Source of the DNA: Rhodoferax sp. PAMC 29310
GTDB taxonomy: Bacteria; Pseudomonadota; Gammaproteobacteria; Burkholderiales; Burkholderiaceae_C
DNA length: 64,000 bases
Assembly: GCF_017948265.1 (NCBI RefSeq)
Contig: NZ_CP072852.1
Span: 4,529,250 to 4,593,249 of the forward strand
Reading direction: 5' to 3'
Position 1 is the first letter of the stretch; the number at the start of each line of letters is the position of its first letter. The notes under the pieces were generated by a model. That model was given only the letters and a program-made list of their open reading frames with translations. It was not told the origin of the DNA and did not search any database. Position numbers and translations under genes: made by a program. This document shows, one piece after another, positions 1-64,000 of this stretch.

Positions 1-891
1 CCCGGCGGCGTTGATGCGTGGCCCCAGGGCAAAACCGAAATCAAAGGTGGTGGCCGTCGCGGCTTGGCGCCCGGCTGCTACAAAAAGAGAAGCTAGTCCC
101 GCAGGCAGGGCGAGTGCCCGGATGCGTTTTAGCCCTTGAGCGACAAGGCGGCGGTTATTGGCGTCGAGCTTGACGACGTCTGCCACCGTGCCCAGCGCCA
201 CCAGCGGCAAAAGGGTGTCGAGCTTGGGTTGGTTTTGCGCGTCAAACACGCCGCGTTGGCGCAACTCGGCGCGCAACGCCAGCAGCACGTAAAACATCAC
301 GCCCACACCGGCGATGGACTTGCTGACAAACGTGCAGCCAGGCTGGTTGGGGTTGACGATGACATCGGCCTCGGGCAGTTCGATTTGGCCGTTGCGGCTG
401 GCGGGCAGGTGGTGGTCGGTGACCAGCACTTGCAAGCCGAGCGCCCGCGCCGTGGCCACGCCGTCGAAACTGGCAATGCCGTTGTCCACGGTGATCAACA
501 CATCGGCGCCACTGTCTCTGACGCGCTGCGAAATCGGTGGCGTGAGGCCATAGCCGTCCACCACGCGGTCCGGCACGATGTAGTCCACGTGCTGGGCGCC
601 CAGCAGGCGCAGGCCGCGCACGCCGACGGCGCAGGCGGTGGCGCCGTCACAGTCGTAGTCGGCCACGATGCAGAGTTTCTTGTTGGCGGCAATGGCGTCA
701 GCCAGCAACACGGCAGCGGCGGCGGTGCCCAACATGTCGGTGGGCGGAATGAGCCGGGCCAGGCCGTCATCGAGTTCCTGAGGGCTTTGCACACCGCGCG
801 CGGCGTAAAGCTGCGCCAGCAGAGGGTGAATGCCGGCCTGCTCCAAGGCCCAGGCCGAGCGGGGAGGTATGTCTCTTACTATTATTTTCAT
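1..891 (-). CDS. recJ: Single-stranded-DNA-specific exonuclease RecJ, C-terminus beyond window
   Basis: RecJ degrades single-stranded DNA 5' to 3' in recombination and mismatch repair. The 297 visible codons hold the DHH-family core: the DYDCDG metal motif with D78, D80 and D82, VDNG at about 135-138 and the DHH triplet at 159-161. The N-terminus (MKIIVRDIPPRSAWALEQAG) is typical of betaproteobacterial RecJ. The frame is open to position 1, so the rest of the roughly 570-residue protein lies outside. The ATG at 891 overlaps the stop of the upstream gene as ATGA, so the two are probably translationally coupled. The start region coincides with a copy of a short dispersed palindromic repeat (878-895). 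Identification is firm. Confidence 0.96.
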   Translation of the reverse strand, partial: MKIIVRDIPPRSAWALEQAGIHPLLAQLYAARGVQSPQELDDGLARLIPPTDMLGTAAAAVLLADAIAANKKLCIVADYDCDGATACAVGVRGLRLLGAQHVDYIVPDRVVDGYGLTPPISQRVRDSGADVLITVDNGIASFDGVATARALGLQVLVTDHHLPASRNGQIELPEADVIVNPNQPGCTFVSKSIAGVGVMFYVLLALRAELRQRGVFDAQNQPKLDTLLPLVALGTVADVVKLDANNRRLVAQGLKRIRALALPAGLASLFVAAGRQAATATTFDFGFALGPRINAAG

Positions 892-895
892 AGCT
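878..895. repeat. Short copy of the dispersed GCTAT..ATAGTA repeat at the recJ start
   Basis: On the minus strand this 18-bp stretch reads AGCTATGAAAATAATAGT. It resembles the end of the longer element seen at 25121-25177 and 41521-41575. It spans the rpfE-like stop codon and the recJ start codon. That it is a fossil copy of the same repeat is an inference from a short match. Confidence 0.4.
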
Positions 896-1811
896 GGTTC
901 AGCAGGTTAGACGCGGGCTGGGGGCCAAAAATTCTCTTAAATTGGCTTATCAGTGTGCGGGGGCGGCTCTGGAAGGTTTGGGCGTGGCGTTCGCCGCAGA
1001 GTGTGACTTGAACGGCCTCCCCTTGATCCAGCGCGGCCCGCAGTTTTGTGCATTCGTTGGCGTCGACCTGCTGCCAGGCTTGCGTCCAGCTGCTCCAATC
1101 TTCTTTCAACGCCGCTTGGCGCAGGGTGTCGATGACGATGGGCGGTGACGCACTCGCCGCAGGTGTAGTTGTGTTCAAGCGCCCGGTGCCGCTCAGCCAA
1201 AACGAATTGACCACGGGTGCGCGCCGGGAAGACCGGGCCTCGTTCACGGGATGGGTGTAGAGCAGCATCTGCATCTCGTTTTGCAAGCGGCGCAGAGGCG
1301 CAGCGTTGGCGTCGCGGGGCATCCAGTTTTCCAGGTTGCGCCCGGCCACCCGGTCCAGTGAGGCAGTGGCAATGTCGTCAAACACGGGGCTGTGGGCCAG
1401 CCATCGGGTGGCGTCATCAAACTGCAGCGTGATGCCGTCTTCTTCAAAATAGGGTTGCATGGCCGCCATCAGGGCGCGTGATTCATCTTCAGAAAAGTCT
1501 GCCAGAGGCCACTCGCCCATGGCGATCTGGTGCGAGCCTGCTTGCCAGTGGCATGGCGTGATGAAGGCCGCGCCGCTTTCAGCCTGCGCATGGTGAGCGG
1601 CCCAGGGGATGAGGCCGTCTGTCGTTGGCAAACCCAAGGCTCGGGCCAGCGCCCGTTCATGTGGGGTTGAGAGGCTGAACTCGTCGCCTTGGTCTGGTGC
1701 ATCGGCCGTCAGCCGGGCCAGCAGTTTCTCCAGCTGAGGGAGTTTCAGTTTCGGCAGGGCGGACGCGCAGCCTTCGGCGAGGCAATAGGCAAACGGAATC
1801 AAAAGGTGCAT
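888..1811 (-). CDS. RpfE-like protein encoded upstream of recJ
   Basis: This 307-residue protein starts MHLLIPFAYCLAEGCASALP. Proteins with this start and this place next to recJ are annotated as RpfE-like regulatory protein or, loosely, phosphoglycerate mutase. In Xanthomonas, rpfE also lies beside recJ in the rpf cluster. I see no RHG or alkaline-phosphatase-type metal motif that would support a mutase, so the enzymatic name should not be trusted. The gene overlaps recJ by four bases. No membrane segment or export signal stands out. The biochemical role is unknown; the assignment rests on family resemblance and synteny. Confidence 0.7.
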   Translation of the reverse strand: MHLLIPFAYCLAEGCASALPKLKLPQLEKLLARLTADAPDQGDEFSLSTPHERALARALGLPTTDGLIPWAAHHAQAESGAAFITPCHWQAGSHQIAMGEWPLADFSEDESRALMAAMQPYFEEDGITLQFDDATRWLAHSPVFDDIATASLDRVAGRNLENWMPRDANAAPLRRLQNEMQMLLYTHPVNEARSSRRAPVVNSFWLSGTGRLNTTTPAASASPPIVIDTLRQAALKEDWSSWTQAWQQVDANECTKLRAALDQGEAVQVTLCGERHAQTFQSRPRTLISQFKRIFGPQPASNLLNQL

Positions 1812-1899
1812 GGGGCGATTGTCCGGGAAACCGATGGGGCAGGGCTCCGAGAGTCACTTCCCCTCGAAACAAGGTCGGTGAATCAGGGCCTGCACGTCA

Positions 1900-1965
1900 A
1901 GTACTTCGTTATTCAAAAAAACAGATAAACATATTATTTAATATTTTTTTTGGAAATAACGAGTG
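1900..1965 (+). promoter_or_regulatory. AT-rich promoter-like segment upstream of the TauE/SafE gene
   Basis: About 60 bp between the divergent rpfE-like and tauE-like genes is far richer in A+T than its surroundings, with runs such as ATATTATTTAATATTTTTTTT. It probably holds the promoter of the rightward gene. No confident -35/-10 pair or operator can be fixed by eye. Confidence 0.3.
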
Positions 1966-2012
1966 ACCTCTACCATGCGCCAATTCGTTCAACTTCTATC
2001 AAAGCGGCCATC

Positions 2013-2971
2013 ATGCATCCCCACCCCAATCGTCCTGAACCTGTTGGATTCACCACCAGCGAAGCGCCGCGAAATGCGGTATTTAGTTCCCGCCTTTTCC
2101 GCTATTGGTTGTATTTCCAGGTTAGCTGGGTCACGCTGGCCGTGCTCTGGCTGAGCACGAGTCATCACCTTCCCGCCTTGACGGGCTATTCGGGCGAGAC
2201 GCCGGCCTGGGTGTCTGGTTTGTTGAGCGCCATGTTGGTGGGCATGGCGGCCCAATTGGTTGACGGCGCGCTGGGCATGGCTTACGGCGTGACGGCGACC
2301 ACATTTTTGATTGCCAACGGCGCTTCTCCTGCGGCTGCCAGCGCCAGCGTTCACATTGCCGAGGTGTTCACCACCGGTGCGTCCGGCTGGTCTCATTACT
2401 CCTTGGGCAATGTCAGCAAGAAGCTGTTTTGGCGCTTACTCGCACCGGGCTTGGTTGGCGTCACTGCGGGCGCATTGCTGTTGTTCCACATCGATGGCGC
2501 CATGATCAAACCCTATATCTCCGCCTATTTGCTGGGCATGGGCGGGTGGATTTTGTACCGCGCTTTCGTCCTTTACCGGCGCAAGAAGGTCATCGTTCCC
2601 GCGAAGAACCCCCCGGTGGCGGCATTGGCCATCACCGGTGGTTTTCTGGACGCTGTGGGCGGCGGCGGCTGGGTGCCCGTGGTCACCACGAATCTGATTG
2701 GCACGGGTCAAGACCCCCGCACCACCATTGGCACCGTCAACTCCGCCGAGTTCTTTTTTTCAGTGGCTGGCGCCGGAGTATTTACCTTGTTTGTGGGGAT
2801 CACGGACTGGTACCTGAGTACCTGATTGCAGGCTTGGTGCTGGGAGGACTGGGGGCGGCGCCTTTGGCGGCCCAGGTGACCTCACGCCTCTCCGCTCGCA
2901 GTCTTTTGCTGTTGGTGGGGGTCTTGATCAGTCTGGTTTCCGCGTTCAATTTGTACAAGGCGTTGCTGTAG
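2013..2971 (+). pseudogene. TauE/SafE-family sulfite/organosulfonate exporter, frameshifted
   Basis: This is a multi-spanning membrane protein of the TauE/SafE (DUF81) family, which exports sulfite or related anions. It shows the paired glycine-rich helices of the family (QLVDGALGMAYG early, GGFLDAVGGGGW late). The reading frame from ATG 2013 stops at 2825 after GITDWYLST. The natural C-terminus (LIAGLVLGGLGAAPL to the stop at 2971) continues in another frame. A perfect tandem duplication of GTACCTGA at 2810-2825 causes the shift, and removing one copy restores DWYLIAGL. The truncated product would lack about 50 residues, including the last membrane segment. It is either a true loss of function, a slippage-prone locus or a sequencing error. 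Confidence 0.88.
2810..2825. repeat. Perfect 8-bp tandem duplication (GTACCTGA twice)
   Basis: GTACCTGA occupies 2810-2817 and again 2818-2825. The second copy creates an in-frame TGA in the tauE-like gene and shifts the downstream frame. Removing either copy rejoins the two halves of the permease. Confidence 0.95.
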
Positions 2972-3081
2972 CGCACACGTCGAGCCAGTTCACTAGAAAA
3001 TCCCCTCTCCACCCCACCTGTCGGCAAAGCAGCGGCTGTCGGCGAGGTGGACCAGACACCGTTCAAGCGCCCACCACACAT

Positions 3082-4770
3082 TCAGCGACGGCCTGAAATT
3101 GGGGTCGTCCGGTCGATGATGGCGGCCACATTGATGCCGCGGGGCAGGGTGCCGTAGTTGTGGTGCCCCATTTGGGTCAGGCGGGAGTTGCAAAACGTAT
3201 CACTGATGAACGCCGGGCTGTGTCGCACCAGCAGGGCGCCCTGCAAGGCCAGGGCCATGCGGTCCACGATGTCGCGGGCGCGGTATTCAAGCGCCTGGAC
3301 CTCTTTGAAATCTTTAACGAGGGCGTTCACGTATTGATCCAACGTAGCGTTCCCCCCTCGAGCCTGGTTGACTTCGGCGAAAAACGCCTCGGCCACCTCA
3401 GGTGTTTTAGACAGGGCGCGTAGCACATCCAGACACTCCACATTGCCACTGCCTTCCCAAATGGCATTGACGGGCGCTTCCCGGTACAGGCGCGGCATCA
3501 TGCTGTCTTCCATGAAGCCGCTGCCACCAATGCATTCCATGGCTTCATAAGCATGGTTGGGGGTTCGCTTGCATATCCAGTACTTGCCCACCGCAGTGAC
3601 CAGTCGCACCAAAAGGTCTTCGTGCTGGTCGGTGCGGTGGTCCATGGCGCGGGCGATGCGCAGGGTGAGTGTCATGGCGGCTTCGCTCTCCAGCGCCAGG
3701 TCGGCCAACACGTTTTGCATCAGGGGTTGTTGGTTGAGCACCTTTCCAAAGGCTGATCGCACCGAGCAGTGGTGCAGCGCCTGTGACGCGGCCATGCGCA
3801 TGCCGGCACTGGAGCCAATCATGCAGTCGAAACGGGTCATGCTGACCATTTCGATGATGGTGCGCACGCCACGGCCTTCGTCACCCACCATCCAGGCCAT
3901 CGCACCGCGAAGTTTTGTTTCGCTGGACGCGTTGGACGCATTGCCCATCTTCTTCTTGAGCCGCAGTACCTGCATCGGGTTTTTGCTGCCGTCCGGGCGC
4001 CATCGGGGTAGCAAAAAGCAGGACAAGCCACCGGGTGCTTGCGCCAGCACCAAAAAGGCGTCGCACATGGGGGCGGACACAAAGTACTTGTGTCCTACCA
4101 GTTCGTACATCTGGCCGGGGCCGCCGCCGCCCATGGGGATGGCACGGGTGGTGTTGGCCCTGACATCCGATCCACCCTGTTTCTCCGTCATGGCCATGCC
4201 GATGGTGACGCCTAGTTTCTGTTCAGCCGGGATGTTGCGTGGGTCATAAACGCGTGCGGTGACTTTGGGCACCCAGGTGGCGGCCAGATCGGCTTGCAGG
4301 CGCAGGCTGGGTACGGCGGCAAAGGTCATGGTGATGGGGCAACCGTGCCCGGCCTCGACCTGCGTGTGCATATAGGTTTTGGCGGCGCGGGCCACATGGG
4401 CGCCGGTCCGTGGTTCGGTCCACGGGGACGCGTGCAGCCCCTGCTCAATGCTGGTGGTCATCAGTCGGTGATAGGCCGGGTGAAATTTGACCAGATCAAC
4501 GCGTGTGCCAAAACGGTCATGTGTGTCTAGCTCTGGCGTGTATTTGTTGGCCAGCTGGCCCTGCTCCATGTACTCGGCAGTCCCGATCATTTGTCCAAAA
4601 TTGTTCAGCTCGACTTGTGCCCAGCTGGCGCCTTCGCGAACAACCGCTTCGGACAAGGCGACATCTTGTGTGTAGAGGTTGTAGTCACACAGCTCGGTTG
4701 CAAGGTTGCTGAGTTCATGGGTGTCGGCCTGGGAGGCCCCCGTTTGAATGGGTGAATTTTCAGGGGTCAT
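3082..4770 (-). CDS. AidB-like acyl-CoA dehydrogenase
   Basis: This 562-residue flavoprotein belongs to the AidB branch of the acyl-CoA dehydrogenase superfamily (E. coli AidB is about 541 residues, linked to the alkylation response). Family marks are the MTEKQGGSDVRANTTRA segment, LVGHKYFVSAPMCDAFLVLAQ, GGLSCFLLPR, the KKKMGNASNASSE block and YREAPVNAIWEGSGN, where the glutamate is in the usual catalytic-base region. A GGAGA ribosome-binding site precedes ATG 4770. It stands alone, convergent with the tauE-like gene. A role in fatty-acid or isovaleryl-CoA oxidation cannot be excluded; true AidB function in DNA protection is not shown by sequence. Confidence 0.88.
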   Translation of the reverse strand: MTPENSPIQTGASQADTHELSNLATELCDYNLYTQDVALSEAVVREGASWAQVELNNFGQMIGTAEYMEQGQLANKYTPELDTHDRFGTRVDLVKFHPAYHRLMTTSIEQGLHASPWTEPRTGAHVARAAKTYMHTQVEAGHGCPITMTFAAVPSLRLQADLAATWVPKVTARVYDPRNIPAEQKLGVTIGMAMTEKQGGSDVRANTTRAIPMGGGGPGQMYELVGHKYFVSAPMCDAFLVLAQAPGGLSCFLLPRWRPDGSKNPMQVLRLKKKMGNASNASSETKLRGAMAWMVGDEGRGVRTIIEMVSMTRFDCMIGSSAGMRMAASQALHHCSVRSAFGKVLNQQPLMQNVLADLALESEAAMTLTLRIARAMDHRTDQHEDLLVRLVTAVGKYWICKRTPNHAYEAMECIGGSGFMEDSMMPRLYREAPVNAIWEGSGNVECLDVLRALSKTPEVAEAFFAEVNQARGGNATLDQYVNALVKDFKEVQALEYRARDIVDRMALALQGALLVRHSPAFISDTFCNSRLTQMGHHNYGTLPRGINVAAIIDRTTPISGRR

Positions 4771-4936
4771 GGTGGTGTCTCCAGATTGATTCGGGATTGT
4801 CCCTTGCGTGCTGGCGTGGTCAAGTCACACAGGGGCAGAGTGACAGTGCATCTGGAACTCAGGGTAAGTGGGGCAGAAAATCTCAGGGTTACCCCTCGGT
4901 GCCACAATGGCGCCTGTTCAAAATAACGGTAATTTG

Positions 4937-6193
4937 ATGCAAATTCCCTACGAGCTTATCCTTGGCTGGCGTTACACGCGGGCCGGTCGCGCTACCCGGC
5001 GCAATGGTTTTATTTCCTTTATCTCCGGGGTGTCCATGCTGGGCATTGCCTTGGGCGTGGCCGCGCTCATCATCGTGTTGAGCGTGATGAACGGGTTTCA
5101 GAAAGAGGTGCGGGACCGCATGCTCAGCGTGGTGTCGCACATCGAGATCTACGCCCCTTATGGTGCGGCCTTGCCCGATCTGGCGCGTACCCTGGCTGAA
5201 ACGCGGTCAAACCCCCAGGTTATTGGTGCTGCACCTTTTATAGCGGCTCAGGCACTGCTGGCGAGGGGTGAGGACATGAAAGGCACCATTGTTCGGGGCA
5301 TTGACCCGGCCTTGGAGCCTGAGGTGACCGACCTGGCGGGTGAGTTGAAAAACACCGCGCTAACCCGCTTGATTCCGGGCGAATTCGGTGTGGTGCTGGG
5401 CGGCGAGCTGGCCCGCTCGCTCGGCGTGCGTGAAGGCGACAAGGTCACGCTGGTGGCGCCCAGCGGCCAGGTTACGCCGGCGGGTGTGGTGCCCCGCCTC
5501 AAGCAAATGACGGTGGTGGGCACGTTTGACTCTGGCCACTATGAATACGACTCTGCACTGGTGCTGATGCATGTGGACGATGCTGCCCGCATCTTCCGCC
5601 TGGAAGGGCCCAGCGGCGTGCGACTCAAGCTGCAAGACCTGCATCAGGCCCGCGCGGTGGCAGCGGAGTTGGCCAAGACCTTGACTGGTGACCTGCTGAT
5701 TCGCGACTGGACGCGCCAGAACCGCACCTGGTTTGCCGCAGTTCAGCTGGAAAAACGCATGATGTTCATCATCCTGACGCTGATCGTGGCCGTGGCCGCG
5801 TTCAATTTGGTCTCCACCCTGGTGATGACGGTGACGGACAAACGGGCCGACATTGCCATTTTGCGCACCTTGGGCGCTAGCCCCCAGAGCATCATGGGTA
5901 TCTTTGTGGTGCAAGGCGCCATGGTGGGTGTGATTGGCACACTGGCTGGCTTGGTGCTGGGCTTGGGTGTGGCCTTCAACATTGATGTGCTGGTGCCCGC
6001 GCTGGAGCACTTCCTGGGGGCGACGTTTCTGCCCAAAGATGTTTACCTCATCAGCAGCATGCCCAGCGACCCCCAGCAGTCCGACATATTGCCGGTGGCC
6101 ATCATTTCTTTGGTATTGGCTTTTCTGGCCACCTTGTACCCGAGCTGGCGCGCCAGCCGGGTGAACCCGGCGGAGGCCTTGCGTTATGAATAA
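4937..6193 (+). CDS. lolC: Lipoprotein-releasing ABC transporter permease LolC/LolE
   Basis: This inner-membrane subunit of the Lol complex extracts mature lipoproteins from the inner membrane and hands them to LolA. The 418-residue protein has the LolC/E plan: an N-terminal helix (about 25-50, [20 protein letters not shown]), a large periplasmic domain, then three C-terminal helices with the FtsX-type motif [17 protein letters not shown] chose ATG 4937 because [17 protein letters not shown] is the conserved family start; the open frame extends further upstream. Its end overlaps lolD by eight bases. One permease gene rather than a lolC/lolE pair is common in betaproteobacteria. Confidence 0.95.
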
Positions 6194-6926
6194 TCGTGTC
6201 CCCACCCCGGACGCATCTTCTGCGGTGCGGTCTGCGCTGCCCAAGCCAGGCGTCGTCTTGAGCGCGCGAGGTTTGACCAAACGCTTCACTGAAGGACGGC
6301 TGGATGTCACGGTCCTGCAGGGTGTCGACCTCGATGTGCATGCGGGCGAAACTCTGGCCATCGTGGGCGCCTCGGGCTCTGGCAAAAGCACCTTGTTGCA
6401 CCTGATGGGCGGGCTGGAGGCGCCGACAACCGGCAGTGTGCTTCTGAATGGTGCCGACCTGGCCCACCAAAGCGCCACCGAACAGGGGCGCTTGCGCAAT
6501 CAGTACCTGGGGTTTGTGTACCAGTTTCACCATCTGCTACCGGAATTCAGCGCGCTGGACAACGTGGCGATGCCGCTGTGGATTCGGCGCATGGCTCCCG
6601 AAGAAGCCGCCCAGCAGGCCAGCAAAATGTTGGAAAGTGTTGGGCTTCAAGACCGGTTGCACCATCGCCCTGCCGAGCTGTCGGGTGGAGAGCGTCAGCG
6701 GGTGGCCATTGCCCGGGCACTGGTGACGCGCCCGGCCTGTGTCTTGGCCGACGAGCCCACGGGCAACCTGGACCGCAGTACCGCCAACGGTGTTTTTGAA
6801 TTGATGATGGGGCTGGCTCGCACGCAGGGCACGGCGTTTATTGTGGTGACGCACGACGAGGCCCTGGCGGCGCGTTGTGGGCGTCAACTGCGGTTGGTGC
6901 AGGGCCAACTGGCCGGCACTTTGTGA
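6186..6926 (+). CDS. lolD: Lipoprotein-releasing ABC transporter ATPase LolD
   Basis: This is the cytoplasmic ATPase that powers LolC. It has Walker [10 protein letters not shown] at about 61-69, the signature [15 protein letters not shown], Walker [12 protein letters not shown] and a switch histidine (VVTHDE). Its 246 residues include about 20 extra N-terminal residues over the minimal LolD. The start ATG lies inside the lolC stop region (eight-base overlap), which implies translational coupling. Confidence 0.95.
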
Positions 6927-6957
6927 TTTGAAATATCAGTAAAGCGATGGAGCGCGC

Positions 6958-8193
6958 ATGAAAGAAGTTGGATTTACCACCGCCATTGTTCACTCAAACC
7001 GCCAAGCAGGCGCAGAGCACGGGGCCATACACAAGCCGATCCACACCTCGGTGCAATACGGGTTTGACCGCGTTGAAGACCTGGTGGGGGTGTTTCAGGG
7101 CAGCATCAAAGGCGGGTTCAACTACGCCCGTCAGGGCACGCCCACCACCGCAGCGCTGGAAACGCTGATCACTGGCTTGGAACAGGGCGTTGGCAGTGTC
7201 TGCTTTGCCACCGGCATGGCGGCCATCACCGCCACGTTTTTGACCCTGCTTCAGTCGGGTGACCACATCATCACCAGCCGCTTTGTGTTTGGCAACACCA
7301 ACAGTGTGCTGAGCACATTGGTACGCTTGGGTATCACTGTGTCCATGGTGGACGCGTCGGACAGCGCCCAAGTGGCGGCGGCCATTCAGCCCAATACCCG
7401 GTTGGTGTTTGTTGAGACCATCGCCAACCCCGGCACCCAGATTCCTGACCTTTCCGCCATTGGTGAGCTTTGCAAAGCGCGTGGACTTCTCTATGTCGTG
7501 GACAACACGGTGAGCTCCCCCGCGCTGTTCCGCCCCAAAAGTGTGGGTGCGGGCTTGGTTATCAATTCATTGACCAAAACCGTGGCGGGCCACGGCAGCG
7601 CCTTGGGCGGCTCGGTCACTGACACGGGTTGCTTTGACTGGCAAACCTACCCCAATATTCTGGACAGCTATCGCAAAGGCGATGCGGCGCAATGGGGCTT
7701 GTTGCAAATCAAGAAAAAGGGCTTGCGAGACATGGGCGCGTCCTTGTCATCGGAGCACGCCCATCAAATCAGCCTTGGTGCTGAAACATTGGCGTTGCGC
7801 GTGGAGCGGAGCAGCACGACGGCTCTGGCTTTGGCGCAGTACTTGGAAAAACACCCCGCGATTGGACGGGTGTACTACCCCATGCTGTCATCTCATCCGC
7901 AACATGCCATTGCCAAAAAACACTTCAGTGCGGGATCGTGGTTGTTGTCCTTTGAGCTGCGCGACGCATCTGACTGCTTTGCTTTCATCAACCGACTGCA
8001 ATTGCCCATCAAGGCCACTGGGCTGGGCGACACGCGCACGCTGATCATTCCCGTGGCGCACACCATTTTTTGGGAAGCCGGCGCACAGGTGCGGGCTGAG
8101 ATGGGCATTGCAGACGGTCTGATCCGCGTATCTGTGGGGCTGGAGGACAGCGCCGATTTGGTGGCTGATTTCGAACAGGCCTTGCACGGCTGA
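6958..8193 (+). CDS. Cys/Met-metabolism PLP-dependent enzyme (cystathionine gamma-synthase family)
   Basis: A 411-residue fold-type I PLP enzyme of the trans-sulfuration family. It shows YARQGTPTTAALE near the N-terminus, the PLP-stacking region CFATGMAAITATFL, VDNTVSSPALFRP and the Schiff-base lysine in NSLTKTVAGHGSALGG. Members act as cystathionine gamma-synthase, O-acyl-homoserine sulfhydrylase or cystathionine/methionine lyase, and sequence alone does not choose between them. The gene follows lolD by 31 bp, but the functions are unrelated. A ribosome-binding GGAG precedes ATG 6958. Confidence 0.88.
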   Translation: MKEVGFTTAIVHSNRQAGAEHGAIHKPIHTSVQYGFDRVEDLVGVFQGSIKGGFNYARQGTPTTAALETLITGLEQGVGSVCFATGMAAITATFLTLLQSGDHIITSRFVFGNTNSVLSTLVRLGITVSMVDASDSAQVAAAIQPNTRLVFVETIANPGTQIPDLSAIGELCKARGLLYVVDNTVSSPALFRPKSVGAGLVINSLTKTVAGHGSALGGSVTDTGCFDWQTYPNILDSYRKGDAAQWGLLQIKKKGLRDMGASLSSEHAHQISLGAETLALRVERSSTTALALAQYLEKHPAIGRVYYPMLSSHPQHAIAKKHFSAGSWLLSFELRDASDCFAFINRLQLPIKATGLGDTRTLIIPVAHTIFWEAGAQVRAEMGIADGLIRVSVGLEDSADLVADFEQALHG

Positions 8194-8322
8194 GATGCCA
8201 GGCTTTCTGTCGTTTAGCTCACGCCCTGGCCTGAAAGGGATGGCTTTCGAGGGTTTGCAGGGGGCCTTGATCGCCCTCGGGTGACCTAAGCTGCCCCACT
8301 TCCATAGCAGCAGGATGTGATC

Positions 8323-9525
8323 ATGAAATTTCGCCAGTTCAAACGCTTGGCTTGCCTGACCGGTTTGCTCGGTACTCTTGGCTTGGCCATCGCCCAACCC
8401 ACCCAAACTGTCAAAGTGGGTTTGATTGGCCCCTTGACTGGTCCCTCGGCTGATTTCGGCATCCCCATGGCGAATGGCGCCAAGCTGGCGGTGGACGAAA
8501 TCAATGCGGCTGGCGGTTACCTGGGGCGTCCGATTGAGTTGGTCATCCGAGACGACACGGCCAATCCCGATATGGGTTTGAAAATGTCCCAGGAGCTTGT
8601 CAAGGAGCAGGTCATAGCCACCGTGGGGTTTTGCAATACCGGTGTTGCTTTGAAGTCGCTGGAGGTTTATCAAACCGCCAAAACGCCTTTGATCGTGCCC
8701 TGTGCCACCGGCACACCCATCACCACCAAATACCCGGCGCCTGAAAGCTACATTTTCAGAACCTCAGCCCGCGACGCCATACAGGCGCCTTTTGTGGTGG
8801 ACGATATCGTCGCCCGAGGCTGGACCCGAGTGGCTGTTTTTGCCGACAAGACAGGGTATGGCGAGGCCGGCCTGCAAGATGTCGTGAAAGCATTGGCGGC
8901 CAAAAATCTCAAGCCGGTTTACATCAGTCGATTTGACCTTGGTGTGAAGGATTTACAGGCTGAGTTGAAAGAGGCTCAGGCGGCCAACGCCAATGTGGTG
9001 TTCAGCTACACCGTGGGCCCTGAGTTGGCCACCATTGCCCGGGGTCGGGCGGACTTGAAGTGGTCAGTTCCCCAGGTGGGACCTTGGCCGCTTTCCTTCC
9101 CGTCTTTCATTGACGGTGCCAAGGGCGCGGCAGAGGGCGCCTTGACCTCGCAAACCTTTATTGCCGAGCCCAGCAACGAGCGCCGTAGCTCTTTCATCAG
9201 CGCCTACGCCCGCAAGTACAAAACCAAAAACATGGGGGTGCCCATGGCCGCAGCGCAAGCCTACGATTCGGTCTATTTGCTGACCTACGCCATTCTGGGC
9301 ATTCGCAGCGGCGATTTGTCCGGGCCCAACGTCAAAAATGCGCTGGAGAACATGTCCAAGGTGTATTACGGCGTCACCGCGACCCACGAGAATCCCTTCA
9401 GCAAAGACGACAAAGACGCAGTGACCCCCAATATGCTGGTCATGGGCATGGTCAAAAACGGCGCAGTGACTTTTGCCTACCCGGAAGACCGTACGCGCAA
9501 CCTGTTTGTCCAGCGCAAGAAATAG
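8323..9525 (+). CDS. Branched-chain amino acid-type ABC transporter substrate-binding protein
   Basis: A periplasmic type I binding protein of the LivJ family. Residues 1 to about 24 form a signal peptide (MKFRQFKRLACLTGLLGTLGLAIAQ). The mature part begins with the hallmark VKVGLIGPLTGPSADFG and contains GAKLAVDEINAAGG. About 400 residues is normal. ATG 8323 is preferred over a GTG six bases upstream. No Liv permease or ATPase gene adjoins it, so it either works with a transporter encoded elsewhere or serves as a sensor. Ligand unknown. Confidence 0.9.
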   Translation: MKFRQFKRLACLTGLLGTLGLAIAQPTQTVKVGLIGPLTGPSADFGIPMANGAKLAVDEINAAGGYLGRPIELVIRDDTANPDMGLKMSQELVKEQVIATVGFCNTGVALKSLEVYQTAKTPLIVPCATGTPITTKYPAPESYIFRTSARDAIQAPFVVDDIVARGWTRVAVFADKTGYGEAGLQDVVKALAAKNLKPVYISRFDLGVKDLQAELKEAQAANANVVFSYTVGPELATIARGRADLKWSVPQVGPWPLSFPSFIDGAKGAAEGALTSQTFIAEPSNERRSSFISAYARKYKTKNMGVPMAAAQAYDSVYLLTYAILGIRSGDLSGPNVKNALENMSKVYYGVTATHENPFSKDDKDAVTPNMLVMGMVKNGAVTFAYPEDRTRNLFVQRKK

Positions 9526-9530
9526 GCCGG

Positions 9531-10400
9531 TCAGCTTGAGGGCGGTGCGTCCGATGGCTTGGCGCCGCGCAACAGGGTGAGCGCCAGCAGGGCAGACGCC
9601 ACCATCAAAAACAGACTGACGGCGTTCAGAACCGGTGTGGCGCCTTCTCGCATGCGGCCATACATCATCACCGTAAGCGGCGAGTCCGAGCCGACCAGCA
9701 TTAAGGTGGTGTTGAAGTTCTCGAAAGACATCAGGAACGAAATGGCGGCGGCGCCAATGAGCGCGGGCTGGAGATAGGGCAGGGTCACGGTGGTCAACAC
9801 CGCCGCGCGGGATGCGCCCAGGTTGTAGGCAGCCTCTTCCAGCGTGATATCAAAGCGCTTCAGCCGTGCGGTGATGGTCAACGTGGCAATGGACACGATG
9901 TAGGCAAACTGCCCCAGCACCACCAGCGGCAGCCCAGGTCTCAAAAATTCCAGCTCCCATCCCCACAGGTCGTCGGCCAAGTTCGCAATGCGGCTGGCAA
10001 AGGCCAGAATCGAAATGCCCAGAATCACACCGGGAATCACTAAGGGCGCGAGCATTAGGAGGGACAGTGCCTGCTTACCCCGAAACTGCGTTCGTTCAAT
10101 CAAAAAGGCATTTGCCGTTCCGACCAGAACGGAGAGCACGGTGACCCAGCAGGCCACCACCACGCTGGTCCACAAACTGCCCAATAGTGCCGTGTCGGCA
10201 AACAGACCCTCTTGACCGGGTGTTGTGCCCAGAAACCACGCCAAGGTGAAGCCGCGCCAAGGCGGCGCAGGATAGGGCGCATCGTTGAACGCAAAGACCG
10301 CCACCACCACGAGCGGCAGGAACAGGAAGGCAAAAAAGATGACGCCGTAAATCACCGTGCTGGCGCGTAGCCAAGGGGGGCGGGGCAGGGAGAGGATCAT
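9531..10400 (-). CDS. Polyamine-type ABC transporter permease (PotC/PotI-like)
   Basis: An inner-membrane permease with about six transmembrane helices, opening with TVIYGVIFFAFLFLPLVVVAVFAF. It carries the EAA-loop signature (EEAAYNLGASRAAVLTTVTLPYLQPALIGA) that contacts the ATPase. Its 289 residues fit PotC/PotI. It is the last gene of the leftward ABC set and overlaps the upstream permease gene by four bases. Context suggests import of an amine-like solute. Confidence 0.92.
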   Translation of the reverse strand: MILSLPRPPWLRASTVIYGVIFFAFLFLPLVVVAVFAFNDAPYPAPPWRGFTLAWFLGTTPGQEGLFADTALLGSLWTSVVVACWVTVLSVLVGTANAFLIERTQFRGKQALSLLMLAPLVIPGVILGISILAFASRIANLADDLWGWELEFLRPGLPLVVLGQFAYIVSIATLTITARLKRFDITLEEAAYNLGASRAAVLTTVTLPYLQPALIGAAAISFLMSFENFNTTLMLVGSDSPLTVMMYGRMREGATPVLNAVSLFLMVASALLALTLLRGAKPSDAPPSS

Positions 10401-11284
10401 GATCGCTGCATCACTTCGCCAAACTTTTGGCCGCTCAGCCTCAATCCCAACCAGACAATGGCGGTGCTGAGTCCCAGCAGCAAGAAACCAAACGCGGCGC
10501 CTTGCTCCCAGTTAAAGCGGGTGATGAACTGGGTGTAGATTTGCTCGGTGAACCACTGCGAATTTTTGCCGCCCAAGAGCGTGGGCGTCAGGTAATTTCC
10601 CAGCGTCAGCATGAAGACCACAATGCAGCCCGCCACGATGCCGGGCGCTGCATGCGGAATCACAATCTGCCGCAAAATTGACCAGCCATTGCCGCCCAGG
10701 TCATACGCCGCCTCGATCAGTGAGTCATCCAGACTCTCCAGCGCGCTGATCAGCGGGATCACCATGAACAACATGGAGGTGTAGACCAGCCCGACCAGAA
10801 TGGTGGCATCGTGGTACAGCATTTCCACCGGTGCCGGGGTCACGCCCAAGGTGACCAGCAAGTCAGGCAAAACACCGGACTCGCGCAGCAAAATCATCCA
10901 ACCCAGGGTCCGCACGGTCTCACTCACCCAGAATGGAATCAGGCACAGCACAAACAATAGCGCTTTGCTGCGGCCCCGCACCAGTTTGGCAATGGTCCAG
11001 GCAATGGGGAAGGCCATCAGCAGAGTAATGGCGGTCGCCAATATCGACATGACGGCGGTGCGCACAAAGGTGTGCCAGTACAAAGGTTCTTCAATAAAGG
11101 TCAGGTACTGCGCAAAGCTGGGTTCGTAGACGCGAGGGGCCACGCGGGCCCGCAGCGACAGAATCGCCAACTCGACATGGGGCAGCAGAACCAGGCCTGC
11201 CAGCCAAACCACTGCTGGGGCCAACAGCAACATCAGGATCAAGCGCGCCTGAAGTTGGTTCTGGTTCGTCACCTCAGTGCTCAT
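10397..11284 (-). CDS. Polyamine-type ABC transporter permease (PotB/PotH-like)
   Basis: The partner permease, 295 residues and six predicted helices. Its EAA loop reads IEAAYDLGGNGWSILRQIVIPHAAPGI. It lies three bases after the ATPase stop and overlaps the next permease start (ATGA type), so all four ABC genes are almost certainly co-transcribed. Confidence 0.92.
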   Translation of the reverse strand: MSTEVTNQNQLQARLILMLLLAPAVVWLAGLVLLPHVELAILSLRARVAPRVYEPSFAQYLTFIEEPLYWHTFVRTAVMSILATAITLLMAFPIAWTIAKLVRGRSKALLFVLCLIPFWVSETVRTLGWMILLRESGVLPDLLVTLGVTPAPVEMLYHDATILVGLVYTSMLFMVIPLISALESLDDSLIEAAYDLGGNGWSILRQIVIPHAAPGIVAGCIVVFMLTLGNYLTPTLLGGKNSQWFTEQIYTQFITRFNWEQGAAFGFLLLGLSTAIVWLGLRLSGQKFGEVMQRS

Positions 11285-11287
11285 GGT

Positions 11288-12433
11288 TTATGCCGAAGCC
11301 TTGGACGCAAAACAAACGGCCCGCTGAGGATCAAATCCAAAGCTCACGGTCTCACCCACCCGCAAGTCAGACAGGTGGCCGGTCTGGGGCAAAGCAATGC
11401 GAAATTCAGTGCGAGATTTCTCTTCATGCAAGAGTACCGCCGAGTTGGCGCCGTCAAACAGCAAGCTGTCCACCTGCGCCCGGTAATGCGGCAGGCCGGC
11501 GTCGGCAAACACCTGGGTGTCGCGTGCCAGGCTGGCAACCTCCGGGCGCACAAAGGCTTCAACTTGATCACCTGTTTGAACCTTGCCTGATGCCCGCGTG
11601 GTGAGCACCATGCCGTCGTCGCCAGTGACGGTGACCAGGTCCCCGTTCACGGCCGTAGCGCGGCCTTTCACCTGGTTGTTGGCACCCACAAAGCCGGCGA
11701 CGAACGGGGTATCGGGTTGGTAGTAAAGCGCCTGAGGCGTTCCCACTTGCTCGAACCGGCCATGGTTCATGACTGCCACATGGTCAGACAGCACCAGCGC
11801 CTCTGATTGGTCGTGGGTGATGTAAACAAAGGTGGTGCCGAAGGCTGCCTGCAACTGTTTGAGCTCAATCTTCATGTGCTCGCGCAGCTTCAAGTCCAGG
11901 GCACCCAGCGGTTCATCCAATAGCAAAAGCGTGGGCTCCAGTACCAGACTGCGAGCGATGGCCACCCGTTGTTTTTGACCGCCTGAAAGTTGCTCCACGC
12001 GCTTGTTCTGCGCGCCGGGCAGGCTGACCCGTTCCAGCATCTCACCCACACGCCGCTTGATCTCGTCTGGTGCGACGCCCCGGCGAGCCAAGCCATAGCC
12101 CACGTTCTCGCCGACTGACATCATGGGAAAGAGCGCCAGGTGCTGAAACACCATGTTCACCGGGCGCCGGTTGGGTGGCACGCCTTTCATGGGCTTGCCG
12201 CCAATGCGAATCTCGCCAGAGTCCGGGCTTAAAAAGCCCGCAATCATGCGCAACAAGGTCGTTTTGCCACATCCAGAAGGGCCAAGAATGGAGAAAAAAC
12301 TGCCGCGCGCTACGCTAAAAGATAGTTCATCTACCGCCAGAAATCCGCCGTAGCGCTTGCCCACGCGCACGGCTTCCAGGTCAGGCTGAGTCCCCCCACT
12401 CAATGGGGGGGGGGCAGCAATGTCGGAACTCAA
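11288..12433 (-). CDS. Polyamine-type ABC transporter ATPase (PotA/PotG-like)
   Basis: A 381-residue importer ATPase with Walker A GPSGCGKTT, signature LSGGQKQRVAIARSL, Walker B LLLLDEPLGALD, the switch HDQSEAL and a C-terminal TOBE domain (about 280-380) typical of PotA/MalK proteins. The first dozen codons contain a C/G homopolymer and hairpin (12392-12414) encoding AAPPPLSGG. This could allow slippage or affect translation. Confidence 0.94.
   Translation of the reverse strand: MSSDIAAPPPLSGGTQPDLEAVRVGKRYGGFLAVDELSFSVARGSFFSILGPSGCGKTTLLRMIAGFLSPDSGEIRIGGKPMKGVPPNRRPVNMVFQHLALFPMMSVGENVGYGLARRGVAPDEIKRRVGEMLERVSLPGAQNKRVEQLSGGQKQRVAIARSLVLEPTLLLLDEPLGALDLKLREHMKIELKQLQAAFGTTFVYITHDQSEALVLSDHVAVMNHGRFEQVGTPQALYYQPDTPFVAGFVGANNQVKGRATAVNGDLVTVTGDDGMVLTTRASGKVQTGDQVEAFVRPEVASLARDTQVFADAGLPHYRAQVDSLLFDGANSAVLLHEEKSRTEFRIALPQTGHLSDLRVGETVSFGFDPQRAVCFASKASA
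12392..12414. repeat. Hairpin plus 10-base G tract at the start of the ABC ATPase gene
   Basis: On the plus strand CCCCCCA (12392-12398) pairs with TGGGGGG (12404-12410) around the loop CTCAA, and the G run continues to 12414 for ten G in total. It lies 7 to 14 codons after the ATPase start codon. Both the long homopolymer and the hairpin are directly visible; any effect on expression is a guess. Confidence 0.85.
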
Positions 12434-12444
12434 GCCGGGTCGCC

Positions 12445-13512
12445 TTAGTTGGCGGCCTTGATGCGGTCCAGCACGCGACCTTCAATTTCCTCAATGCCAG
12501 CTGGCACAGCGGGGTACCACTTCACGTTTTTCAAGGCGGCTTCGGGGAAGCTTTCCGCAAACTGGGCTTTGAGCTTGGCATCCATCAACTGGTCAGCACC
12601 CTTGGAGGCGGTGAAGTTGCCGGCCGCCGAGGCCACGCGGGCAGCGATCTCGGGGCGCATGTTGAAGTTGATCCAGGCGTAGGCGCCAGCGTCGTTTTTG
12701 CCTTTGGCAGGCAGCGCAAAGGTGTCAATCCAGCCCAGAGCGCCGGACTTTGGCGCAATGTACTGAAACTCAGGCTTTTCAGAGTTGAGCTTCCAGCCAC
12801 CCGTGTCCCACATCATGGCACCCACAATTTCACCGGCCCGCATGCCGTTGAGCAACTGATCCTTGTTGTCCCAGTAAAACTTGATGTTGCCTTTGCAAGC
12901 AATCATGGCCTTGCCGACTTCATCCATCAAGGCGCCATAGGCTTTAGGGTCACCGTACAACGCAAACGGGTCTTTGCCGGCGGCAAAGGCGAAGGCCAGC
13001 AGGGTTGGCCGTTTCAACCGCATGGCGGTCTTTCCCTTGACGTCGGCACGGCACAAGTCAGGGTAGTCAGCCATTTTGGTGAGTTTGGTGTTCACCACCA
13101 AGCCATCAGTGCCCCAGATGTGTGGCAGGCCATAGACTTTGCCTGCCAAAGTCGTGTTTTTCTTGGTGGCTTCCAGCATGGATGGGATGAATAACTCGGC
13201 TTTGAGTTTGCTCAAGTCCATCGGCTTGTAAATGCCGAACTCCTGTTGAGGGCCAGTGATGCGGTCTTGGGACGGCTGCGCTAGGTCAAAACCTGCACCA
13301 CCAGTGGCGCGCAACTTGGAAATCATCTTCTCGTTATCAGACAGTGTCACCTCGACGGTGTAGCCGCTTTCCTTTTCGAACTCGGCCACGATGTCTGCCG
13401 GGGCGTAGCCGCCCCAGGTTAGCAATCGGAGTGTTTTTTCCTGCGCCATGGCGGAGCCCGCCATGGCGAGCGCGACCACGCCTGCGGCGATAAGGGTGAG
13501 TTGAGTTTTCAT
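12445..13512 (-). CDS. Polyamine-type ABC transporter substrate-binding protein (PotD/PotF-like)
   Basis: A periplasmic binding protein of the spermidine/putrescine family, 355 residues from ATG 13512. It has a clear signal peptide (MKTQLTLIAAGVVALAMAGSAMAQ), and the mature start KTLRLLTWGGYAPADIVAEF is typical of the family. A GGAAAC-type ribosome-binding site precedes it. It is separated from the aldehyde dehydrogenase gene by 218 bp that carries its own copy of a conserved operator-like site (13647-13688), so it probably has its own promoter. The ligand could be a polyamine, choline-like amine or other cation. Confidence 0.92.
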   Translation of the reverse strand: MKTQLTLIAAGVVALAMAGSAMAQEKTLRLLTWGGYAPADIVAEFEKESGYTVEVTLSDNEKMISKLRATGGAGFDLAQPSQDRITGPQQEFGIYKPMDLSKLKAELFIPSMLEATKKNTTLAGKVYGLPHIWGTDGLVVNTKLTKMADYPDLCRADVKGKTAMRLKRPTLLAFAFAAGKDPFALYGDPKAYGALMDEVGKAMIACKGNIKFYWDNKDQLLNGMRAGEIVGAMMWDTGGWKLNSEKPEFQYIAPKSGALGWIDTFALPAKGKNDAGAYAWINFNMRPEIAARVASAAGNFTASKGADQLMDAKLKAQFAESFPEAALKNVKWYPAVPAGIEEIEGRVLDRIKAAN

Positions 13513-13646
13513 GCTTGTTTCCTTGAAAAGTGTGACAGAGATGAATGACGACCAGCAAGGCTGGTGGACGCTAAAGATTACTGCAGCCATGTGACAGTTA
13601 AGTGTCACTGCTGTGGCTGGAATGTGTCTACGGTCAACCGGAAACA

Positions 13647-13688
13647 ATCCTAGGAACACCTGTTCTTCTTGCCTATCCCAAATCGGCA
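13647..13688 (-). promoter_or_regulatory. Operator/promoter-like site B upstream of the ABC binding-protein gene
   Basis: Read toward the gene it is TGCCGATTT, one base, GGATAG, 16 bases, TTCCTAGGAT. The same 42-bp layout, identical in all 25 named bases and in the 16-base spacing, occurs at 19215-19256 upstream of the permease gene. TAGGAT could serve as a -10 box with the TGCCGATTT block as an activator site next to -35. Its proximal edge is 135 bp from the start codon. Confidence 0.75.
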
Positions 13689-13730
13689 CATGACTGGTAG
13701 AAATAGGCAGGATTTACCCTAGGCCCTGGT

Positions 13731-15104
13731 TCACGGTTGACGCAAATGCCAGGCCTTGGGTCGGGTAAAGGCTTGAATGCCATAGGTGGACAAGGTCAGC
13801 CCTACGCCGGAGTCACCATGGCCGCTCCAGGGCAGACGTGGGCTGACGCGGTCACAGCAGTTCCAGTACACGGTGCCCGCGTTCACCTGGTCCAACAGGT
13901 TTTTCGCACGCGCCTCGTCGCGGGTGAAGATGCCTGCCGTCAAGCCGTAACGGGTATCGTTCATCAGCTCCACCGCTTGGGCGTCGCCCGTGACCTTTTG
14001 AATCCCGATGATGGGACCAAAACTCTCTTCACGCATGAGGGCCATGTCATGACTGACGTCGGCAAACACGGTGGGCTCAAACCAGTTGCCGGGCCCAGGT
14101 AGCCGCTTGCCGCCGGTGAGCAGGCGGGCGCCTTTGGCTTTGGCATCGGCCACTTGTGCTTCCAGCACGTCAAGCTGCGGCGCGCGGGTGATGGCGCCAA
14201 TGTAAGTGTCTGCGCTCATGGGGTCGCCCGCTTTGAAGGTCTTTACCGTGGCCACAAACGCCGAAACAAAGTCGTCGTGAATGGACTCGTGCACATAAAT
14301 GCGCTCCACCGAGCAGCAGCTCTGGCCCGTGTTGTACATGGCGCCGTCTGCCAGCGATTCGGCGGCTGTTTTGGGGTTGGCATCTTCGCAGACATACGTG
14401 GGGTCTTTGCCCCCCAACTCCAGTTGCACCTTGACCATGCGCGGCCCCAGTGCTTCCATGATGCGGGCGCCGGTGGCGTGTGAGCCGGTGAAGAACAAGC
14501 CGTCAATTTTCTGTGCGAGCAGGGCAGCGCCCACATCGCCACCGCCAATCAAGGTGATGAAGGCGTGCTCTGGCACACCCGCCGCGTGCAGCAGGCGGGC
14601 AATCGCCAAGCCGGTTTGCGCCGCGTACTCTGACGGCTTGTAAAGCACCGCGTTGCCCGTGAGCAGGGCGGGAATGAATACGTTTCCACCCACAAACCAA
14701 GGGTAATTCCAGGCCGAGATGTTGGCAATCACGCCCAATGGCGTGTGTTCAATTTGCTCAGTCATGCTGCCGTCAATGAAGACGGTTTCCGTGGCCTGTT
14801 CGTCATCCGCCTCTTCGATAAAGAAATCGATTCGGGCAATGAGGCCGTTAAGCTCGTTTCGCGACATCTGGATCGGCTTGCCGGTCTCACGTGTCATTGT
14901 GGCGGCCAGTTCATCCAGCTCGGCCAGCACACCGGCTTTGAAGCGTTCGATACAAGCTTGGCGTTTGGCCATGGGCGTGGCGGCCCACGGCTTTTGGGCT
15001 GCCCGGGCGAGCGTTGCTTTTGCGGCGACTGAAGTTGCGTCGTCCGCAGGAAGTTCGGCGATCAATGCGCCCGTGGCAGGGTTGTGAATGGCAAGTTGAT
15101 TCAT
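13731..15104 (-). CDS. NAD(P)-dependent aldehyde dehydrogenase
   Basis: This 457-residue ALDH-superfamily enzyme oxidises an aldehyde to its acid. The Rossmann segment ISAWNYPWFVGGN, the general-base motif LELGGKDP and the catalytic cysteine region NTGQSCCSVERIYV are intact. It resembles betaine-aldehyde, aminobutyraldehyde and succinate-semialdehyde dehydrogenases. ATG 15104 gives the usual family start MNQLAIHNPATG. It lies 17 bp after the alcohol dehydrogenase stop. In context it probably takes the aldehyde made by that enzyme, plausibly a gamma-glutamylated one. Confidence 0.93.
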   Translation of the reverse strand: MNQLAIHNPATGALIAELPADDATSVAAKATLARAAQKPWAATPMAKRQACIERFKAGVLAELDELAATMTRETGKPIQMSRNELNGLIARIDFFIEEADDEQATETVFIDGSMTEQIEHTPLGVIANISAWNYPWFVGGNVFIPALLTGNAVLYKPSEYAAQTGLAIARLLHAAGVPEHAFITLIGGGDVGAALLAQKIDGLFFTGSHATGARIMEALGPRMVKVQLELGGKDPTYVCEDANPKTAAESLADGAMYNTGQSCCSVERIYVHESIHDDFVSAFVATVKTFKAGDPMSADTYIGAITRAPQLDVLEAQVADAKAKGARLLTGGKRLPGPGNWFEPTVFADVSHDMALMREESFGPIIGIQKVTGDAQAVELMNDTRYGLTAGIFTRDEARAKNLLDQVNAGTVYWNCCDRVSPRLPWSGHGDSGVGLTLSTYGIQAFTRPKAWHLRQP

Positions 15105-15121
15105 GGCAGGGTCTTTCTGGC

Positions 15122-16255
15122 TCACAGGGCCGCTTTGAAGAGGGCGTCGAAATCGGCCGCAGTACAGGGGCGTGGATTTGTCTGATGACAAATGTCGGCG
15201 GTGGCAATTTCAATCAAGCGGGGAAAATGCTCAGGTTTCACGCCATGGGCCGCCAAACCGCCGGTGATGCCAATGCTTTGTTTGAGTTGCTTCAACCAAG
15301 GCACAAAGGCCGCACCACCGCCGGGCACCTTGCAGACGTGGGCGAGTTCATCGAACTTCTCGGGTGCGGACTCCATGTTCCACGCCAGTACCGTGTCAAT
15401 CATCAAGGCGTTGGCCAAGCCGTGGTGCAAGTCGCAGACAGCGCCCAAGGCGTGGGCGCAGGAGTGCACCGCGCCCAGGTCTTTCTGGAACGCAATGGCG
15501 CCCATCATGGAGGCCATCATCATGTCGGAGCGAGCCTTCAAGTCGCCCGGGTTTTGAACGGCAGTTAACAGCGCCGCAGCGGCAATACGTGTGCCCTCCA
15601 AAGCGATGCCGTCGCACAAGGGGTGGTAGGCGGGTGACAGGTAGCTCTCAATGTTGTGGGTCAGCGCATCCATGCCGGTGGCGGCCGTCACGTGGGACGG
15701 CAGGCCTACTGTCAGTTCCGGGTCGGCAAAGACGGTTTTGGCGAGAATTTTGGCGCTGAACACCACCCGCTTCAAATGGGTGTCGTTCTCGCTGACCACG
15801 CTAGAGCGCCCCACCTCGGAGCCGGTGCCCGAGGTGGTAGGCAAGGCGATGAAGTAGGGCAGCTCGTGGGTAATGGGCCGCATTTGTGGGTGGTCCCATA
15901 CGTATTCCAGAATATCGCCTTCGTGCGTAGCGGCTACGCCCACCACTTTGGCCACATCCAGCGCTGCGCCACCCCCAAAACCAATCACGCAATCGGCCTG
16001 ATGCGCCTTGTAGGCAGCGGCGCCATCCATGACCTGGCTGCAGGTGGGGTTGCCAAAGACGCCGGTAAATACCGCCACGTCCAGTCCGTCAAGATGTGAA
16101 ACAAACTCGGTCAACACCGGCAAGGCACCCAGCGCCCGGTCGGTCACGATCAAGGGGCGCTTGCAGCCGGCTTCGATCAAATGTTTTGCTACTAATTTGC
16201 GAGCGCCTGCGCCAAATTTGATGGGGGTAGGGAAGGAGAAGTTGGTAATAGTCAT
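15122..16255 (-). CDS. Iron-containing alcohol dehydrogenase
   Basis: A 377-residue group III (Fe-dependent) alcohol dehydrogenase. It shows GGGAALDVAKVVGV for NAD binding, ALPTTSGTGSEVGRSSVVS, and the metal ligands in the DALTHNIESYLSP and CAHALGAVCDLHHGLANA segments. It oxidises primary alcohols to aldehydes or the reverse. It lies between the ligase and the aldehyde dehydrogenase genes with gaps of 6 and 17 bp, so the three should act as successive steps. Standard PuuA pathways use an FAD oxidase (PuuB) here, so an alcohol dehydrogenase points to an amino-alcohol substrate. Confidence 0.93.
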   Translation of the reverse strand: MTITNFSFPTPIKFGAGARKLVAKHLIEAGCKRPLIVTDRALGALPVLTEFVSHLDGLDVAVFTGVFGNPTCSQVMDGAAAYKAHQADCVIGFGGGAALDVAKVVGVAATHEGDILEYVWDHPQMRPITHELPYFIALPTTSGTGSEVGRSSVVSENDTHLKRVVFSAKILAKTVFADPELTVGLPSHVTAATGMDALTHNIESYLSPAYHPLCDGIALEGTRIAAAALLTAVQNPGDLKARSDMMMASMMGAIAFQKDLGAVHSCAHALGAVCDLHHGLANALMIDTVLAWNMESAPEKFDELAHVCKVPGGGAAFVPWLKQLKQSIGITGGLAAHGVKPEHFPRLIEIATADICHQTNPRPCTAADFDALFKAAL

Positions 16256-16261
16256 GGTCGT

Positions 16262-17650
16262 TCAGATGATTTCAAAGTAACGTTTCATTTCATAGTCTGT
16301 CACAGCGTCCAGCCACTGCCGCCATTCCCAGTCGCGGGTCGCCGCGAAATGGTCGACAAAACCGTCACCCAGCCAGTCTCTGGCAATGGTGGATTTCTCG
16401 AAAATTCGGGTGGTCTCAATCAAGGTGCGCGGCGCCCGTGCAATGTGCTCGCCGCCCACATTGGTCCCAGTAATCGGGGGGGCTGTCAGCTTCAACCCCT
16501 TCTCCACACCGTCCAAACCGGCGGCAATCACCGCCGCCATGGCCAGGTAGGGATTCACGTCAGCGCCGGGGCAGCGTGTCTCCAGCCGGGTGGCCTTGGG
16601 GCTTCCGGCAATGACCCGAAAACTGGCGGTGCGGTTGTCCACGCCCCAAGTGGGTTTGACCGGGGCCCAATAGCCGTCCACCAGCCGCTTGTAGCTGTTG
16701 ATGGTGGGCCACATCATCGGTGCAAACTCCATCAGGCAGGCCACCTGCCCCGCAAGGTAGCTTTCAAACAGCGGGCTCATCTTGCGCGGGTTCTTGGCGT
16801 CAAAAAACAGATTGTTCTTGCCGTCAGACAGACTTTGGTGAATGTGCCCGCTGCAGCCTGGCAGCTGCTGATGCGGCTTGGCCATGAAGCTGGGCATGAT
16901 GCCAAAGCCCGCCCCAATCTCTTTGGTGCCCGTTTTGAAAAGAATGGCACGGTCGGCCTGCTCCAGTGCTTCGCTAAAGCCCAATGCCGCTTCATAGACG
17001 CCCGGGCCGGTCTCGGTATGCAGCCCCTCAATCGGCACGCCAAATGCCAGCATGTCGTCCATGATGGCATTCAGAAAATCCCGGTTCTGGTTCATGCGCA
17101 GCAGCGAATAGCCAAACATGCCCGGTGTGAGCACCTCGGGTCCCACTCCCTTCTTGGCCGCCCAGCTTTGAGGGGTTTCCAGAAAGTTGAACCACTCAAA
17201 CTCCATGCCGGTCATGACCTTGAAACCCATTTTTTCGGCACGCTTGAGTACCCGTTTCAGGGTCTGGCGGGGGCACTGGGCGTGGGCCGAACCATCGGCG
17301 TTGACGAATTCGCTCAAAAAGAAGGGCACATCGTCGTCCCAAGGCACATGGCGTGCGGTGTTCAGATCAAGCCGGGCCAGTGCGTCCGGAAAGCCGTGCT
17401 GCCAGCCGGTGGCCGTGGTGTTGTCATAGGTGACATCCATCATGTCCCAGCCCAAAACGACATCACAAAAGCCAAAGCCACCGCCGGGTGCCGGCTCGGC
17501 GGCGCCCAGAAACTTGTCGCGGTGCAGGTACTTGCCGCGCAGAATGCCATCAATGTCGCTGACCGCCACCTTGACTTTTTTGGCGTCGGATTGTTTGAAC
17601 TGGGTCAGTGCGGGGTGTTCGCCCGCTGTTTTTTTCTTTGAGGTCGCCAT
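16262..17650 (-). CDS. Glutamine-synthetase-like gamma-glutamyl-amine ligase
   Basis: A 462-residue member of the glutamine-synthetase superfamily close to PuuA and GlnA4 types. It keeps the metal-binding EFEWF segment (in place of the usual EFE/EFFLF), LHTETGPGVYEAAL, the nucleotide-site GCSGHIHQSL, the NSYKRLV loop and the RLETRCPGADVNPYLA block. Such enzymes join glutamate to an amine with ATP: putrescine for PuuA, ethanolamine for Streptomyces GlnA4, isopropylamine for IpuC. ATG 17650 is chosen because GGAAAGG stands just upstream. It follows the permease gene by 19 bp. The amine substrate is inferred from the neighbours to be ethanolamine or similar. Confidence 0.9.
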   Translation of the reverse strand: MATSKKKTAGEHPALTQFKQSDAKKVKVAVSDIDGILRGKYLHRDKFLGAAEPAPGGGFGFCDVVLGWDMMDVTYDNTTATGWQHGFPDALARLDLNTARHVPWDDDVPFFLSEFVNADGSAHAQCPRQTLKRVLKRAEKMGFKVMTGMEFEWFNFLETPQSWAAKKGVGPEVLTPGMFGYSLLRMNQNRDFLNAIMDDMLAFGVPIEGLHTETGPGVYEAALGFSEALEQADRAILFKTGTKEIGAGFGIMPSFMAKPHQQLPGCSGHIHQSLSDGKNNLFFDAKNPRKMSPLFESYLAGQVACLMEFAPMMWPTINSYKRLVDGYWAPVKPTWGVDNRTASFRVIAGSPKATRLETRCPGADVNPYLAMAAVIAAGLDGVEKGLKLTAPPITGTNVGGEHIARAPRTLIETTRIFEKSTIARDWLGDGFVDHFAATRDWEWRQWLDAVTDYEMKRYFEII

Positions 17651-17669
17651 AGAGCCTTTCCAGTGACGG

Positions 17670-19169
17670 TTAGAGGACGGGCGCGCCGCTGGCAACGCGT
17701 TGGGCCTTGGCGTGGTCAAGGGCGAACTCTTCTTCCGGAGAAAGAATCAGGCGCTTGCGGCCCACCAGTGCAAAGTAGGCGATGCCCACGCTGAACCAGA
17801 TGGCCACCCACATCACGCCTTGCTGATAAACCGGGTCCGTCAACTGAAAGTAAAGGGTGACAGACGCAATCAAAATCGTCAACACCGCGCCCACCACCCC
17901 AAACGGGCTGCGGTAAGGCCGTGCCAGCGCGGGAAAGTTCTTGCGCAGCAAAATGAACGACAGCGCTTGCATGATGTAAGAAAACATAGCGCCAAACACG
18001 GCCATGTTCAGCAGCGTACCGCCAATGACGGCTGCGCCCTTGTCCGCCCCCAGGCTGAACCACAGAATGAACATCACCACCAGGGCCAGAACGGCGCCGG
18101 TGATCATGGCAATGTGAGGCGTCTTACGGCTACCGTGGGTCACTGACAAGGCCGACGGAAAGTAGCCTGCCCGGCTGAGCGAGTAGATTTGGCGCCCCTT
18201 GGCGAAGATGATGGTGTGAAAGCTGGCGACCAGCCCGAGTACTGCCACTGTTGCCAGAGTTTTTGCAATACCGTCACCATAAATGGCTTTGAAACCGTCC
18301 AGCAAGGGCTCGCCTGAGGTGCCCAGTTTGTGCGAACCCACGCCGGCCACCGAGGGGTTGAGCCACAAAATCATGAAGGCCGACAAAATCAGGGTAAATA
18401 TGCCGGCCAGAATGCCGCGTGGCATGTCCCGCTTGGGGTCCACCGACTCTTCCGCCGCCAGTGGCAACTGCTCAATCGCCAAAAACAACCACACCGCAAA
18501 CGGCAGGCATGCCAGTACACCCGCCAGTCCCATCGGCAGGAACGGGCCGTGGCCTTCGGGCAAGGCGATCCCGCCTTCGCCCACGTTCATCGCCCACTTG
18601 GCGAAATCAATAGAGGGCAGGGCGCTGAACCAGAACACCACCAGGCAAGACAGCGCCAGCAGCGTCACGATCAAGGTCACCTTGAACGACAACTCCACGC
18701 CCACGATATTGAGACTCACAAACAAAATGTAAAACCCGATCCACCACAGCGGCAGCGTCTCTGGCGATGTGCCAAAAATACCCGCCATATAGCTGCTGAT
18801 GAAATAAACGATGACCGCCGGCGTCAGCACATACTCCACGTTTTCAGCCAGCCCGGTGACAAAGCCACCCCACTGACCCATGGCCGTGCGGGCGAAGGAA
18901 TAGGCGCCGCCGGTGTGGGGCAACGCCGGAGACATTTCAGCCAACGAAAAGGTCAGCCCCAGGTACATGATGGCGATGATGATGGTCGCCAAAAACATGC
19001 TGCCCCAGCCATTGGCCAGTCCCAGGTTCCAGCCGGAGAAGTGGCCGGAAATCACCGCCCCTACGCCCAACGCCCACAGGGACCAAACCCCGGCGTACCG
19101 ACGCAGCCCTCGTTTGTCAAAGTAACTCTGGTCAACTTTGGTGTATTGCACACCGGACGAATCGCTCAT
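17670..19169 (-). CDS. eat: APC-family permease, ethanolamine-type
   Basis: This 499-residue permease has about 12 membrane helices. The N-terminal region (YFDKRGLRRYAGVWSLWALGVGAVISGHFSGWNLGL) and AEMSPALPHTGGAYSFARTAMGQWGGFVTGLAENVEYVLTP match ethanolamine permeases of the APC superfamily better than PuuP putrescine importers. It is the first gene of the leftward operon, with operator-like site A 46 bp upstream and the EutR-like gene divergent. Substrate assignment is strong for the family but not proven; other amino alcohols or amino acids are possible. Confidence 0.85.
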   Translation of the reverse strand: MSDSSGVQYTKVDQSYFDKRGLRRYAGVWSLWALGVGAVISGHFSGWNLGLANGWGSMFLATIIIAIMYLGLTFSLAEMSPALPHTGGAYSFARTAMGQWGGFVTGLAENVEYVLTPAVIVYFISSYMAGIFGTSPETLPLWWIGFYILFVSLNIVGVELSFKVTLIVTLLALSCLVVFWFSALPSIDFAKWAMNVGEGGIALPEGHGPFLPMGLAGVLACLPFAVWLFLAIEQLPLAAEESVDPKRDMPRGILAGIFTLILSAFMILWLNPSVAGVGSHKLGTSGEPLLDGFKAIYGDGIAKTLATVAVLGLVASFHTIIFAKGRQIYSLSRAGYFPSALSVTHGSRKTPHIAMITGAVLALVVMFILWFSLGADKGAAVIGGTLLNMAVFGAMFSYIMQALSFILLRKNFPALARPYRSPFGVVGAVLTILIASVTLYFQLTDPVYQQGVMWVAIWFSVGIAYFALVGRKRLILSPEEEFALDHAKAQRVASGAPVL

Positions 19170-19214
19170 GTGGGGCTCCTGGATGTTGTTGGAGATCAGG
19201 GAAAGACCGAGTGC

Positions 19215-19256
19215 ATCCTAGGAAGTGGCTAACCGGCTGACTATCCAAAATCGGCA
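19215..19256 (-). promoter_or_regulatory. Operator/promoter-like site A upstream of the ethanolamine-type permease gene
   Basis: Read toward the permease gene it is TGCCGATTT, one base, GGATAG, 16 bases, TTCCTAGGAT. It repeats site B (13647-13688) exactly in the conserved blocks and spacing. It sits in the divergent region between the permease gene and the EutR-like regulator gene, 46 bp from the permease start, as expected of an AraC-family activator target abutting a promoter. Confidence 0.75.
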
Positions 19257-19354
19257 GGTTTACTTTGAGTAGCATCAATGTTTTTTTCAAATGCGGTAGA
19301 GTACGGGGTAAACCCGGGGTGTGCTGAAGCTGGCAATCCGGTCAGAATTAATAA

Positions 19355-20359
19355 ATGCCTGCTCAATCCGCGAACGCGATGTCCTTGGGTGCCCAGTACC
19401 TTGGACTGGGTGGGCGAGGCGTGTCTGCGTTGGCCAGCGCCACCTTTGCAGACGTCGAAGAGCAAGCCTGCGCATTGACAGGCTGGAATCAAGACTATTT
19501 GCAACTCAGCGCGGGTGCGTTTCAGGGCGAAATCTGTCAGGTTGAAGGCGCCTGTATCAAGCTCTTTATTGAGCGTGTGCAGCAGTCGCTGTTTCAAACT
19601 GGCGTTCTACCGCGCAACGTGCTGGCGGTTGGCATTCCGTTAAGCGCCAGTGGTGCTGGCATGTTCTGCGGCCAGGCTTGTGCGTCTGACGCGTTTCATG
19701 TGTTTTCCGGCTCGTCCGGATTCGAGTTCAGAACCTCTCAGCAGCACACCATGCTTGGCATTGAATTGCAGTTGGGCGATGGGTGGCTGAGCGACGTAGG
19801 GCCAGGCGTTGAGTCCGGTAATCACCGGGACTTACCCGCACAGGCCGGCGCCTTGCCAATGGGCCCTGCTGCGCTGGCCGAACTCAAAACCTATTTGCTG
19901 GCCTTGCTCCAGTCCGCGCAAACCGCACCTGATGTGTTGTCCAGCCCGGCCGTGGTCAACACCGTGGCCGATTTTTTGCTGGACCACATGGCCCGAAACT
20001 CGGTGGGCGCTGGCTTGACTGATGAGTTACCGGTTCACCAAAAGCTGGTGCAACGGGCCTGCGCTTTGGTCCATGAAACGCTGGAGCAGGCCCCCACCGT
20101 GGCGCAACTCTGCATCGACTTGGGCGTGAGCCGGCGCACCCTTCAAAACGGTTTTCAGCGCACCCTGAATGTCAGCCCGCTGAACTACCTCAAAGCCGTG
20201 CGCCTGGGCCAAGCGCGCCGGGCACTCAAGCAGGTGCGCTCCGTGACCGAGGCCGCAACGGCCTTTGGCTTCTGGCACTTTGGTCACTTCTCACAAGACT
20301 ACCTGACCATGTTTGGCGAGCGCCCCTCAGACACCTTGAGGCGCCACCAAAGCGACTAA
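19355..20359 (+). CDS. AraC-family regulator, EutR-like
   Basis: A 334-residue transcription activator. The C-terminal about 100 residues form a double helix-turn-helix AraC domain with VSRRTLQNGFQRTLNVSPLN and FGFWHFGHFSQDYLTMFGE, very like E. coli EutR (VSRRTLQNAFHAILG, WGFWHLGQFATDYQQLFSE). The N-terminal domain also shares the EutR phrase GWNQDYLQLSAGAFQGE. EutR responds to ethanolamine plus cobalamin; whether cobalamin matters here is unknown. It is divergent from the permease operon and probably binds sites A and B. The ATG has only a weak ribosome-binding site; another ATG lies 27 bases downstream. Confidence 0.88.
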   Translation: MPAQSANAMSLGAQYLGLGGRGVSALASATFADVEEQACALTGWNQDYLQLSAGAFQGEICQVEGACIKLFIERVQQSLFQTGVLPRNVLAVGIPLSASGAGMFCGQACASDAFHVFSGSSGFEFRTSQQHTMLGIELQLGDGWLSDVGPGVESGNHRDLPAQAGALPMGPAALAELKTYLLALLQSAQTAPDVLSSPAVVNTVADFLLDHMARNSVGAGLTDELPVHQKLVQRACALVHETLEQAPTVAQLCIDLGVSRRTLQNGFQRTLNVSPLNYLKAVRLGQARRALKQVRSVTEAATAFGFWHFGHFSQDYLTMFGERPSDTLRRHQSD

Positions 20360-20398
20360 CCCCGCTCGCCAACTTCGTCATGTGGTAGTTTCACCGGC

Positions 20399-21250
20399 AT
20401 GACGACCTGGATCGACACCCATTGCCACCTTGACGCCGCCGAATTCGGCTCGGAGGCCCTTGCAGTGCGGGCACACGCCGCACAACAAGGCGTGAAGCAC
20501 TGCGTCATTCCCGCCGTATTGGCCGCCAACTTTGACAGGGTGCGCCATTTGGCCCATGCCAGCGGCGGCAGCTACGCGTTGGGCATTCACCCCCTCTATG
20601 TCAAACAGGCAAAGGACTCTGATCTGCAGCAACTGGACGCTCAGTTGACGCTGCACCGCGACGACCCCCGCTTGGTGGCGGTGGGCGAAATTGGGCTGGA
20701 CTTGTGGGTGCCCGAATTGACGCAAAGCCCCTGGCGAGAGCGGCAGACGAACTTTTATCTGGCGCAATTGAAATTGGCCAAGCAGCATGACATGCCGGTG
20801 ATTCTTCATGTGCGCCGTTCCGCCGACCTCCTTCTCAAAGGCCTGCGCGCGGTGGGCGGTGGGCGCCCCTGGCTAGGCATTGCCCATGCTTTCAATGGCA
20901 GTAACCAGCAGGCGCAAGCATTTATTGCACTCGGCTTCAAACTGGGTTTTGGAGGGGCGATGACGTATGAGCGCGCCCAGCAGCTGCGTCGCCTGGCGAC
21001 AACCCTGCCGTTGGAGTCCATCGTGCTGGAAACGGACTCGCCCGACATGCCCCCGCACTGGATCTACAAAACTGCCGCGCAGCGAGAAGCGGGTGAACCC
21101 CAGGGGCGCAATACCCCCGGCGAGCTGCCCCGTATTGGCGCTGAACTGGCCGCCTTGCGCGGGATTTGTGTCGAGGAACTGGCTGAAGCCACCACACGCA
21201 ACGCTTTGGACGCTTTGCCCCGGTTGCGCGCCTTGCTGGCGTCTTTCTGA
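20399..21250 (+). CDS. tatD: TatD-family metal-dependent hydrolase
   Basis: A 283-residue amidohydrolase-fold enzyme of the TatD DNase family. The N-terminal metal motif IDTHCHLD, GEIGLDLW, the HVRRS segment and the C-terminal LETDSPDMPPHW are all present. TatD proteins are 3'-5' exonucleases or related phosphoesterases, probably with two metals. It is followed by a symporter gene after 72 bp with no obvious functional link. Confidence 0.92.
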   Translation: MTTWIDTHCHLDAAEFGSEALAVRAHAAQQGVKHCVIPAVLAANFDRVRHLAHASGGSYALGIHPLYVKQAKDSDLQQLDAQLTLHRDDPRLVAVGEIGLDLWVPELTQSPWRERQTNFYLAQLKLAKQHDMPVILHVRRSADLLLKGLRAVGGGRPWLGIAHAFNGSNQQAQAFIALGFKLGFGGAMTYERAQQLRRLATTLPLESIVLETDSPDMPPHWIYKTAAQREAGEPQGRNTPGELPRIGAELAALRGICVEELAEATTRNALDALPRLRALLASF

Positions 21251-21322
21251 ACTTGGGAGGCCGCAAGCCTCAAAAACCGCTGCGCTATGCTCACAAACAC
21301 TTGTTTACCCTAGGAGTCGCCT

Positions 21323-22669
21323 GTGTTTCCACTGCCCATCACCACTGAACAATCCATTGGCCGCCTGGTCTTGCGGCTGAGCGGGTTTGTGCAGGGGCGG
21401 CTGTGGCTGCAGGTGCTGGTGGCCATGGCCATTGGCATTGCCACCGGTATGGCCATTGGGCCCACAGGCGGCTGGTTGACACCCAAGATGGCGCTGCTGG
21501 TGAGCAATTGGCTGGCCATGCCGGGCTACTTGTTTTTGGCGATGGTGCAGATGATCGTCATCCCGCTGGTGGTTGCCTCCATCATTTTGGGCATGACCAG
21601 TTCGCGCGACATGCAGCAGTTGCGCAGCATGGGCTTGCGCACGGGGCTGTTCTTTCTCTTCACCACCCTAGTTGCCGCAGTCATTGGCTTGGTCATTGCG
21701 CTGGCGGTGCAGCCCGGCAGCTACCTGCAGGTGGACCAGTTGCCGAGCGCCACGGCGGTCACTGCCTCGGCGACGAGCGCGGCCCCTTCACTCGCCACCT
21801 TGCCTTCCCAGATTGTGCGCATCGTGCCGACCAACCCATTGCAGGCCAGCGTAGAGCAGAACATGCTGCAGGTGGTGGTGTTTGCCATCTTCATGGGCGT
21901 GGCACTCGTGACGATGGACGGCAAGCTGGCCAAACCGCTGGTGGATTTGTTGGGTGCCGTGCAAGAGGTCAGCATGGTCGTGGTGCGCTGGGCCATGTAC
22001 CTGGTGCCACTGGCGGTGTTTGGCCTCATGACGCAGCTCACCGCCCGCATGGGGCTGGACGCGCTGCTGGGCATGGGTGTGTATGTGCTGACCGTGCTGA
22101 CCGTGCTGGGGGCGCTGCTGCTGACCTTTGCGTTTTTGATGGTGGTCTATGCCGTGGGACGGCGCCGCTCGCCATTGACCTTTCTGCGTGGCAGCCGCGA
22201 TGTGTTGTTGCTCGCGTTCTCCACCTCCAGCTCGGCTGCGGTGATGCCGCTGACCATTCGTACCGCCGAGGAAGCACTGGGTGTGCAGCAAGGCGTGTCG
22301 CGCTTCGTGATTCCGCTGGGGACGACCATCAACATGGCGGGCACCGCGCTTTATCAGGTGATTGCCACCTTGTTTCTGGCGCAGGTCTATCAGGTGGACG
22401 TGGGCTTGCCCGGGCTTTTGCTGGTGGTGGTGCTCGCAGTCGGCGCCTCCATTGGCTCGCCAGGCACGCCGGGCGTTGTTATTGTGATTTTGTCGATGAT
22501 GCTGGGCACGGTGGGTATCCCGGCTGAAGGCATTGCGCTCATCATCGGCGTGGACCGCATTCTTGACATGAGTCGCACCACACTCAATGTGGCCGGTGAT
22601 CTGGTGGCGGCAAGTGTGATTGACGAGCACACGCTGCGTGTGCCAGAAGAGGTTGGTCGCCAGGCTTGA
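21323..22669 (+). CDS. Dicarboxylate/amino acid:cation symporter (DAACS family)
   Basis: A 448-residue membrane carrier of the GltP/DctA family with eight helices and two re-entrant loops. The serine-rich loop AFSTSSSAAVMPLTI, the cation/substrate motif GTTINMAGTALYQ and GVDRILDMSRTTLNVAGD are present. It imports glutamate, aspartate or C4-dicarboxylates with protons or sodium. The start is GTG 21323, set by AGGAG eight bases upstream. Substrate cannot be told from the sequence. Confidence 0.92.
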   Translation: MFPLPITTEQSIGRLVLRLSGFVQGRLWLQVLVAMAIGIATGMAIGPTGGWLTPKMALLVSNWLAMPGYLFLAMVQMIVIPLVVASIILGMTSSRDMQQLRSMGLRTGLFFLFTTLVAAVIGLVIALAVQPGSYLQVDQLPSATAVTASATSAAPSLATLPSQIVRIVPTNPLQASVEQNMLQVVVFAIFMGVALVTMDGKLAKPLVDLLGAVQEVSMVVVRWAMYLVPLAVFGLMTQLTARMGLDALLGMGVYVLTVLTVLGALLLTFAFLMVVYAVGRRRSPLTFLRGSRDVLLLAFSTSSSAAVMPLTIRTAEEALGVQQGVSRFVIPLGTTINMAGTALYQVIATLFLAQVYQVDVGLPGLLLVVVLAVGASIGSPGTPGVVIVILSMMLGTVGIPAEGIALIIGVDRILDMSRTTLNVAGDLVAASVIDEHTLRVPEEVGRQA

Positions 22670-22709
22670 GTCAAAATTCTCGTGGGTCGCGCTGGCTGGG
22701 CGCTGCAAT

Positions 22710-23336
22710 TCAAGGCTGAACCCGGCCCAGCACAGCCAACCCGCCTTCTCCGGTTTTGACGATCACGCCTTGTCCCGAAGCCGGGGAGACGCCCGTTAGC
22801 GCCGTGATGTTGACCTGATGCGTCACTACCACGAGGACGCCGGGGCCTTGCCACTGTTTCAGAATGGCCAGTGCGGCAGCCGTTTGCGCAGTCTGGCGCT
22901 CCGATGTTTCAAAAAATGAGTTGAACGGGGCGGCATCGTGACTCAGCCCAGGGAAAGCCAGCTGGGCAGTCTCTCGGGTGCGACACCATTGCGAACTCAG
23001 CACCTCGCCGACGGGGATACCCCAGCTGCGGAATTGCTCATCGATCCGGCGAGCCTGGGCCCGGCCTGTGGCGTCAAGGTTGCGCTGGCTGCTGCAGTCA
23101 CTGAGCGTGAAGCCGGGCGGGTCGCTGAAGCCGGGCGCATTGGCGTGGCGAAACAGCACAATGCTGCCGCTTTGGACCGCCGCCCAATCGGACTGCGCCC
23201 AGCCAGCGCGCGGCAGGCCCAGTGCGAACAATGCCAGGAGTAAGACCGTCAGCCAGGCCGGCCAGCGCCACTGGCGGCTACGAGAACCGGGGCTGGCCTG
23301 TGCCTGGGGTTCATAAAGTGGTTCGCACCAGCGCAT
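22710..23336 (-). CDS. Exported histidine-phosphatase-family protein
   Basis: A 208-residue protein with an N-terminal export helix (about 27-48, WLTVLLLALFALGLPRAGWAQ) and a short histidine-phosphatase domain. The catalytic motif is FRHANAPG, with alanine replacing the usual glycine of RHG. A second conserved histidine appears in VVTHQVNITALTG and the arginine in SQWCRTRETAQLAF. Periplasmic members of this group are uncharacterised phosphatases. AAGGAGG precedes ATG 23336 at good distance. Confidence 0.85.
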   Translation of the reverse strand: MRWCEPLYEPQAQASPGSRSRQWRWPAWLTVLLLALFALGLPRAGWAQSDWAAVQSGSIVLFRHANAPGFSDPPGFTLSDCSSQRNLDATGRAQARRIDEQFRSWGIPVGEVLSSQWCRTRETAQLAFPGLSHDAAPFNSFFETSERQTAQTAAALAILKQWQGPGVLVVVTHQVNITALTGVSPASGQGVIVKTGEGGLAVLGRVQP

Positions 23337-23993
23337 GATTCATCCCTCCTTTTCCATTGATGTCAGTAGTAGGCGAAATGTGTTTCGAATGGCCATCGTT
23401 TTATTGATGGCTAAAGAATGATGTGCACCCGCCGGAAAAGTTCCAAATAAGGCCACACGTTGCTGATGAAAAACTCACCGCCAGGGGGGGGCACAAGACA
23501 AAAGCCACTTGATTCGCGTCAACGACCGGCAGCAAATTGGCTGCAAAAGTTTGTCCATCCAAACCGGCAAACAATAGGTGTCCATGAAGACAAATATCGT
23601 GTTGACCGTCGACCCGGGTCTGATTGCACATCTTTTGGGGTGCGGGTTTGGGGCCGGGGAAACAGCCGATTCAGCGCAGAAGGAGCAAGCTCGCCAGCCT
23701 GGAGCGCCAGATCCGGCCGATACCTGCAACCCCCGCTTTGTGCAGCACACCGGCAAGATGGTTGATGGATGTCAGGACCAAAATGTGGGCGTGGCGAAGT
23801 TTCCCCTTGATCGCCTGGAAGGCGGTTCCACCGGTTCGGATTGCACCTGCATTGGTGGCAACTTGTGTATACAGAGCGGCTTTTTCCTGAAACTCGATAA
23901 TCCTGAAGCCGATGACTGGTTGCGTGAACAGCGCAGCGCGTTGTGCTCCCCCCCTGAAGCTGCCCGACAACCCTGATTTGATGAGTGCTCTCA
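23337..23993. other. 657-bp stretch without a recognisable gene
   Basis: Frames in both strands are open for up to 130 codons here (for example 23578-23976 on the plus strand), but none gives a protein I recognise, has a convincing ribosome-binding site or looks like a domain. A G-run sits near 23484. It separates the histidine-phosphatase promoter from the RskA-domain gene and may be remnant DNA. Confidence 0.4.
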
Positions 23994-24509
23994 ATGACTG
24001 AATCCGATTCCTCCGCCCGTCCTCCCTGTCATGCGGGGCGCTGGCGGGCTGCCACCGTGTTTTGCTTGCTGGTGATGGCCATTGCGCTGGCCACGGGCAT
24101 GAGCATGTTTGAGCAGTTCAAGGCCCAACTTAGCCACCTGCAAACCAAGCTGGAAACGGTGCATCAAATTAAATACGTGGCCGTGTTGCTGGACGAGGCC
24201 AAGGCGCCTGCGCTGCTGGTCACCTTGGATCCGCTGGAGGCGGCCTTGCAGGTGCAGCGTTTGAACAGTGTGGCAGAAGGGCGTGAGGACACCATGCAGT
24301 TGTGGGCCGTGCCCGTGGCGGGCGAGCCGCGGTCGCTGGGTGTTTTGACCCGGGGCAACAAAACGCTGAGTGTTCCTGTGGCTGATGGTGCTTTGGACGA
24401 TGTCCCCCGCCTGGCGATCAGCGTGGAAGAGAAGGGCGGCGTTGAGCCCGGGGTGGCCCCCCGCTTGCCTTACCTCTTTGAAGGCACCTTGATTCAAAAG
24501 GCCCTGTAA
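23994..24509 (+). CDS. Membrane protein with RskA-type anti-sigma C-terminal domain only
   Basis: A 171-residue protein with one membrane helix (about 20-38, TVFCLLVMAIALATGMSMF), a short coiled segment and a periplasmic domain like the C-terminus of anti-sigma-K factors (LWAVPVAGEPRSLGVLTRG, RLAISVEEKGGVEPG, LFEGTLI). The zinc-binding anti-sigma domain that normally precedes the helix is absent, and no ECF sigma gene is next to it. It may be a truncated remnant or an independent periplasmic module. ATG 23994 is preferred over a GTG nine bases upstream. Confidence 0.7.
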   Translation: MTESDSSARPPCHAGRWRAATVFCLLVMAIALATGMSMFEQFKAQLSHLQTKLETVHQIKYVAVLLDEAKAPALLVTLDPLEAALQVQRLNSVAEGREDTMQLWAVPVAGEPRSLGVLTRGNKTLSVPVADGALDDVPRLAISVEEKGGVEPGVAPRLPYLFEGTLIQKAL

Positions 24510-24521
24510 TTTTTTGGGAGC

Positions 24522-24959
24522 ATGGCGATGGCTGAAGTGACGGGGATTGACCATATTTACATCACCGTGTCTGACTTGGCGCGGTCCGAACTGTTTTATG
24601 ACCAAGTCTTGATGCTGGCCTTGGGGTTTCGCAAAAGCAAGTTCACCCTGGGCGGTGACCCGCACATTCAGTACTTCAACCGATTGTTCGGCTATGTGTT
24701 GCGCCCGGCCCGGGCGGCCACGCCGCACGATGCCTACGCGCCCGGCTTGCATCACTTTTGCCTGCGGGTGCACACGGCCGCCGAAGTGCATGAGGTGGCC
24801 CAGGCGCTGCAGGGCGTGGGCATTGACGCGACAGCGACGCGGCTTTACCCCGAGTACGCACCCGACTACATGGCCACGTTTTTTGAAGACCCTGACGGCC
24901 TGCGTCTTGAGGTGACCAATTACCGCCAAGAGCGCCGGGACCGCCATGCCAACTGGTAG
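24522..24959 (+). CDS. VOC-family (glyoxalase/dioxygenase-fold) protein
   Basis: A 145-residue vicinal-oxygen-chelate protein with two beta-alpha-beta-beta-beta halves. It has GIDHIYITVSDLARSELFYDQVL at the start, GLHHFCLRV in the middle and the terminal FFEDPDGLRLEV with the usual metal-ligand glutamate. Substrate unknown; family members include glyoxalases and resistance proteins. GGGAG precedes ATG 24522. It overlaps the next gene by 14 bases. Confidence 0.88.
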   Translation: MAMAEVTGIDHIYITVSDLARSELFYDQVLMLALGFRKSKFTLGGDPHIQYFNRLFGYVLRPARAATPHDAYAPGLHHFCLRVHTAAEVHEVAQALQGVGIDATATRLYPEYAPDYMATFFEDPDGLRLEVTNYRQERRDRHANW

Positions 24960-25488
24960 CGTGACTGCAATTGATCAGGCGGTGCTACCACGTTTGGCCG
25001 GGTTGCTGCCCATTGTTTCCAGCAACACCCGCTTGCTGATATTGGGCAGTTTTCCCGGTGCGGTGTCTTTGGCCAAACAGCAGTACTACGGGCACCCGCA
25101 AAACCAGTTTTGGCGGATATTGCAAGCTATTTGGCCCGATAGCCTTGGTGGAATAAGCGCATGCAGCTATGAAAAACGGAGCGATTGGTTGTTGGCGCGA
25201 GGCCTGGGTGTGTGGGATGTGTACGCCAGTTGCGAGCGCCAGGGCAGTCTGGACACGGCCATTCGAAACCCGCAGGTGAACGACTTTGCAGCCCTGCTGC
25301 AGCGCTGCCCGCAACTGGCCTCAGTGGCGCACAACGGCGGTGAGAGCTTTCGCCATGCCAAACACACGGCGGCGCTGGGACTGGCTGTGTACAAGCTGCC
25401 GTCCACCAGTCCGGCCAACGCCAGCTGGAGTTTTGAGCGCAAGTTGGCCGTTTGGCGCGAGGTGATGGTGGGCGCCGGTTTGGTCTGA
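24946..25488 (+). CDS. DNA-deoxyinosine/uracil glycosylase family protein
   Basis: A 180-residue member of the UDG superfamily, like the hypoxanthine-DNA glycosylase group. It has LLILGSFPGAVSLAKQQYYG, HPQNQFW, the NGG segment and LPSTSPANASWSF, the usual C-terminal catalytic/intercalation loop. It probably excises deaminated bases. Residues of the segment QAIWPDSLGGISACSYEKR are encoded by a copy of a dispersed palindromic repeat (25121-25177) that remains in frame. It overlaps the VOC gene. Confidence 0.87.
   Translation: MPTGSVTAIDQAVLPRLAGLLPIVSSNTRLLILGSFPGAVSLAKQQYYGHPQNQFWRILQAIWPDSLGGISACSYEKRSDWLLARGLGVWDVYASCERQGSLDTAIRNPQVNDFAALLQRCPQLASVAHNGGESFRHAKHTAALGLAVYKLPSTSPANASWSFERKLAVWREVMVGAGLV
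25121..25177. repeat. Dispersed Comamonadaceae-type palindromic repeat inside the glycosylase gene
   Basis: This stretch holds GCTAT near one end, TTGGCCCGATAGCC, GGAATAAGCGCATGCAGCTAT and an A-run. It aligns with the intergenic copy at 41521-41575 read in reverse: TTGGC, a TAGC-like block, GGAATAAGCGCA/GAAAAGCGCA, GCTAT, AAAAA. I recall similar elements scattered through Comamonadaceae genomes. Here it is read through in frame as about 19 codons. Confidence 0.65.
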
Positions 25489-25494
25489 CACCGC

Positions 25495-26283
25495 GTGCGC
25501 CCCCACGATGGCGATAATGGCTTTATCTTGAAAAAACGCACCCTCAAACTCCCCGAAGTCAATTTCTCTGACGAGGGCGACCTCCGTCACCTGCATCTGG
25601 GCACCGAGTGGATTCAGGGCACCATGCGAATGGACGCCCCCACTGCGCTGTTTCACGAGTACATCCAGCGCATGATGGCCTGGCTGCTGTTTGTGGAGCC
25701 AGACACGGTTAAATCCCGCCAAGCTGTGCAGCTGGGGCTGGGCGCGGGGTCCCTCACCAAGTTCTGCCACAAAGAACTGCGCATGAAGACCACCGCCATT
25801 GAGCTCAACCCGCAGGTGCTGGCCGCCTGCCGGGGCTGGTTCAAACTGCCGGCTGAAAACAGCCGCATTCAGGTGGTGCTGGCCGACGCGGCACAAGAGA
25901 TTCAAAACCCCAAATGGTGGGGCACGGTGGACGCACTGCAGGTGGACCTGTACGACCACGAAGCCGCCGCCCCGGTGCTGGACAGTCTGCCGTTTTACAA
26001 CCACTGCCACCGCCTGTTGACGCCAGAGGGCTGCATGACGGTGAACCTGTTTGGCCGCGCCTCCAGTTTTGACCGCAGTGTGGAGAAAATCTCCGCCGCC
26101 TTTGGCGCTGACGCCGTTTGGGCGTTCAAGGCGACCCGCGAAGGCAACACCGTGGTGCTGGCGCAGCGCACCCCGATTCGCCCCAAGCGCGAGGTGATGA
26201 TGGCCCGCGCCGAAGCGATTGAAGCCCAATGGGGCCTCCCCGCCACCAAATGGGTGCGCGTTTTTAAACCGATGCCGAAATGA
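25495..26283 (+). CDS. Spermidine-synthase-like methyltransferase-fold protein
   Basis: A 262-residue protein of the spermine/spermidine synthase superfamily. It has a nucleotide-binding motif LGLGAGSLTKFC, the acidic residue after IELNPQVL, VVLADAAQEIQ and the catalytic-region VDLYDHEAA. It lacks the full N-terminal beta-sheet domain of true SpeE and the polyamine-site D/E pattern is not obvious, so making spermidine is uncertain. The start could be GTG 25495 or TTG 25528. It overlaps the following ATPase gene by four bases. Confidence 0.8.
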   Translation: MRPHDGDNGFILKKRTLKLPEVNFSDEGDLRHLHLGTEWIQGTMRMDAPTALFHEYIQRMMAWLLFVEPDTVKSRQAVQLGLGAGSLTKFCHKELRMKTTAIELNPQVLAACRGWFKLPAENSRIQVVLADAAQEIQNPKWWGTVDALQVDLYDHEAAAPVLDSLPFYNHCHRLLTPEGCMTVNLFGRASSFDRSVEKISAAFGADAVWAFKATREGNTVVLAQRTPIRPKREVMMARAEAIEAQWGLPATKWVRVFKPMPK

Positions 26284-28070
26284 CCTCACCTACTGCGCCT
26301 TCTCCTTCGGTCGGATCTGCTCACAGAGGGCCGGTGGACTGGCGCAGCCTGGTTACCTGGTTGCACCAGGACAAAGTGATTAGCCTGGAAGAGGCCAAAC
26401 GCATCACCGCCCGATGCGCGCAAGCGGAGAGCGTGCAGCACCCATTGGTGCGTCTGGCCAGTGTGTCAGTTCGCCGCGCATCAGATGACAAAGCCATGGA
26501 CATTGAGTTGCTCACCCAATGGCTGGCCGAGCGCACGGGTTTGGCGTATTTGCGCATTGACCCGCTCAAAGTGGAGGTGGGCAAGGTGGCTGACACCATG
26601 GGCGCCATGTATGCCGAGCGACACAAAATTTTGCCGGTTCAGGTCACCGCCAGCGAGGTGGTGGTGGCCACGGCCGAGCCGTTTTTGACCGACTGGGTCG
26701 GCGAGGTGGAGCGTCAGGCCCGGCGAAGCGTGCGCCGCGTGCTGGCCAGCCCGCAGGAGATTCAACGCTACACGGCCGAGTTTTACGCGCTGGCCAAATC
26801 GGTGCGCGCCGCCAACAAAGCGGGGGGTAACGCGGCCAGCGCCAGTTTTGAGCAGCTGGTGGAACTGGGCAAGGGCAACAAGCAGCTTGATGCCAATGAC
26901 CAGGGTGTCGTGCAGGTGGTGGACTGGTTGTGGCAATACGCCTTTGACCAACGGGCCAGCGACATTCACCTGGAGCCCCGGCGCGAGCAGGGCGTGATTC
27001 GCTTTCGCATTGACGGGGTGTTGCACCCGGTGTACCAGATGCCCCCCGGCGTGATGACGGCAATGACGGCACGTATCAAACTGCTCGGCCGCATGGACGT
27101 GGTGGAGCGGCGCCGGCCACAAGATGGCCGCATCAAGACCCGCAACCCGCGTGGCGACGAGGTGGAGATGCGAATTTCCACCTTGCCCACGGCGTTTGGC
27201 GAAAAGATGGTGATGCGAATTTTTGACCCGGACACCACGGTCAAAGACCTGGATGCGCTGGGTTTCTCCGCTCATGACGCCCAGCGATGGGAGGCGCTGG
27301 TGAAGCGCCCGCACGGCATCATTCTGGTCACCGGACCCACAGGCTCGGGGAAAACCACCACGCTGTATTCCACGCTGAAGCGTGTCGCCACCGAGGAGGT
27401 GAACGTGAGCACGGTGGAAGACCCGATCGAGATGATCGAACCCGCCTTCAACCAGACGCAGGTGCAAACACAGCTCGACTTTGGCTTCACCGAGGGCTTA
27501 CGCGCCTTGATGCGCCAGGACCCGGACATCATCATGGTGGGTGAGATTCGCGACCAGCAAACCGCCGAGATGGCGGTGCAGGCCGCGCTCACCGGGCACC
27601 TGGTGTTCTCTACCTTGCATACCAACGATGCGCCCAGCGCGGTGACCCGGCTGATGGAGTTGGGGGTGCCTGCCTATTTGATCAACGCCACGCTGCTGGG
27701 CGTGCTGGCCCAGCGTTTGGTGCGCACGCTGTGCAAACACTGCAAGGTGGTGGATGAGACCGCCTCGCGTGATGCGTTGGCCGACCTGGTCAAACCCTGG
27801 CAGCTGAGCGGCTCTTACAAACCCTACAAGGCCGTGGGTTGCGTGGACTGCCGCATGACCGGTTTCATGGGCCGCATGGGCTTGTACGAGTTGCTGGTGG
27901 TGACTGAAGGGTTCAAGGAAAGGATCAACAAGGAGCCGAGCATGGACGTGCTCCGGCGCCAGGCCGTGAGCGATGGCATGCGTCCGCTTCGATTGGCGGG
28001 GGCCTTGCGGGTGGCCGAGGGCCTCACCTTGGTCGACGAGGTGCTGGCTTCCACACCTGGCTTGTCTTGA
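26280..28070 (+). CDS. Type II secretion/type IV pilus assembly ATPase (GspE/PilB family)
   Basis: A 596-residue secretion ATPase. An N-terminal domain (about 20-180) precedes the catalytic half with the Asp-box SDIHLEPR, Walker A GPTGSGKTTTLYS, the Asp/Walker B box DPDIIMVGEIRDQQTAE, the His box HLVFSTLHTND and a C-terminal zinc-type CKHC...CVDC pair. It powers pseudopilus or pilus assembly at the inner membrane. No gspF or pilin genes adjoin it, so it is an orphan here and its machine must be encoded elsewhere. It starts inside the previous gene (ATGA overlap). Confidence 0.92.
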   Translation: MTSPTAPSPSVGSAHRGPVDWRSLVTWLHQDKVISLEEAKRITARCAQAESVQHPLVRLASVSVRRASDDKAMDIELLTQWLAERTGLAYLRIDPLKVEVGKVADTMGAMYAERHKILPVQVTASEVVVATAEPFLTDWVGEVERQARRSVRRVLASPQEIQRYTAEFYALAKSVRAANKAGGNAASASFEQLVELGKGNKQLDANDQGVVQVVDWLWQYAFDQRASDIHLEPRREQGVIRFRIDGVLHPVYQMPPGVMTAMTARIKLLGRMDVVERRRPQDGRIKTRNPRGDEVEMRISTLPTAFGEKMVMRIFDPDTTVKDLDALGFSAHDAQRWEALVKRPHGIILVTGPTGSGKTTTLYSTLKRVATEEVNVSTVEDPIEMIEPAFNQTQVQTQLDFGFTEGLRALMRQDPDIIMVGEIRDQQTAEMAVQAALTGHLVFSTLHTNDAPSAVTRLMELGVPAYLINATLLGVLAQRLVRTLCKHCKVVDETASRDALADLVKPWQLSGSYKPYKAVGCVDCRMTGFMGRMGLYELLVVTEGFKERINKEPSMDVLRRQAVSDGMRPLRLAGALRVAEGLTLVDEVLASTPGLS

Positions 28071-28142
28071 GTCGGCTGGGCGCTCATCGGGCAATGCTTC
28101 GGTGCCGCGCTAAGTCACGGCTGGTGCCAGAGAAGAAATAAT

Positions 28143-29075
28143 ATGGAAAATAAGACGCCAGCCCCCGTTCAATCTGCGCAGAATGCTCCTAAAAGTGTAG
28201 TGGTTGGCTTGCTGCTGGCCAGCTTTGGTGCCATTGCGTTCAGTGGCAAGGCGATCATCGTCAAGCTGGCCTACCGCTATGGGGTGGATGCGGTCACGCT
28301 CATCATGTACCGCATGCTGTTTGCCTTGCCCATCTTCACCGTCATGGCTTGGTGGTCCAGTCGCGGCAAGCCGCCGCTCACCCGGCGGGATTGGTGGGGC
28401 GTGCTGGGGCTGGGGCTAACCGGCTATTACCTAGCGAGTTTTCTGGATTTTGTGGGCTTGGCCTACATTAGCGCTTCGCTGGAGCGGCTCATTCTGTACC
28501 TGAACCCCACACTGGTGCTCCTGCTGGGGCTGGTGCTTTACAAACGAAAAATTACCCGGCTGCAGGCGCTGGGCATGGGCATCAGCTATGGCGGGGTGAT
28601 GCTGGTGTTTGGGCATGAGATCAATTTGCAGGGCGCGGACGCTGCGCTGGGCGCCTTGTTGGTGTTTTTAAGCGCGATCAGTTACGCGGTTTACCTCAGT
28701 TTCAGTGGCGAGATGGTGAAGCGACTGGGCTCGTTGCGCCTGGTCGGGCTGGCGACCAGCGTGGCTTGTCTGCTTTGTATCGGGCAGTTTTTATTTCTGC
28801 GGCCTTTGAGCGCGGCAATGGTCGCGCCCGAGGTGATCTGGCTCTCGGTGTTGAACGCCACCTTGTGCACTGCCGTGCCGGTGCTGGCAGTCATGATGGC
28901 GATTGAGCGCATTGGCGCCAGCCTGGCGGCCCAGACCGGAATGATTGGCCCCATGTCCACCATCCTGCTTGGCGTGGTGTTGCTGGGTGAGCCCTTCACC
29001 GCGTGGGTGGCGGCAGGTTCTGCGCTGGTGATTACCGGTATTTTTGTGTTCTCACGCAGCGGTCGCTCCCGCTGA
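28143..29075 (+). CDS. EamA/DMT-family permease
   Basis: A 310-residue drug/metabolite transporter with about ten helices arranged as two EamA repeats (first SGKAIIVKLAYRYGVDAVTLIMYRM, second ISYAVYLSFSGEMVKRLG). A typical MIGPMSTILLGVVLLGEPFTAW segment lies near the end. Direction and substrate unknown; relatives export amino acids or metabolites. Confidence 0.9.
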   Translation: MENKTPAPVQSAQNAPKSVVVGLLLASFGAIAFSGKAIIVKLAYRYGVDAVTLIMYRMLFALPIFTVMAWWSSRGKPPLTRRDWWGVLGLGLTGYYLASFLDFVGLAYISASLERLILYLNPTLVLLLGLVLYKRKITRLQALGMGISYGGVMLVFGHEINLQGADAALGALLVFLSAISYAVYLSFSGEMVKRLGSLRLVGLATSVACLLCIGQFLFLRPLSAAMVAPEVIWLSVLNATLCTAVPVLAVMMAIERIGASLAAQTGMIGPMSTILLGVVLLGEPFTAWVAAGSALVITGIFVFSRSGRSR

Positions 29076-29145
29076 CCTGTTGGCAGCGAGGGCTTGTCTT
29101 CACCACTATCATGGGCATCACTTTTTAACGAGCAAGGTCATCAGA

Positions 29146-29940
29146 ATGGATTTAGGTATTGCAGGCAAGTGGGCGTTGGTGTGTGGCGCCAGCAAGGGAC
29201 TCGGATTTGGCTGCGCCCAGGCGCTGGTACGCGAAGGCGTGAACGTGCTCATCGTTGCCCGGGGGGCTGAGGTGCTGGAAGCAGCTGCTGCGCAATTGAT
29301 AGCATCTGGTGAAGGAACAACGGGCGCGAGCGTTCAATTTGTTGTCGCAGACATCACCACGGTTGAAGGTCGCGCGGCCGTGTTTGCGATTCGGCGTGAA
29401 TTTGACATCGTGGTGACCAATGCCGGCGGCCCGCCCACGGGAGATTTTCGTGACTGGGACCGGGAGGCCTGGATCAAAGCGGTGGACGCCAACATGCTGA
29501 CCCCGATTGAACTGATCAAGGCAACCGTGGACGGCATGGCCGAGCGGGGGTTCGGGCGCATCATCAACATCACCTCCAGTGCGGTCAAAGCGCCGATTGA
29601 CATTTTGGGCCTCTCCAATGGTGCCCGCAGTGGTCTGACCGGCTTTGTGGCCGGCGTGGCCCGCAGCCCGCTGGCGGCCAAGGGTGTGACGATGAACAAT
29701 TTGTTGCCGGGCGCCTTTGACACCGACCGGCTCAAAGGCACGCTGCAAGGCGCGGCTCAAAAAACGGGCAAGTCATTGGACGCGGTCATGGACGCCCGGC
29801 GCCAGACCATTCCGGCGCGCCGCTTTGGCACGGTGGAAGAGTTCGGTGCTATCTGTGCATTCTTGTGCAGCCAGCAGGCCGCGTACATCAACGGCCAAAA
29901 CGTGTTGGCCGACGGCGGCGCCTTCGCAGGCACCTTTTAA
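29146..29940 (+). CDS. Short-chain dehydrogenase/reductase
   Basis: A 264-residue SDR enzyme. The nucleotide motif CGASKGLGFG lies near residue 13, TNAGGPP replaces NNAG, and the product ends with the usual NVLADGGAFAGTF. At the catalytic YxxxK position (SNGARSGLTGF) tyrosine is replaced by asparagine and lysine by arginine, as in some 3-oxoacyl-ACP-reductase-like relatives, so normal catalysis is doubtful. The IASGEGTTGAS stretch near 29285-29330 looks like an extra loop, possibly another copy of the local repeat. ATG 29146 lies within the N-terminal consensus MDLGIAGKWALV. Confidence 0.85.
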   Translation: MDLGIAGKWALVCGASKGLGFGCAQALVREGVNVLIVARGAEVLEAAAAQLIASGEGTTGASVQFVVADITTVEGRAAVFAIRREFDIVVTNAGGPPTGDFRDWDREAWIKAVDANMLTPIELIKATVDGMAERGFGRIINITSSAVKAPIDILGLSNGARSGLTGFVAGVARSPLAAKGVTMNNLLPGAFDTDRLKGTLQGAAQKTGKSLDAVMDARRQTIPARRFGTVEEFGAICAFLCSQQAAYINGQNVLADGGAFAGTF

Positions 29941-29946
29941 CCCCGC

Positions 29947-30849
29947 TTAACGGCGAGAAGACACCACGATGCCGCCTGCGATCATGATGAAGGCGAGCAC
30001 GTGGTAGGTCTGCGGTGTTTCCCCCAGAAAGACCGTTGAAAGCAACGCCGTGAACAAGGGGGTGAGGTTGATGAAAAACCCGGCTGCAGCGGGGCCTGCC
30101 CGCCCCACACCGGCGCCCCAGGCGCGGTAGGCAATCACAGCGGGGCCCACGGCGATGAACACCAGGGCGGCGCCCAGTGGCCAGCTCCACTGAAAATGCC
30201 CTTTGCCCAGCGCCCATTCCCCCCCGGAACTCAAGGCCGACCAGACCAGTCCAAAGGCAATCTGGCCCAACAAAAAAGCAGACCAGTTTTGCCGCAGTGA
30301 GGCGGGCTCGGTGGTGGGTCGAGCCAGCATCCAGCTGTAGGTGGCCCAGGCGGCAGAGGCCATGAGCACGTAAACGTCTCCAGGTACCAAGCGCACTTGC
30401 TGCAATACTTGAAGCTCGCCCCGGCTCAAGACCAGCAACACGCCGATGATGGACATGGCCGCACCAACGAGTTGTCGTCGCGACACTTTGACACCATAGA
30501 ACAGCCGCCCGATCAGCAGCATCCAGATGGGGGTGCTGGAGCCCACCAGCGTCACATTGATGGGGGCCGAGGTATTCAGAGCCAGGTAGAGCAGGGCGTT
30601 GTACGCGCCCACGCTGAGCAAACCCAGCATGGCAAAGCGCCGCCAATTCGGCCACAACAGGCTGTCGCGCCGCAGCACGTTGCCTGCCAGAGGCAGCAGA
30701 ATCGCAAAGGCCAGCGCCCAGCGCAGCAGGTTCAGTGTCATGGGCGACACCATCTCGCTGATCAGTCGGCCAACTACGGCATTGCCCGCCCACATCAGGG
30801 GCGGAATGCTCAACAACAGGGCGGCGGTGGGGGTTAATCTGGCTTGCAA
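29947..30849 (-). CDS. EamA/DMT-family permease, TTG start overlapping upstream gene
   Basis: A 300-residue permease with ten predicted helices (SIPPLMWAGNAVVGRLI at the start, LTPLFTALLSTVFLGETPQ near the end). The likely start is TTG 30849, 16 bases inside the end of the GGDEF/EAL gene. That overlap suggests co-expression with the signalling gene. It converges on the SDR gene. Substrate unknown. Confidence 0.88.
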   Translation of the reverse strand: MQARLTPTAALLLSIPPLMWAGNAVVGRLISEMVSPMTLNLLRWALAFAILLPLAGNVLRRDSLLWPNWRRFAMLGLLSVGAYNALLYLALNTSAPINVTLVGSSTPIWMLLIGRLFYGVKVSRRQLVGAAMSIIGVLLVLSRGELQVLQQVRLVPGDVYVLMASAAWATYSWMLARPTTEPASLRQNWSAFLLGQIAFGLVWSALSSGGEWALGKGHFQWSWPLGAALVFIAVGPAVIAYRAWGAGVGRAGPAAAGFFINLTPLFTALLSTVFLGETPQTYHVLAFIMIAGGIVVSSRR

Positions 30850-33137
30850 ACCGGGGGTAACTCACTCAACATGGTCTCAAACGCCGCCAATGGGGTGGGT
30901 TTTCCGAACAAATAGCCTTGGTACATATTGCAACCGTGCAGTGCCAAAAATTCCTGCTGGGCTTGGGTTTCGACGCCCTCGGCAATCACCTCCAACCCCA
31001 GATTGCGGGCCATTCCGATGATGGTTTGCACGATCACGCCATCAGTGTCCTTGATGCCGATGTTGCGTACAAAAGACTGGTCAATTTTCAGTTGGTCCAG
31101 GGGCAAGCGGGTGAGGTAGGCCAGCGAGGAGTGGCCAGTGCCGAAGTCATCCACCGAAAACTGCACGCCGAGCGCCTTGAGTTCGGTCATCTTCAAAATG
31201 GTGCCCTCAATGTTTTCCAATACCAGCGACTCGGTCAACTCCAGCTTGAGCGCCTGCGGGGACACGCCGGTTTCCTGAAGAATGGCGCTCACCTCTTCTA
31301 CAAATGACGGTTGCATGAACTGGCGCGCGCTGACGTTGACCGACAGCAACAAGTGCTGGCGTTCGGGGTCGTTATGCCACACCGCAAGTTGTTGGCAGGC
31401 CATGCGAAGCACCCAGTGCCCGATGGGCAGAATCAGCTCACTCTCTTCGGCCACAGGAATGAACTCGCCGGGGGATACCAAGCCCCTTTGAGGGTGATGC
31501 CAGCGAATCAACACCTCGGCACCCACCACATGTCCAAACAACTGGTGCTGGGACTGGTAGTACAACTGAAATTGACCGTCTGCCAAGGCCACGCGCAAAT
31601 CACTCTCCATGTCGGCGCGCGCGTTGATGTCCGCCTGCATTTTGGGGTCGAAAAAGCACAGCGCGTTGCGGCCTTTGGCCTTGACCTGGTACATCGCAAT
31701 GTCGGCTTGCTTGAGCACTTCAGTGGGAGTTTGCGCTTCGCTGCCAAAAACTGTGGCGCCAATGCTGGGCGTGCTCAGGTAATTATGTCCTTGAAGCTGG
31801 TAAGGCTCATTCAGGCAGGCCAGCAGTTTGTTGCCTACCCGGCGCGCTACGGCCACCGCGCGGTGATCGTCACTTTTGAGGTCGCTCAACATCACCACAA
31901 ATTCGTCGCCGCCCAGTCGGGCCACAGTGTCTTTGTTGCGTACGGTGGCGGACAGGCGCTGTGCAACCTGTCGCAGCAGTTCATCGCCCACGTCATGGCC
32001 CAACGTGTCATTGAGGGTTTTGAAACGGTCCAGGTCCAAAAACAGGAGGGCGCCCAATTGACCGCTCCGGGCATTGGCATCAAAGGTCTTCTGCAGCCGG
32101 TCCATCAGCAGGCGCCGGTTGGGCAAGCCGGTGAGGTGGTCAAAGAACGCAAGCTGCTCCACCTCCGCTTTGGATTCCGCCAGTCGCCGGCGGGCCTCTC
32201 CCAGTCGGGCCAGGTAGTTGATGGCGAAGGCGCAGGCCGCCAAAGTCATCAGCACAAAAATCAATGCGGTGCCCAAAATGAAATTGCGCTGGATGCGCCA
32301 GCTTTGCAGCGCGGCCTCAATTGGCAGGCTGGCGGCTACGGCGATGCCTCGGTACAAAATAGGGCGAGTCACCACGATGGCAGGTTTACCGCTCAAACGG
32401 GCGGCCATGCGCATGGGTTGCCCGTCTGGTTCGGGTCGTGCCAGTGGTGATGACTTCACAGGGCGGGTGCCGCTGGTTTGAACCGGCATGCTGACCAGCA
32501 ACTCTCCGCTGGTTCTCTCCAACGTCACCTCCAGGCCTGGCATGTCGACGCCCTGGACGATGATGTTGGTCAACAGCGACAAAGGAACTTCAGCGACGGC
32601 AACCACCAAGGAGGTGTCGGCGAGGTGGATGTAGCGGGCCAGGTAGAACACCGATTCAGCGCTTGAAAAACTGACCGACGGTGCGCTAATCCGCAGGGTG
32701 GATACGGGCTGGGCGACCACGTCGTCTAGAAATCCGGCGGGCAAATTAAGTTGCAACAGCTTGCCGCTCGGATCAGAAGTGGCCAGAATCTTTCCTTTGG
32801 CGTCCAGCAGTGACATGCTTCTCAGCAGCATATTTTGCTGGGCTGTTCGTGTCATGGACACCGACGCTGTGGTCAGGTCAATCCAGTCCACCATGGAACC
32901 GGATAAGCCCAGTATTTCATCGAGGCTGGCCAGCAAAACATCTACGCCCAACAAACTGCGGTTCAGCGTCATGCTGGCGCCATTGGTGAATCGAACCACT
33001 TGGGACTCGTTGCTGGACAAGTCGTCGCGGCGGGTGCTTACAAACAAGCTGGTCGCGGTGACGACGATCATCAGTACGAAAACCGCGGTTGATCCCAGAA
33101 TGATGGCCGTAACCCGGCCTGGTTTTTGCCATTTCAT
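30834..33137 (-). CDS. Membrane GGDEF/EAL cyclic-di-GMP signalling protein
   Basis: A 767-residue sensor with a membrane helix at about 10-33, a periplasmic domain of about 250 residues (probably a Cache-like fold), a second helix near 285-310, a GGDEF domain (FFDHLTGLPNRRLL, RLGGDEFVVML) and an EAL domain. The EAL signature is EVLIRW with the catalytic glutamate kept; ELTESLVLEN, DDFGTGHSSLAYL and LKIDQSF are also intact. Both diguanylate cyclase and phosphodiesterase activity are possible. It starts four bases inside the stop of a TRAP-type binding-protein gene, which suggests that protein supplies its ligand signal. Confidence 0.94.
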   Translation of the reverse strand: MKWQKPGRVTAIILGSTAVFVLMIVVTATSLFVSTRRDDLSSNESQVVRFTNGASMTLNRSLLGVDVLLASLDEILGLSGSMVDWIDLTTASVSMTRTAQQNMLLRSMSLLDAKGKILATSDPSGKLLQLNLPAGFLDDVVAQPVSTLRISAPSVSFSSAESVFYLARYIHLADTSLVVAVAEVPLSLLTNIIVQGVDMPGLEVTLERTSGELLVSMPVQTSGTRPVKSSPLARPEPDGQPMRMAARLSGKPAIVVTRPILYRGIAVAASLPIEAALQSWRIQRNFILGTALIFVLMTLAACAFAINYLARLGEARRRLAESKAEVEQLAFFDHLTGLPNRRLLMDRLQKTFDANARSGQLGALLFLDLDRFKTLNDTLGHDVGDELLRQVAQRLSATVRNKDTVARLGGDEFVVMLSDLKSDDHRAVAVARRVGNKLLACLNEPYQLQGHNYLSTPSIGATVFGSEAQTPTEVLKQADIAMYQVKAKGRNALCFFDPKMQADINARADMESDLRVALADGQFQLYYQSQHQLFGHVVGAEVLIRWHHPQRGLVSPGEFIPVAEESELILPIGHWVLRMACQQLAVWHNDPERQHLLLSVNVSARQFMQPSFVEEVSAILQETGVSPQALKLELTESLVLENIEGTILKMTELKALGVQFSVDDFGTGHSSLAYLTRLPLDQLKIDQSFVRNIGIKDTDGVIVQTIIGMARNLGLEVIAEGVETQAQQEFLALHGCNMYQGYLFGKPTPLAAFETMLSELPPVCKPD

Positions 33138-34231
33138 GGCGGTGACGCAGCCACAATGTTATTCAGGGGGCCAATGGTTCGGTTCCAGATGTCAGCGCAA
33201 GTCACACCACAGCGCTTGATCCATCGAGGCAGCACGGCTGTCGAGAGGATCTCCAGGCTTTTCTTGTCATCTTGCGCGGATGGGCGTACCTCAATCATCG
33301 CGCCACGTCGCCCTTTGCTACAACTGGGAGCTCCTCTGTTGCAGGCCAGTCCGTCTGCCGTTTCGCGCTCGCTTTCCGCCCAGATTTTTTGTTCCAGTTT
33401 GGGGAGTTCGTTGCGCAACAGGGCTCTCAGATCCGGTGGCATGCCATCCCACGCGTCAGAGTTGGTTCCAAAAAAGGCAAGTCCCCAATTGATGGGCATG
33501 GCGTAGATGTGAGAGGTCACTTCATGCAAGCCCACGGTATTGCCGGACATGGTGCCGGTGATGGCACAGTCAAGCTGGTTGGCGATCAGGCTGCTTTTGA
33601 TTTGGACGAATCCCGTTAACACAGGTGTTGCGCCCAGGGCCGCCATGAAATCGGACTGGGTGATCGACGACACCCGAACGCGACGCCCCGACAGATCGCT
33701 CAGTTTGGTCATTGGTTGTTTGCAATACACCACCTGTGCCGGGTAGACATAGATCGCCAGCATCTCGATTTTGTAACGCGAGCGCAATTCCGACTCCAGA
33801 AAAGGTCTGAACGCCGCCAGATTGCGCTTCAGCGTGGGCATGTCGGGATTCAGACCCGCCAAGTCGGGTGCAGCAAATTGAGGGTAGTAGGCGGCCACGG
33901 AGCTCAACAAGATGGTGCCAAAGGGAATGACACCCAGTTGAATCAAGCGAAGAATGTCTTTGCCGGGAACACCGGTTCGGTCAAAGGGGACGATGTCGGC
34001 AGTAAAGCGCCCACCACTCAGGCGCGGTAAATCCTTGGTCCAGAAAGGTTCTTCATTCTTGGTGTATTGGTTCAGTCCGGCCAGCCCGCCGATGATGCGC
34101 AGTGAATAGGGGCTGGGCTCCTTATCTTGCGCGAATGCGCTACCCCAAAGACTCAAGGCGAGCAGGGTTGCCATGATCTGGCGCAAGCAGGGGGTCAGGC
34201 GATGGACGTGAGGCAAAGGGAATTGGGGCAT
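33134..34231 (-). CDS. TRAP-type (DctP family) periplasmic binding protein paired with GGDEF/EAL
   Basis: A 365-residue binding protein from ATG 34231, with a long signal peptide (to about SLWGSAFAQ, residue 35). DctP-family features are the LSGGRFTADIVPFDRTGVPGKDILRLIQLG segment and KLSDLSGRRVRVSS. Two extra cysteine pairs occur near the C-terminus (ACNRGAPSC, CGVTC). No DctQ or DctM membrane genes are present; the gene is instead translationally coupled (ATGA) to the GGDEF/EAL gene. A role as a sensory ligand receptor is inferred. The open frame continues upstream to 34855, but that extension is not protein-like. Confidence 0.85.
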   Translation of the reverse strand: MPQFPLPHVHRLTPCLRQIMATLLALSLWGSAFAQDKEPSPYSLRIIGGLAGLNQYTKNEEPFWTKDLPRLSGGRFTADIVPFDRTGVPGKDILRLIQLGVIPFGTILLSSVAAYYPQFAAPDLAGLNPDMPTLKRNLAAFRPFLESELRSRYKIEMLAIYVYPAQVVYCKQPMTKLSDLSGRRVRVSSITQSDFMAALGATPVLTGFVQIKSSLIANQLDCAITGTMSGNTVGLHEVTSHIYAMPINWGLAFFGTNSDAWDGMPPDLRALLRNELPKLEQKIWAESERETADGLACNRGAPSCSKGRRGAMIEVRPSAQDDKKSLEILSTAVLPRWIKRCGVTCADIWNRTIGPLNNIVAASPP

Positions 34232-34360
34232 GGTCAATTGATCTCGGTCATTTTCGCAGAAAGCTGAGTCGAGACGCAGGGTTATGGCGACCCCACTGCG
34301 TAGCACCGCGTTTATTCGTGGCACGATGACGGATGATTCAATTATGAAGGGTTTTGAGAC

Positions 34361-35356
34361 ATGACTTCTATTTCTTCTCGCGCCATACACATTGAACAAA
34401 CTGGAGGGCCAGAGCAACTTCAATTGGTCAACGTGACCGTTGGCGACCCGGGACCCGGGGAAATCCGCATTCGCCACCATGCCATCGGGCTGAACTTCAT
34501 CGACGTGTATCAGCGCAGCGGGCTGTATGCCTTGCCTTTGCCTTTGCAACTGGGCATGGAGGCCGCTGGTGTGATTGAGGCCGTAGGAGAAGGCGTGACC
34601 CACCTCCAGGTGGGCGACCGGGCCGCTTATGCCAGTCAGCCACCTGGCAGTTACTGCGATCTGCGGGTGATGCCTGCCAAATGCGTCTGCAAGCTGCCGG
34701 ACGCCATTTCCTTTGAGACCGGCGCGGCCATGATGCTCAAGGGCCTCACTGCCCAGTACCTGCTCAAACGCACGCAGCCTCAGGGTGGTTTGCAGCCCGG
34801 CGACTTTATTCTCTTTCACGCTGCTGCCGGTGGTGTGGGTCTGATTGCCTCCCAATGGGCCAAAGCCATGGGCTTGCAGCTAATTGGAACGGCTGGCTCG
34901 GACGCCAAGTGCGCCCTGGCCAAGGCCCATGGTGCTGCCCACGTGATCAACTACGCGACAGAAGATTTCCTCGCACGGGTGAAGGAGATCACAGGAGGCA
35001 AGGGCGTCAAGGCGGTTTATGACAGCGTCGGCAAGGACACTTGGGAGAAATCACTGGATTGCCTGGCTCCGTTTGGGCTGATGGCCAGTTTTGGCAATGC
35101 CTCGGGTCCAGTGGCCCCGTTTGCCCCTGGCATTTTGGGGGCAAAAGGGTCGCTGTATGTCACCCGTCAAACCCTGTTCAATCACATCGCCACCCGGGAA
35201 AGCACCCAAGCCATGGCCGATGACCTGTTTGAGGCGGTGACCAGCGGAAAGGTGACGATTCGCATCGACCAGCGCTACAAGTTGGAAGACGTGCAGCAGG
35301 CCCACCGTGATCTGGAGGCCCGCAAGACCACCGGCTGTACTATTTTGACGCTGTGA
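34361..35356 (+). CDS. NADPH:quinone oxidoreductase (Qor-like)
   Basis: A 331-residue zinc-independent medium-chain dehydrogenase/reductase. It begins with IHIEQTGGPEQLQLVNV and has RHHAIGLNFIDVYQRSGLY, LGMEAAGVIEAVGEGV and the nucleotide-binding AAAGGVGLIASQWAKAMG. It reduces quinones using NADPH. It is alone and converges on the Na/Pi symporter, overlapping it by 17 bases. Confidence 0.93.
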   Translation: MTSISSRAIHIEQTGGPEQLQLVNVTVGDPGPGEIRIRHHAIGLNFIDVYQRSGLYALPLPLQLGMEAAGVIEAVGEGVTHLQVGDRAAYASQPPGSYCDLRVMPAKCVCKLPDAISFETGAAMMLKGLTAQYLLKRTQPQGGLQPGDFILFHAAAGGVGLIASQWAKAMGLQLIGTAGSDAKCALAKAHGAAHVINYATEDFLARVKEITGGKGVKAVYDSVGKDTWEKSLDCLAPFGLMASFGNASGPVAPFAPGILGAKGSLYVTRQTLFNHIATRESTQAMADDLFEAVTSGKVTIRIDQRYKLEDVQQAHRDLEARKTTGCTILTL

Positions 35357-37016
35357 ACTCGGGGCCCGCGTCCAGAACCGAATGACGCAAGCGGTTCGGG
35401 GCCAGTGCCCCGGCCGAGTCCAGGATGGGGTAGGCGATTGAGCAAATGTGAGAGTTGATGCGTTTGAGGTCGCTGATCAAATCCAGATGGAGCGAGCTGG
35501 TTTCAATACTCTGCAGGGTGTTGACGGCCAGACGCTCCAGGTGGGCTGCGGCGTAGGCGTGCTCCAGATCCCTGAACCGGGTTTTTTCTTCCAGCAACTT
35601 TTGTGCATCGCGCACGTTGCCGTTAAGGAAAACGCTCATGCCCAGACGCAGGTTGTTGACGAGGCGGGCGTGCAGGTCGCTGATCTCGTTCATGCCGGCT
35701 TCCGAGAAGGCCCGGCCGGGTTTGATTTTTTTGTCTTCAATGTCGATCAGCACGCGCTCGATGATGTCGCCAATTTGCTCCATGTTGATGGTGAAGCTGA
35801 TGATGTCGGTCCAGCGGCGACCTTCGGACTCGCTCAATGCTTCGCGGGAGATTTTGGTCAGGTAGTACTTGATGTCCGAGTAAAGTTCGTCAACCGTGTC
35901 ATCCATTTTCTCGAGTTCCTGAGCCAGGGCCTCGTCGTCTGTCTTGATTACCTGCAGTAGGCCCCGCAGCATGGTCTCCACCACGTCCGCCTGATGCATG
36001 GATTCACGCACGGCACAGGAAATGGCCACTGACGGTGTGGCCAGTGCCGACACGTCCAGATGTCGTTGCCGTCCCGCGACCGTATTCTTTCGGGGGACCG
36101 GCAGCCCCAGCTCGACCCAGCGGCCAATGGTGCCCGTCAAACCGAGGAAAATGGCCCCGACCATCACATTAAAGGACAGGTGAAACAGCACGACCACCGT
36201 GGCCGTGTCACCCAGATAGGGGCGAACATGCGTCAGCCACAAACCGAGTAAGGGCGTGGCAATGCCGATGCCCAGTATCTTGAAGAAGAGGTTGCCCAGC
36301 GGCACTTGCCGGGTTTGAATATTTGACTTGAGGGTGGTCAGCACGCCCAGCAATCCGCTTCCCAGATTCGCACCCAAGACCAGTCCAAGCGCCACTGGCA
36401 GTGGAATGACCCCGGTACTTGCCAGCGCGGCGGTGAGCAGCACGATGGCCAGGCTGGAGTAGCTCAGCACCGCCAAAAATGCGCCCACCAGAATTTCGCT
36501 CAGAATGTCACTGCTCACCGACGCGAGCAAGGCCTTGACGGTGGCCGACTGCGTCAGCACCGTGGCGGACGCAGACACCAGTTGCAGCGCCAGCAGCATT
36601 AGACCCAACCCAATCAGCACCCGCCCGACTCGGCCCACGGTGGTGGATTGGCGCGCGATGAATAGGACGACGCCGACCAGAATGAACAGGGGCGACAGCC
36701 AGGACAGATCACGCGAGAAGACCACAGCCATCACGCTGGTGCCAATGTCGGCGCCTAGCATCACGGCCAGGGCCGATGGCAGCGCAATCAGCCCCTGGCC
36801 TACAAAAGATGAGACGATGAGCGAGGTGGCGGTGCTGGACTGGAGGATGGCAGTGACACCCACGCCAGACAGGGCGGCGGTGAAGCGGTTGCGAACGCTG
36901 TGGGCCAGCACGGCGCGCAGATTGGCGCCAAGCACCCTCAGCATCCCCGTTCGAACCATGTGCGTGCCCCAAATCAACAGGGCAATGGCGGCCAGCAGGT
37001 TCAGCAGTTGGATCAA
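35340..37016 (-). CDS. Na+/phosphate cotransporter family protein with PhoU-like tail
   Basis: A 558-residue protein with an N-terminal membrane part made of two Na/Pi repeats (QSSTATSLIVSSFVGQGLIALPSALAVMLGADIGTS, ALGLVLGANLGSG) and a C-terminal cytoplasmic helical PhoU-like domain (about 330-550). Such NptA-like proteins move phosphate with sodium. The tail may sense or regulate flux. It ends inside the quinone reductase gene on the other strand. Confidence 0.9.
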   Translation of the reverse strand: MIQLLNLLAAIALLIWGTHMVRTGMLRVLGANLRAVLAHSVRNRFTAALSGVGVTAILQSSTATSLIVSSFVGQGLIALPSALAVMLGADIGTSVMAVVFSRDLSWLSPLFILVGVVLFIARQSTTVGRVGRVLIGLGLMLLALQLVSASATVLTQSATVKALLASVSSDILSEILVGAFLAVLSYSSLAIVLLTAALASTGVIPLPVALGLVLGANLGSGLLGVLTTLKSNIQTRQVPLGNLFFKILGIGIATPLLGLWLTHVRPYLGDTATVVVLFHLSFNVMVGAIFLGLTGTIGRWVELGLPVPRKNTVAGRQRHLDVSALATPSVAISCAVRESMHQADVVETMLRGLLQVIKTDDEALAQELEKMDDTVDELYSDIKYYLTKISREALSESEGRRWTDIISFTINMEQIGDIIERVLIDIEDKKIKPGRAFSEAGMNEISDLHARLVNNLRLGMSVFLNGNVRDAQKLLEEKTRFRDLEHAYAAAHLERLAVNTLQSIETSSLHLDLISDLKRINSHICSIAYPILDSAGALAPNRLRHSVLDAGPEFTASK

Positions 37017-37044
37017 GGCTTTTCCTCTGAAAAAAGTCTTGAGC

Positions 37045-37542
37045 TTACTTCGTTTTTCTGACCCGAAGCAACTCGTCGAGAATCAGGCAGGCGGCGCCAA
37101 TGGAGATGGCGCTGTCAGCGATGTTGAACGCGGGGAAATGCCAAGTTCCCCAATGAAAATCAAGAAAGTCAACCACGTAGCCATAACGCACCCGGTCGAT
37201 CACATTGCCAATGGCGCCGCCCAGAATGCAAGCCAAGGCAAATGAAAACAATTTTTGGCCGGGATGGGCTTTGAGCATCCACAGAATCACGGCGATCGCC
37301 ACCGCCCCGATGCCGGTGAAAAACCATCGCTGCCAACCGGATGCGTCGGCGAGAAAGGAGAATGCCGCGCCGGTGTTGTGCACCCGAACAATGTTAAAAA
37401 AGGAAGTGACCAGTGTTCTGTCTCCGAGCTGGTAGTAGCCCAGAATCAGGATCTTGGTGAACTGGTCTGCAATCAGCAGAATCAGCGCCAAGCCCAGCCA
37501 GGGCAACATACTGCTTGAGGATGAAGAGAAACCTTTTGCCAT
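37045..37542 (-). CDS. lspA: Lipoprotein signal peptidase (signal peptidase II)
   Basis: LspA cleaves prolipoprotein signal peptides in the inner membrane. The 165-residue protein has four helices and both catalytic aspartates: [11 protein letters not shown] and [13 protein letters not shown]. Its ATG overlaps the ileS stop by one base (TGATG), the usual ileS-lspA coupling. Confidence 0.96.
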
Positions 37543-40421
37543 CACGCGAACTTCCGATCTTCACCTGAGCCATACAGATTGCTGGTGCAACGGCCGCAAA
37601 TACCGGGGTGAGCGGCGTCAATGCCAACGTCATCCCGGTAATGCCAGCAGCGTTCACATTTGATGCCTTTTGTGGCACTGGCCGCTATGGATAGAGTGGA
37701 GTCTGCTATCAAATCAATAGTGGATGTAATGAAGACAAACTTCAAGTCATCGCCCAGGCTATTTAACAACTCGAAGTCAGCGGCGTTCACGGTAAGGGCA
37801 ACATGCGCCTGCAAGGAAGAGCCCACCTGGCCCTCGGCTCGCAGGGTTTCGATATCTTTGTTCACGGCATCTCGCAGTTCGCGAATACGCGCCCACTTGG
37901 CCAGCAGCGCGGCGTTGGGCGCGTCTTGCTGCAGGTAGGTATCCATGAAAATGGATTCTTGCGTGGCGGTGGGCGTTTTGCCGGCCCCACCCAATACCGC
38001 CCAGGCCTCTTCAGCCGTGAAGCTCAAGAACGGTGCCATCCAGCGCAGCATGGACTGTGTGATTTGCCACAGCGCGGTTTGCGCGCTGCGCCGTGCCAGC
38101 GAGCCGGGTGCCGAGGTGTAGAGCCGGTCTTTCAGCACGTCCAGGTAGAACGAGCCCAGGTCTTCCGAGCAGTAGATTTGCAGCTTGGCCACCACGGGGT
38201 GAAATTCATACACCTCAAAGTGCGCCAGGATGTCAGCTTGCAACTGGGCCGAACGGCTCAGGGCGTAACGGTCAATTTCCAGCATCTGGTCCAGTGGCAC
38301 GGCATCGGTGGCCGGGTCAAAGTCGCTCACGTTGGCGAGCAAAAACTTCAGCGTGTTGCGCACCCGGCGGTAGGTGTCCACCACGCGGGCCAGAATTTTT
38401 TCGTCGCCGGCAATGTCACCAGAGTAATCGCTGGCGGCCACCCACAAGCGGATGATCTCCGCACCCAGTTTTTTACTGGTTTCCTGCGGGTCTACGCCGT
38501 TGCCCTGGCTTTTGCTCATCTTGTGGCCCTTGCTGTCCACGGTGAAGCCGTGGGTCAAGATGCCTTTGTAGGGCGCGCGGCCGTTCATGGCACAGGCGGT
38601 GAGCAATGACGAGTGGAACCAGCCGCGGTGTTGGTCATGGCCTTCCAGGTACAAGTCGGTCTCTGGGCCTTGCTCGTGCCCGCTGCCGGCGTGAGAGCCT
38701 TTGAGCACGGTGGTGTGGGTGGTGCCGGAGTCAAACCAGACTTCCAGAATGTCGGTACTTTTGGTGTACTGATCCGCCTCTTGTGCGCCCACTTTGGCGA
38801 AGATGGCTTCGGTAGTGGCCACGCTCCACGCCTCAATGCCGCCTTGCTCGACCATGTCGGCGGCGAGGTCCAGAATCTCCATGGTCAGTGGGTGCAGTTC
38901 ACCGCTGTCTTTGTGCAAGAAGAAGGGCAGAGGCACGCCCCAGCTGCGCTGACGGCTGATGCACCAGTCAGGGCGGCCGGCAATCATGTCGCGCAGGCGT
39001 GTTTTTCCGTTCTCTGGGTAAAACTTCGTTTGCTCAATTGCGTCCAGTGCGGTTTGGCGCAGGGATTTCGGGGCCTTGTCTTTGGTGAACACGCCTTCGC
39101 CTTCGTCCATGCGAATGAACCACTGGGCCGCCGCGCGGTAGATCACTGGCGTCTTGTGGCGCCAGCAATGCGGGTAGCTGTGAACAATGTCAGTAGTGCA
39201 GAACAGGCGGCCGGCGTCGCGCAGCGCGTCGATGATGACCGGGCAGGCCTTCCAGATGTGCTGGCCGCCAAACAGGGGCAACTCAGGCGCGTAGGCGCCG
39301 TTGCCCTGCACCGGGTTCAGGATGTCGTCATAGGCCATGCCGTGGGCGACGCAGCTATTAAAGTCTTCTACGCCGTAAGCGGGCGCCGAGTGCACGATGC
39401 CGGTGCCGTCATCGGCCGTGGCGTAGTCGGCCAGATAAATCGGGCTCAAACGGTCATAACCGGCGTCCACGTGGGCGAGCGGGTGCTTGAAGTTCAGGCC
39501 GGCCAGATTTTTGCCTTCTGTGGTGGCCAGCACCGAGCCGGTCAGCTGGAAGCGCTCCATGCACTTCTCGACCAGTCCTTCGGCGAGCACCAGCAGGCCG
39601 CGCTCGGTGTCCACCAGCGCGTAGATAATTTCGGGGTTCAGGTTGAGCGCCTGGTTGGCGGGAATGGTCCAGGCGGTGGTCGTCCAGATGACGACAAACG
39701 CGTCTTTGTCGATAGCGGTCAGGCCGAACGCGCTGGCCAGCTTGGCCGGCTCCGCGCACATGAAGCCGACGTCCAGCGTCTGTGACTTCTTGTCGGCATA
39801 TTCGATCTCGAACTCTGCCAGGGACGAGCCGCAGTCAAAACACCAGTAAACGGGCTTCAGGCCACGGTACACAAAGCCGCGCTCCACCACGCGTTTGAAA
39901 GCGCGGATTTCTTCGGATTCGTTTTTGAAGTCCATGGTGCGGTAGGGGTGGTCCCAGTCGGCCAGCACGCCCAGGCGCTTGAAATCAGCGCGCTGCAGGT
40001 CAATCTGCTCGGTGGCAAAGGAGCGGCTCTTGGCCTGCATCTCGTCGCGCGGCAGCTTGCGGCCAAATTTCTTTTCAATCGCGTTCTCGATCGGCAGACC
40101 GTGGCAATCCCAACCCGGAATGTAGGCGGCGTCCATGCCCTTCAGCTGGCGGGCCTTGACGATCATGTCCTTCAGGATTTTGTTGACGGCGTGACCCATG
40201 TGGATCTGGCCATTGGCATACGGTGGACCGTCATGCAGCACAAATTTGGGCGCACCAGCGCGGGACGCACGCAGTTTTTTGTAGATGCCTAGGTCTTCCC
40301 AGGCCTTGACCCAGCCCGGCTCACGCTTGGGCAAGTCGCCGCGCATGGGAAAGGGCGTGTCCGGCAGATTCAACGTGCTGCGGTAATCGGTTTTGGGGGC
40401 GCTGTTGGTGTCGTCGGTCAT
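37542..40421 (-). CDS. ileS: Isoleucyl-tRNA synthetase
   Basis: A 959-residue class I aminoacyl-tRNA synthetase. The HIGH motif is in [21 protein letters not shown] is in [12 protein letters not shown], and the C-terminal zinc-type CERCWHYR...CGRC segment is present. Just before the zinc segment the sequence [18 protein letters not shown] looks like an extra, repeat-derived insertion (see 37683-37735). Gene order ribF-ileS-lspA is typical. Confidence 0.97.
37683..37735. repeat. Dispersed repeat copy inside ileS
   Basis: Contains GCTATGGATAG and, 22 bases on, the core GCTATCAAATCAATAG (37705-37720). It corresponds to an extra stretch of the IleS C-terminal region just before the zinc-finger segment and keeps the frame. 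Confidence 0.5.
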
Positions 40422-40502
40422 GATTCTGAGGGAACTGGGGCGCCGCAGTGCAGCGCAGGTTGGAGTCTGAGGACCCGTAGGGAGGGCAGAAGCTGGGCGG
40501 CG

Positions 40503-41513
40503 CTAAATTCGGTCGCGCGTGGTTTGGCGTTGCGTTTGCCCGTGCAGTGACGCCAGGTAGGCACGTGCGTCATCGCAGTCTTTTGCAATGCCCTTTGTCA
40601 GGGCATCCAGGCCGTCGTATTTGAGTTCGCCGTGCAGTTTGTGTAGCAGTTCCACGCGGATGATTTTACCGTACGCCTCTTGGCCAGCCAGGCTGGCGGG
40701 CCACTCTAGGCAATGCGTCTCCAGCAGAACACGCCCGCCGTTCACGTCGCTCGGGTCCAGCGAGGGTCGAATGCCCAGGTTGGCGACGCCTGGCAGCGGG
40801 TTGTCGCCCAAACCGTGCACCAGCACCACAAAAATGCCGCTGGCCGCCGGATTCCAATGAGAAAAGCGCAGGTTCAGGGTTCTAAATCCCAGCTCGCGGC
40901 CCAGTTTGCGGCCATGCACAACGTGCCCTGAAATTCGGTAGGGGCGCCCCAGTAGCGCTGCGGCGTCTTCCATGCGACCCTCGCCCAAGGCCTCGCGCAC
41001 TGCTGAACTGGACACCCGAAGCCCATGGACCTCGTAGCTGTTCATGCGGGCCACGTCAAAGCCTTGCGTCAGGCCGGCGGCATCGAGCATGGCGTAGTCG
41101 CCCGCGCGTTTGGCGCCAAAGCGAAAATCGTCTCCGACCAATATGTACTGCGTGCCCAAGCCCTTGACCAACACCTCGTCAATGAAGGATTGCGCCGCTT
41201 GTGACGCCAATTTGGCGTCAAAGGGCAACACAATGGATTGGTCCACGCCGGCCTGCGCCAGATCCGTGAGTTTGTCGCGCAGTGTGCCTACCCGAGCCGG
41301 GGCCAGCTCGGGCTTTTGCAGGGCCGCTGCAAAGTAATCCCGGGGGTGCGGCTCAAAGGTCATGACGCAACTTGGCACACCCCGCTGCTGGGCCTCGCTG
41401 CGCAGCAAGGCAAGCATGGCTTGGTGGCCCCGGTGAACACCGTCAAAGTTGCCAATGGTCAACGCGCAGGCTTGGGCGATGCCCGGGTGATGAAATCCTC
41501 GGAAAACCTTCAT
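40503..41513 (-). CDS. ribF: Bifunctional riboflavin kinase/FAD synthetase
   Basis: RibF turns riboflavin into FMN and FAD. The N-terminal adenylyltransferase domain shows ALTIGNFDGVHRGHQAML; the C-terminal kinase domain shows GRPYRISGHVVHGRKLGRELGFRTLNL. At 336 residues from ATG 41513 (MKVFRGFHHPGIA) it is of usual size. The upstream region carries a dispersed repeat. It precedes ileS. Confidence 0.95.
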   Translation of the reverse strand: MKVFRGFHHPGIAQACALTIGNFDGVHRGHQAMLALLRSEAQQRGVPSCVMTFEPHPRDYFAAALQKPELAPARVGTLRDKLTDLAQAGVDQSIVLPFDAKLASQAAQSFIDEVLVKGLGTQYILVGDDFRFGAKRAGDYAMLDAAGLTQGFDVARMNSYEVHGLRVSSSAVREALGEGRMEDAAALLGRPYRISGHVVHGRKLGRELGFRTLNLRFSHWNPAASGIFVVLVHGLGDNPLPGVANLGIRPSLDPSDVNGGRVLLETHCLEWPASLAGQEAYGKIIRVELLHKLHGELKYDGLDALTKGIAKDCDDARAYLASLHGQTQRQTTRDRI

Positions 41514-41520
41514 TCGTTGG

Positions 41521-41575
41521 TATCTTTTTGATAGCAGGCTGCGCTTTTCATTCAAGCGATTGAAGCCAATTTGTC
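41521..41575. repeat. Dispersed palindromic repeat upstream of ribF
   Basis: Read on the minus strand: AAATTGGCTTCAATCGC, then GAAAAGCGCAGCCTGCTATC and AAAAAGATA. This matches block for block the copy inside the DNA-glycosylase gene (25121-25177). It lies right in front of the ribF start and probably inside its leader. Confidence 0.65.
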
Positions 41576-41740
41576 ATGGAAAGAGCGTATATTGTGTCCT
41601 AGCAGCCTTTCAATCTGTTTGAGCGGGCTGTGCCGGGAATAGCATTTCGTGTCAGTGCGTGTTTGAAGTGCAAAGATGAGGTCGGTGGTTGAGCCAGCCG
41701 TCCACGTCTTTGAAGCGTCAGAAGTAGCAGGAGGCGTGTT

Positions 41741-42298
41741 TTGAAGGTCTTGAAATTGTCAGCCCAAGGGTTGCCCCAGTCATGGATTTCACTGGAGCAA
41801 GCGGTGATCCACTACGCAGCGGAGGAAGTCCGCTGGGAGATGGGCGCCAACGTGGCCGTGTTCCATGGGGGTCACAATGCGGTCACGGGAACCCAGTCGG
41901 TCATCACCGTCAATAGCATCATTGGCACCAAGGGGGTGCCCCGCATCAACCCCTTTAACCTGAAGCCCGGGCTGACCAACGCCAAACTGTTCACCCGTGA
42001 CCGGGGAGTTTGTGCCTATTGCGGCAACCACTTTCACGACGAAGTGCTGACCCGAGAACACATCATTCCGTTCGCGCAGGACGGTGTGGACACCTGGATG
42101 AACGTGGTCACGGCCTGCAAGCCCTGCAACCACCGTAAAAGCCACCGCACGCCCGAGCAGGCCAATATGCCTTTGCTCTATACCCCCTATGTGCCCAGTC
42201 TGTGGGAGGACTTCATCTTGCGTAACCGCCGCATCCTGGCCGACCAGATGGAGTTTTTGATGGCGCATGTCCCCAAGTCGTCTCGGCTCATGGTCTGA
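41741..42298 (+). CDS. HNH endonuclease domain protein
   Basis: A 185-residue protein whose central region is an HNH/zinc nuclease module: CAYCGNHF, REHIIPFAQDG, and ACKPCNHRKSHRT with the second zinc cysteine pair. N- and C-terminal flanks are not recognisable domains. The start is TTG 41741, set by AGGAGG about seven bases upstream. Similar stand-alone HNH proteins are common chromosomal genes in Burkholderiales; no mobile-element context is seen here. Substrate unknown. Confidence 0.85.
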   Translation: MKVLKLSAQGLPQSWISLEQAVIHYAAEEVRWEMGANVAVFHGGHNAVTGTQSVITVNSIIGTKGVPRINPFNLKPGLTNAKLFTRDRGVCAYCGNHFHDEVLTREHIIPFAQDGVDTWMNVVTACKPCNHRKSHRTPEQANMPLLYTPYVPSLWEDFILRNRRILADQMEFLMAHVPKSSRLMV

Positions 42299-42471
42299 TT
42301 TGGTGCGTTGACTGACGACGGTTTGCAAGATTTTGTAACGAATTTTTCTTGGAATCGGCTGTCGCATTTCTGCTATCGTGAACCGTCCATTTGAGGGTAT
42401 TGTCTGGGAAAGGCGTTGGAGCTACCGCGGTGGCATTGGCCTTTCAGAGAATTCAAAAAAGCAAGTTCAGG

Positions 42472-44793
42472 ATGCCCATTCACTCACCCATTCCCAATGA
42501 CGTGGCCTCACGCGAGGCGACCGTTTTCGCGTACCGTCACCTCCGCGGTCTGGTTGGGCAGACGCTGGCCTATTTCGCCGCACATGAAACCGAAAACCTG
42601 GCCAGCGTGCGTGATCATTTGCTTGAAATGGCTGAGGCCAGGCCATCGCTGGAGCGAATGCAGAACCTGCGATCTGCCAGTCATGTCCTCAAACAACATG
42701 CGGACAAGTTCAACAGCGCCTTTCAGGAAACCTTGCAAGCGGCAATGGACGCTGAACTAACGTCTTTATTGCCGAACTTGAAGTCGATTGACCTGCGAGG
42801 CGTGACAGACTTTAGCCCCGTGGATGGGATTGCTCTGTCCTTGGTGGACATGGACGAAGTGGAACGTATCCTGCTGGTTGACCGGGTAACCCAGAAGTTC
42901 AATGTCTGTTACGACTCTAGTGTGAGTGCGTTGACTCTGCGATTAGGTTTTTTGGTGGGGCATGATGCCCAGTACAGCAACCCCTTTCGCCCGGAGGTCT
43001 TCGTTCGATCATTTCTGTCGGCTTGGGAAACTTGTGCATTTGATGAGCAGGCCACAGAGGATCTGATGCTGGGTTTTGACCCCGCGCATAGCGTTGATCT
43101 GACCGACTTGTATGCCGAACTGAATGCGACGCTGATCAAAGCCGGAATCGAGGCGCGAGTGGTGCATCGCATCAAAAAATCGGAGGGCGGTGTCTCGGCC
43201 TATGCGTCCTTGGGCTCCGACTCGTCTCCGGGGGCGTTGACCAGTACTGACGATAGTCGACAAGGTGAGCGCGGCCCTGAGCGACCCGAGCCAGAGGCGG
43301 CGCCGTCGGCTTGGCGATCGCTGGCGCCTGTTGGTCAACAGATCGCCGCACAGGCCAGGCAATTCTTGACCCGCCTGGGTTTTGTGTCTCCGCTGGCCGC
43401 GCCAGACTCCCGTGAGCAGGAGGGCTTGGTCTGGATGGAGTCCGACAGGGGCGATGCTCAGTCGCCTCATGCGCCTGCTGACCCAGAGTTCATGGGGTAT
43501 TTGGGGGAAATGCAGTCTGGCGCTGGCGTCTCCACTTCCAGCAATGGTTTGGCGCGACAAGCTCCGGGGGATCAAAATATTCTGCGGCAAATGCGCGACA
43601 GTGAGGAAGTTCGTCGCGCGCCGGAATTGGATCGGGGGACAGTGGATGCCCTGGCGGAGGTATTTGATTTCGTCTTTGCCGACCAGTCCATTCCGTTACA
43701 AATGAAGTATGTGATTGGGCGGCTGCAAATTCCGGTGCTCAAGGCGGCCATGATTGACCGGGACTTTTTCCTCTCCGGCGAACATCCTGCGCGGCGATTG
43801 GTCGATACCTTGGCTTCAGCGTCAGTCGAATGGGCGCCAGAAAAAGGGGAGGACGACCCGCTTTACCAGCGAATTGAGACCACGGTGATGCGGGTCTTGA
43901 ATGAATTTGAAGACGATTTATCGCTGTTCAGCGATTTGCTGCGCGAGTTCACGGAGTTCTTGTTTGAGTCGGAGCAGCAGTTGCAGGGGCGTATCGAACC
44001 TGCCGCTGACGTCGAACGTTCGGATGAGTCGCTGGAGCAGGCCCTGGCCCAGGCTGACGAGACGATCGCCCTGCGGATTCAGGCCTCGTCTGCGCAGCTT
44101 CGACTGGTGCCTTTTTTAACCCCATTTTTGACGAACCCCTGGCGAGAAGTGATGGCCCGTGCCTGGCTGACCGTTGAGGAAGATTCGGCACCATGGGATC
44201 GCGCCGTGGCCACGATGGAGCAGTTGATTTGGTCCACTGAACCCAAGGTCGAGTCGGACGACCGCCGGAAGCTGGTTGCCGTGCTCCCTGATTTGGTACG
44301 CCACCTGAATGTTGGGCTGGACGCGATTGACTGGTCGGGTGATGCCCGCGCCACCTTCACCCGGCGGCTGATCGCCACGCACATGCTGGCCATTCGGATG
44401 ACGAAGTCACCGGCGGCTGACACGGAGACGGCCGAATTGGACGAGACCGCCAGCCAGCAAGCCATTCAGGCCCTGGACCAACGCAGGTCGGAGAAACTGG
44501 CTGGATCGAACGATGATTTCGATGCGGCTGCGCAAAAATTCACCCGCGGGTTGTGGTTTGAATTCGCGGGGGAGTCCAGTTTGAATCATCGTTGTCGGTT
44601 GAGCTGGATCAGCCCCATGCGCACGCGTTTCCTGTTCACCAACCGAGACGGCTTTGACGCCTTTGTTCGCACAGAGCGGGAGGTTGCCGCTTTGCTGAGG
44701 TTGGGTCGACTTCGGGTCATTGACCAGGAACCCATCATCTCGCGCGCGCTGGACCGGATCATGACCCAGACCGACCCACGGCAGGTGGCCTGA
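42472..44793 (+). CDS. DUF1631 family protein of unknown function
   Basis: A 773-residue cytoplasmic protein. The middle (about 400-490: DQSIPLQMKYVIGRLQIPVLKAAMIDRDFF, HPARRLVDTLA) and the end (CRLSWISPMRTRFLFTNRDGFDAFVRTERE) match the DUF1631 family found in beta- and gammaproteobacteria. The terminal beta-rich part resembles a PilZ-like fold, which would suggest cyclic-di-GMP or related binding, but the RxxxR motif is not evident. A low-complexity linker lies at about 250-300. ATG 42472 is preceded by CAGGA. Function unknown. Confidence 0.85.
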   Translation: MPIHSPIPNDVASREATVFAYRHLRGLVGQTLAYFAAHETENLASVRDHLLEMAEARPSLERMQNLRSASHVLKQHADKFNSAFQETLQAAMDAELTSLLPNLKSIDLRGVTDFSPVDGIALSLVDMDEVERILLVDRVTQKFNVCYDSSVSALTLRLGFLVGHDAQYSNPFRPEVFVRSFLSAWETCAFDEQATEDLMLGFDPAHSVDLTDLYAELNATLIKAGIEARVVHRIKKSEGGVSAYASLGSDSSPGALTSTDDSRQGERGPERPEPEAAPSAWRSLAPVGQQIAAQARQFLTRLGFVSPLAAPDSREQEGLVWMESDRGDAQSPHAPADPEFMGYLGEMQSGAGVSTSSNGLARQAPGDQNILRQMRDSEEVRRAPELDRGTVDALAEVFDFVFADQSIPLQMKYVIGRLQIPVLKAAMIDRDFFLSGEHPARRLVDTLASASVEWAPEKGEDDPLYQRIETTVMRVLNEFEDDLSLFSDLLREFTEFLFESEQQLQGRIEPAADVERSDESLEQALAQADETIALRIQASSAQLRLVPFLTPFLTNPWREVMARAWLTVEEDSAPWDRAVATMEQLIWSTEPKVESDDRRKLVAVLPDLVRHLNVGLDAIDWSGDARATFTRRLIATHMLAIRMTKSPAADTETAELDETASQQAIQALDQRRSEKLAGSNDDFDAAAQKFTRGLWFEFAGESSLNHRCRLSWISPMRTRFLFTNRDGFDAFVRTEREVAALLRLGRLRVIDQEPIISRALDRIMTQTDPRQVA

Positions 44794-44845
44794 GGGTGGG
44801 CGTCAAGCCACCCCCGATATCAATGACGTACAGGGAAACAAACTG

Positions 44846-45742
44846 ATGAATAACGACTTGGTCCGCCGTCAGGCTGCGACATTGGCCTGTCTTCTTGGCA
44901 GCAGTTTCTTCCCGTTGGCCTCGCTCGCCGCCGTGCCAGAGGTTGCTCACGCGGATATCCGTCCTTCGGCACCCGCCGCCCTCATGCTGGCGACCCATTG
45001 GCAAGACAGTTTGGACCCGTCAGAGTTCTTGGTGAGTGAAAAGCTCGACGGCGTGCGTGCTTTCTGGGATGGGCACACCCTGCGTTTTCGCAGTGGGCGC
45101 AGCATTGCGGCCCCCGCCTGGTTCACTGCAGCCCTGCCGCGCACGGCACTGGATGGCGAGTTGTGGACCGGGCGCGGTCAGTTTGACAAGGTTTCTGCGG
45201 CCGTGCGGCGCAAGGTGCCGGTCGATGCCGAGTGGCATGAATTGAAGTACCAAATTTTCGACTTGCCGGGTCAAGCCGGCAGCTTTGCTGAGCGCGTGGC
45301 GCGCATGGGTCCGCTACTGAAGGCCTCTGGTGTGCCGTGGCTGCAAGCCGTGGTGCAGGAGCAAGGCAGTGATAGGGCAGGCTTGCAGCGGCAGTTGACG
45401 CAATTGGTCGCTGAAGGTGGTGAGGGCTTGGTACTGCATCGTTCAGAAGCACCGTGGCAAGCAGGCCGAAGTGATGCGCTTCGCAAGCTCAAACCGCTAC
45501 CGGACGAGGATGCCCGCGTCGTGGCGTACCAGCCGGGCAAAGGCCGCCATGTCGGTCTTATGGGTGCGCTCCAGTTGGAGACGCCTTCCGGCAAACGGTT
45601 CTTCTTGGGGACGGGCTTCACCGATGCCCAGCGAGAGGTGCCGCCAACCATTGGGTCGGTCGTCACCTACCGGTACCGAGACCGCACGCCCAATGGCGTG
45701 CCCCGTTTTGCGTCATTTTTGAGGGTTCGTCCCGCTGAATAG
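44846..45742 (+). CDS. Exported ATP-dependent DNA ligase, LigE type
   Basis: A 298-residue minimal ATP-dependent DNA ligase. Motif I is EKLDGVRAFW with nucleophile K66; motif III region is ALDGELW; KYQIFDLP, GLVLHRS and ALRKLKPLPDEDARV are motifs IV and V. The N-terminus (NNDLVRRQAATLACLLGSSFFPLASLAA) is an export signal with an arginine pair, possibly Tat-type. LigE enzymes in Neisseria and Haemophilus are thought to act in the periplasm, perhaps on incoming or biofilm DNA. No DNA-uptake gene adjoins it. Confidence 0.9.
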   Translation: MNNDLVRRQAATLACLLGSSFFPLASLAAVPEVAHADIRPSAPAALMLATHWQDSLDPSEFLVSEKLDGVRAFWDGHTLRFRSGRSIAAPAWFTAALPRTALDGELWTGRGQFDKVSAAVRRKVPVDAEWHELKYQIFDLPGQAGSFAERVARMGPLLKASGVPWLQAVVQEQGSDRAGLQRQLTQLVAEGGEGLVLHRSEAPWQAGRSDALRKLKPLPDEDARVVAYQPGKGRHVGLMGALQLETPSGKRFFLGTGFTDAQREVPPTIGSVVTYRYRDRTPNGVPRFASFLRVRPAE

Positions 45743-45782
45743 GAGGCGGGATGGCCGGGGCGCAGGCCCCAGCGCACCTCAA

Positions 45783-46898
45783 TCAGGCGAAAACGCCTGC
45801 CGTGTCTTGCATGCGGTCAGACACCTCACCCAGGTGGTGCAGGGTGTCGCCAAACGTCATTTCAAGCTGGGTCAGCTTCTTGAAGTAATGGCTGCCGATG
45901 TACTCGTCCGTCACGCCAATGCCGCCATGCAGCTGCACCGACTGTTGCCCGACGAAGCGCATGGCGACACCCAGCTGGTACTTGGCACGGGCCATGGCCG
46001 CGCGTCGCTCAGGCGCTGGGGCGTTGAGTTTGAGTGCCGCGTAATAGCTCATGGAGCGGGCCAACTCCAGTTGCATTTTCATGTCGGCTGCGCGGTGGCG
46101 CAGGGCCTGAAAGCTGCTAATAACCACGCCAAACTGCTTGCGGGTGTTCATGTACTCGGTGGTGAGGGTCATGGTTTTGTCCATCACACCCACGGCTTCG
46201 GCGCAGGTGGCGGCAATGCCAATGTCCACTGCGTGTTCGAGTCCTGCCAGGCCGTCCAGCGTGATCAGGCTCGCAGGGGCTTGGGCCAGTGTGACCTCGG
46301 CCGCGCGGCTGCCGTCTTGCGTGCCATAACCGCGGGTGGTCACACCACTGGCGCTGCGCTCCACCAAGAATAAGGCCAGCTTGCCGTCTACCAGGGCAGG
46401 CACGATGAAGGCGTCCGCCTGGTCGCCGGCAGGTACTATGCTTTTGATAGCTGTCAGCGTATATCCTGCGTCGGCATGAGTTGCTTTTGCCTCACAAACA
46501 TTGAGTTTGTAGCGCGCCGCACGTTCTTGGTAAGCCAGAACCACAAGGGCCTCGCCGCTGGCGATTTTGGGCAGCCAGGTGGACTTGAGCGCATCGTCGG
46601 CGTAGCCGTTGATTACACCGCCAGCAATCAGGCTTTGCGCCAGTGGCTCCAGCACCATGCCGCGCCCCAGTTCTTCCATGGCCACCATGCCCTCCACCGG
46701 GCCCATACCCATGCCGTCATGGGTGTCGGGAACGTACAGACCGCATAGGCCCAGCTCGGCGATCTCGTTGAAGGCATCGCGTGAAAAGCCGCCGGCTTTG
46801 ACTGTGGCGTTGTGGCGTTCGAAAGAGTAGCCCTTGTCCACCCATTTGCGCACAGCGTCGCGAAGTTGTTCCTGGTCGTCAGAAAAATCGAAATCCAT
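45783..46898 (-). CDS. Acyl-CoA dehydrogenase
   Basis: A 371-residue flavin enzyme that starts MDFDFSDDQEQLRDAVRKW at ATG 46898. The C-terminus has QLGVAMRFVGQQSVQLHGGIGVTDEY, typical of pairs such as IpdE/FadE-like alpha/beta partners. It follows the second acyl-CoA dehydrogenase gene by 13 bp, so they probably form one heteromeric or sequential pair. The LTAIKSIVPAGD loop is encoded by a short dispersed repeat (46433-46453). Confidence 0.9.
   Translation of the reverse strand: MDFDFSDDQEQLRDAVRKWVDKGYSFERHNATVKAGGFSRDAFNEIAELGLCGLYVPDTHDGMGMGPVEGMVAMEELGRGMVLEPLAQSLIAGGVINGYADDALKSTWLPKIASGEALVVLAYQERAARYKLNVCEAKATHADAGYTLTAIKSIVPAGDQADAFIVPALVDGKLALFLVERSASGVTTRGYGTQDGSRAAEVTLAQAPASLITLDGLAGLEHAVDIGIAATCAEAVGVMDKTMTLTTEYMNTRKQFGVVISSFQALRHRAADMKMQLELARSMSYYAALKLNAPAPERRAAMARAKYQLGVAMRFVGQQSVQLHGGIGVTDEYIGSHYFKKLTQLEMTFGDTLHHLGEVSDRMQDTAGVFA
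46433..46453. repeat. Dispersed repeat core inside the acyl-CoA dehydrogenase gene
   Basis: The plus strand reads GTACTATGCTTTTGATAGCTG. It is a hyphenated match to the core of the family (GCTATCAAAAGCATAGT on the minus strand) and is translated in frame as part of a surface loop. Confidence 0.45.
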
Positions 46899-46911
46899 GA
46901 TGTGTGTCCTT

Positions 46912-48090
46912 TTATCCGAGTACGACCTGAGCCACGATGTTGCGCTGCACTTCATTGCTGCCGCCGTAGATCGTCGTTTTGCGCAGGTTGAAGTAGGTGG
47001 AGGTGAGTGGCGCGCAGTGCAGGGCACCCACCGCGTCGCCTTGCCAACCGGCCTCCATCGCCTCATGGATCAGGGGCAGGGCGTAAGGCCCTGCGGCCTG
47101 CATCATCAGCTCGCTAAAGCGCTGCTGAATCTCACTGCCGCGAATCTTTAGCAAACCTGCCACGTCCAGTGACTGCTTGCCCGATTTTTCAGCGGCCAGC
47201 ACGCGCAGCACCATCATCTCCAGTGCCACCACGTCCACTTCCAGCTTGGCGACCTCATCCCGGAAGCGCACATCGTCATAGACGCCTTCGGCCTTGGCGA
47301 TGCGTTTGAGGCGTTCCAGCTCGCGCTTGGTGCGGTTCACGTCTGCAATGTTGGTGCGTTCGTGGCTCAACAGGTGCTTGGCGTAGGTCCAGCCCTTGTT
47401 TTCTTCGCCAATCAGGTTCTCGGCGGGCACTTCGACGTTGTCAAAAAAGACTTCGTTGACTTCGGCTTCTCCGTCCAACAGCACGATGGGTCGCACCGTG
47501 ACGCCAGGCGACTTCATGTCGATCAGCAAAAAGCTGATGCCGGTTTGTGGCTTGCCTTCAGTGCTGGTGCGCACCAGGCAGAAAATCCAATCGCCGTACT
47601 GGCCCAGGGTGGTCCAGGTCTTCTGACCGTTGACGATGTATTTGTCACCCTGGCGCTCGGCGCGGGTTTTGACAGAGGCCAAGTCCGAACCAGAACCTGG
47701 CTCGCTGTAGCCTTGGCTCCACCAGACTTCGCCGCTGGCAATACCGGGCAAAAAGCGCTGTTGTTGCTCTGCATTGCCAAACGCCATGATGACGGGCGCC
47801 ACCATGACTGGCCCAAACGGCACCACGCGTGGTGCGCCGGCCAGCGCGCATTCTTCTTCAAACAGGTGTTTTTGAATCGAGTTCCAGCCCGGGCCGCCAA
47901 ACTCTTTGGGCCAACCGTGGCCGAGCCAGCCTTTTTTGCCCAAAATTTTGGCCCAACGCTGCATGTCGTCTCGGGTCAGGTGCAGGGCGTTGTGCACCTT
48001 GTGGGAAATGTCGGCGGGGAGGTTGTCGCGCACCCAAGCACGAATGTCCTCGCGAAAGGTTTGCTCTTCAGGGGTAAATGCCAAGTCCAT
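46912..48090 (-). CDS. Acyl-CoA dehydrogenase
   Basis: A 392-residue acyl-CoA dehydrogenase starting MDLAFTPEEQTFREDIRAWV. It contains WWSQGYSEPGSGSDLASVKTRAE, VNGQKTWTTLGQYGDWIFCLVRT and the C-terminal TIYGGSNEVQRNIVAQVVLG flavin/FAD motif. It is the first gene of the pair with the 371-residue dehydrogenase. Substrate unknown; such pairs in Burkholderiales often act on side chains of cyclic or steroid-like acyl-CoAs. Confidence 0.92.
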   Translation of the reverse strand: MDLAFTPEEQTFREDIRAWVRDNLPADISHKVHNALHLTRDDMQRWAKILGKKGWLGHGWPKEFGGPGWNSIQKHLFEEECALAGAPRVVPFGPVMVAPVIMAFGNAEQQQRFLPGIASGEVWWSQGYSEPGSGSDLASVKTRAERQGDKYIVNGQKTWTTLGQYGDWIFCLVRTSTEGKPQTGISFLLIDMKSPGVTVRPIVLLDGEAEVNEVFFDNVEVPAENLIGEENKGWTYAKHLLSHERTNIADVNRTKRELERLKRIAKAEGVYDDVRFRDEVAKLEVDVVALEMMVLRVLAAEKSGKQSLDVAGLLKIRGSEIQQRFSELMMQAAGPYALPLIHEAMEAGWQGDAVGALHCAPLTSTYFNLRKTTIYGGSNEVQRNIVAQVVLG

Positions 48091-48134
48091 AGAAGGGTCT
48101 CCAAATATCCTACATTTTTAGCACGCTCGTTCGT

Positions 48135-48833
48135 TTAGCTCTGTCCGGGCGGCGACACGCCTAATTCGGTGCAAATTTTTTCAACCGTGCTGCGCAACTG
48201 CGCCACTTCGGCCTCCAGTTGGGCAATGCGCTCCAAGGTGCTCGATGAACCCGAGCCGTCCTGGCCGCGTGGTGAGGTGTTGACCTGGCTCTCATCCACC
48301 GGGCCGCAAAGCAGGTGAGCCCAGCGTTGCTCACGGGCGCCAGGGGCGCGTGCCAACTTCACGACCAGCGGGCCACCTTTTTCTTCAGAGCGCTCCTGCA
48401 ACTCTTCGAGAAAACCGTCAACGGACGAAATGTCGGCAAATTTGTACCAACGGTCGGCATTCAGTCGCAACTCGCCTGCTGTTTGCGGGCCGCGCAGCAT
48501 TAATAGCCCCAGCAGCACGGCGCTTTGCTCGAACACGCCGACACCGCGTTGAAAGTTGTGCTCATAGCGGGTCACGCGCCCGCCGCTGCCTTCGCGCACC
48601 AGACTGGCGTCTTTCAGGCTGTCCAGCGCGGTGGCAATTTGGGCTTCGTCCAGTTCCATCGTCGGTTCGCGGCTGGTTTTTTGGTTGCAACCCAGCATCA
48701 ACGAATTGAGGGTCAGCGGGTAGCTGTCAGGCACCGTGCGGGCTTTTTCCATCATCGTGGCCAGCACACGGGCCTCAATGTCAGTCAGCAGCGGGCTGGG
48801 CGTAGGGGCGGAAGTGGCGGGGGGCAAGGTCAT
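48135..48833 (-). CDS. yceH: YceH/DUF480 family protein
   Basis: A 232-residue cytoplasmic protein of the DUF480 group with two winged-helix domains: [38 protein letters not shown] and RYEHNFQRG are diagnostic. A coiled-coil tail ([21 protein letters not shown]) ends it. ATG 48833 faces the purN start 13 bp away, so the two genes share a very short divergent promoter region. Biological role unknown. Confidence 0.93.
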
Positions 48834-48846
48834 AATTCGGTCCGGT

Positions 48847-49446
48847 ATGAAAAACATCGTTATTTTGATCTCAGGCGGCGGCTCCAATATGGCTGCCATT
48901 GTGAAAACCGCTCAGCGCGAGGGGTGGGCCAAGAAATATGGCGCCCGTGTCGCCGCCGTCGTCAGCAACAAGGCCAGCGCCGGCGGCTTGACCATTGCCG
49001 CCGACCAAGGGCTGGCCACTGCGGTGCTGGACCACAAATCGTTTCCCAGCCGCGAAGCGTTTGACGACGCACTGGCGGCCATCATTGACCGTTATGACGA
49101 ACTTGGTGCACCGGCGCTGGTGGTCTTGGCCGGTTTTATGCGCATATTGACGCCAGGCTTTGTGGCTCGCTACGAGGGCCGTTTGCTGAACATTCACCCG
49201 TCTTTGCTGCCTGCCTTCCCCGGCTTGCACACCCACCAGCGCGCGCTGGATGCGGGCTGCAAGTTTGCGGGAGTCACTGTGCACCAGGTCACGGCGGAAC
49301 TGGATCACGGCCCGATCCTGGACCAGGCCGTGGTGCCGGTTCTGGCCGGTGACACAGCGGACGACATAGCCGCCCGCGTTCTGACCCAGGAACACCTCAT
49401 TTACCCTCGGGCTATTGCGACCTTGCTGCAAGCAAGTTGCTATTAA
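48847..49446 (+). CDS. purN: Phosphoribosylglycinamide formyltransferase
   Basis: PurN transfers a formyl group from 10-formyl-THF to GAR in purine synthesis. The 199-residue protein begins [18 protein letters not shown] and has [11 protein letters not shown], the catalytic region [16 protein letters not shown] and [15 protein letters not shown]. The last residues (LLQASCY) run into a copy of a dispersed repeat, which supplies the stop codon, so the C-terminus is probably recent. Confidence 0.95.
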
Positions 49447-49500
49447 TAAGATAGCTTTGTCCGTAGTAAATTCGGGGGCTAGAGGGGAAAAAGGCTTATA
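49430..49500. repeat. Dispersed repeat at the purN 3' end
   Basis: GCTATTAATAAGATAGC (49439-49455) is followed by GGGGGCTAGAGGGGAAAAAGGC. Read in reverse this gives GCCTTTTTCCCCTCTAGCCC...AGCTATCTTATTAATAGC, a diverged copy of the element at 25121 and 41521. It carries the purN stop codon. Confidence 0.5.
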
Positions 49501-49503
49501 AAT

Positions 49504-50708
<1,205 letters not shown>

Positions 50709-50709
<1 letters not shown>

Positions 50710-51476
50710 CAGTGGACTCCCATTTGCACAGCCTGAGCCGTCGGGGATGCGGCGCCAGCGTGTGCGATCAGCCCTGTGGGGTGGGGGTTGGGCTGGTCGC
50801 TGTCAATCACGCCATCGACAAAATGCACGATGCGTTTGGCGTAGGCAGCCATGTCCGCCTCGTGGGTGACCATGAGAACGGTGATGCCATGCTCTACATT
50901 CAGCGCCCACAGCAACTCCATGATCTCGCGGCTGCGGTGGGTGTCGAGGTTGCCGGTGGGCTCATCGGCCAGCAACACAGCGGGTTCGGTGACGATGGCG
51001 CGGGCAATGGCGACGCGCTGTTGCTGACCTCCTGACAGTTCGGCCGGTGTGTGGTGCTCCCAGCCCGTGAGGCCCACGGATGCCAGGGCTTTGGTGGCCG
51101 CCAGGTGGCGGGCCTTGGCGCTTTCACCCCGGTACAGCAGGGGCAGCTCCACATTTTCCTGGGCGGTGGTGCGGGCCAGCAAGTTAAAGCCCTGAAATAC
51201 AAAGCCCAAAAACTGGCGGCGCAGGCGTGCACGCGGGTCGCGCCCCAGCGTTTCTACGTGCACGCCGTTGAACAGGTATTCCCCGGAGGTGGGTGTGTCC
51301 AGGCAGCCCAGCATGTTCATGGCGGTGGACTTGCCCGAGCCGCTGGGCCCCATAATGGCCACAAAGTCACCCGCCTGGATGCTGAGGTCCACGCCTTTCA
51401 GGGCTTGCAGCGCGGTGGCGTCCTGGCCGTAGGTCTTGGTGACCCCCTTGAGCTGAATCAACGGTGCGCCGCTCAT
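50709..51476 (-). CDS. MacB-like ABC exporter ATPase
   Basis: A 255-residue ATPase with Walker A GPSGSGKST, signature [15 protein letters not shown], Walker [13 protein letters not shown] and HEADMA as switch region. It belongs to the LolD/MacB/FtsE group. Overlaps of one base with the permease and four bases with the adaptor gene show tight coupling. Confidence 0.94.
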
Positions 51477-52774
51477 GGCTTGCTGGCGCTGCGCTGGTCG
51501 GTGATGACGAGCATGCCTTCGCGCAGGTCGCCGCCGGTGATCTCCGTCATGCGTCCGTCGTTGATCCCGGCGGTCACGCTAGTGGCGGTTGCAACCCCGT
51601 CTTGCAGCACCCAGACCTGTTTGGCCGGGCCACTGCCTGAGGCGGTTTTCTTGCCACGGGGAAACCGGGGCAAGAGGCTGGAAACAATGCCGCCGTCAGC
51701 TTGATCGCCTGCTTTGGCGCTGGCGGTCGGCTGAAAGCGCAAGGCCGGGCTGGGCACCAGCAGCACGTCTTTGCGCTCGGTAGCGGTGATGGTGGCCGCC
51801 GCCGTCATGCCGGGTCGCAAGCTCAAATCGCTGTTGTCCACGTCCAGATAGGTGACGTAGGTGACCACGTTTTCCGTGATGGTGGAGCCAAACGCCACGC
51901 GGGTGATGGTGGCCGGGTATTTGCGCGCGGGGTAGGCACTGACGGTGAAACTCGCTTTTTGCCCCACCTTCACCGCGCCCACGTCAGCCTCGTCCACGTT
52001 GACTTGCAAACGCAGCTCTTTCAAGTCCTCGGCCACGGTGAACAGGGTCACGGCCTGCAAGGATGCGGCTACCGCGTTGCCGGGGTCGACCGTGCGGGTC
52101 AACACCACGCCATCAATGGGCGAACGAATGGAACCCTTGGACAGGTTGGTGACGTCAGTGGATGCGGTGGCTGTGGCCTCGGCCACGTTAGCCTGCGCGA
52201 CCAATTGGTCTGCCACAGCGCGAGCCACGGTGGCGCGTCCACTGTCCAGTTCAGCAGCGGAGGGCACTTTGCCGCCCGACAGTCGTGACACTTCTTCCAG
52301 TCGGGCCAGATTGCCTTGCGCCTCTTTCAAAGTCGCACTCACCTGGCTCACTCGGGCTTTCGTCGCGGCCAGCGTCGCGCGAGAGCGAGCGACCTGATCG
52401 TTGAGCTTGGCTGTGTCCAGCTCCACCAGCACTTGGCCTTTTTTGACCCGGTCGTTCACATCCACGTACACCTTGCGCACGGTGCCGGACAGTTCGCTGC
52501 CAATGCTCACTGACCGGGTGGGTTGCAGCGTGCCATTGGCGGCGACCGAAAGCGTGAGGTTGCCTTTGCCAACCGCGGTGGTGACATAGGCCGGGGCGGC
52601 CTTGGCTTGGGCATTTTTTTGCCAGTAGTAATAGGCCCCACCGCCAATCAGCAACACGACCAGACTGCCCCACACCAAGGGGCGGCGCCACCAGGACGGG
52701 TGGACGGGGTCGTTGAGCAGCGCATTCATGTCGGCGCTGGAGATGGGGTCACGGGTGGCGGCTTTGGAGGTCAT
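51473..52774 (-). CDS. MacA-like periplasmic adaptor (membrane fusion protein)
   Basis: An adaptor of about 433 residues with an N-terminal anchor helix (LVWGSLVVLLIGGGAYYYWQ), a biotinyl-lipoyl-like domain (VAANGTLQPTRSVSIGSELSG, VYVDVNDRVKKGQVLVELD), a coiled-coil hairpin and a beta-barrel part. It links the MacB-type pump to the outer-membrane factor. ATG 52774 is chosen; an in-frame TTG lies six bases upstream. Confidence 0.92.
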   Translation of the reverse strand: MTSKAATRDPISSADMNALLNDPVHPSWWRRPLVWGSLVVLLIGGGAYYYWQKNAQAKAAPAYVTTAVGKGNLTLSVAANGTLQPTRSVSIGSELSGTVRKVYVDVNDRVKKGQVLVELDTAKLNDQVARSRATLAATKARVSQVSATLKEAQGNLARLEEVSRLSGGKVPSAAELDSGRATVARAVADQLVAQANVAEATATASTDVTNLSKGSIRSPIDGVVLTRTVDPGNAVAASLQAVTLFTVAEDLKELRLQVNVDEADVGAVKVGQKASFTVSAYPARKYPATITRVAFGSTITENVVTYVTYLDVDNSDLSLRPGMTAAATITATERKDVLLVPSPALRFQPTASAKAGDQADGGIVSSLLPRFPRGKKTASGSGPAKQVWVLQDGVATATSVTAGINDGRMTEITGGDLREGMLVITDQRSASKP

Positions 52775-52837
52775 GTTCAATTCAGGTGAGGCGAGTGCAA
52801 TGGTGGCAGGTGAGCAATTTGGCAGGGGCGTCTGGCG

Positions 52838-54259
52838 TTAAGCCCAGCCACCACCCAGTGCCTTGTAGAGGCGCACATGGTCGGCGCTGATGTCGGCCTG
52901 CGTGGTGGCCAGGCTGTCTTGTGCGTTCAGGAGCGTACGTTGCGTTTGCAACACGGTTTGAAAATCAATCAGGCCGCTGGCAAAACGGTTTTGCGCCAGC
53001 AGTGCCGCTTGTGCCGCTGCAGCTTCGGCGGCTTGCAGTCGGACCAACCGGTCGCGATCGCCCTGCAACCCAACCAGGGCGTCTTCCACGTCCTTCAGGG
53101 CGGCCAGAACCGTGGCCTGGTAGCTGCTGCGCGCTTGCGTCAAGACCGCAGACTGGGCTCGCACCTGGGCTTCGGTCGCGCCGCCATCAAATAGCGGAAA
53201 CGACACGGCGCCCAACAACGCGGCGGTGGCCGTGGCGCCGCTGGTGAGGCCGCTCAGGGTCAAAGCGCTCAAACCCATTGAGCCACCAATGGAGAAACTG
53301 GGGTAGCGCGCAGCCTCGGCCACTGACACGCGGGCCAATGCGGCTTTGACGCGAAACTCAGCAGCGCGCACATCCGCGCGCTGGCGCAGTGTTTCAGCCG
53401 GAATGCTCAGCGCCAGTTGCTGGCTCACCTGCGGCACGGCTTGCGGGGTTGCCAACCGGGTATTAAGCGCCGCCGGGGTTTGTCCCGTGAGCACCGCCAG
53501 ACTGTGGCTCGCTTTCTGAATGCTGGCCAACAGCGTGGGAATTTGCGCGCCGGTTTGCTCGGCCGCCGTGCGGGCCTGCGCCACTTCCAGCGAGGTGATC
53601 AAGCCGGCCTGCGCACGCCAGTCGGTGATTTGCAGAGTCTCAGTCTGACTGGCGAGGTTGGTGCGGGCGATTTGCAATTGGTTTTGCAGGCCCCGCAGCT
53701 GGATATAGGCCAGCGCCAGTTCAGCCGTGATGCTGCTTTGCACGTCGGTCAAAGAGGCTTCTGCGGCCAGGGCATCGGCTTCGGTCGCCGTCAAGCCACT
53801 TTGTTTGCCGCCAAAAAAGTCAGGGTCCCAGCTTGCGTCCAGGCCCGCCTTGAAGCTGTTGGCGCCTGAGCTGCTGGAGGTTTCACTTCGCTGGGCTGAG
53901 CCTGAGGCTGACACGCCGGGCAGCAGATTGGCGCTTTTGACATCGCGCAGGGCCAGCGCCTGGGCCAAGGCCGCCTGCGCTGTTTTCATACTTGTGTTGG
54001 CTTGCAGCGCCTGTGTCACCAGTTCGCTGAGAATGGGGTCGTTGAAGTGGCCCCACCATGCGCTCAATGAGCTGGCAGGACTGGATTGTGCCCCCGGCAT
54101 TGTGGCCGACCATTGGGTAGGCACCGCTACCTCGGGTGCCGACGTTGACTTGGGCATGACGCTGGCGCAACCGGGGAGCGCCAATGACAGCAACCAGAGC
54201 GACGAAAGTCGCCATTGCGGGCGGCTGCAGGAGAGGCGGGGCGGGGAAGGGGGTGTCAT
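52838..54259 (-). CDS. TolC-like outer-membrane efflux lipoprotein (NodT family)
   Basis: A 473-residue outer-membrane channel subunit. A lipoprotein signal ends in LALPGC with the lipidated cysteine at about residue 31. The repeated alpha-helical tunnel parts are visible (NTSMKTAQAALAQALALRD, RQRADVRAAEFRVKAALARVSVAEAARYPSF). It is first in the operon, 64 bp upstream of the adaptor, and completes a tripartite exporter. Substrate unknown; macrolide, peptide or siderophore export are options. Confidence 0.93.
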   Translation of the reverse strand: MTPPSPPRLSCSRPQWRLSSLWLLSLALPGCASVMPKSTSAPEVAVPTQWSATMPGAQSSPASSLSAWWGHFNDPILSELVTQALQANTSMKTAQAALAQALALRDVKSANLLPGVSASGSAQRSETSSSSGANSFKAGLDASWDPDFFGGKQSGLTATEADALAAEASLTDVQSSITAELALAYIQLRGLQNQLQIARTNLASQTETLQITDWRAQAGLITSLEVAQARTAAEQTGAQIPTLLASIQKASHSLAVLTGQTPAALNTRLATPQAVPQVSQQLALSIPAETLRQRADVRAAEFRVKAALARVSVAEAARYPSFSIGGSMGLSALTLSGLTSGATATAALLGAVSFPLFDGGATEAQVRAQSAVLTQARSSYQATVLAALKDVEDALVGLQGDRDRLVRLQAAEAAAAQAALLAQNRFASGLIDFQTVLQTQRTLLNAQDSLATTQADISADHVRLYKALGGGWA

Positions 54260-54397
54260 TGTTCTTACTTTACAGGGCGAGCGCATTCCCTTATTGTGCA
54301 AAAGTCAAATGACGCAGGGGTTTCGCTCCTGTGAAGACTTGTAAAGCCATCGGCTATCGCGATGGCCAGCGCCCATGCCCCGCCATCCGCTTCTGCC

Positions 54398-55192
54398 TCA
54401 GTTTCGCAAGGCGTCGGCCTGTCCGGCGTATTGGTAGGCCCGTAAGCCGATCCACTCGTGCAGGCCCAGATGCCAGCGTTCTGCGCCGCGCTGCAGGGAA
54501 TACTCTGTCCAGGGTGTCGCCCGGCCTGCGCGGTAATCCACCGGGTAGGCGGTCACGTTCCAGCCAGCTTGCCGAAATGAGGCCATCGCGCGGGGCATGT
54601 GCGACGCTGACGTCACCAGCAACCAGGGTCGGGTGGGTTTGACGCCAGGCAGCACCGCACTCAAAACGGCGTTTTGATGGGTGTTGGTTGATGCCGACTC
54701 GTACATCACACGACTGACCGGCACGCCCATGCTGTCAAAAAACAGCTTGGCCCGGTCAGCTTCGGTCATCGATGTGGCCAACAACTCACCGCTGCCGCCG
54801 GTGAACAGCAGTTGCAGGTGGTTGTAGCGTTTCATCAGCGCAACCGATGCAGTCATGCGCTCGGCCGCGTTGTTGAGCGCGGGCTGGTCGTTGCCCTTCA
54901 GCACATAGGCCGGCTCAAGTGCACCGCCCAACACGACGATACCCGTGTAATTTGACAAATCCGCCGAGGCTGGCAGGGCTGGGTGCTGAGATTCCAGATG
55001 GCGCAAGAGCATTTCCGGCGGTAGCTGCCATCCTTGCAACAGCAAAACCAGCAGGGCCAACCAGCACACGCCTGTGCCCCAAGCCTGTCGCTTGCGCATC
55101 CACAGCAGCCCAAAAAACAGCAAAATGCCCACCCAGGCCAGAGGCTGGGTCGCAAACGACAACAATTTGGAGGCAACAAACATCGGTGACAT
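54398..55192 (-). CDS. YdcF/ElyC-family (DUF218) membrane protein
   Basis: A 264-residue protein with two N-terminal helices (about 7-55) and a DUF218 domain: GIVVLGGALEP, LQLLFTGGSGE, LVTSASHMPRAMASFRQAGWNVTAYPVDY. ElyC and SanA relatives work in envelope or peptidoglycan-precursor metabolism; the specific role here is unknown. Confidence 0.88.
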   Translation of the reverse strand: MSPMFVASKLLSFATQPLAWVGILLFFGLLWMRKRQAWGTGVCWLALLVLLLQGWQLPPEMLLRHLESQHPALPASADLSNYTGIVVLGGALEPAYVLKGNDQPALNNAAERMTASVALMKRYNHLQLLFTGGSGELLATSMTEADRAKLFFDSMGVPVSRVMYESASTNTHQNAVLSAVLPGVKPTRPWLLVTSASHMPRAMASFRQAGWNVTAYPVDYRAGRATPWTEYSLQRGAERWHLGLHEWIGLRAYQYAGQADALRN

Positions 55193-55216
55193 GGTAGCGG
55201 CCCTGGTTTTGACGCT

Positions 55217-56875
55217 TTATTTAATCAGCACCAGGGTGGCCAACCCCAGGAAGGCGAAGAAACCAATGACATCGGTCACGGTGGTCAGAATCACGCTGCC
55301 GGCCAGCGCAGGGTCAATTCCCACACGGTCCAGAATCAGCGGAATCGCCAAGCCAGCCAATGCCGCGCACAGCAAATTGATCAAGATTGCCACGCCCAAA
55401 ATGCCACCAATGGCCCAGTCGCCAAACCAGGCGACCGCCATCAGCGATACCACCACCGCCCACAGCAGCCCATTCAGCAGGGAAATACCCACCTCCCGGT
55501 TCAAAAGCGTTCGCAAGTTGCCCTTTTGAATCTGCCCCAGAGCAATGCCCCGAATCACCAGCGTGAGGGTCTGGCTTCCCGCCACACCGCCCATGCTGGC
55601 CACAATCGGCATCAACACCGCCAGCGCGACCACCTGCTGCAAGGTGGCTTCAAACTGCCCAATGACCCAGGCGGCGAGAAACGCAGTAAGTAAATTGATG
55701 CCCAGCCACACCGCCCGCCGGCGCGAACTTACCAAGACCGGCGCAAAAATATCGGCCTCGTCATCCAGGCCCGCCATCTGCATCATGGTGCGGTCAGAGT
55801 CGTCGCGAATCAGGTCAACCACGTCATCCACCGTGATGCGGCCAATCAGCTTGTTGTCGTCGTCAATCACCGGCGCCGACAACAGGTCGTGGTCCTGAAA
55901 CAGCCGGGCAACATCCACCGCGGTGGTGTGCACCGAGATGCCGGCAACGTCCGTGTTCATCAGGTCGGTTACCCGCAAATTCAGGTCGGCCGTCACCAGT
56001 GTGCTCAGGCGCAGCGCGCCCTGGTAGTGGCCTTCGCGGTCCACCACCATCAACATGTCCGTCTGCGGTGGCAAGGTTTCCAGCAGGCGCAAATAGCGCA
56101 GCACTGTTTCAACCTTGACGTTGGCGCGCACCTCGATCGGGTTCGCGTCCATCAGACCACCGGCCGAGTCCTCGGGGTAGGACAGCATTGATTCCAGCTT
56201 TTCGCGCCGGGTGCCCGTGGTGTTTTGCAGCAGCCGGCTGCCCAACTCACTGGGCAGGCTTTGAATCAAGTCAACCAGGTCGTCCAACTCAAGGTGGTGC
56301 ACGGTCGCGACCAAGTCGTCCAGGTCCAGCTCCTTGGCCAGGGTGACGCGGATCTCGTCGTGCAGATAGACCAGAACCTTGCCGGTTCGCTCGGTGTCCA
56401 CCATGCTCCAGACGGACCGCCGCTCGTTGGGGGGCAGTGCCTCCAGCAGCCCCGCCACCTTGGCCGGGTGCGTGCGGTGCAGTATCTTGCCCACCCGTTT
56501 GAGCTTGCCGCCGCGCAAAGCGCTGCGCACGGCTTCGAGTTGGTTGACTGCTACGTGACCCGGTTTGCCGACTTGGGCGGCGTCTGCGGCGTCGGAGGCC
56601 TCCCGCGACTCACCCAGCAATTGCCCGCGCAACTCCAGGTTCAGGTGCGGCAAGATGCGCGCCTCCAGCGCGGCATCCACTTGTTGCCACAAGGCCGTGC
56701 GCTGCTCGGCATCGAGCAATTCCAGCAACGCCGCCAGTTTGGCCGGGTGAACCCGCAGCAAATGCTTGCGAACGCGCTTGTTCTTGCCGTCATTGAGCGC
56801 CTGAATGATCTGCTCGCTGTCGGTACGCGAGCGAATCTCTTCAGCGCTTTGTGGGTCTGGGGTGTTCGAATTCAT
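55217..56875 (-). CDS. mgtE: MgtE-family magnesium transporter
   Basis: A 552-residue Mg2+ channel/transporter. It has an extended N-terminal helical domain with repeated HPAKxAxLLExL motifs, a linker PEDSAGGLMD, two CBS domains (LRVTDLMNTDVAGISVH, LIGRITVDDVVDLIRDD) and five C-terminal helices with the family motif GVAGSQTLTLVIRGIALGQI. Mg2+ binding by the cytoplasmic part gates the pore. It is 24 bp from the ydcF-like start and faces the same way. Confidence 0.94.
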   Translation of the reverse strand: MNSNTPDPQSAEEIRSRTDSEQIIQALNDGKNKRVRKHLLRVHPAKLAALLELLDAEQRTALWQQVDAALEARILPHLNLELRGQLLGESREASDAADAAQVGKPGHVAVNQLEAVRSALRGGKLKRVGKILHRTHPAKVAGLLEALPPNERRSVWSMVDTERTGKVLVYLHDEIRVTLAKELDLDDLVATVHHLELDDLVDLIQSLPSELGSRLLQNTTGTRREKLESMLSYPEDSAGGLMDANPIEVRANVKVETVLRYLRLLETLPPQTDMLMVVDREGHYQGALRLSTLVTADLNLRVTDLMNTDVAGISVHTTAVDVARLFQDHDLLSAPVIDDDNKLIGRITVDDVVDLIRDDSDRTMMQMAGLDDEADIFAPVLVSSRRRAVWLGINLLTAFLAAWVIGQFEATLQQVVALAVLMPIVASMGGVAGSQTLTLVIRGIALGQIQKGNLRTLLNREVGISLLNGLLWAVVVSLMAVAWFGDWAIGGILGVAILINLLCAALAGLAIPLILDRVGIDPALAGSVILTTVTDVIGFFAFLGLATLVLIK

Positions 56876-57050
56876 GTTGGCTTAATTTTCCCCTATTGGA
56901 GAGGACAGGGTGGACCCAATTTGAGAGCACCTTAGCTCTAGACCGCCCGCAGACCCCATTCGAGGCGTCCCAACAGCGCAAACAGCCCGTTTTCCGGCTC
57001 CTGTCTTGGCGATGGACCCATAAGGCGATAATTTTCGGTAAAGTGATCGG

Positions 57051-57191
57051 ATGCGACCCCTCCGCCCCAGTAAACGCCTGGCCTCCAAAGCCACACCGCC
57101 CAAGCGCTCCTACAAAATCGCGCTCTGGGCGCTCGCCGTTACCCTGATGATCCTCATTCTGAAGGTGCTTCCGTATACGGATCGCTGGTAG
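57051..57191 (+). CDS. Small single-helix membrane protein (46 residues)
   Basis: The ORF MRPLRPSKRLASKATPPKRS... ends with one strong membrane helix (IALWALAVTLMILILKVLP) followed by YTDRW. A very basic N-terminal 20 residues implies an N-in orientation. It lies divergent from mgtE, 175 bp away. No family recognised and no strong ribosome-binding site, so coding status is moderate. Confidence 0.45.
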   Translation: MRPLRPSKRLASKATPPKRSYKIALWALAVTLMILILKVLPYTDRW

Positions 57192-57237
57192 GTTGGCGCC
57201 GATTTAGAGGGCGAACTGAGAAACTCCCGGCAGGTCA

Positions 57238-57483
57238 ATGCAAACCGGCAAACCTTGGCGCGTCAGATCGTGCTCAACATCGTTCCCAGTCCGACAACCA
57301 CGGCCAGCGCCAGCGATTGGTGTTGTGCTAGTGGTGACCACCTTGGCTGCGCTGGTGGGCAGTGCAGAACTGGCTGGCAACCTGCTGTTTCCGTCGCTTA
57401 TGTTGATAGTGTCGATGTTTTTCACGTCGCTGTACTTCACCTTCCTCTACAGTTTTGAGCTGCCTGAGCCGACCACACCCTGA
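57238..57483 (+). CDS. Hypothetical membrane protein or remnant
   Basis: An 81-codon frame whose second half looks like two membrane helices (VVLVVTTLAALVGSAELAGNLLF and PSLMLIVSMFFTSLYFTFLYSF), while the first 25 residues (RVRSCSTSFPVRQPRP) do not look natural. It may be the C-terminal remnant of a larger protein. Low confidence. Confidence 0.3.
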   Translation: MQTGKPWRVRSCSTSFPVRQPRPAPAIGVVLVVTTLAALVGSAELAGNLLFPSLMLIVSMFFTSLYFTFLYSFELPEPTTP

Positions 57484-57568
57484 CGCACAGTCAGCCTCCT
57501 TGCCACGGAGACCCCGAAAACTGCAGGGCGGTCTCCCTCGGATATCTTCAGCCAACGCCGATTGAATA

Positions 57569-58054
57569 TCAGGGGTTAGCCGCTTTGTAATCGGCCAAAG
57601 CACGGGCAAGGTCAACATATTCTTCACACGTTTGATTGCCGCACAAGGTCTGTAACTGCGCCAGGTGTTTTGCAGCCTGGGCAGGTTTTTTAGCCATTAG
57701 ATAAGCCTCGCCTATGTACTCATGCGCCCCCAGGTGTCGTGGGTTGAGTTGGAGAGCCGTGTCGTAGTGCTGGAAAGCTTTGCTTAAATTGGGACTGGTT
57801 TGCTTGCGATAGCTGTAGCCAAGCAGGTTGTGAACATCAGCGTTACGAGGCTCTTGGCGCACTGCAGCTTGCAACTCAGCCAAAGCCTTACTCCAGTCTT
57901 TGGCAGCGATCCAACTGCGCGCGTTGTGCAATCGGTCAGACACTTTGATGGTCGGCTCATTGAGATTTTCATTCACTGGGGTGTCAGCGGCCAGCGCGTG
58001 GCCGCCGCTCAACAGGACCGCACTCAAAAAAAAGGCTTCGCAACTGGTTTTCAT
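57569..58054 (-). CDS. Exported tetratricopeptide-repeat protein
   Basis: A 161-residue protein with a signal peptide (MKTSCEAFFLSAVLLSGGHALA) and about three TPR-like helices: NARSWIAAKDWSKALAELQAAVRQEPRNADVHNLLGYSYRK, HYDTALQLNPRHLGAHEYIGEAYL and AAKHLAQLQTLCG. It probably mediates protein contacts in the periplasm. The cysteine pair CGNQTC near the end could form a disulfide. Confidence 0.85.
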   Translation of the reverse strand: MKTSCEAFFLSAVLLSGGHALAADTPVNENLNEPTIKVSDRLHNARSWIAAKDWSKALAELQAAVRQEPRNADVHNLLGYSYRKQTSPNLSKAFQHYDTALQLNPRHLGAHEYIGEAYLMAKKPAQAAKHLAQLQTLCGNQTCEEYVDLARALADYKAANP

Positions 58055-58084
58055 GGCAACAGCTTTAAGGGTTAAAAACCGCAT

Positions 58085-58839
58085 TAAGGCATAAGTAAAG
58101 ACACCTCATCGTTGACTCAGAATTTTCAGTTTCACTGCATCAGGTGTCACTATTGATCCGGCCCCAGGAAGCTTCAGCCCGCAGAGCATTTGACTCTGGA
58201 GGCTTGGAAGAAATTGCGTACCCGTTGGGGGTAAGCTCTTCAGCATGAAAATGTGTTCGTTAGCCACATCCCTCAACTTTGCTTTCGTGAGACTGGGAAC
58301 GCGTCTGCCCATGGCTTGTTTGTGTGAGACGCTAATTGACCTAGGGAAACTCCGCATAACCCCTGACGCCTTATGCAAGAAGCCTGCAGGTGCTGCAAAA
58401 AAAGTAGCATGAAACAAACCGCTTTGAACATGGGGATGCTCTGAACAACTCCTCATCAGATCGAGTAGCAGGCCGTTGATTTTCAAATCGTGAAATTTTC
58501 TGGTCAAACGCCAGAAATGTCATCTTTGGGTGGGATGTGCCCGACGTTGATGAAGCGCTGCCGGAACGGCTCATCCTCACAGCCATCCGGCAGGCGCTGG
58601 ACGGGCGCGAGAAAAAATGGTCTGACACCCGGTCGCCATCATGTGCGCGTCAAGCCGCTCAGGCTTTCGTTTCGGCAAGTACTGAGTTTGAGGGGCAAAC
58701 TGCCTCGCACGGACTCGACGGTCCTGGGTGCGCCACCGCACAGACGGAGCCGCGCAGGATGCCGATGATTGTCCAGAGTTCGAAAGACTCGAAGAGCGAT
58801 CTGCATTTTGAATGCACAACCAACCAGAAGGAGATATTC
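58085..58839. other. About 750 bp without a recognised gene
   Basis: Contains short open frames only. A minus-strand frame at 58106-58507 and a plus-strand 55-codon frame at 58245-58412 have no known family. A plus-strand frame at about 58500-58630 reads as plausible protein (WDVPDVDEALPERLILTAIR...) but has no start, stop or neighbours that fit, so it may be a gene fragment. GCATAA and TTATGC form a small inverted repeat near 58351-58375. Confidence 0.35.
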
Positions 58840-59040
58840 ATGTTCAGAACCATCACGGCAACCTATGCCAGCAATGCCGCCGTCACCAACGTTGTCGACG
58901 AACTGATCAATGGCGGCCTCCCGAGCGAAAAGATGTCGATCGACGATGACACGATGCAGGTCATGGTCAAGATTCCGGAAAAGGAGGTTTCAGGAATAAT
59001 GGAAATCCTGAATCGGCATGAGCCGACCAAAATTCTCTGA
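58840..59040 (+). CDS. Small conserved-type protein, 66 residues
   Basis: Starts at ATG 58840 after an ideal AAGGAG ribosome-binding site. The product begins MFRTITATYASNAAVTNVVD and continues with ELINGGLPSEKMSIDDD. It has a beta-alpha-beta look like the short domains of general-stress or DUF1269-like proteins. No partner gene identified. The good ribosome-binding site makes it likely to be real despite its surroundings of decayed DNA. Confidence 0.6.
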   Translation: MFRTITATYASNAAVTNVVDELINGGLPSEKMSIDDDTMQVMVKIPEKEVSGIMEILNRHEPTKIL

Positions 59041-59105
59041 GGCACGCGGCCAGGGGTTGCGATGACGCTTTGTGAGCTGATGGCGCTGAAAGCCCGCACC
59101 CGTGA

Positions 59106-59300
59106 ACCGCAGCGCGGGGCCTTGGACTGCGGCTCCAGTCAATGGGCATCGCGCGCGTGCTGGTCAGCCCGCGCCTGCGGGCCCAGCAGACCTGTGATCT
59201 TGCCCGCCTCGGAATGGCGAGCGAGGTCGAGCCCGATCTGGCGGAATGGGATTACGGCGACTTCGAGGGGCGGCGCTCCGTGGATGTCCGCCCGCAATAG
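59106..59300 (+). pseudogene. Histidine-phosphatase (phosphoglycerate-mutase-like) gene fragment
   Basis: Sixty-four codons reading GLGLRLQSMGIARVLVSPRL, RAQQTCDLARLG and DLAEWDYGDFEGRRSVD match the middle of histidine-phosphatase proteins (SPLxRARQT, EWDYGxxEGR). The N-terminal RHG motif and the C-terminal half are missing. An in-frame TGA stands just before it. It abuts the IS91-type fragment about ten bases on, suggesting the element inserted into or rearranged this gene. Confidence 0.8.
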
Positions 59301-59309
59301 AGAAATCAG

Positions 59310-60056
59310 CGTCCAGCCCTCTTGCAACACGCGGCGCATGGTGGAGATGACGGCACACCTGACGGATCACGTTTTCCCCCGCTGCCGGTACGCCACTGGG
59401 TGCTCTTCGTCCCGAAGCGGCTGCGCTACTTCATGCAGCGTGATGGGGCGGTGCTCAACATGGTGCTGCGCATCTTCCTGAGGGTAATTGCCCAAACTCT
59501 GCAAACCCACAGCCTTGGGGCGGCCCATGTGGACAGGGCGGCCCTGCACATCAGGGGCGCGGCTTTCATTGACCGCGTTGGCTCCAGCCTGAACGGGCAT
59601 GTGCACTTTAGTTACGACGTAACTTGAGTACAAGTTAGTCTGCACTGCAACTTCGTTGTCACGTCTGTTTGGTCGGTGGGGTGTTTGAGGAACTGGCGGG
59701 AAAAGCCGATACCCAATTTTCACCGCCGGGCATCGTCTCTCACCCGGCCAGTGCTATCGATGAGACCGCTGTGGCCCAGGTACAGACTGATTTGCGAAGA
59801 CGCATCCTGCGCGCCTTTGTGGGCCGGGGCTTGCTGGGGAGTTGTGACGCCAAAGAGATGCTGGCCTACCAGCATAGCGGCTTCTCGGTGGATGCCAGTG
59901 TTTGCATCGAAGCACACGACCGGGCCGCCCTGGAGCGGCTGCTGCACAAGAGGGCGCTGCCTTGGTGTACCGCAGTGCCAAGCAGCGCAGCGAGCCTGGC
60001 TCTGACAAGCGTGGCGCCAAGGTCGACGAACTGCATCTCACGCCGTTGATGCTGAT
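59310..60056 (+). mobile_element. Degenerate IS91-family transposase
   Basis: Pieces of one IS91-type (Y2 rolling-circle) transposase lie in consecutive frames: SCNTRRMVEMTAHLTDHVFP, then after a one-base loss near 59380 LPVRHWVLFVPKRLRYFMQ to GSSLNGHVHF, then after a 50-bp insertion HVCLVGGVFEEL to EAHDRAALERLL, then after a small deletion GAALVYRSAKQRSEP...ELHLTPL. The HVHFHV histidine motif is split by the insertion. The zinc-binding N-terminus and C-terminal end are missing. The element cannot move by itself. Confidence 0.88.
59610..59659. repeat. 50-bp insertion with two adjacent palindromes inside the IS91 remnant
   Basis: The codons for HVHF end at 59609 and the expected continuation HVC starts at 59660. 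Between them are 50 bases including AGTTAC-GAC-GTAACT and AACTTG-AGTA-CAAGTT, two overlapping inverted repeats. It looks like a tiny non-autonomous insertion. Confidence 0.7.
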
Positions 60057-60224
60057 GTGTTCCAGGGAACGGGTTGGCCGGGTGCTGACGGGTTTGGGTG
60101 CTTTCTTCATGAGGTGTCCAGGGGAGAAGTTGTAGGCAGGGCCTGCCCACCGCTTGATCCCGTCAGGGGCCTTCAGCCCAAGTCGGCTTCAATCCTGCCA
60201 CCAGACCGCTTCCAGAGGTCAGCT

Positions 60225-61097
60225 TCAGGGCAGCAATCGCTCAATTTTTGTCTCCATGGCCGTTTGAGGCCGATTCGATGGATGCAGCACCTCTGTCAAC
60301 ATCGGCAAATGCCAGTCAGGTGCACGTTTCTCAATGAACGCTTGTACGCCTTCCAGGGCGGCATCATCCATCATGTTGCAGGCCATTGTTTGCGCCGCAT
60401 CAGCGTAGGCTGGCTCAATGCCTTTTTCGAGTTGGCGATAGAACAGTCCCTTTCCAAGAGCCAGGGCGACGCGCGGTTTGCTCAAAATGCTGTTCACAAG
60501 CCGGGCCACTTCTTCATCCAGCTCGGCAGGCTCTGCCACCCGGTTGATGAGTCCTTTGGCAAGCGCCTGCTGCGCGTCAATAAACGCCCCTGTCACCAAC
60601 ATTTCAAACGCTTGCTTGCGGCCCATATTGCGCGACAAAGCCACACTGGGCGTGGCGCAAAATAATCCCAAATTAACGCCACTGACCGCAAACCGGGCCG
60701 TGCTTGATGCGACTGCCAAATCACACATCGCGACCAACTGGCAACCCGCTGCCGTGGCCATCCCGTGCACCCTTGCGATAACCGGGACGGGCAGGCGCTG
60801 CACCGCCATCATCACGCGTCCGCAACTCTCAAACAATGTTTGGTAGTAGCCCAATGACGGCGACTCGCGCATTTCCTTCAAGTCATGTCCGGCGCAAAAA
60901 GCCTTGCCGGCTGCCGCCAGCACAACGACGCGCACACCATCGTCGGTGGTCAAATCGTCCAGCGCGCGCTGCAAGGCGGTCAGCAATGCTTCAGAGTGCG
61001 CATTGAAGGATTCGGGTCGATTCAGTGCCAGTGTCAGCGTCACCACACCACGGGCATCGCGTGTAATCGGAACGGGCGGGGCAGTGATTAGACTCAT
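60225..61097 (-). CDS. Enoyl-CoA hydratase/isomerase family protein
   Basis: A 290-residue crotonase-fold protein (ECHDC3-like). Oxyanion-hole regions are AFCAGHDLKEMRES and GMATAAGCQLVAMCDLAVAS; the expected second glutamate position after GVNLGLFC is replaced, as in other non-hydratase relatives. It lies seven bases downstream of the acyl-CoA synthetase pseudogene, so the two formed an operon. It could act in short-chain acyl-CoA handling; activity is uncertain. Confidence 0.88.
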   Translation of the reverse strand: MSLITAPPVPITRDARGVVTLTLALNRPESFNAHSEALLTALQRALDDLTTDDGVRVVVLAAAGKAFCAGHDLKEMRESPSLGYYQTLFESCGRVMMAVQRLPVPVIARVHGMATAAGCQLVAMCDLAVASSTARFAVSGVNLGLFCATPSVALSRNMGRKQAFEMLVTGAFIDAQQALAKGLINRVAEPAELDEEVARLVNSILSKPRVALALGKGLFYRQLEKGIEPAYADAAQTMACNMMDDAALEGVQAFIEKRAPDWHLPMLTEVLHPSNRPQTAMETKIERLLP

Positions 61098-61103
61098 GAG
61101 CAG

Positions 61104-62753
61104 TTACTCCAAAGTCGCTGTGGGTGCTATGCGACTGCGCAATTCAAACTTCTGAATCTTGCCGGTTGCGGTTTTGGGAATTGCCTCAAACCGGATGTCG
61201 CGCGGTACTTTGTAGCCGGCCAGCAATTCTTTGCAGTGGGCGACCAACTCGGCAGCGGTGACGTTGGCATCGGGCTTGAGTTCGACAAATGCCAGCGGCG
61301 TCTCGCCCCATTTGGCATCAGGCTTGGCCACCACGGCACAGGCCAGGACGGCCGGGTGGCGGTATAGCGCGTCTTCCACCTCCAGTGAGCTGATGTTTTC
61401 GCCCCCCGAGATGATGATGTCCTTGCTGCGGTCCTTGATTTTGACGTACCGGTCAGGCTCCATGACTGCCAGGTCGCCGGTGTGAAACCATCCGCCTTCA
61501 AAGGCCTTGGCGGTCCCCGTCGGATTTTTGAGATAGCCCTTCATGACGATATTTCCGCGAAACATGATTTCGCCCATGGTGTTGCCATCGGCCGGTGTTT
61601 CAACCATTTTCTCGGCATCCATCACCGTCATGCCTTCTTGCAGTGCGTAGCGCACTCCTTGGCGCCCGTTCAATCTGGTTTGTTCCGACAAGGGTTCAGC
61701 GGCCCAATTGGTTCGTTTGACGGCGACCGCTGCGGGGCCATAAACCTCGGTGAGGCCGTACACATGGGTAATGTCAAAACCAAGCTTGGCCATGCCCTCA
61801 ATCATGGACGCTGGCGGCGCTGCCCCCGCCACCATGCCGCGTACCTTGTGGGTGATCCCTTGACGCATGGCTTCTGGCGCGGCAATCAACAGGTTGTGAA
61901 CGATAGGTGCGGCGCAATAGTGGTCCACGCCATGGGTACGCATGGCATCCAGAATGAACGGCGCATCCGCCTTGCGCAGGCATACCTGTGTACCACCCAG
62001 CATGGCGACTGTCCAGGCAAAGCACCATCCATTGCAGTGAAAAAGCGGCAAGGTCCAAAGGTAAACCGGGAAGTGCGGCATGGTCCAGGTGGCAGCATTG
62101 CAAACGGCGTTCAGATAGGCCCCGCGGTGATGAGTGACAACGCCTTTGGGATCGCCCGTGGTGCCGGACGTTTAGCTCACCGCAATGGCATCCCATTCAT
62201 CGAGCGGACCTTCAAGACGGGGCAGCGGCGCGTGCTGGGCCAGCAGCTGCTCATATTCATGCGTGCCAAGGCAGTCGCCTGGGCCGCTGTACTCGCTGTC
62301 GCTGACATCAATCACCTTCACTTCACGCTAATGCTGCGTGCGCAATAAGAGCAGGACCTCTTTCATCGTTGGCGCAAATTCCCGATCCGTGATGAGCACC
62401 TGCGCCTCACAGTGGTTGAGTTGCCACGCCAACAAGGGAGCATCCAAGCGGGTGTTGAGCGTATTCAAAACGGCATTCAGCCCGGGCACGGCGTAGTGGG
62501 CTTCAATCATCTCAGGAGTGTTGCTAAGCATCACGCTCACCGTGCTTCCCCGCTTGACGCCCATGGTACGCAGAGCGGCTGCGAGCCGCGCAGAGCGTTC
62601 ACGAGTTTGTGCCCAAGAGTAGCGTCGCGCACCATGGATCACAGCAGGTAAATCACCAAACACTTCCGCAGATCGCTCCAAAAAACTCACTGGCGACAGC
62701 GCCACGTAGTTGGCCGGATTCTTGTTCAGATCAGTGTCAAAAATGGGGGTCAT
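61104..62753 (-). pseudogene. Acyl-CoA synthetase (AMP-forming) interrupted by two in-frame stops
   Basis: A single frame of 549 codons from ATG 62753 encodes a complete AMP-dependent acyl-CoA ligase of the DmdB/fatty-acyl group (SPVSFLERSAEVFGDLPAVI at the start, TGDLAVMEPDRYVKIKDRSKDIIISGGENIS, GKIQKFELR at the end). It is cut by TAG at 62328-62330 (after LLLLRTQH) and by TAA at 62172-62174. The TAA replaces the tyrosine of the P-loop motif YTSGTTGDPKG. The frame is otherwise intact, so decay looks recent. Sequencing error would have to occur twice. Confidence 0.93.
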
Positions 62754-63019
62754 GTCTGGGCCTTTTTGGTTTGAAGGATTGAAGCTGTCGCTCCGGTAAT
62801 CATACTTATCAGCAAGTCGGTCGTCGAATTCAACAACGTCTGCCTTCACGACAGGATACGCGGCACCGCCGACTTAGCAGCTGGACGTGCTCGGTGGAGT
62901 GGTCAACAGCTTGATGCGCCCACGCTATCCGGCTTGCTCTGATCCTGTGCGCTATCACCACATAAGAATCCGACGATATTGAATCGTCAACTGTCGGGGG
63001 TTTCAAGAGCCTCTGCACG
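62754..63019. other. Non-coding gap before the integrase remnant
   Basis: No credible gene or site was found. It holds the leader of the former acyl-CoA synthetase gene and may contain further unrecognised remnant DNA. Confidence 0.4.
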
Positions 63020-63432
63020 CTCAAACGACAGGCGCAGCAGTATCACGACGACCTTCAATTCGGCCGAGAAGAACAGGACAAGCTTGGTCTAGAGCCTCGG
63101 CATACGTTGGATGAACCCGCAGCCAGGTTTCTGGTGGAATCCAGTCACAAGCGCACGCATGAGTGGGATAAGTCGATGTTGCGGTGATTCCAGCCCTTTC
63201 TAGTGGAGATTTGCTCGACAAGTTTGAGAAAAGAGAAGCATTGGTGTCTGGGCCAGCAAGGTGAGTCTCTACTTCGCGTTGGCACGACCTGGAACAAACC
63301 TTTTCCACCTGGCACCGTGAGGCTGGCAAACCAAAACATGAATTGCAGCGGCTGGGTGGATGGAAGACACAGTGGATGGTCGAGAGTTGTGCTCATGTTG
63401 CGCCGGAGGGCGTGCAGTTGGCGGCGAGTTGA
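63020..63432 (+). pseudogene. Tyrosine recombinase (phage-type integrase) remnant
   Basis: Two pieces of one integrase survive. The N-terminal piece (63020-63210) reads YHDDLQFGREEQDKLGLEPR then TLDEPAARFLVESSHKRTHEWDKSMLR, then TGA where a tryptophan is usual, then FQPFL. The C-terminal piece (63277-63432, another frame) reads RWHDLEQTFSTWHREAGKPKHELQRLGGWK, then TQWMVESCAHVAPEGVQLAAS. In this family HDLRHTFATWHR and WMVERYAHVAPE are usual: the catalytic arginine has become glutamate and the nucleophilic tyrosine cysteine. Most of the middle is deleted. Confidence 0.85.
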
Positions 63433-63586
63433 CTTCGGTGACCTTCCCCCACGCACGTCAGTGCGTCCTCATATTGTTGATGAATCAGGCCTAAGTTAGA
63501 ACTAAGACTTGGTCGCTACAGTTTCACCGGAGGCCAAACGTTCAAGCGTGGGCCGGTTTCCCTTTCCCATATTTTGAAAGTCCATC
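63433..63586. other. Leader of the secreted repeat protein
   Basis: Contains no gene. It probably carries the promoter of the following gene, but no clear -35/-10 pair is obvious. Confidence 0.3.
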
Positions 63587-64000
63587 GTGAAAAAAAAATT
63601 ACTCGCCATCTGCATTCTCAGCGCGCTTGGCACGGCCAGCGTGTTCGCCCAAACGGAAGCCAACGCCTTGCAGCGCAACGTTAACCAGCAAACCCGCATC
63701 GAAAATGGGCTGAAAGACGGGCAATTGACAACGAAAGAGGCGGGCCGTTTAGAGAAAGAGCAGGGGCGTATCGATCAGTTGGAAGCCAAAGACTTGAAAG
63801 ACGGCAAGCTCACCGCCAGAGAGCGTGCCCAACTGCACAGGGCGCAAAACCGCGCCAGTCAAGACATCAAGGCGGCGGACAATAATCGAGCCAAGGGCAA
63901 CCCCGAGTCCCTGTCGTCAGAGCGTATGCAGGCCGACGTTCAAAGAGATGTGAATCAGCAAACACGCATCGCACAAGGCGTCGCAGCCGGCACATTGAAC
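63587..64000 (+). CDS. Exported charged repeat protein, cut by window end
   Basis: The frame starts at GTG 63587 and is open to the window edge (138 codons). It has a signal peptide (KKKLLAICILSALGTASVFAQ) and a charged, helical mature part with internal duplication: RNVNQQTRIENGLKDGQLT and RDVNQQTRIAQGVAAGTLN, about 100 residues apart, around a KEAGRLEKEQGRIDQLEAKD segment. Similar small periplasmic proteins occur widely in Burkholderiales without known function. An A-run of nine follows the start codon. Confidence 0.8.
   Translation, partial: MKKKLLAICILSALGTASVFAQTEANALQRNVNQQTRIENGLKDGQLTTKEAGRLEKEQGRIDQLEAKDLKDGKLTARERAQLHRAQNRASQDIKAADNNRAKGNPESLSSERMQADVQRDVNQQTRIAQGVAAGTLN

Follow-up and report, generated by a model that had tools for sequence, protein, structure and literature searches.

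The window, a stretch of 64,000 nucleotides from Rhodoferax sp. PAMC 29310, carries a regulator gene on the plus strand that diverges from a series of transport and enzyme genes on the minus strand. The regulator (19355..20359) is of the AraC/XylS type; its C-terminal domain holds two helix-turn-helix motifs (PF12833 HTH_18, 74.9 bits, cut-off 33.6), and alignment of the recognition helices places His311 in the second. It is EutR-like, scoring 132.3 bits against NCBIfam NF007522 (EutR), under the curated cut-off of 319. The minus strand encodes an APC-type, ethanolamine-permease-like permease (17670..19169; TIGR00908, 353.7 bits, cut-off 381.75), a glutamine-synthetase-like enzyme (16262..17650; Gln-synt_C) and, by profile match, an iron-containing alcohol dehydrogenase (15122..16255) and an aldehyde dehydrogenase (13731..15104). 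Farther along the same strand, profile matches identify an ABC importer made up of a PotD/PotF-like substrate-binding protein (12445..13512), an ATPase (11288..12433), the PotB-like permease 1 (10397..11284) and the PotC-like permease 2 (9531..10400). The synthetase and the two dehydrogenase genes stand together, and this gene set suggests that the synthetase is probably a gamma-glutamyl-amine synthetase; the names of its 120 listed homologues are all variants of "glutamine synthetase" or blank. An amidotransferase (Peptidase_C26/GATase) gene is absent from the window operon, and the nearest match in the same genome, at C1:1335078, reaches 42% over part of the gene. Judged by similarity, with domains tested in L004 and L005, such a gene is present in 8 of 13 other gamma-glutamyl loci (L004, L005, L006, L046-L049 and G252) and absent in L009 and L021; none is seen in L007, L008 and L010, whose contigs are cut.

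Two 42-bp composite sites had been described in an earlier note, one facing the permease gene (19215-19256) and one facing the gene for the ABC binding protein (13647-13688), and the description is exact. Both lie on the minus strand, each oriented towards its gene, and all 25 named bases agree while the spacers differ. Dinucleotide shuffling of the window, repeated 100 times, yields no match to the 42-bp pattern, which at up to three mismatches matches the whole 4.59-Mb genome at these two places only (reversed control, 0). A looser pattern, at up to two mismatches, gave one extra weak match in this genome, at C1:353517; we set aside this hit, which falls within a 453-aa reading frame, as probably due to chance. 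At promoter A, the regulator box TGCCGATTTTGGATAG (19241..19256) shares 3 bp with a likely -35, TAGTCA (19238..19243), and a 17-bp spacer leads to the -10, TAGGAT (19215..19220). At promoter B, the corresponding parts are the regulator box TGCCGATTTGGGATAG (13673..13688), a likely -35, TAGGCA (13670..13675), and again TAGGAT (13647..13652); all of these are on the minus strand.

Comparison with relatives redraws the limits of the element. The conserved unit is TGCC-N6-GGATAG, a XylS-type half-site kept in orthologues, followed, 36 bp from its first T, by a TANNAT-type hexamer. The proposal of an AraC-type activator site is borne out to the extent of one half-site plus a -10; we rejected the whole 42-bp block as a single element, because relatives do not keep its TTCC and just 2 of 399 family genomes, this one counted, have the full pattern (up to three mismatches). 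The reading of TAGGAT as a -10 gains support from its fixed position across species. We examined 47 sites, with two each from the window, L005, L021, L054 and L070 and with the E. coli candidate described below included: TANNNT lies at +36 from the box in 20 and at +37 in five, and at any other offset from 20 to 59 in none to two, and it is missing from +36/+37 in 22 sites, for example those of L048, L049 and L052-L055. In a core set of 11 sites, which excludes L007 (its -10 is one base farther), the C of TAGNCA is kept in all 11 and the A in 10. This -35 is weak in both promoters; a sigma-70 consensus scan of the two promoter regions found no consensus promoter and did not pick up the likely -35 of either.

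Each of the 20 loci with an orthologue of the divergent regulator carries the box, as exact TGCC-N6-GGATAG in 18 and as TGCA variants in two; Mesorhizobium relatives have TGCA-N6-GGATAG. The expectation that the blocks would be conserved before orthologues holds for the half-site and the -10, not for TTCC or the 42-bp whole. In 14 of the 20 loci, the box precedes an ethanolamine-type gene set, either a gamma-glutamyl cluster as in the window or the B12-dependent eutBC. TGCC-N6-GGATAG occurs 31 times in 36 loci (602 kb), against 0-2 occurrences for each of eight control patterns in which the spacing or the order of letters was altered; this count excludes L065 and later loci, short or repeated extracts of the same places (L001-L003, L024-L034, L036-L044, L056), L050 (the same locus as L020), L058-L060 and L064. 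Counts over loci are not independent because several rows are near-copies (L053/L055, L018/L020, L015/L016, L046/L047). Among the 399 family genomes, a looser motif combined with the -10 gave six matches in five genomes (reversed control, 0); in every one of these genomes, a match lies in the space separating an EutR-like gene from a divergent permease gene, and the sixth match is box B. The box tracks the target genes and not the regulator alone. In Methylovorus (L015-L017), the regulator lies beyond the far end of the gene set and the box stands before an outer gene, the permease gene, eutB and eutC, and in G067, where regulator and permease genes are in tandem, it lies between them. Rhodoferax lacus has a second box (L021, 4329) before a different permease. 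For the L069 regulator, 18 kb of sequence held no recognisable target gene. The distribution of the system is patchy, and none of four same-genus genomes in the sample has the regulator or the box.

The earlier note named the divergent EutR-like protein as the likely binder, and residue-base covariation lends this support. Across 41 regulator-site pairs, with one site per regulator, all 33 regulators with His311 have G at base 11 of the box and all eight with a non-His residue have another base; among 1121 residue splits, His311/non-His alone matches the base 11 split. The second sites of L054 and L070 also have G11, and the L070 site used is the one facing the regulator gene. The covariation reflects four separate changes (sign test, p 0.125), and with this number the test is unable to reach 0.05. 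Four added Leu311 regulators, of the same lineage as L052, all have C11; one of them, L075, has a stop codon inside the matched frame. Taken together, the conserved box, the target gene sets and the His311-G11 covariation make the neighbouring regulator a very probable binder of the box and activator of the pathway operon, and they supply one residue-base rule open to direct test.

The genome has a further EutR-like gene, a paralogue next to eutBC and about 1.37 Mb from the window regulator, whose own promoter has a different but related box, TGCCAAAATTTGATAC. The existence of this protein and its box raises the question of whether it, or some other regulator, binds the window boxes and leaves the divergent AraC gene a bystander. 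We suggest that this is very unlikely: the paralogue has Gln at the position matching 311, base 11, a G in the window boxes, is T or C in those of its clade, and of eight genomes with a gamma-glutamyl cluster searched for eutB, seven gave no match (two of these are only 74-76% complete) and still carry the box. In the regulator tree, which omits L062 (its regulator is cut by a contig end), the paralogue groups with E. coli EutR (support 93/88), and a clade of 18 rows (100/99) comprises 14 regulators from gamma-glutamyl clusters, three from eutBC operons and one unknown. The window regulator itself adjoins the gamma-glutamyl cluster and not eutBC. We tentatively put forward, as possible but somewhat less likely than not, that two ethanolamine routes coexist in this genome, the B12-dependent eutBC and a B12-independent gamma-glutamyl route, each with its own EutR-family activator, and that the two are kept apart by the code residue 311 (His/Gln) reading base 11 (G/T). 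If true, the code would extend to E. coli EutR, where the spacing between a candidate eutS box and a -10-like hexamer is the same.

With two long and almost identical stretches lying less than 6 kb apart, repeat DNA or the leftovers of a local duplication might be suspected. This is scarcely credible, since it is contradicted by the comparative data: the same box occupies the same functional place in distant genomes, the spacers differ, a point from which the earlier note had already argued against recent duplication, and to the eye the flanking sequences seem unrelated. It is also unlikely, if less starkly so, that promoter A is the sole real member, with box B decayed or there by chance and the importer either unrelated or transcribed as part of the upstream operon. 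The importer in L004 does lack a box, the window has no terminator-like site between the aldehyde dehydrogenase and importer genes, and the importer is seen in 3 of 14 gamma-glutamyl loci, several of them cut by contig ends. However, box B is perfect, its -10 is at the same place, the orthologous importer of L005 is likewise preceded by the box (at 1748), and L021 has another transporter with its own box. The importer, with a box in two of three loci, thus probably belongs to the regulon, and the tie once drawn between it and the amino-alcohol pathway can be kept for the window and L005 but not for L004.

The same regulon could instead serve another amino alcohol or an amine, for instance alaninol or a diamine, which we regard as possible but somewhat doubtful. 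Plasmid-borne relatives of the synthetase (45-46% identity) stand beside aminotransferase and Pot-type importer genes in the two records examined of 49, and a second ethanolamine route seems redundant because the genome has eutBC with its own EutR-like gene. Against this, the regulators of gamma-glutamyl clusters share their clade with those of eutBC operons, the permease is ethanolamine-permease-like, and the gene set fits the gamma-glutamyl ethanolamine route as outlined in published work (PMC6529630, PMC10132767).

We regard ethanolamine or a close amino alcohol as the probable inducer, and consider it highly likely that both sites act as promoters under the positive control of the divergent EutR-like AraC/XylS-type regulator. 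Comparison of genomes provides the box as a conserved element, with its geometry and gene targets, and the residue-base covariation; from these, we infer the binding, the activation, the inducer and the substrate. The first helix-turn-helix would read TGCC and the second, roughly one turn of the DNA away, GGATAG. The box would overlap the weak -35, with the 17-bp spacer and TAGGAT following, and this layout suggests class II activation, in which RNA polymerase is recruited by the bound regulator. In the presence of inducer, promoter A would yield the permease, the gamma-glutamyl-amine synthetase and the alcohol and aldehyde dehydrogenases, and promoter B the Pot-type ABC importer. A predicted operator can now be assigned to an EutR-like branch of AraC/XylS activators, one that recurs in Comamonadaceae and Methylophilaceae and has a variant in Mesorhizobium. 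EutR-type regulators adjoin two unrelated enzyme routes, and the box can therefore help to find amino-alcohol transporters and enzymes whose substrate is not readable from the protein.

EutR, the AraC/XylS activator of eut in Salmonella and E. coli, which responds to ethanolamine and adenosylcobalamin, is homologous to the window regulator; the E. coli protein is 30% identical to it and 38% identical to the paralogue. A review places the binding of EutR immediately upstream of the -35 at the eut P1 promoter (PMC5821096). The window regulator differs from it in falling well under the EutR cut-off, in adjoining another pathway and in having His where E. coli EutR has Gln. Upstream of E. coli eutS, we found a candidate box, TGCCGAATTTTGTTAT, with CACGAT at +36, a weak match in a single sequence. 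From the shuffled counts, scores of at least 10 are expected about 0.007 times on one strand of its 294-bp region. Against the candidate, 5% of 1280 random 500-bp windows (a control that includes some real sites) had a best score of 10.5 or more, and two sites within eut genes of the same 27-kb E. coli stretch score higher (13.6 and 13.3). A search with EutS for further upstream regions matched none of 350 genomes.

XylS binds two tandem half-sites. At Pm, the half-site is given as TGCA-N6-GGNTA, and the promoter-proximal site overlaps the -35 by 2 bp (PMC4514859, PMC4225500, PMC1360089). The half-site of the window, TGCC-N6-GGATAG, is one base off, at the fourth position, and has the overlap with the -35 in common with the Pm site as described there. 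The window boxes differ in having TGCC, not TGCA, and in the lack of a conserved second half-site: across the 47 sites, no position beyond -1 is conserved within 40 bp upstream.

The gene set comes close to that reported for the gamma-glutamyl ethanolamine pathway (the Streptomyces GlnA4 route; Phaeobacter, Chromohalobacter and Agrobacterium), with which the window shares a glutamine-synthetase-like enzyme, an alcohol-oxidising dehydrogenase, an aldehyde dehydrogenase and a transporter, and relatives of the window cluster share the amidotransferase-fold hydrolase (PMC6529630, PMC10132767). The neighbouring regulators named in those accounts are EtuRI (= EpuRI) and an RpiR-type protein, whereas the window has a EutR-like AraC protein. 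The transporter differs too, being the TRAP system EtoX in Phaeobacter and an APC permease together with an ABC importer in the window.

Both 42-bp composite sites proposed in the earlier note match exactly in the window, both on the minus strand, upstream of the permease gene and of the ABC binding-protein gene, and the whole 4.59-Mb genome holds no others at up to three mismatches. Each contains the half-site TGCC-N6-GGATAG (the box), at 19241..19256 (box A) and 13673..13688 (box B). The minus-strand operon behind the first site (19169 down to 13731) encodes an APC permease, a glutamine-synthetase-like enzyme, an iron alcohol dehydrogenase and an aldehyde dehydrogenase; that behind the second (13512 down to 9531, also minus) encodes a Pot-like ABC importer in four genes. 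The gene for the AraC-type, EutR-like regulator starts at 19355 and runs in the opposite direction. The gene set matches the gamma-glutamyl ethanolamine route, as outlined in PMC6529630 and PMC10132767; what the regulator binds and activates, where transcription starts, and which inducer and substrate are involved are predictions from sequence. Eight of the 13 remaining gamma-glutamyl loci have an amidotransferase-type gene that the window operon does not, and distant synthetase relatives are located in other amine clusters. Elsewhere in the same genome (L058, C1:1328000-1344000), a further glutamine-synthetase-like gene is clustered with a relative of the amidotransferase and with a Pot-like ABC importer; this separate cluster perhaps serves polyamine use. 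Our literature search, which most subscription papers lay beyond, found no published account of this regulon.

The earlier note had named conservation of the upstream blocks before orthologues as a check, and this is what we observe: of 20 loci recovered with the window regulator as query, 18 carry the exact box oriented toward the gene set, and the other two, from Mesorhizobium, carry TGCA-N6-GGATAG upstream of the regulator. The whole 42-bp block does not hold as a conserved unit, the full pattern matching only two of 399 family genomes. A close regulator (protein search, E up to 1e-40) is encoded in 16 of the 399, our own genome included, and the box (exact in 10, one or two changes in 6) is present in all 16: in G067, where regulator and permease are in tandem, it precedes the permease, and in the others it lies upstream of the regulator. 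Searching with the motif alone (box plus -10) gave six matches in five of the 399 genomes and none for the reversed pattern; in all five, one match falls between the EutR-like gene and the divergent permease gene, and the sixth is box B. The exact box occurs 31 times in 36 loci (602 kb), with one copy (locus L022, 12484) away from any known target, and eight control patterns that differ in spacing or letter order have 0 to 2 matches. Regulator and box are both absent from the four same-genus genomes in the 399-genome draw, so the system is patchy.

Across a core set of 11 sites, TGCC, ATT and GGATAG are invariant, as is the C two bases further on; the A following that C and the T, A, A and T of the -10 are each kept in 10 of the 11. 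TANNNT starts at +36 from the first T of the box in 20 of 47 sites and at +37 in five, with other offsets (20 to 59) in at most two each; 22 sites lack it at either +36 or +37. This layout fits a promoter in which a XylS-type half-site overlaps the -35 (TAGNCA, 17-bp spacer, TAGGAT). By eye, a palindrome-like element near GGGTAANTACC is visible upstream of several boxes, at about 19306-19315 and 13710-13719 in the window and about 33 bp upstream in L007, L008, L009 and L021 (Rhodoferax lacus); it is perhaps a site for another regulator. Divergent box pairs about 40-50 bp apart occur in L070 (2553-2609) and L045 (3926-3992), one box facing the regulator gene and the other the permease gene, and could provide autoregulation.

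Forty-one regulators neighbour the gamma-glutamyl cluster (14), eutB (19, taking in E. coli and G067, whose eutB is about 8 kb off) or other or unseen sets (8). In the tree, the gamma-glutamyl-cluster regulators and three eutBC regulators form an 18-row clade nested in a larger eutBC-regulator set. In L015-L017, whose regulator gene is placed beyond the distal end of the gene set, the box still precedes the genes, which are an outer Gcw_chp-domain gene, permease, eutB and eutC. The proposed tie of the ABC importer to the regulon stands in part: the importer box is present in the window and L005 and missing in L004. In Rhodoferax lacus, the importer was not seen within the 20.9-kb locus, and a second box precedes an unrelated permease. 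In L018 (7500-9925), L012, L014 and L062 the box stands before genes for a short-chain dehydrogenase and a permease of the TIGR00907 type, alone in L018 and otherwise with eutBC; a 68% relative of this dehydrogenase lies downstream of the aldehyde dehydrogenase in L009.

Our genome also has a permease-eutB-eutC set with its own EutR-like gene at C1:3.18 Mb (L061, C1:3176000-3190000). This paralogue groups with E. coli EutR (support 93/88), and its variant box is TGCCAAAATTTGATAC (L061, 9261), with TACATT at +36. Among eight gamma-glutamyl-cluster genomes searched, a eutB match was found in ours only, two of the other seven being 74-76% complete.

Covariation bears on which protein binds the box. 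Residue 311 of the window regulator sits in the second recognition helix, GFWHFGHF. Of 41 regulators, 33 have His at this position, and base 11 of the box is G in all 33; the remaining eight have Gln (five times), Leu, Tyr or Ser, with T, C or A at base 11. On a tree built without the tested columns, residue and base change four times each, with identical states in 41 of 41 rows, a sign test with four pairs being unable to go below 0.125. Of 1121 residue splits of the regulator, residue 311 is the sole match to the base-11 split. The site-finding matrix favours G at base 11, a bias that worked against detecting the exceptions. Further relatives of the Leu311 regulator, added later and scanned with base 11 ignored, have C there in four of four with a readable helix (one has an in-frame stop) and in a fifth with a truncated helix; together with locus L052 they form one lineage, and thus repeat the same change and add none. 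In XylS relatives, HTH1 is assigned to the TGCC-type half and HTH2 to the GGATAG-type half. In a single lineage, the TGCA variant goes together with an altered first recognition helix. These patterns suggest that the TGCC half is read by HTH1 and the GGATAG half by HTH2.

For XylS, the consensus and the two-base overlap with the -35 are described in PMC4514859, PMC4225500 and PMC1360089; XylS has two half-sites, whereas window-type sites have only one conserved half-site. The Klebsiella short eut locus depends on NtrC and RpoN, according to PMC11101070, so not all eutBC operons are EutR-controlled. In E. coli, section 8 of a review (PMC5821096) places the EutR footprint at the eutS promoter region just upstream of the -35. 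Upstream of K-12 eutS (L064, 24862) lies a weak candidate box, TGCCGAATTTTGTTAT, in a stretch with two higher-scoring matches inside genes; its -10-like hexamer, CACGAT at +36, stands at the same distance as in the betaproteobacterial sites.
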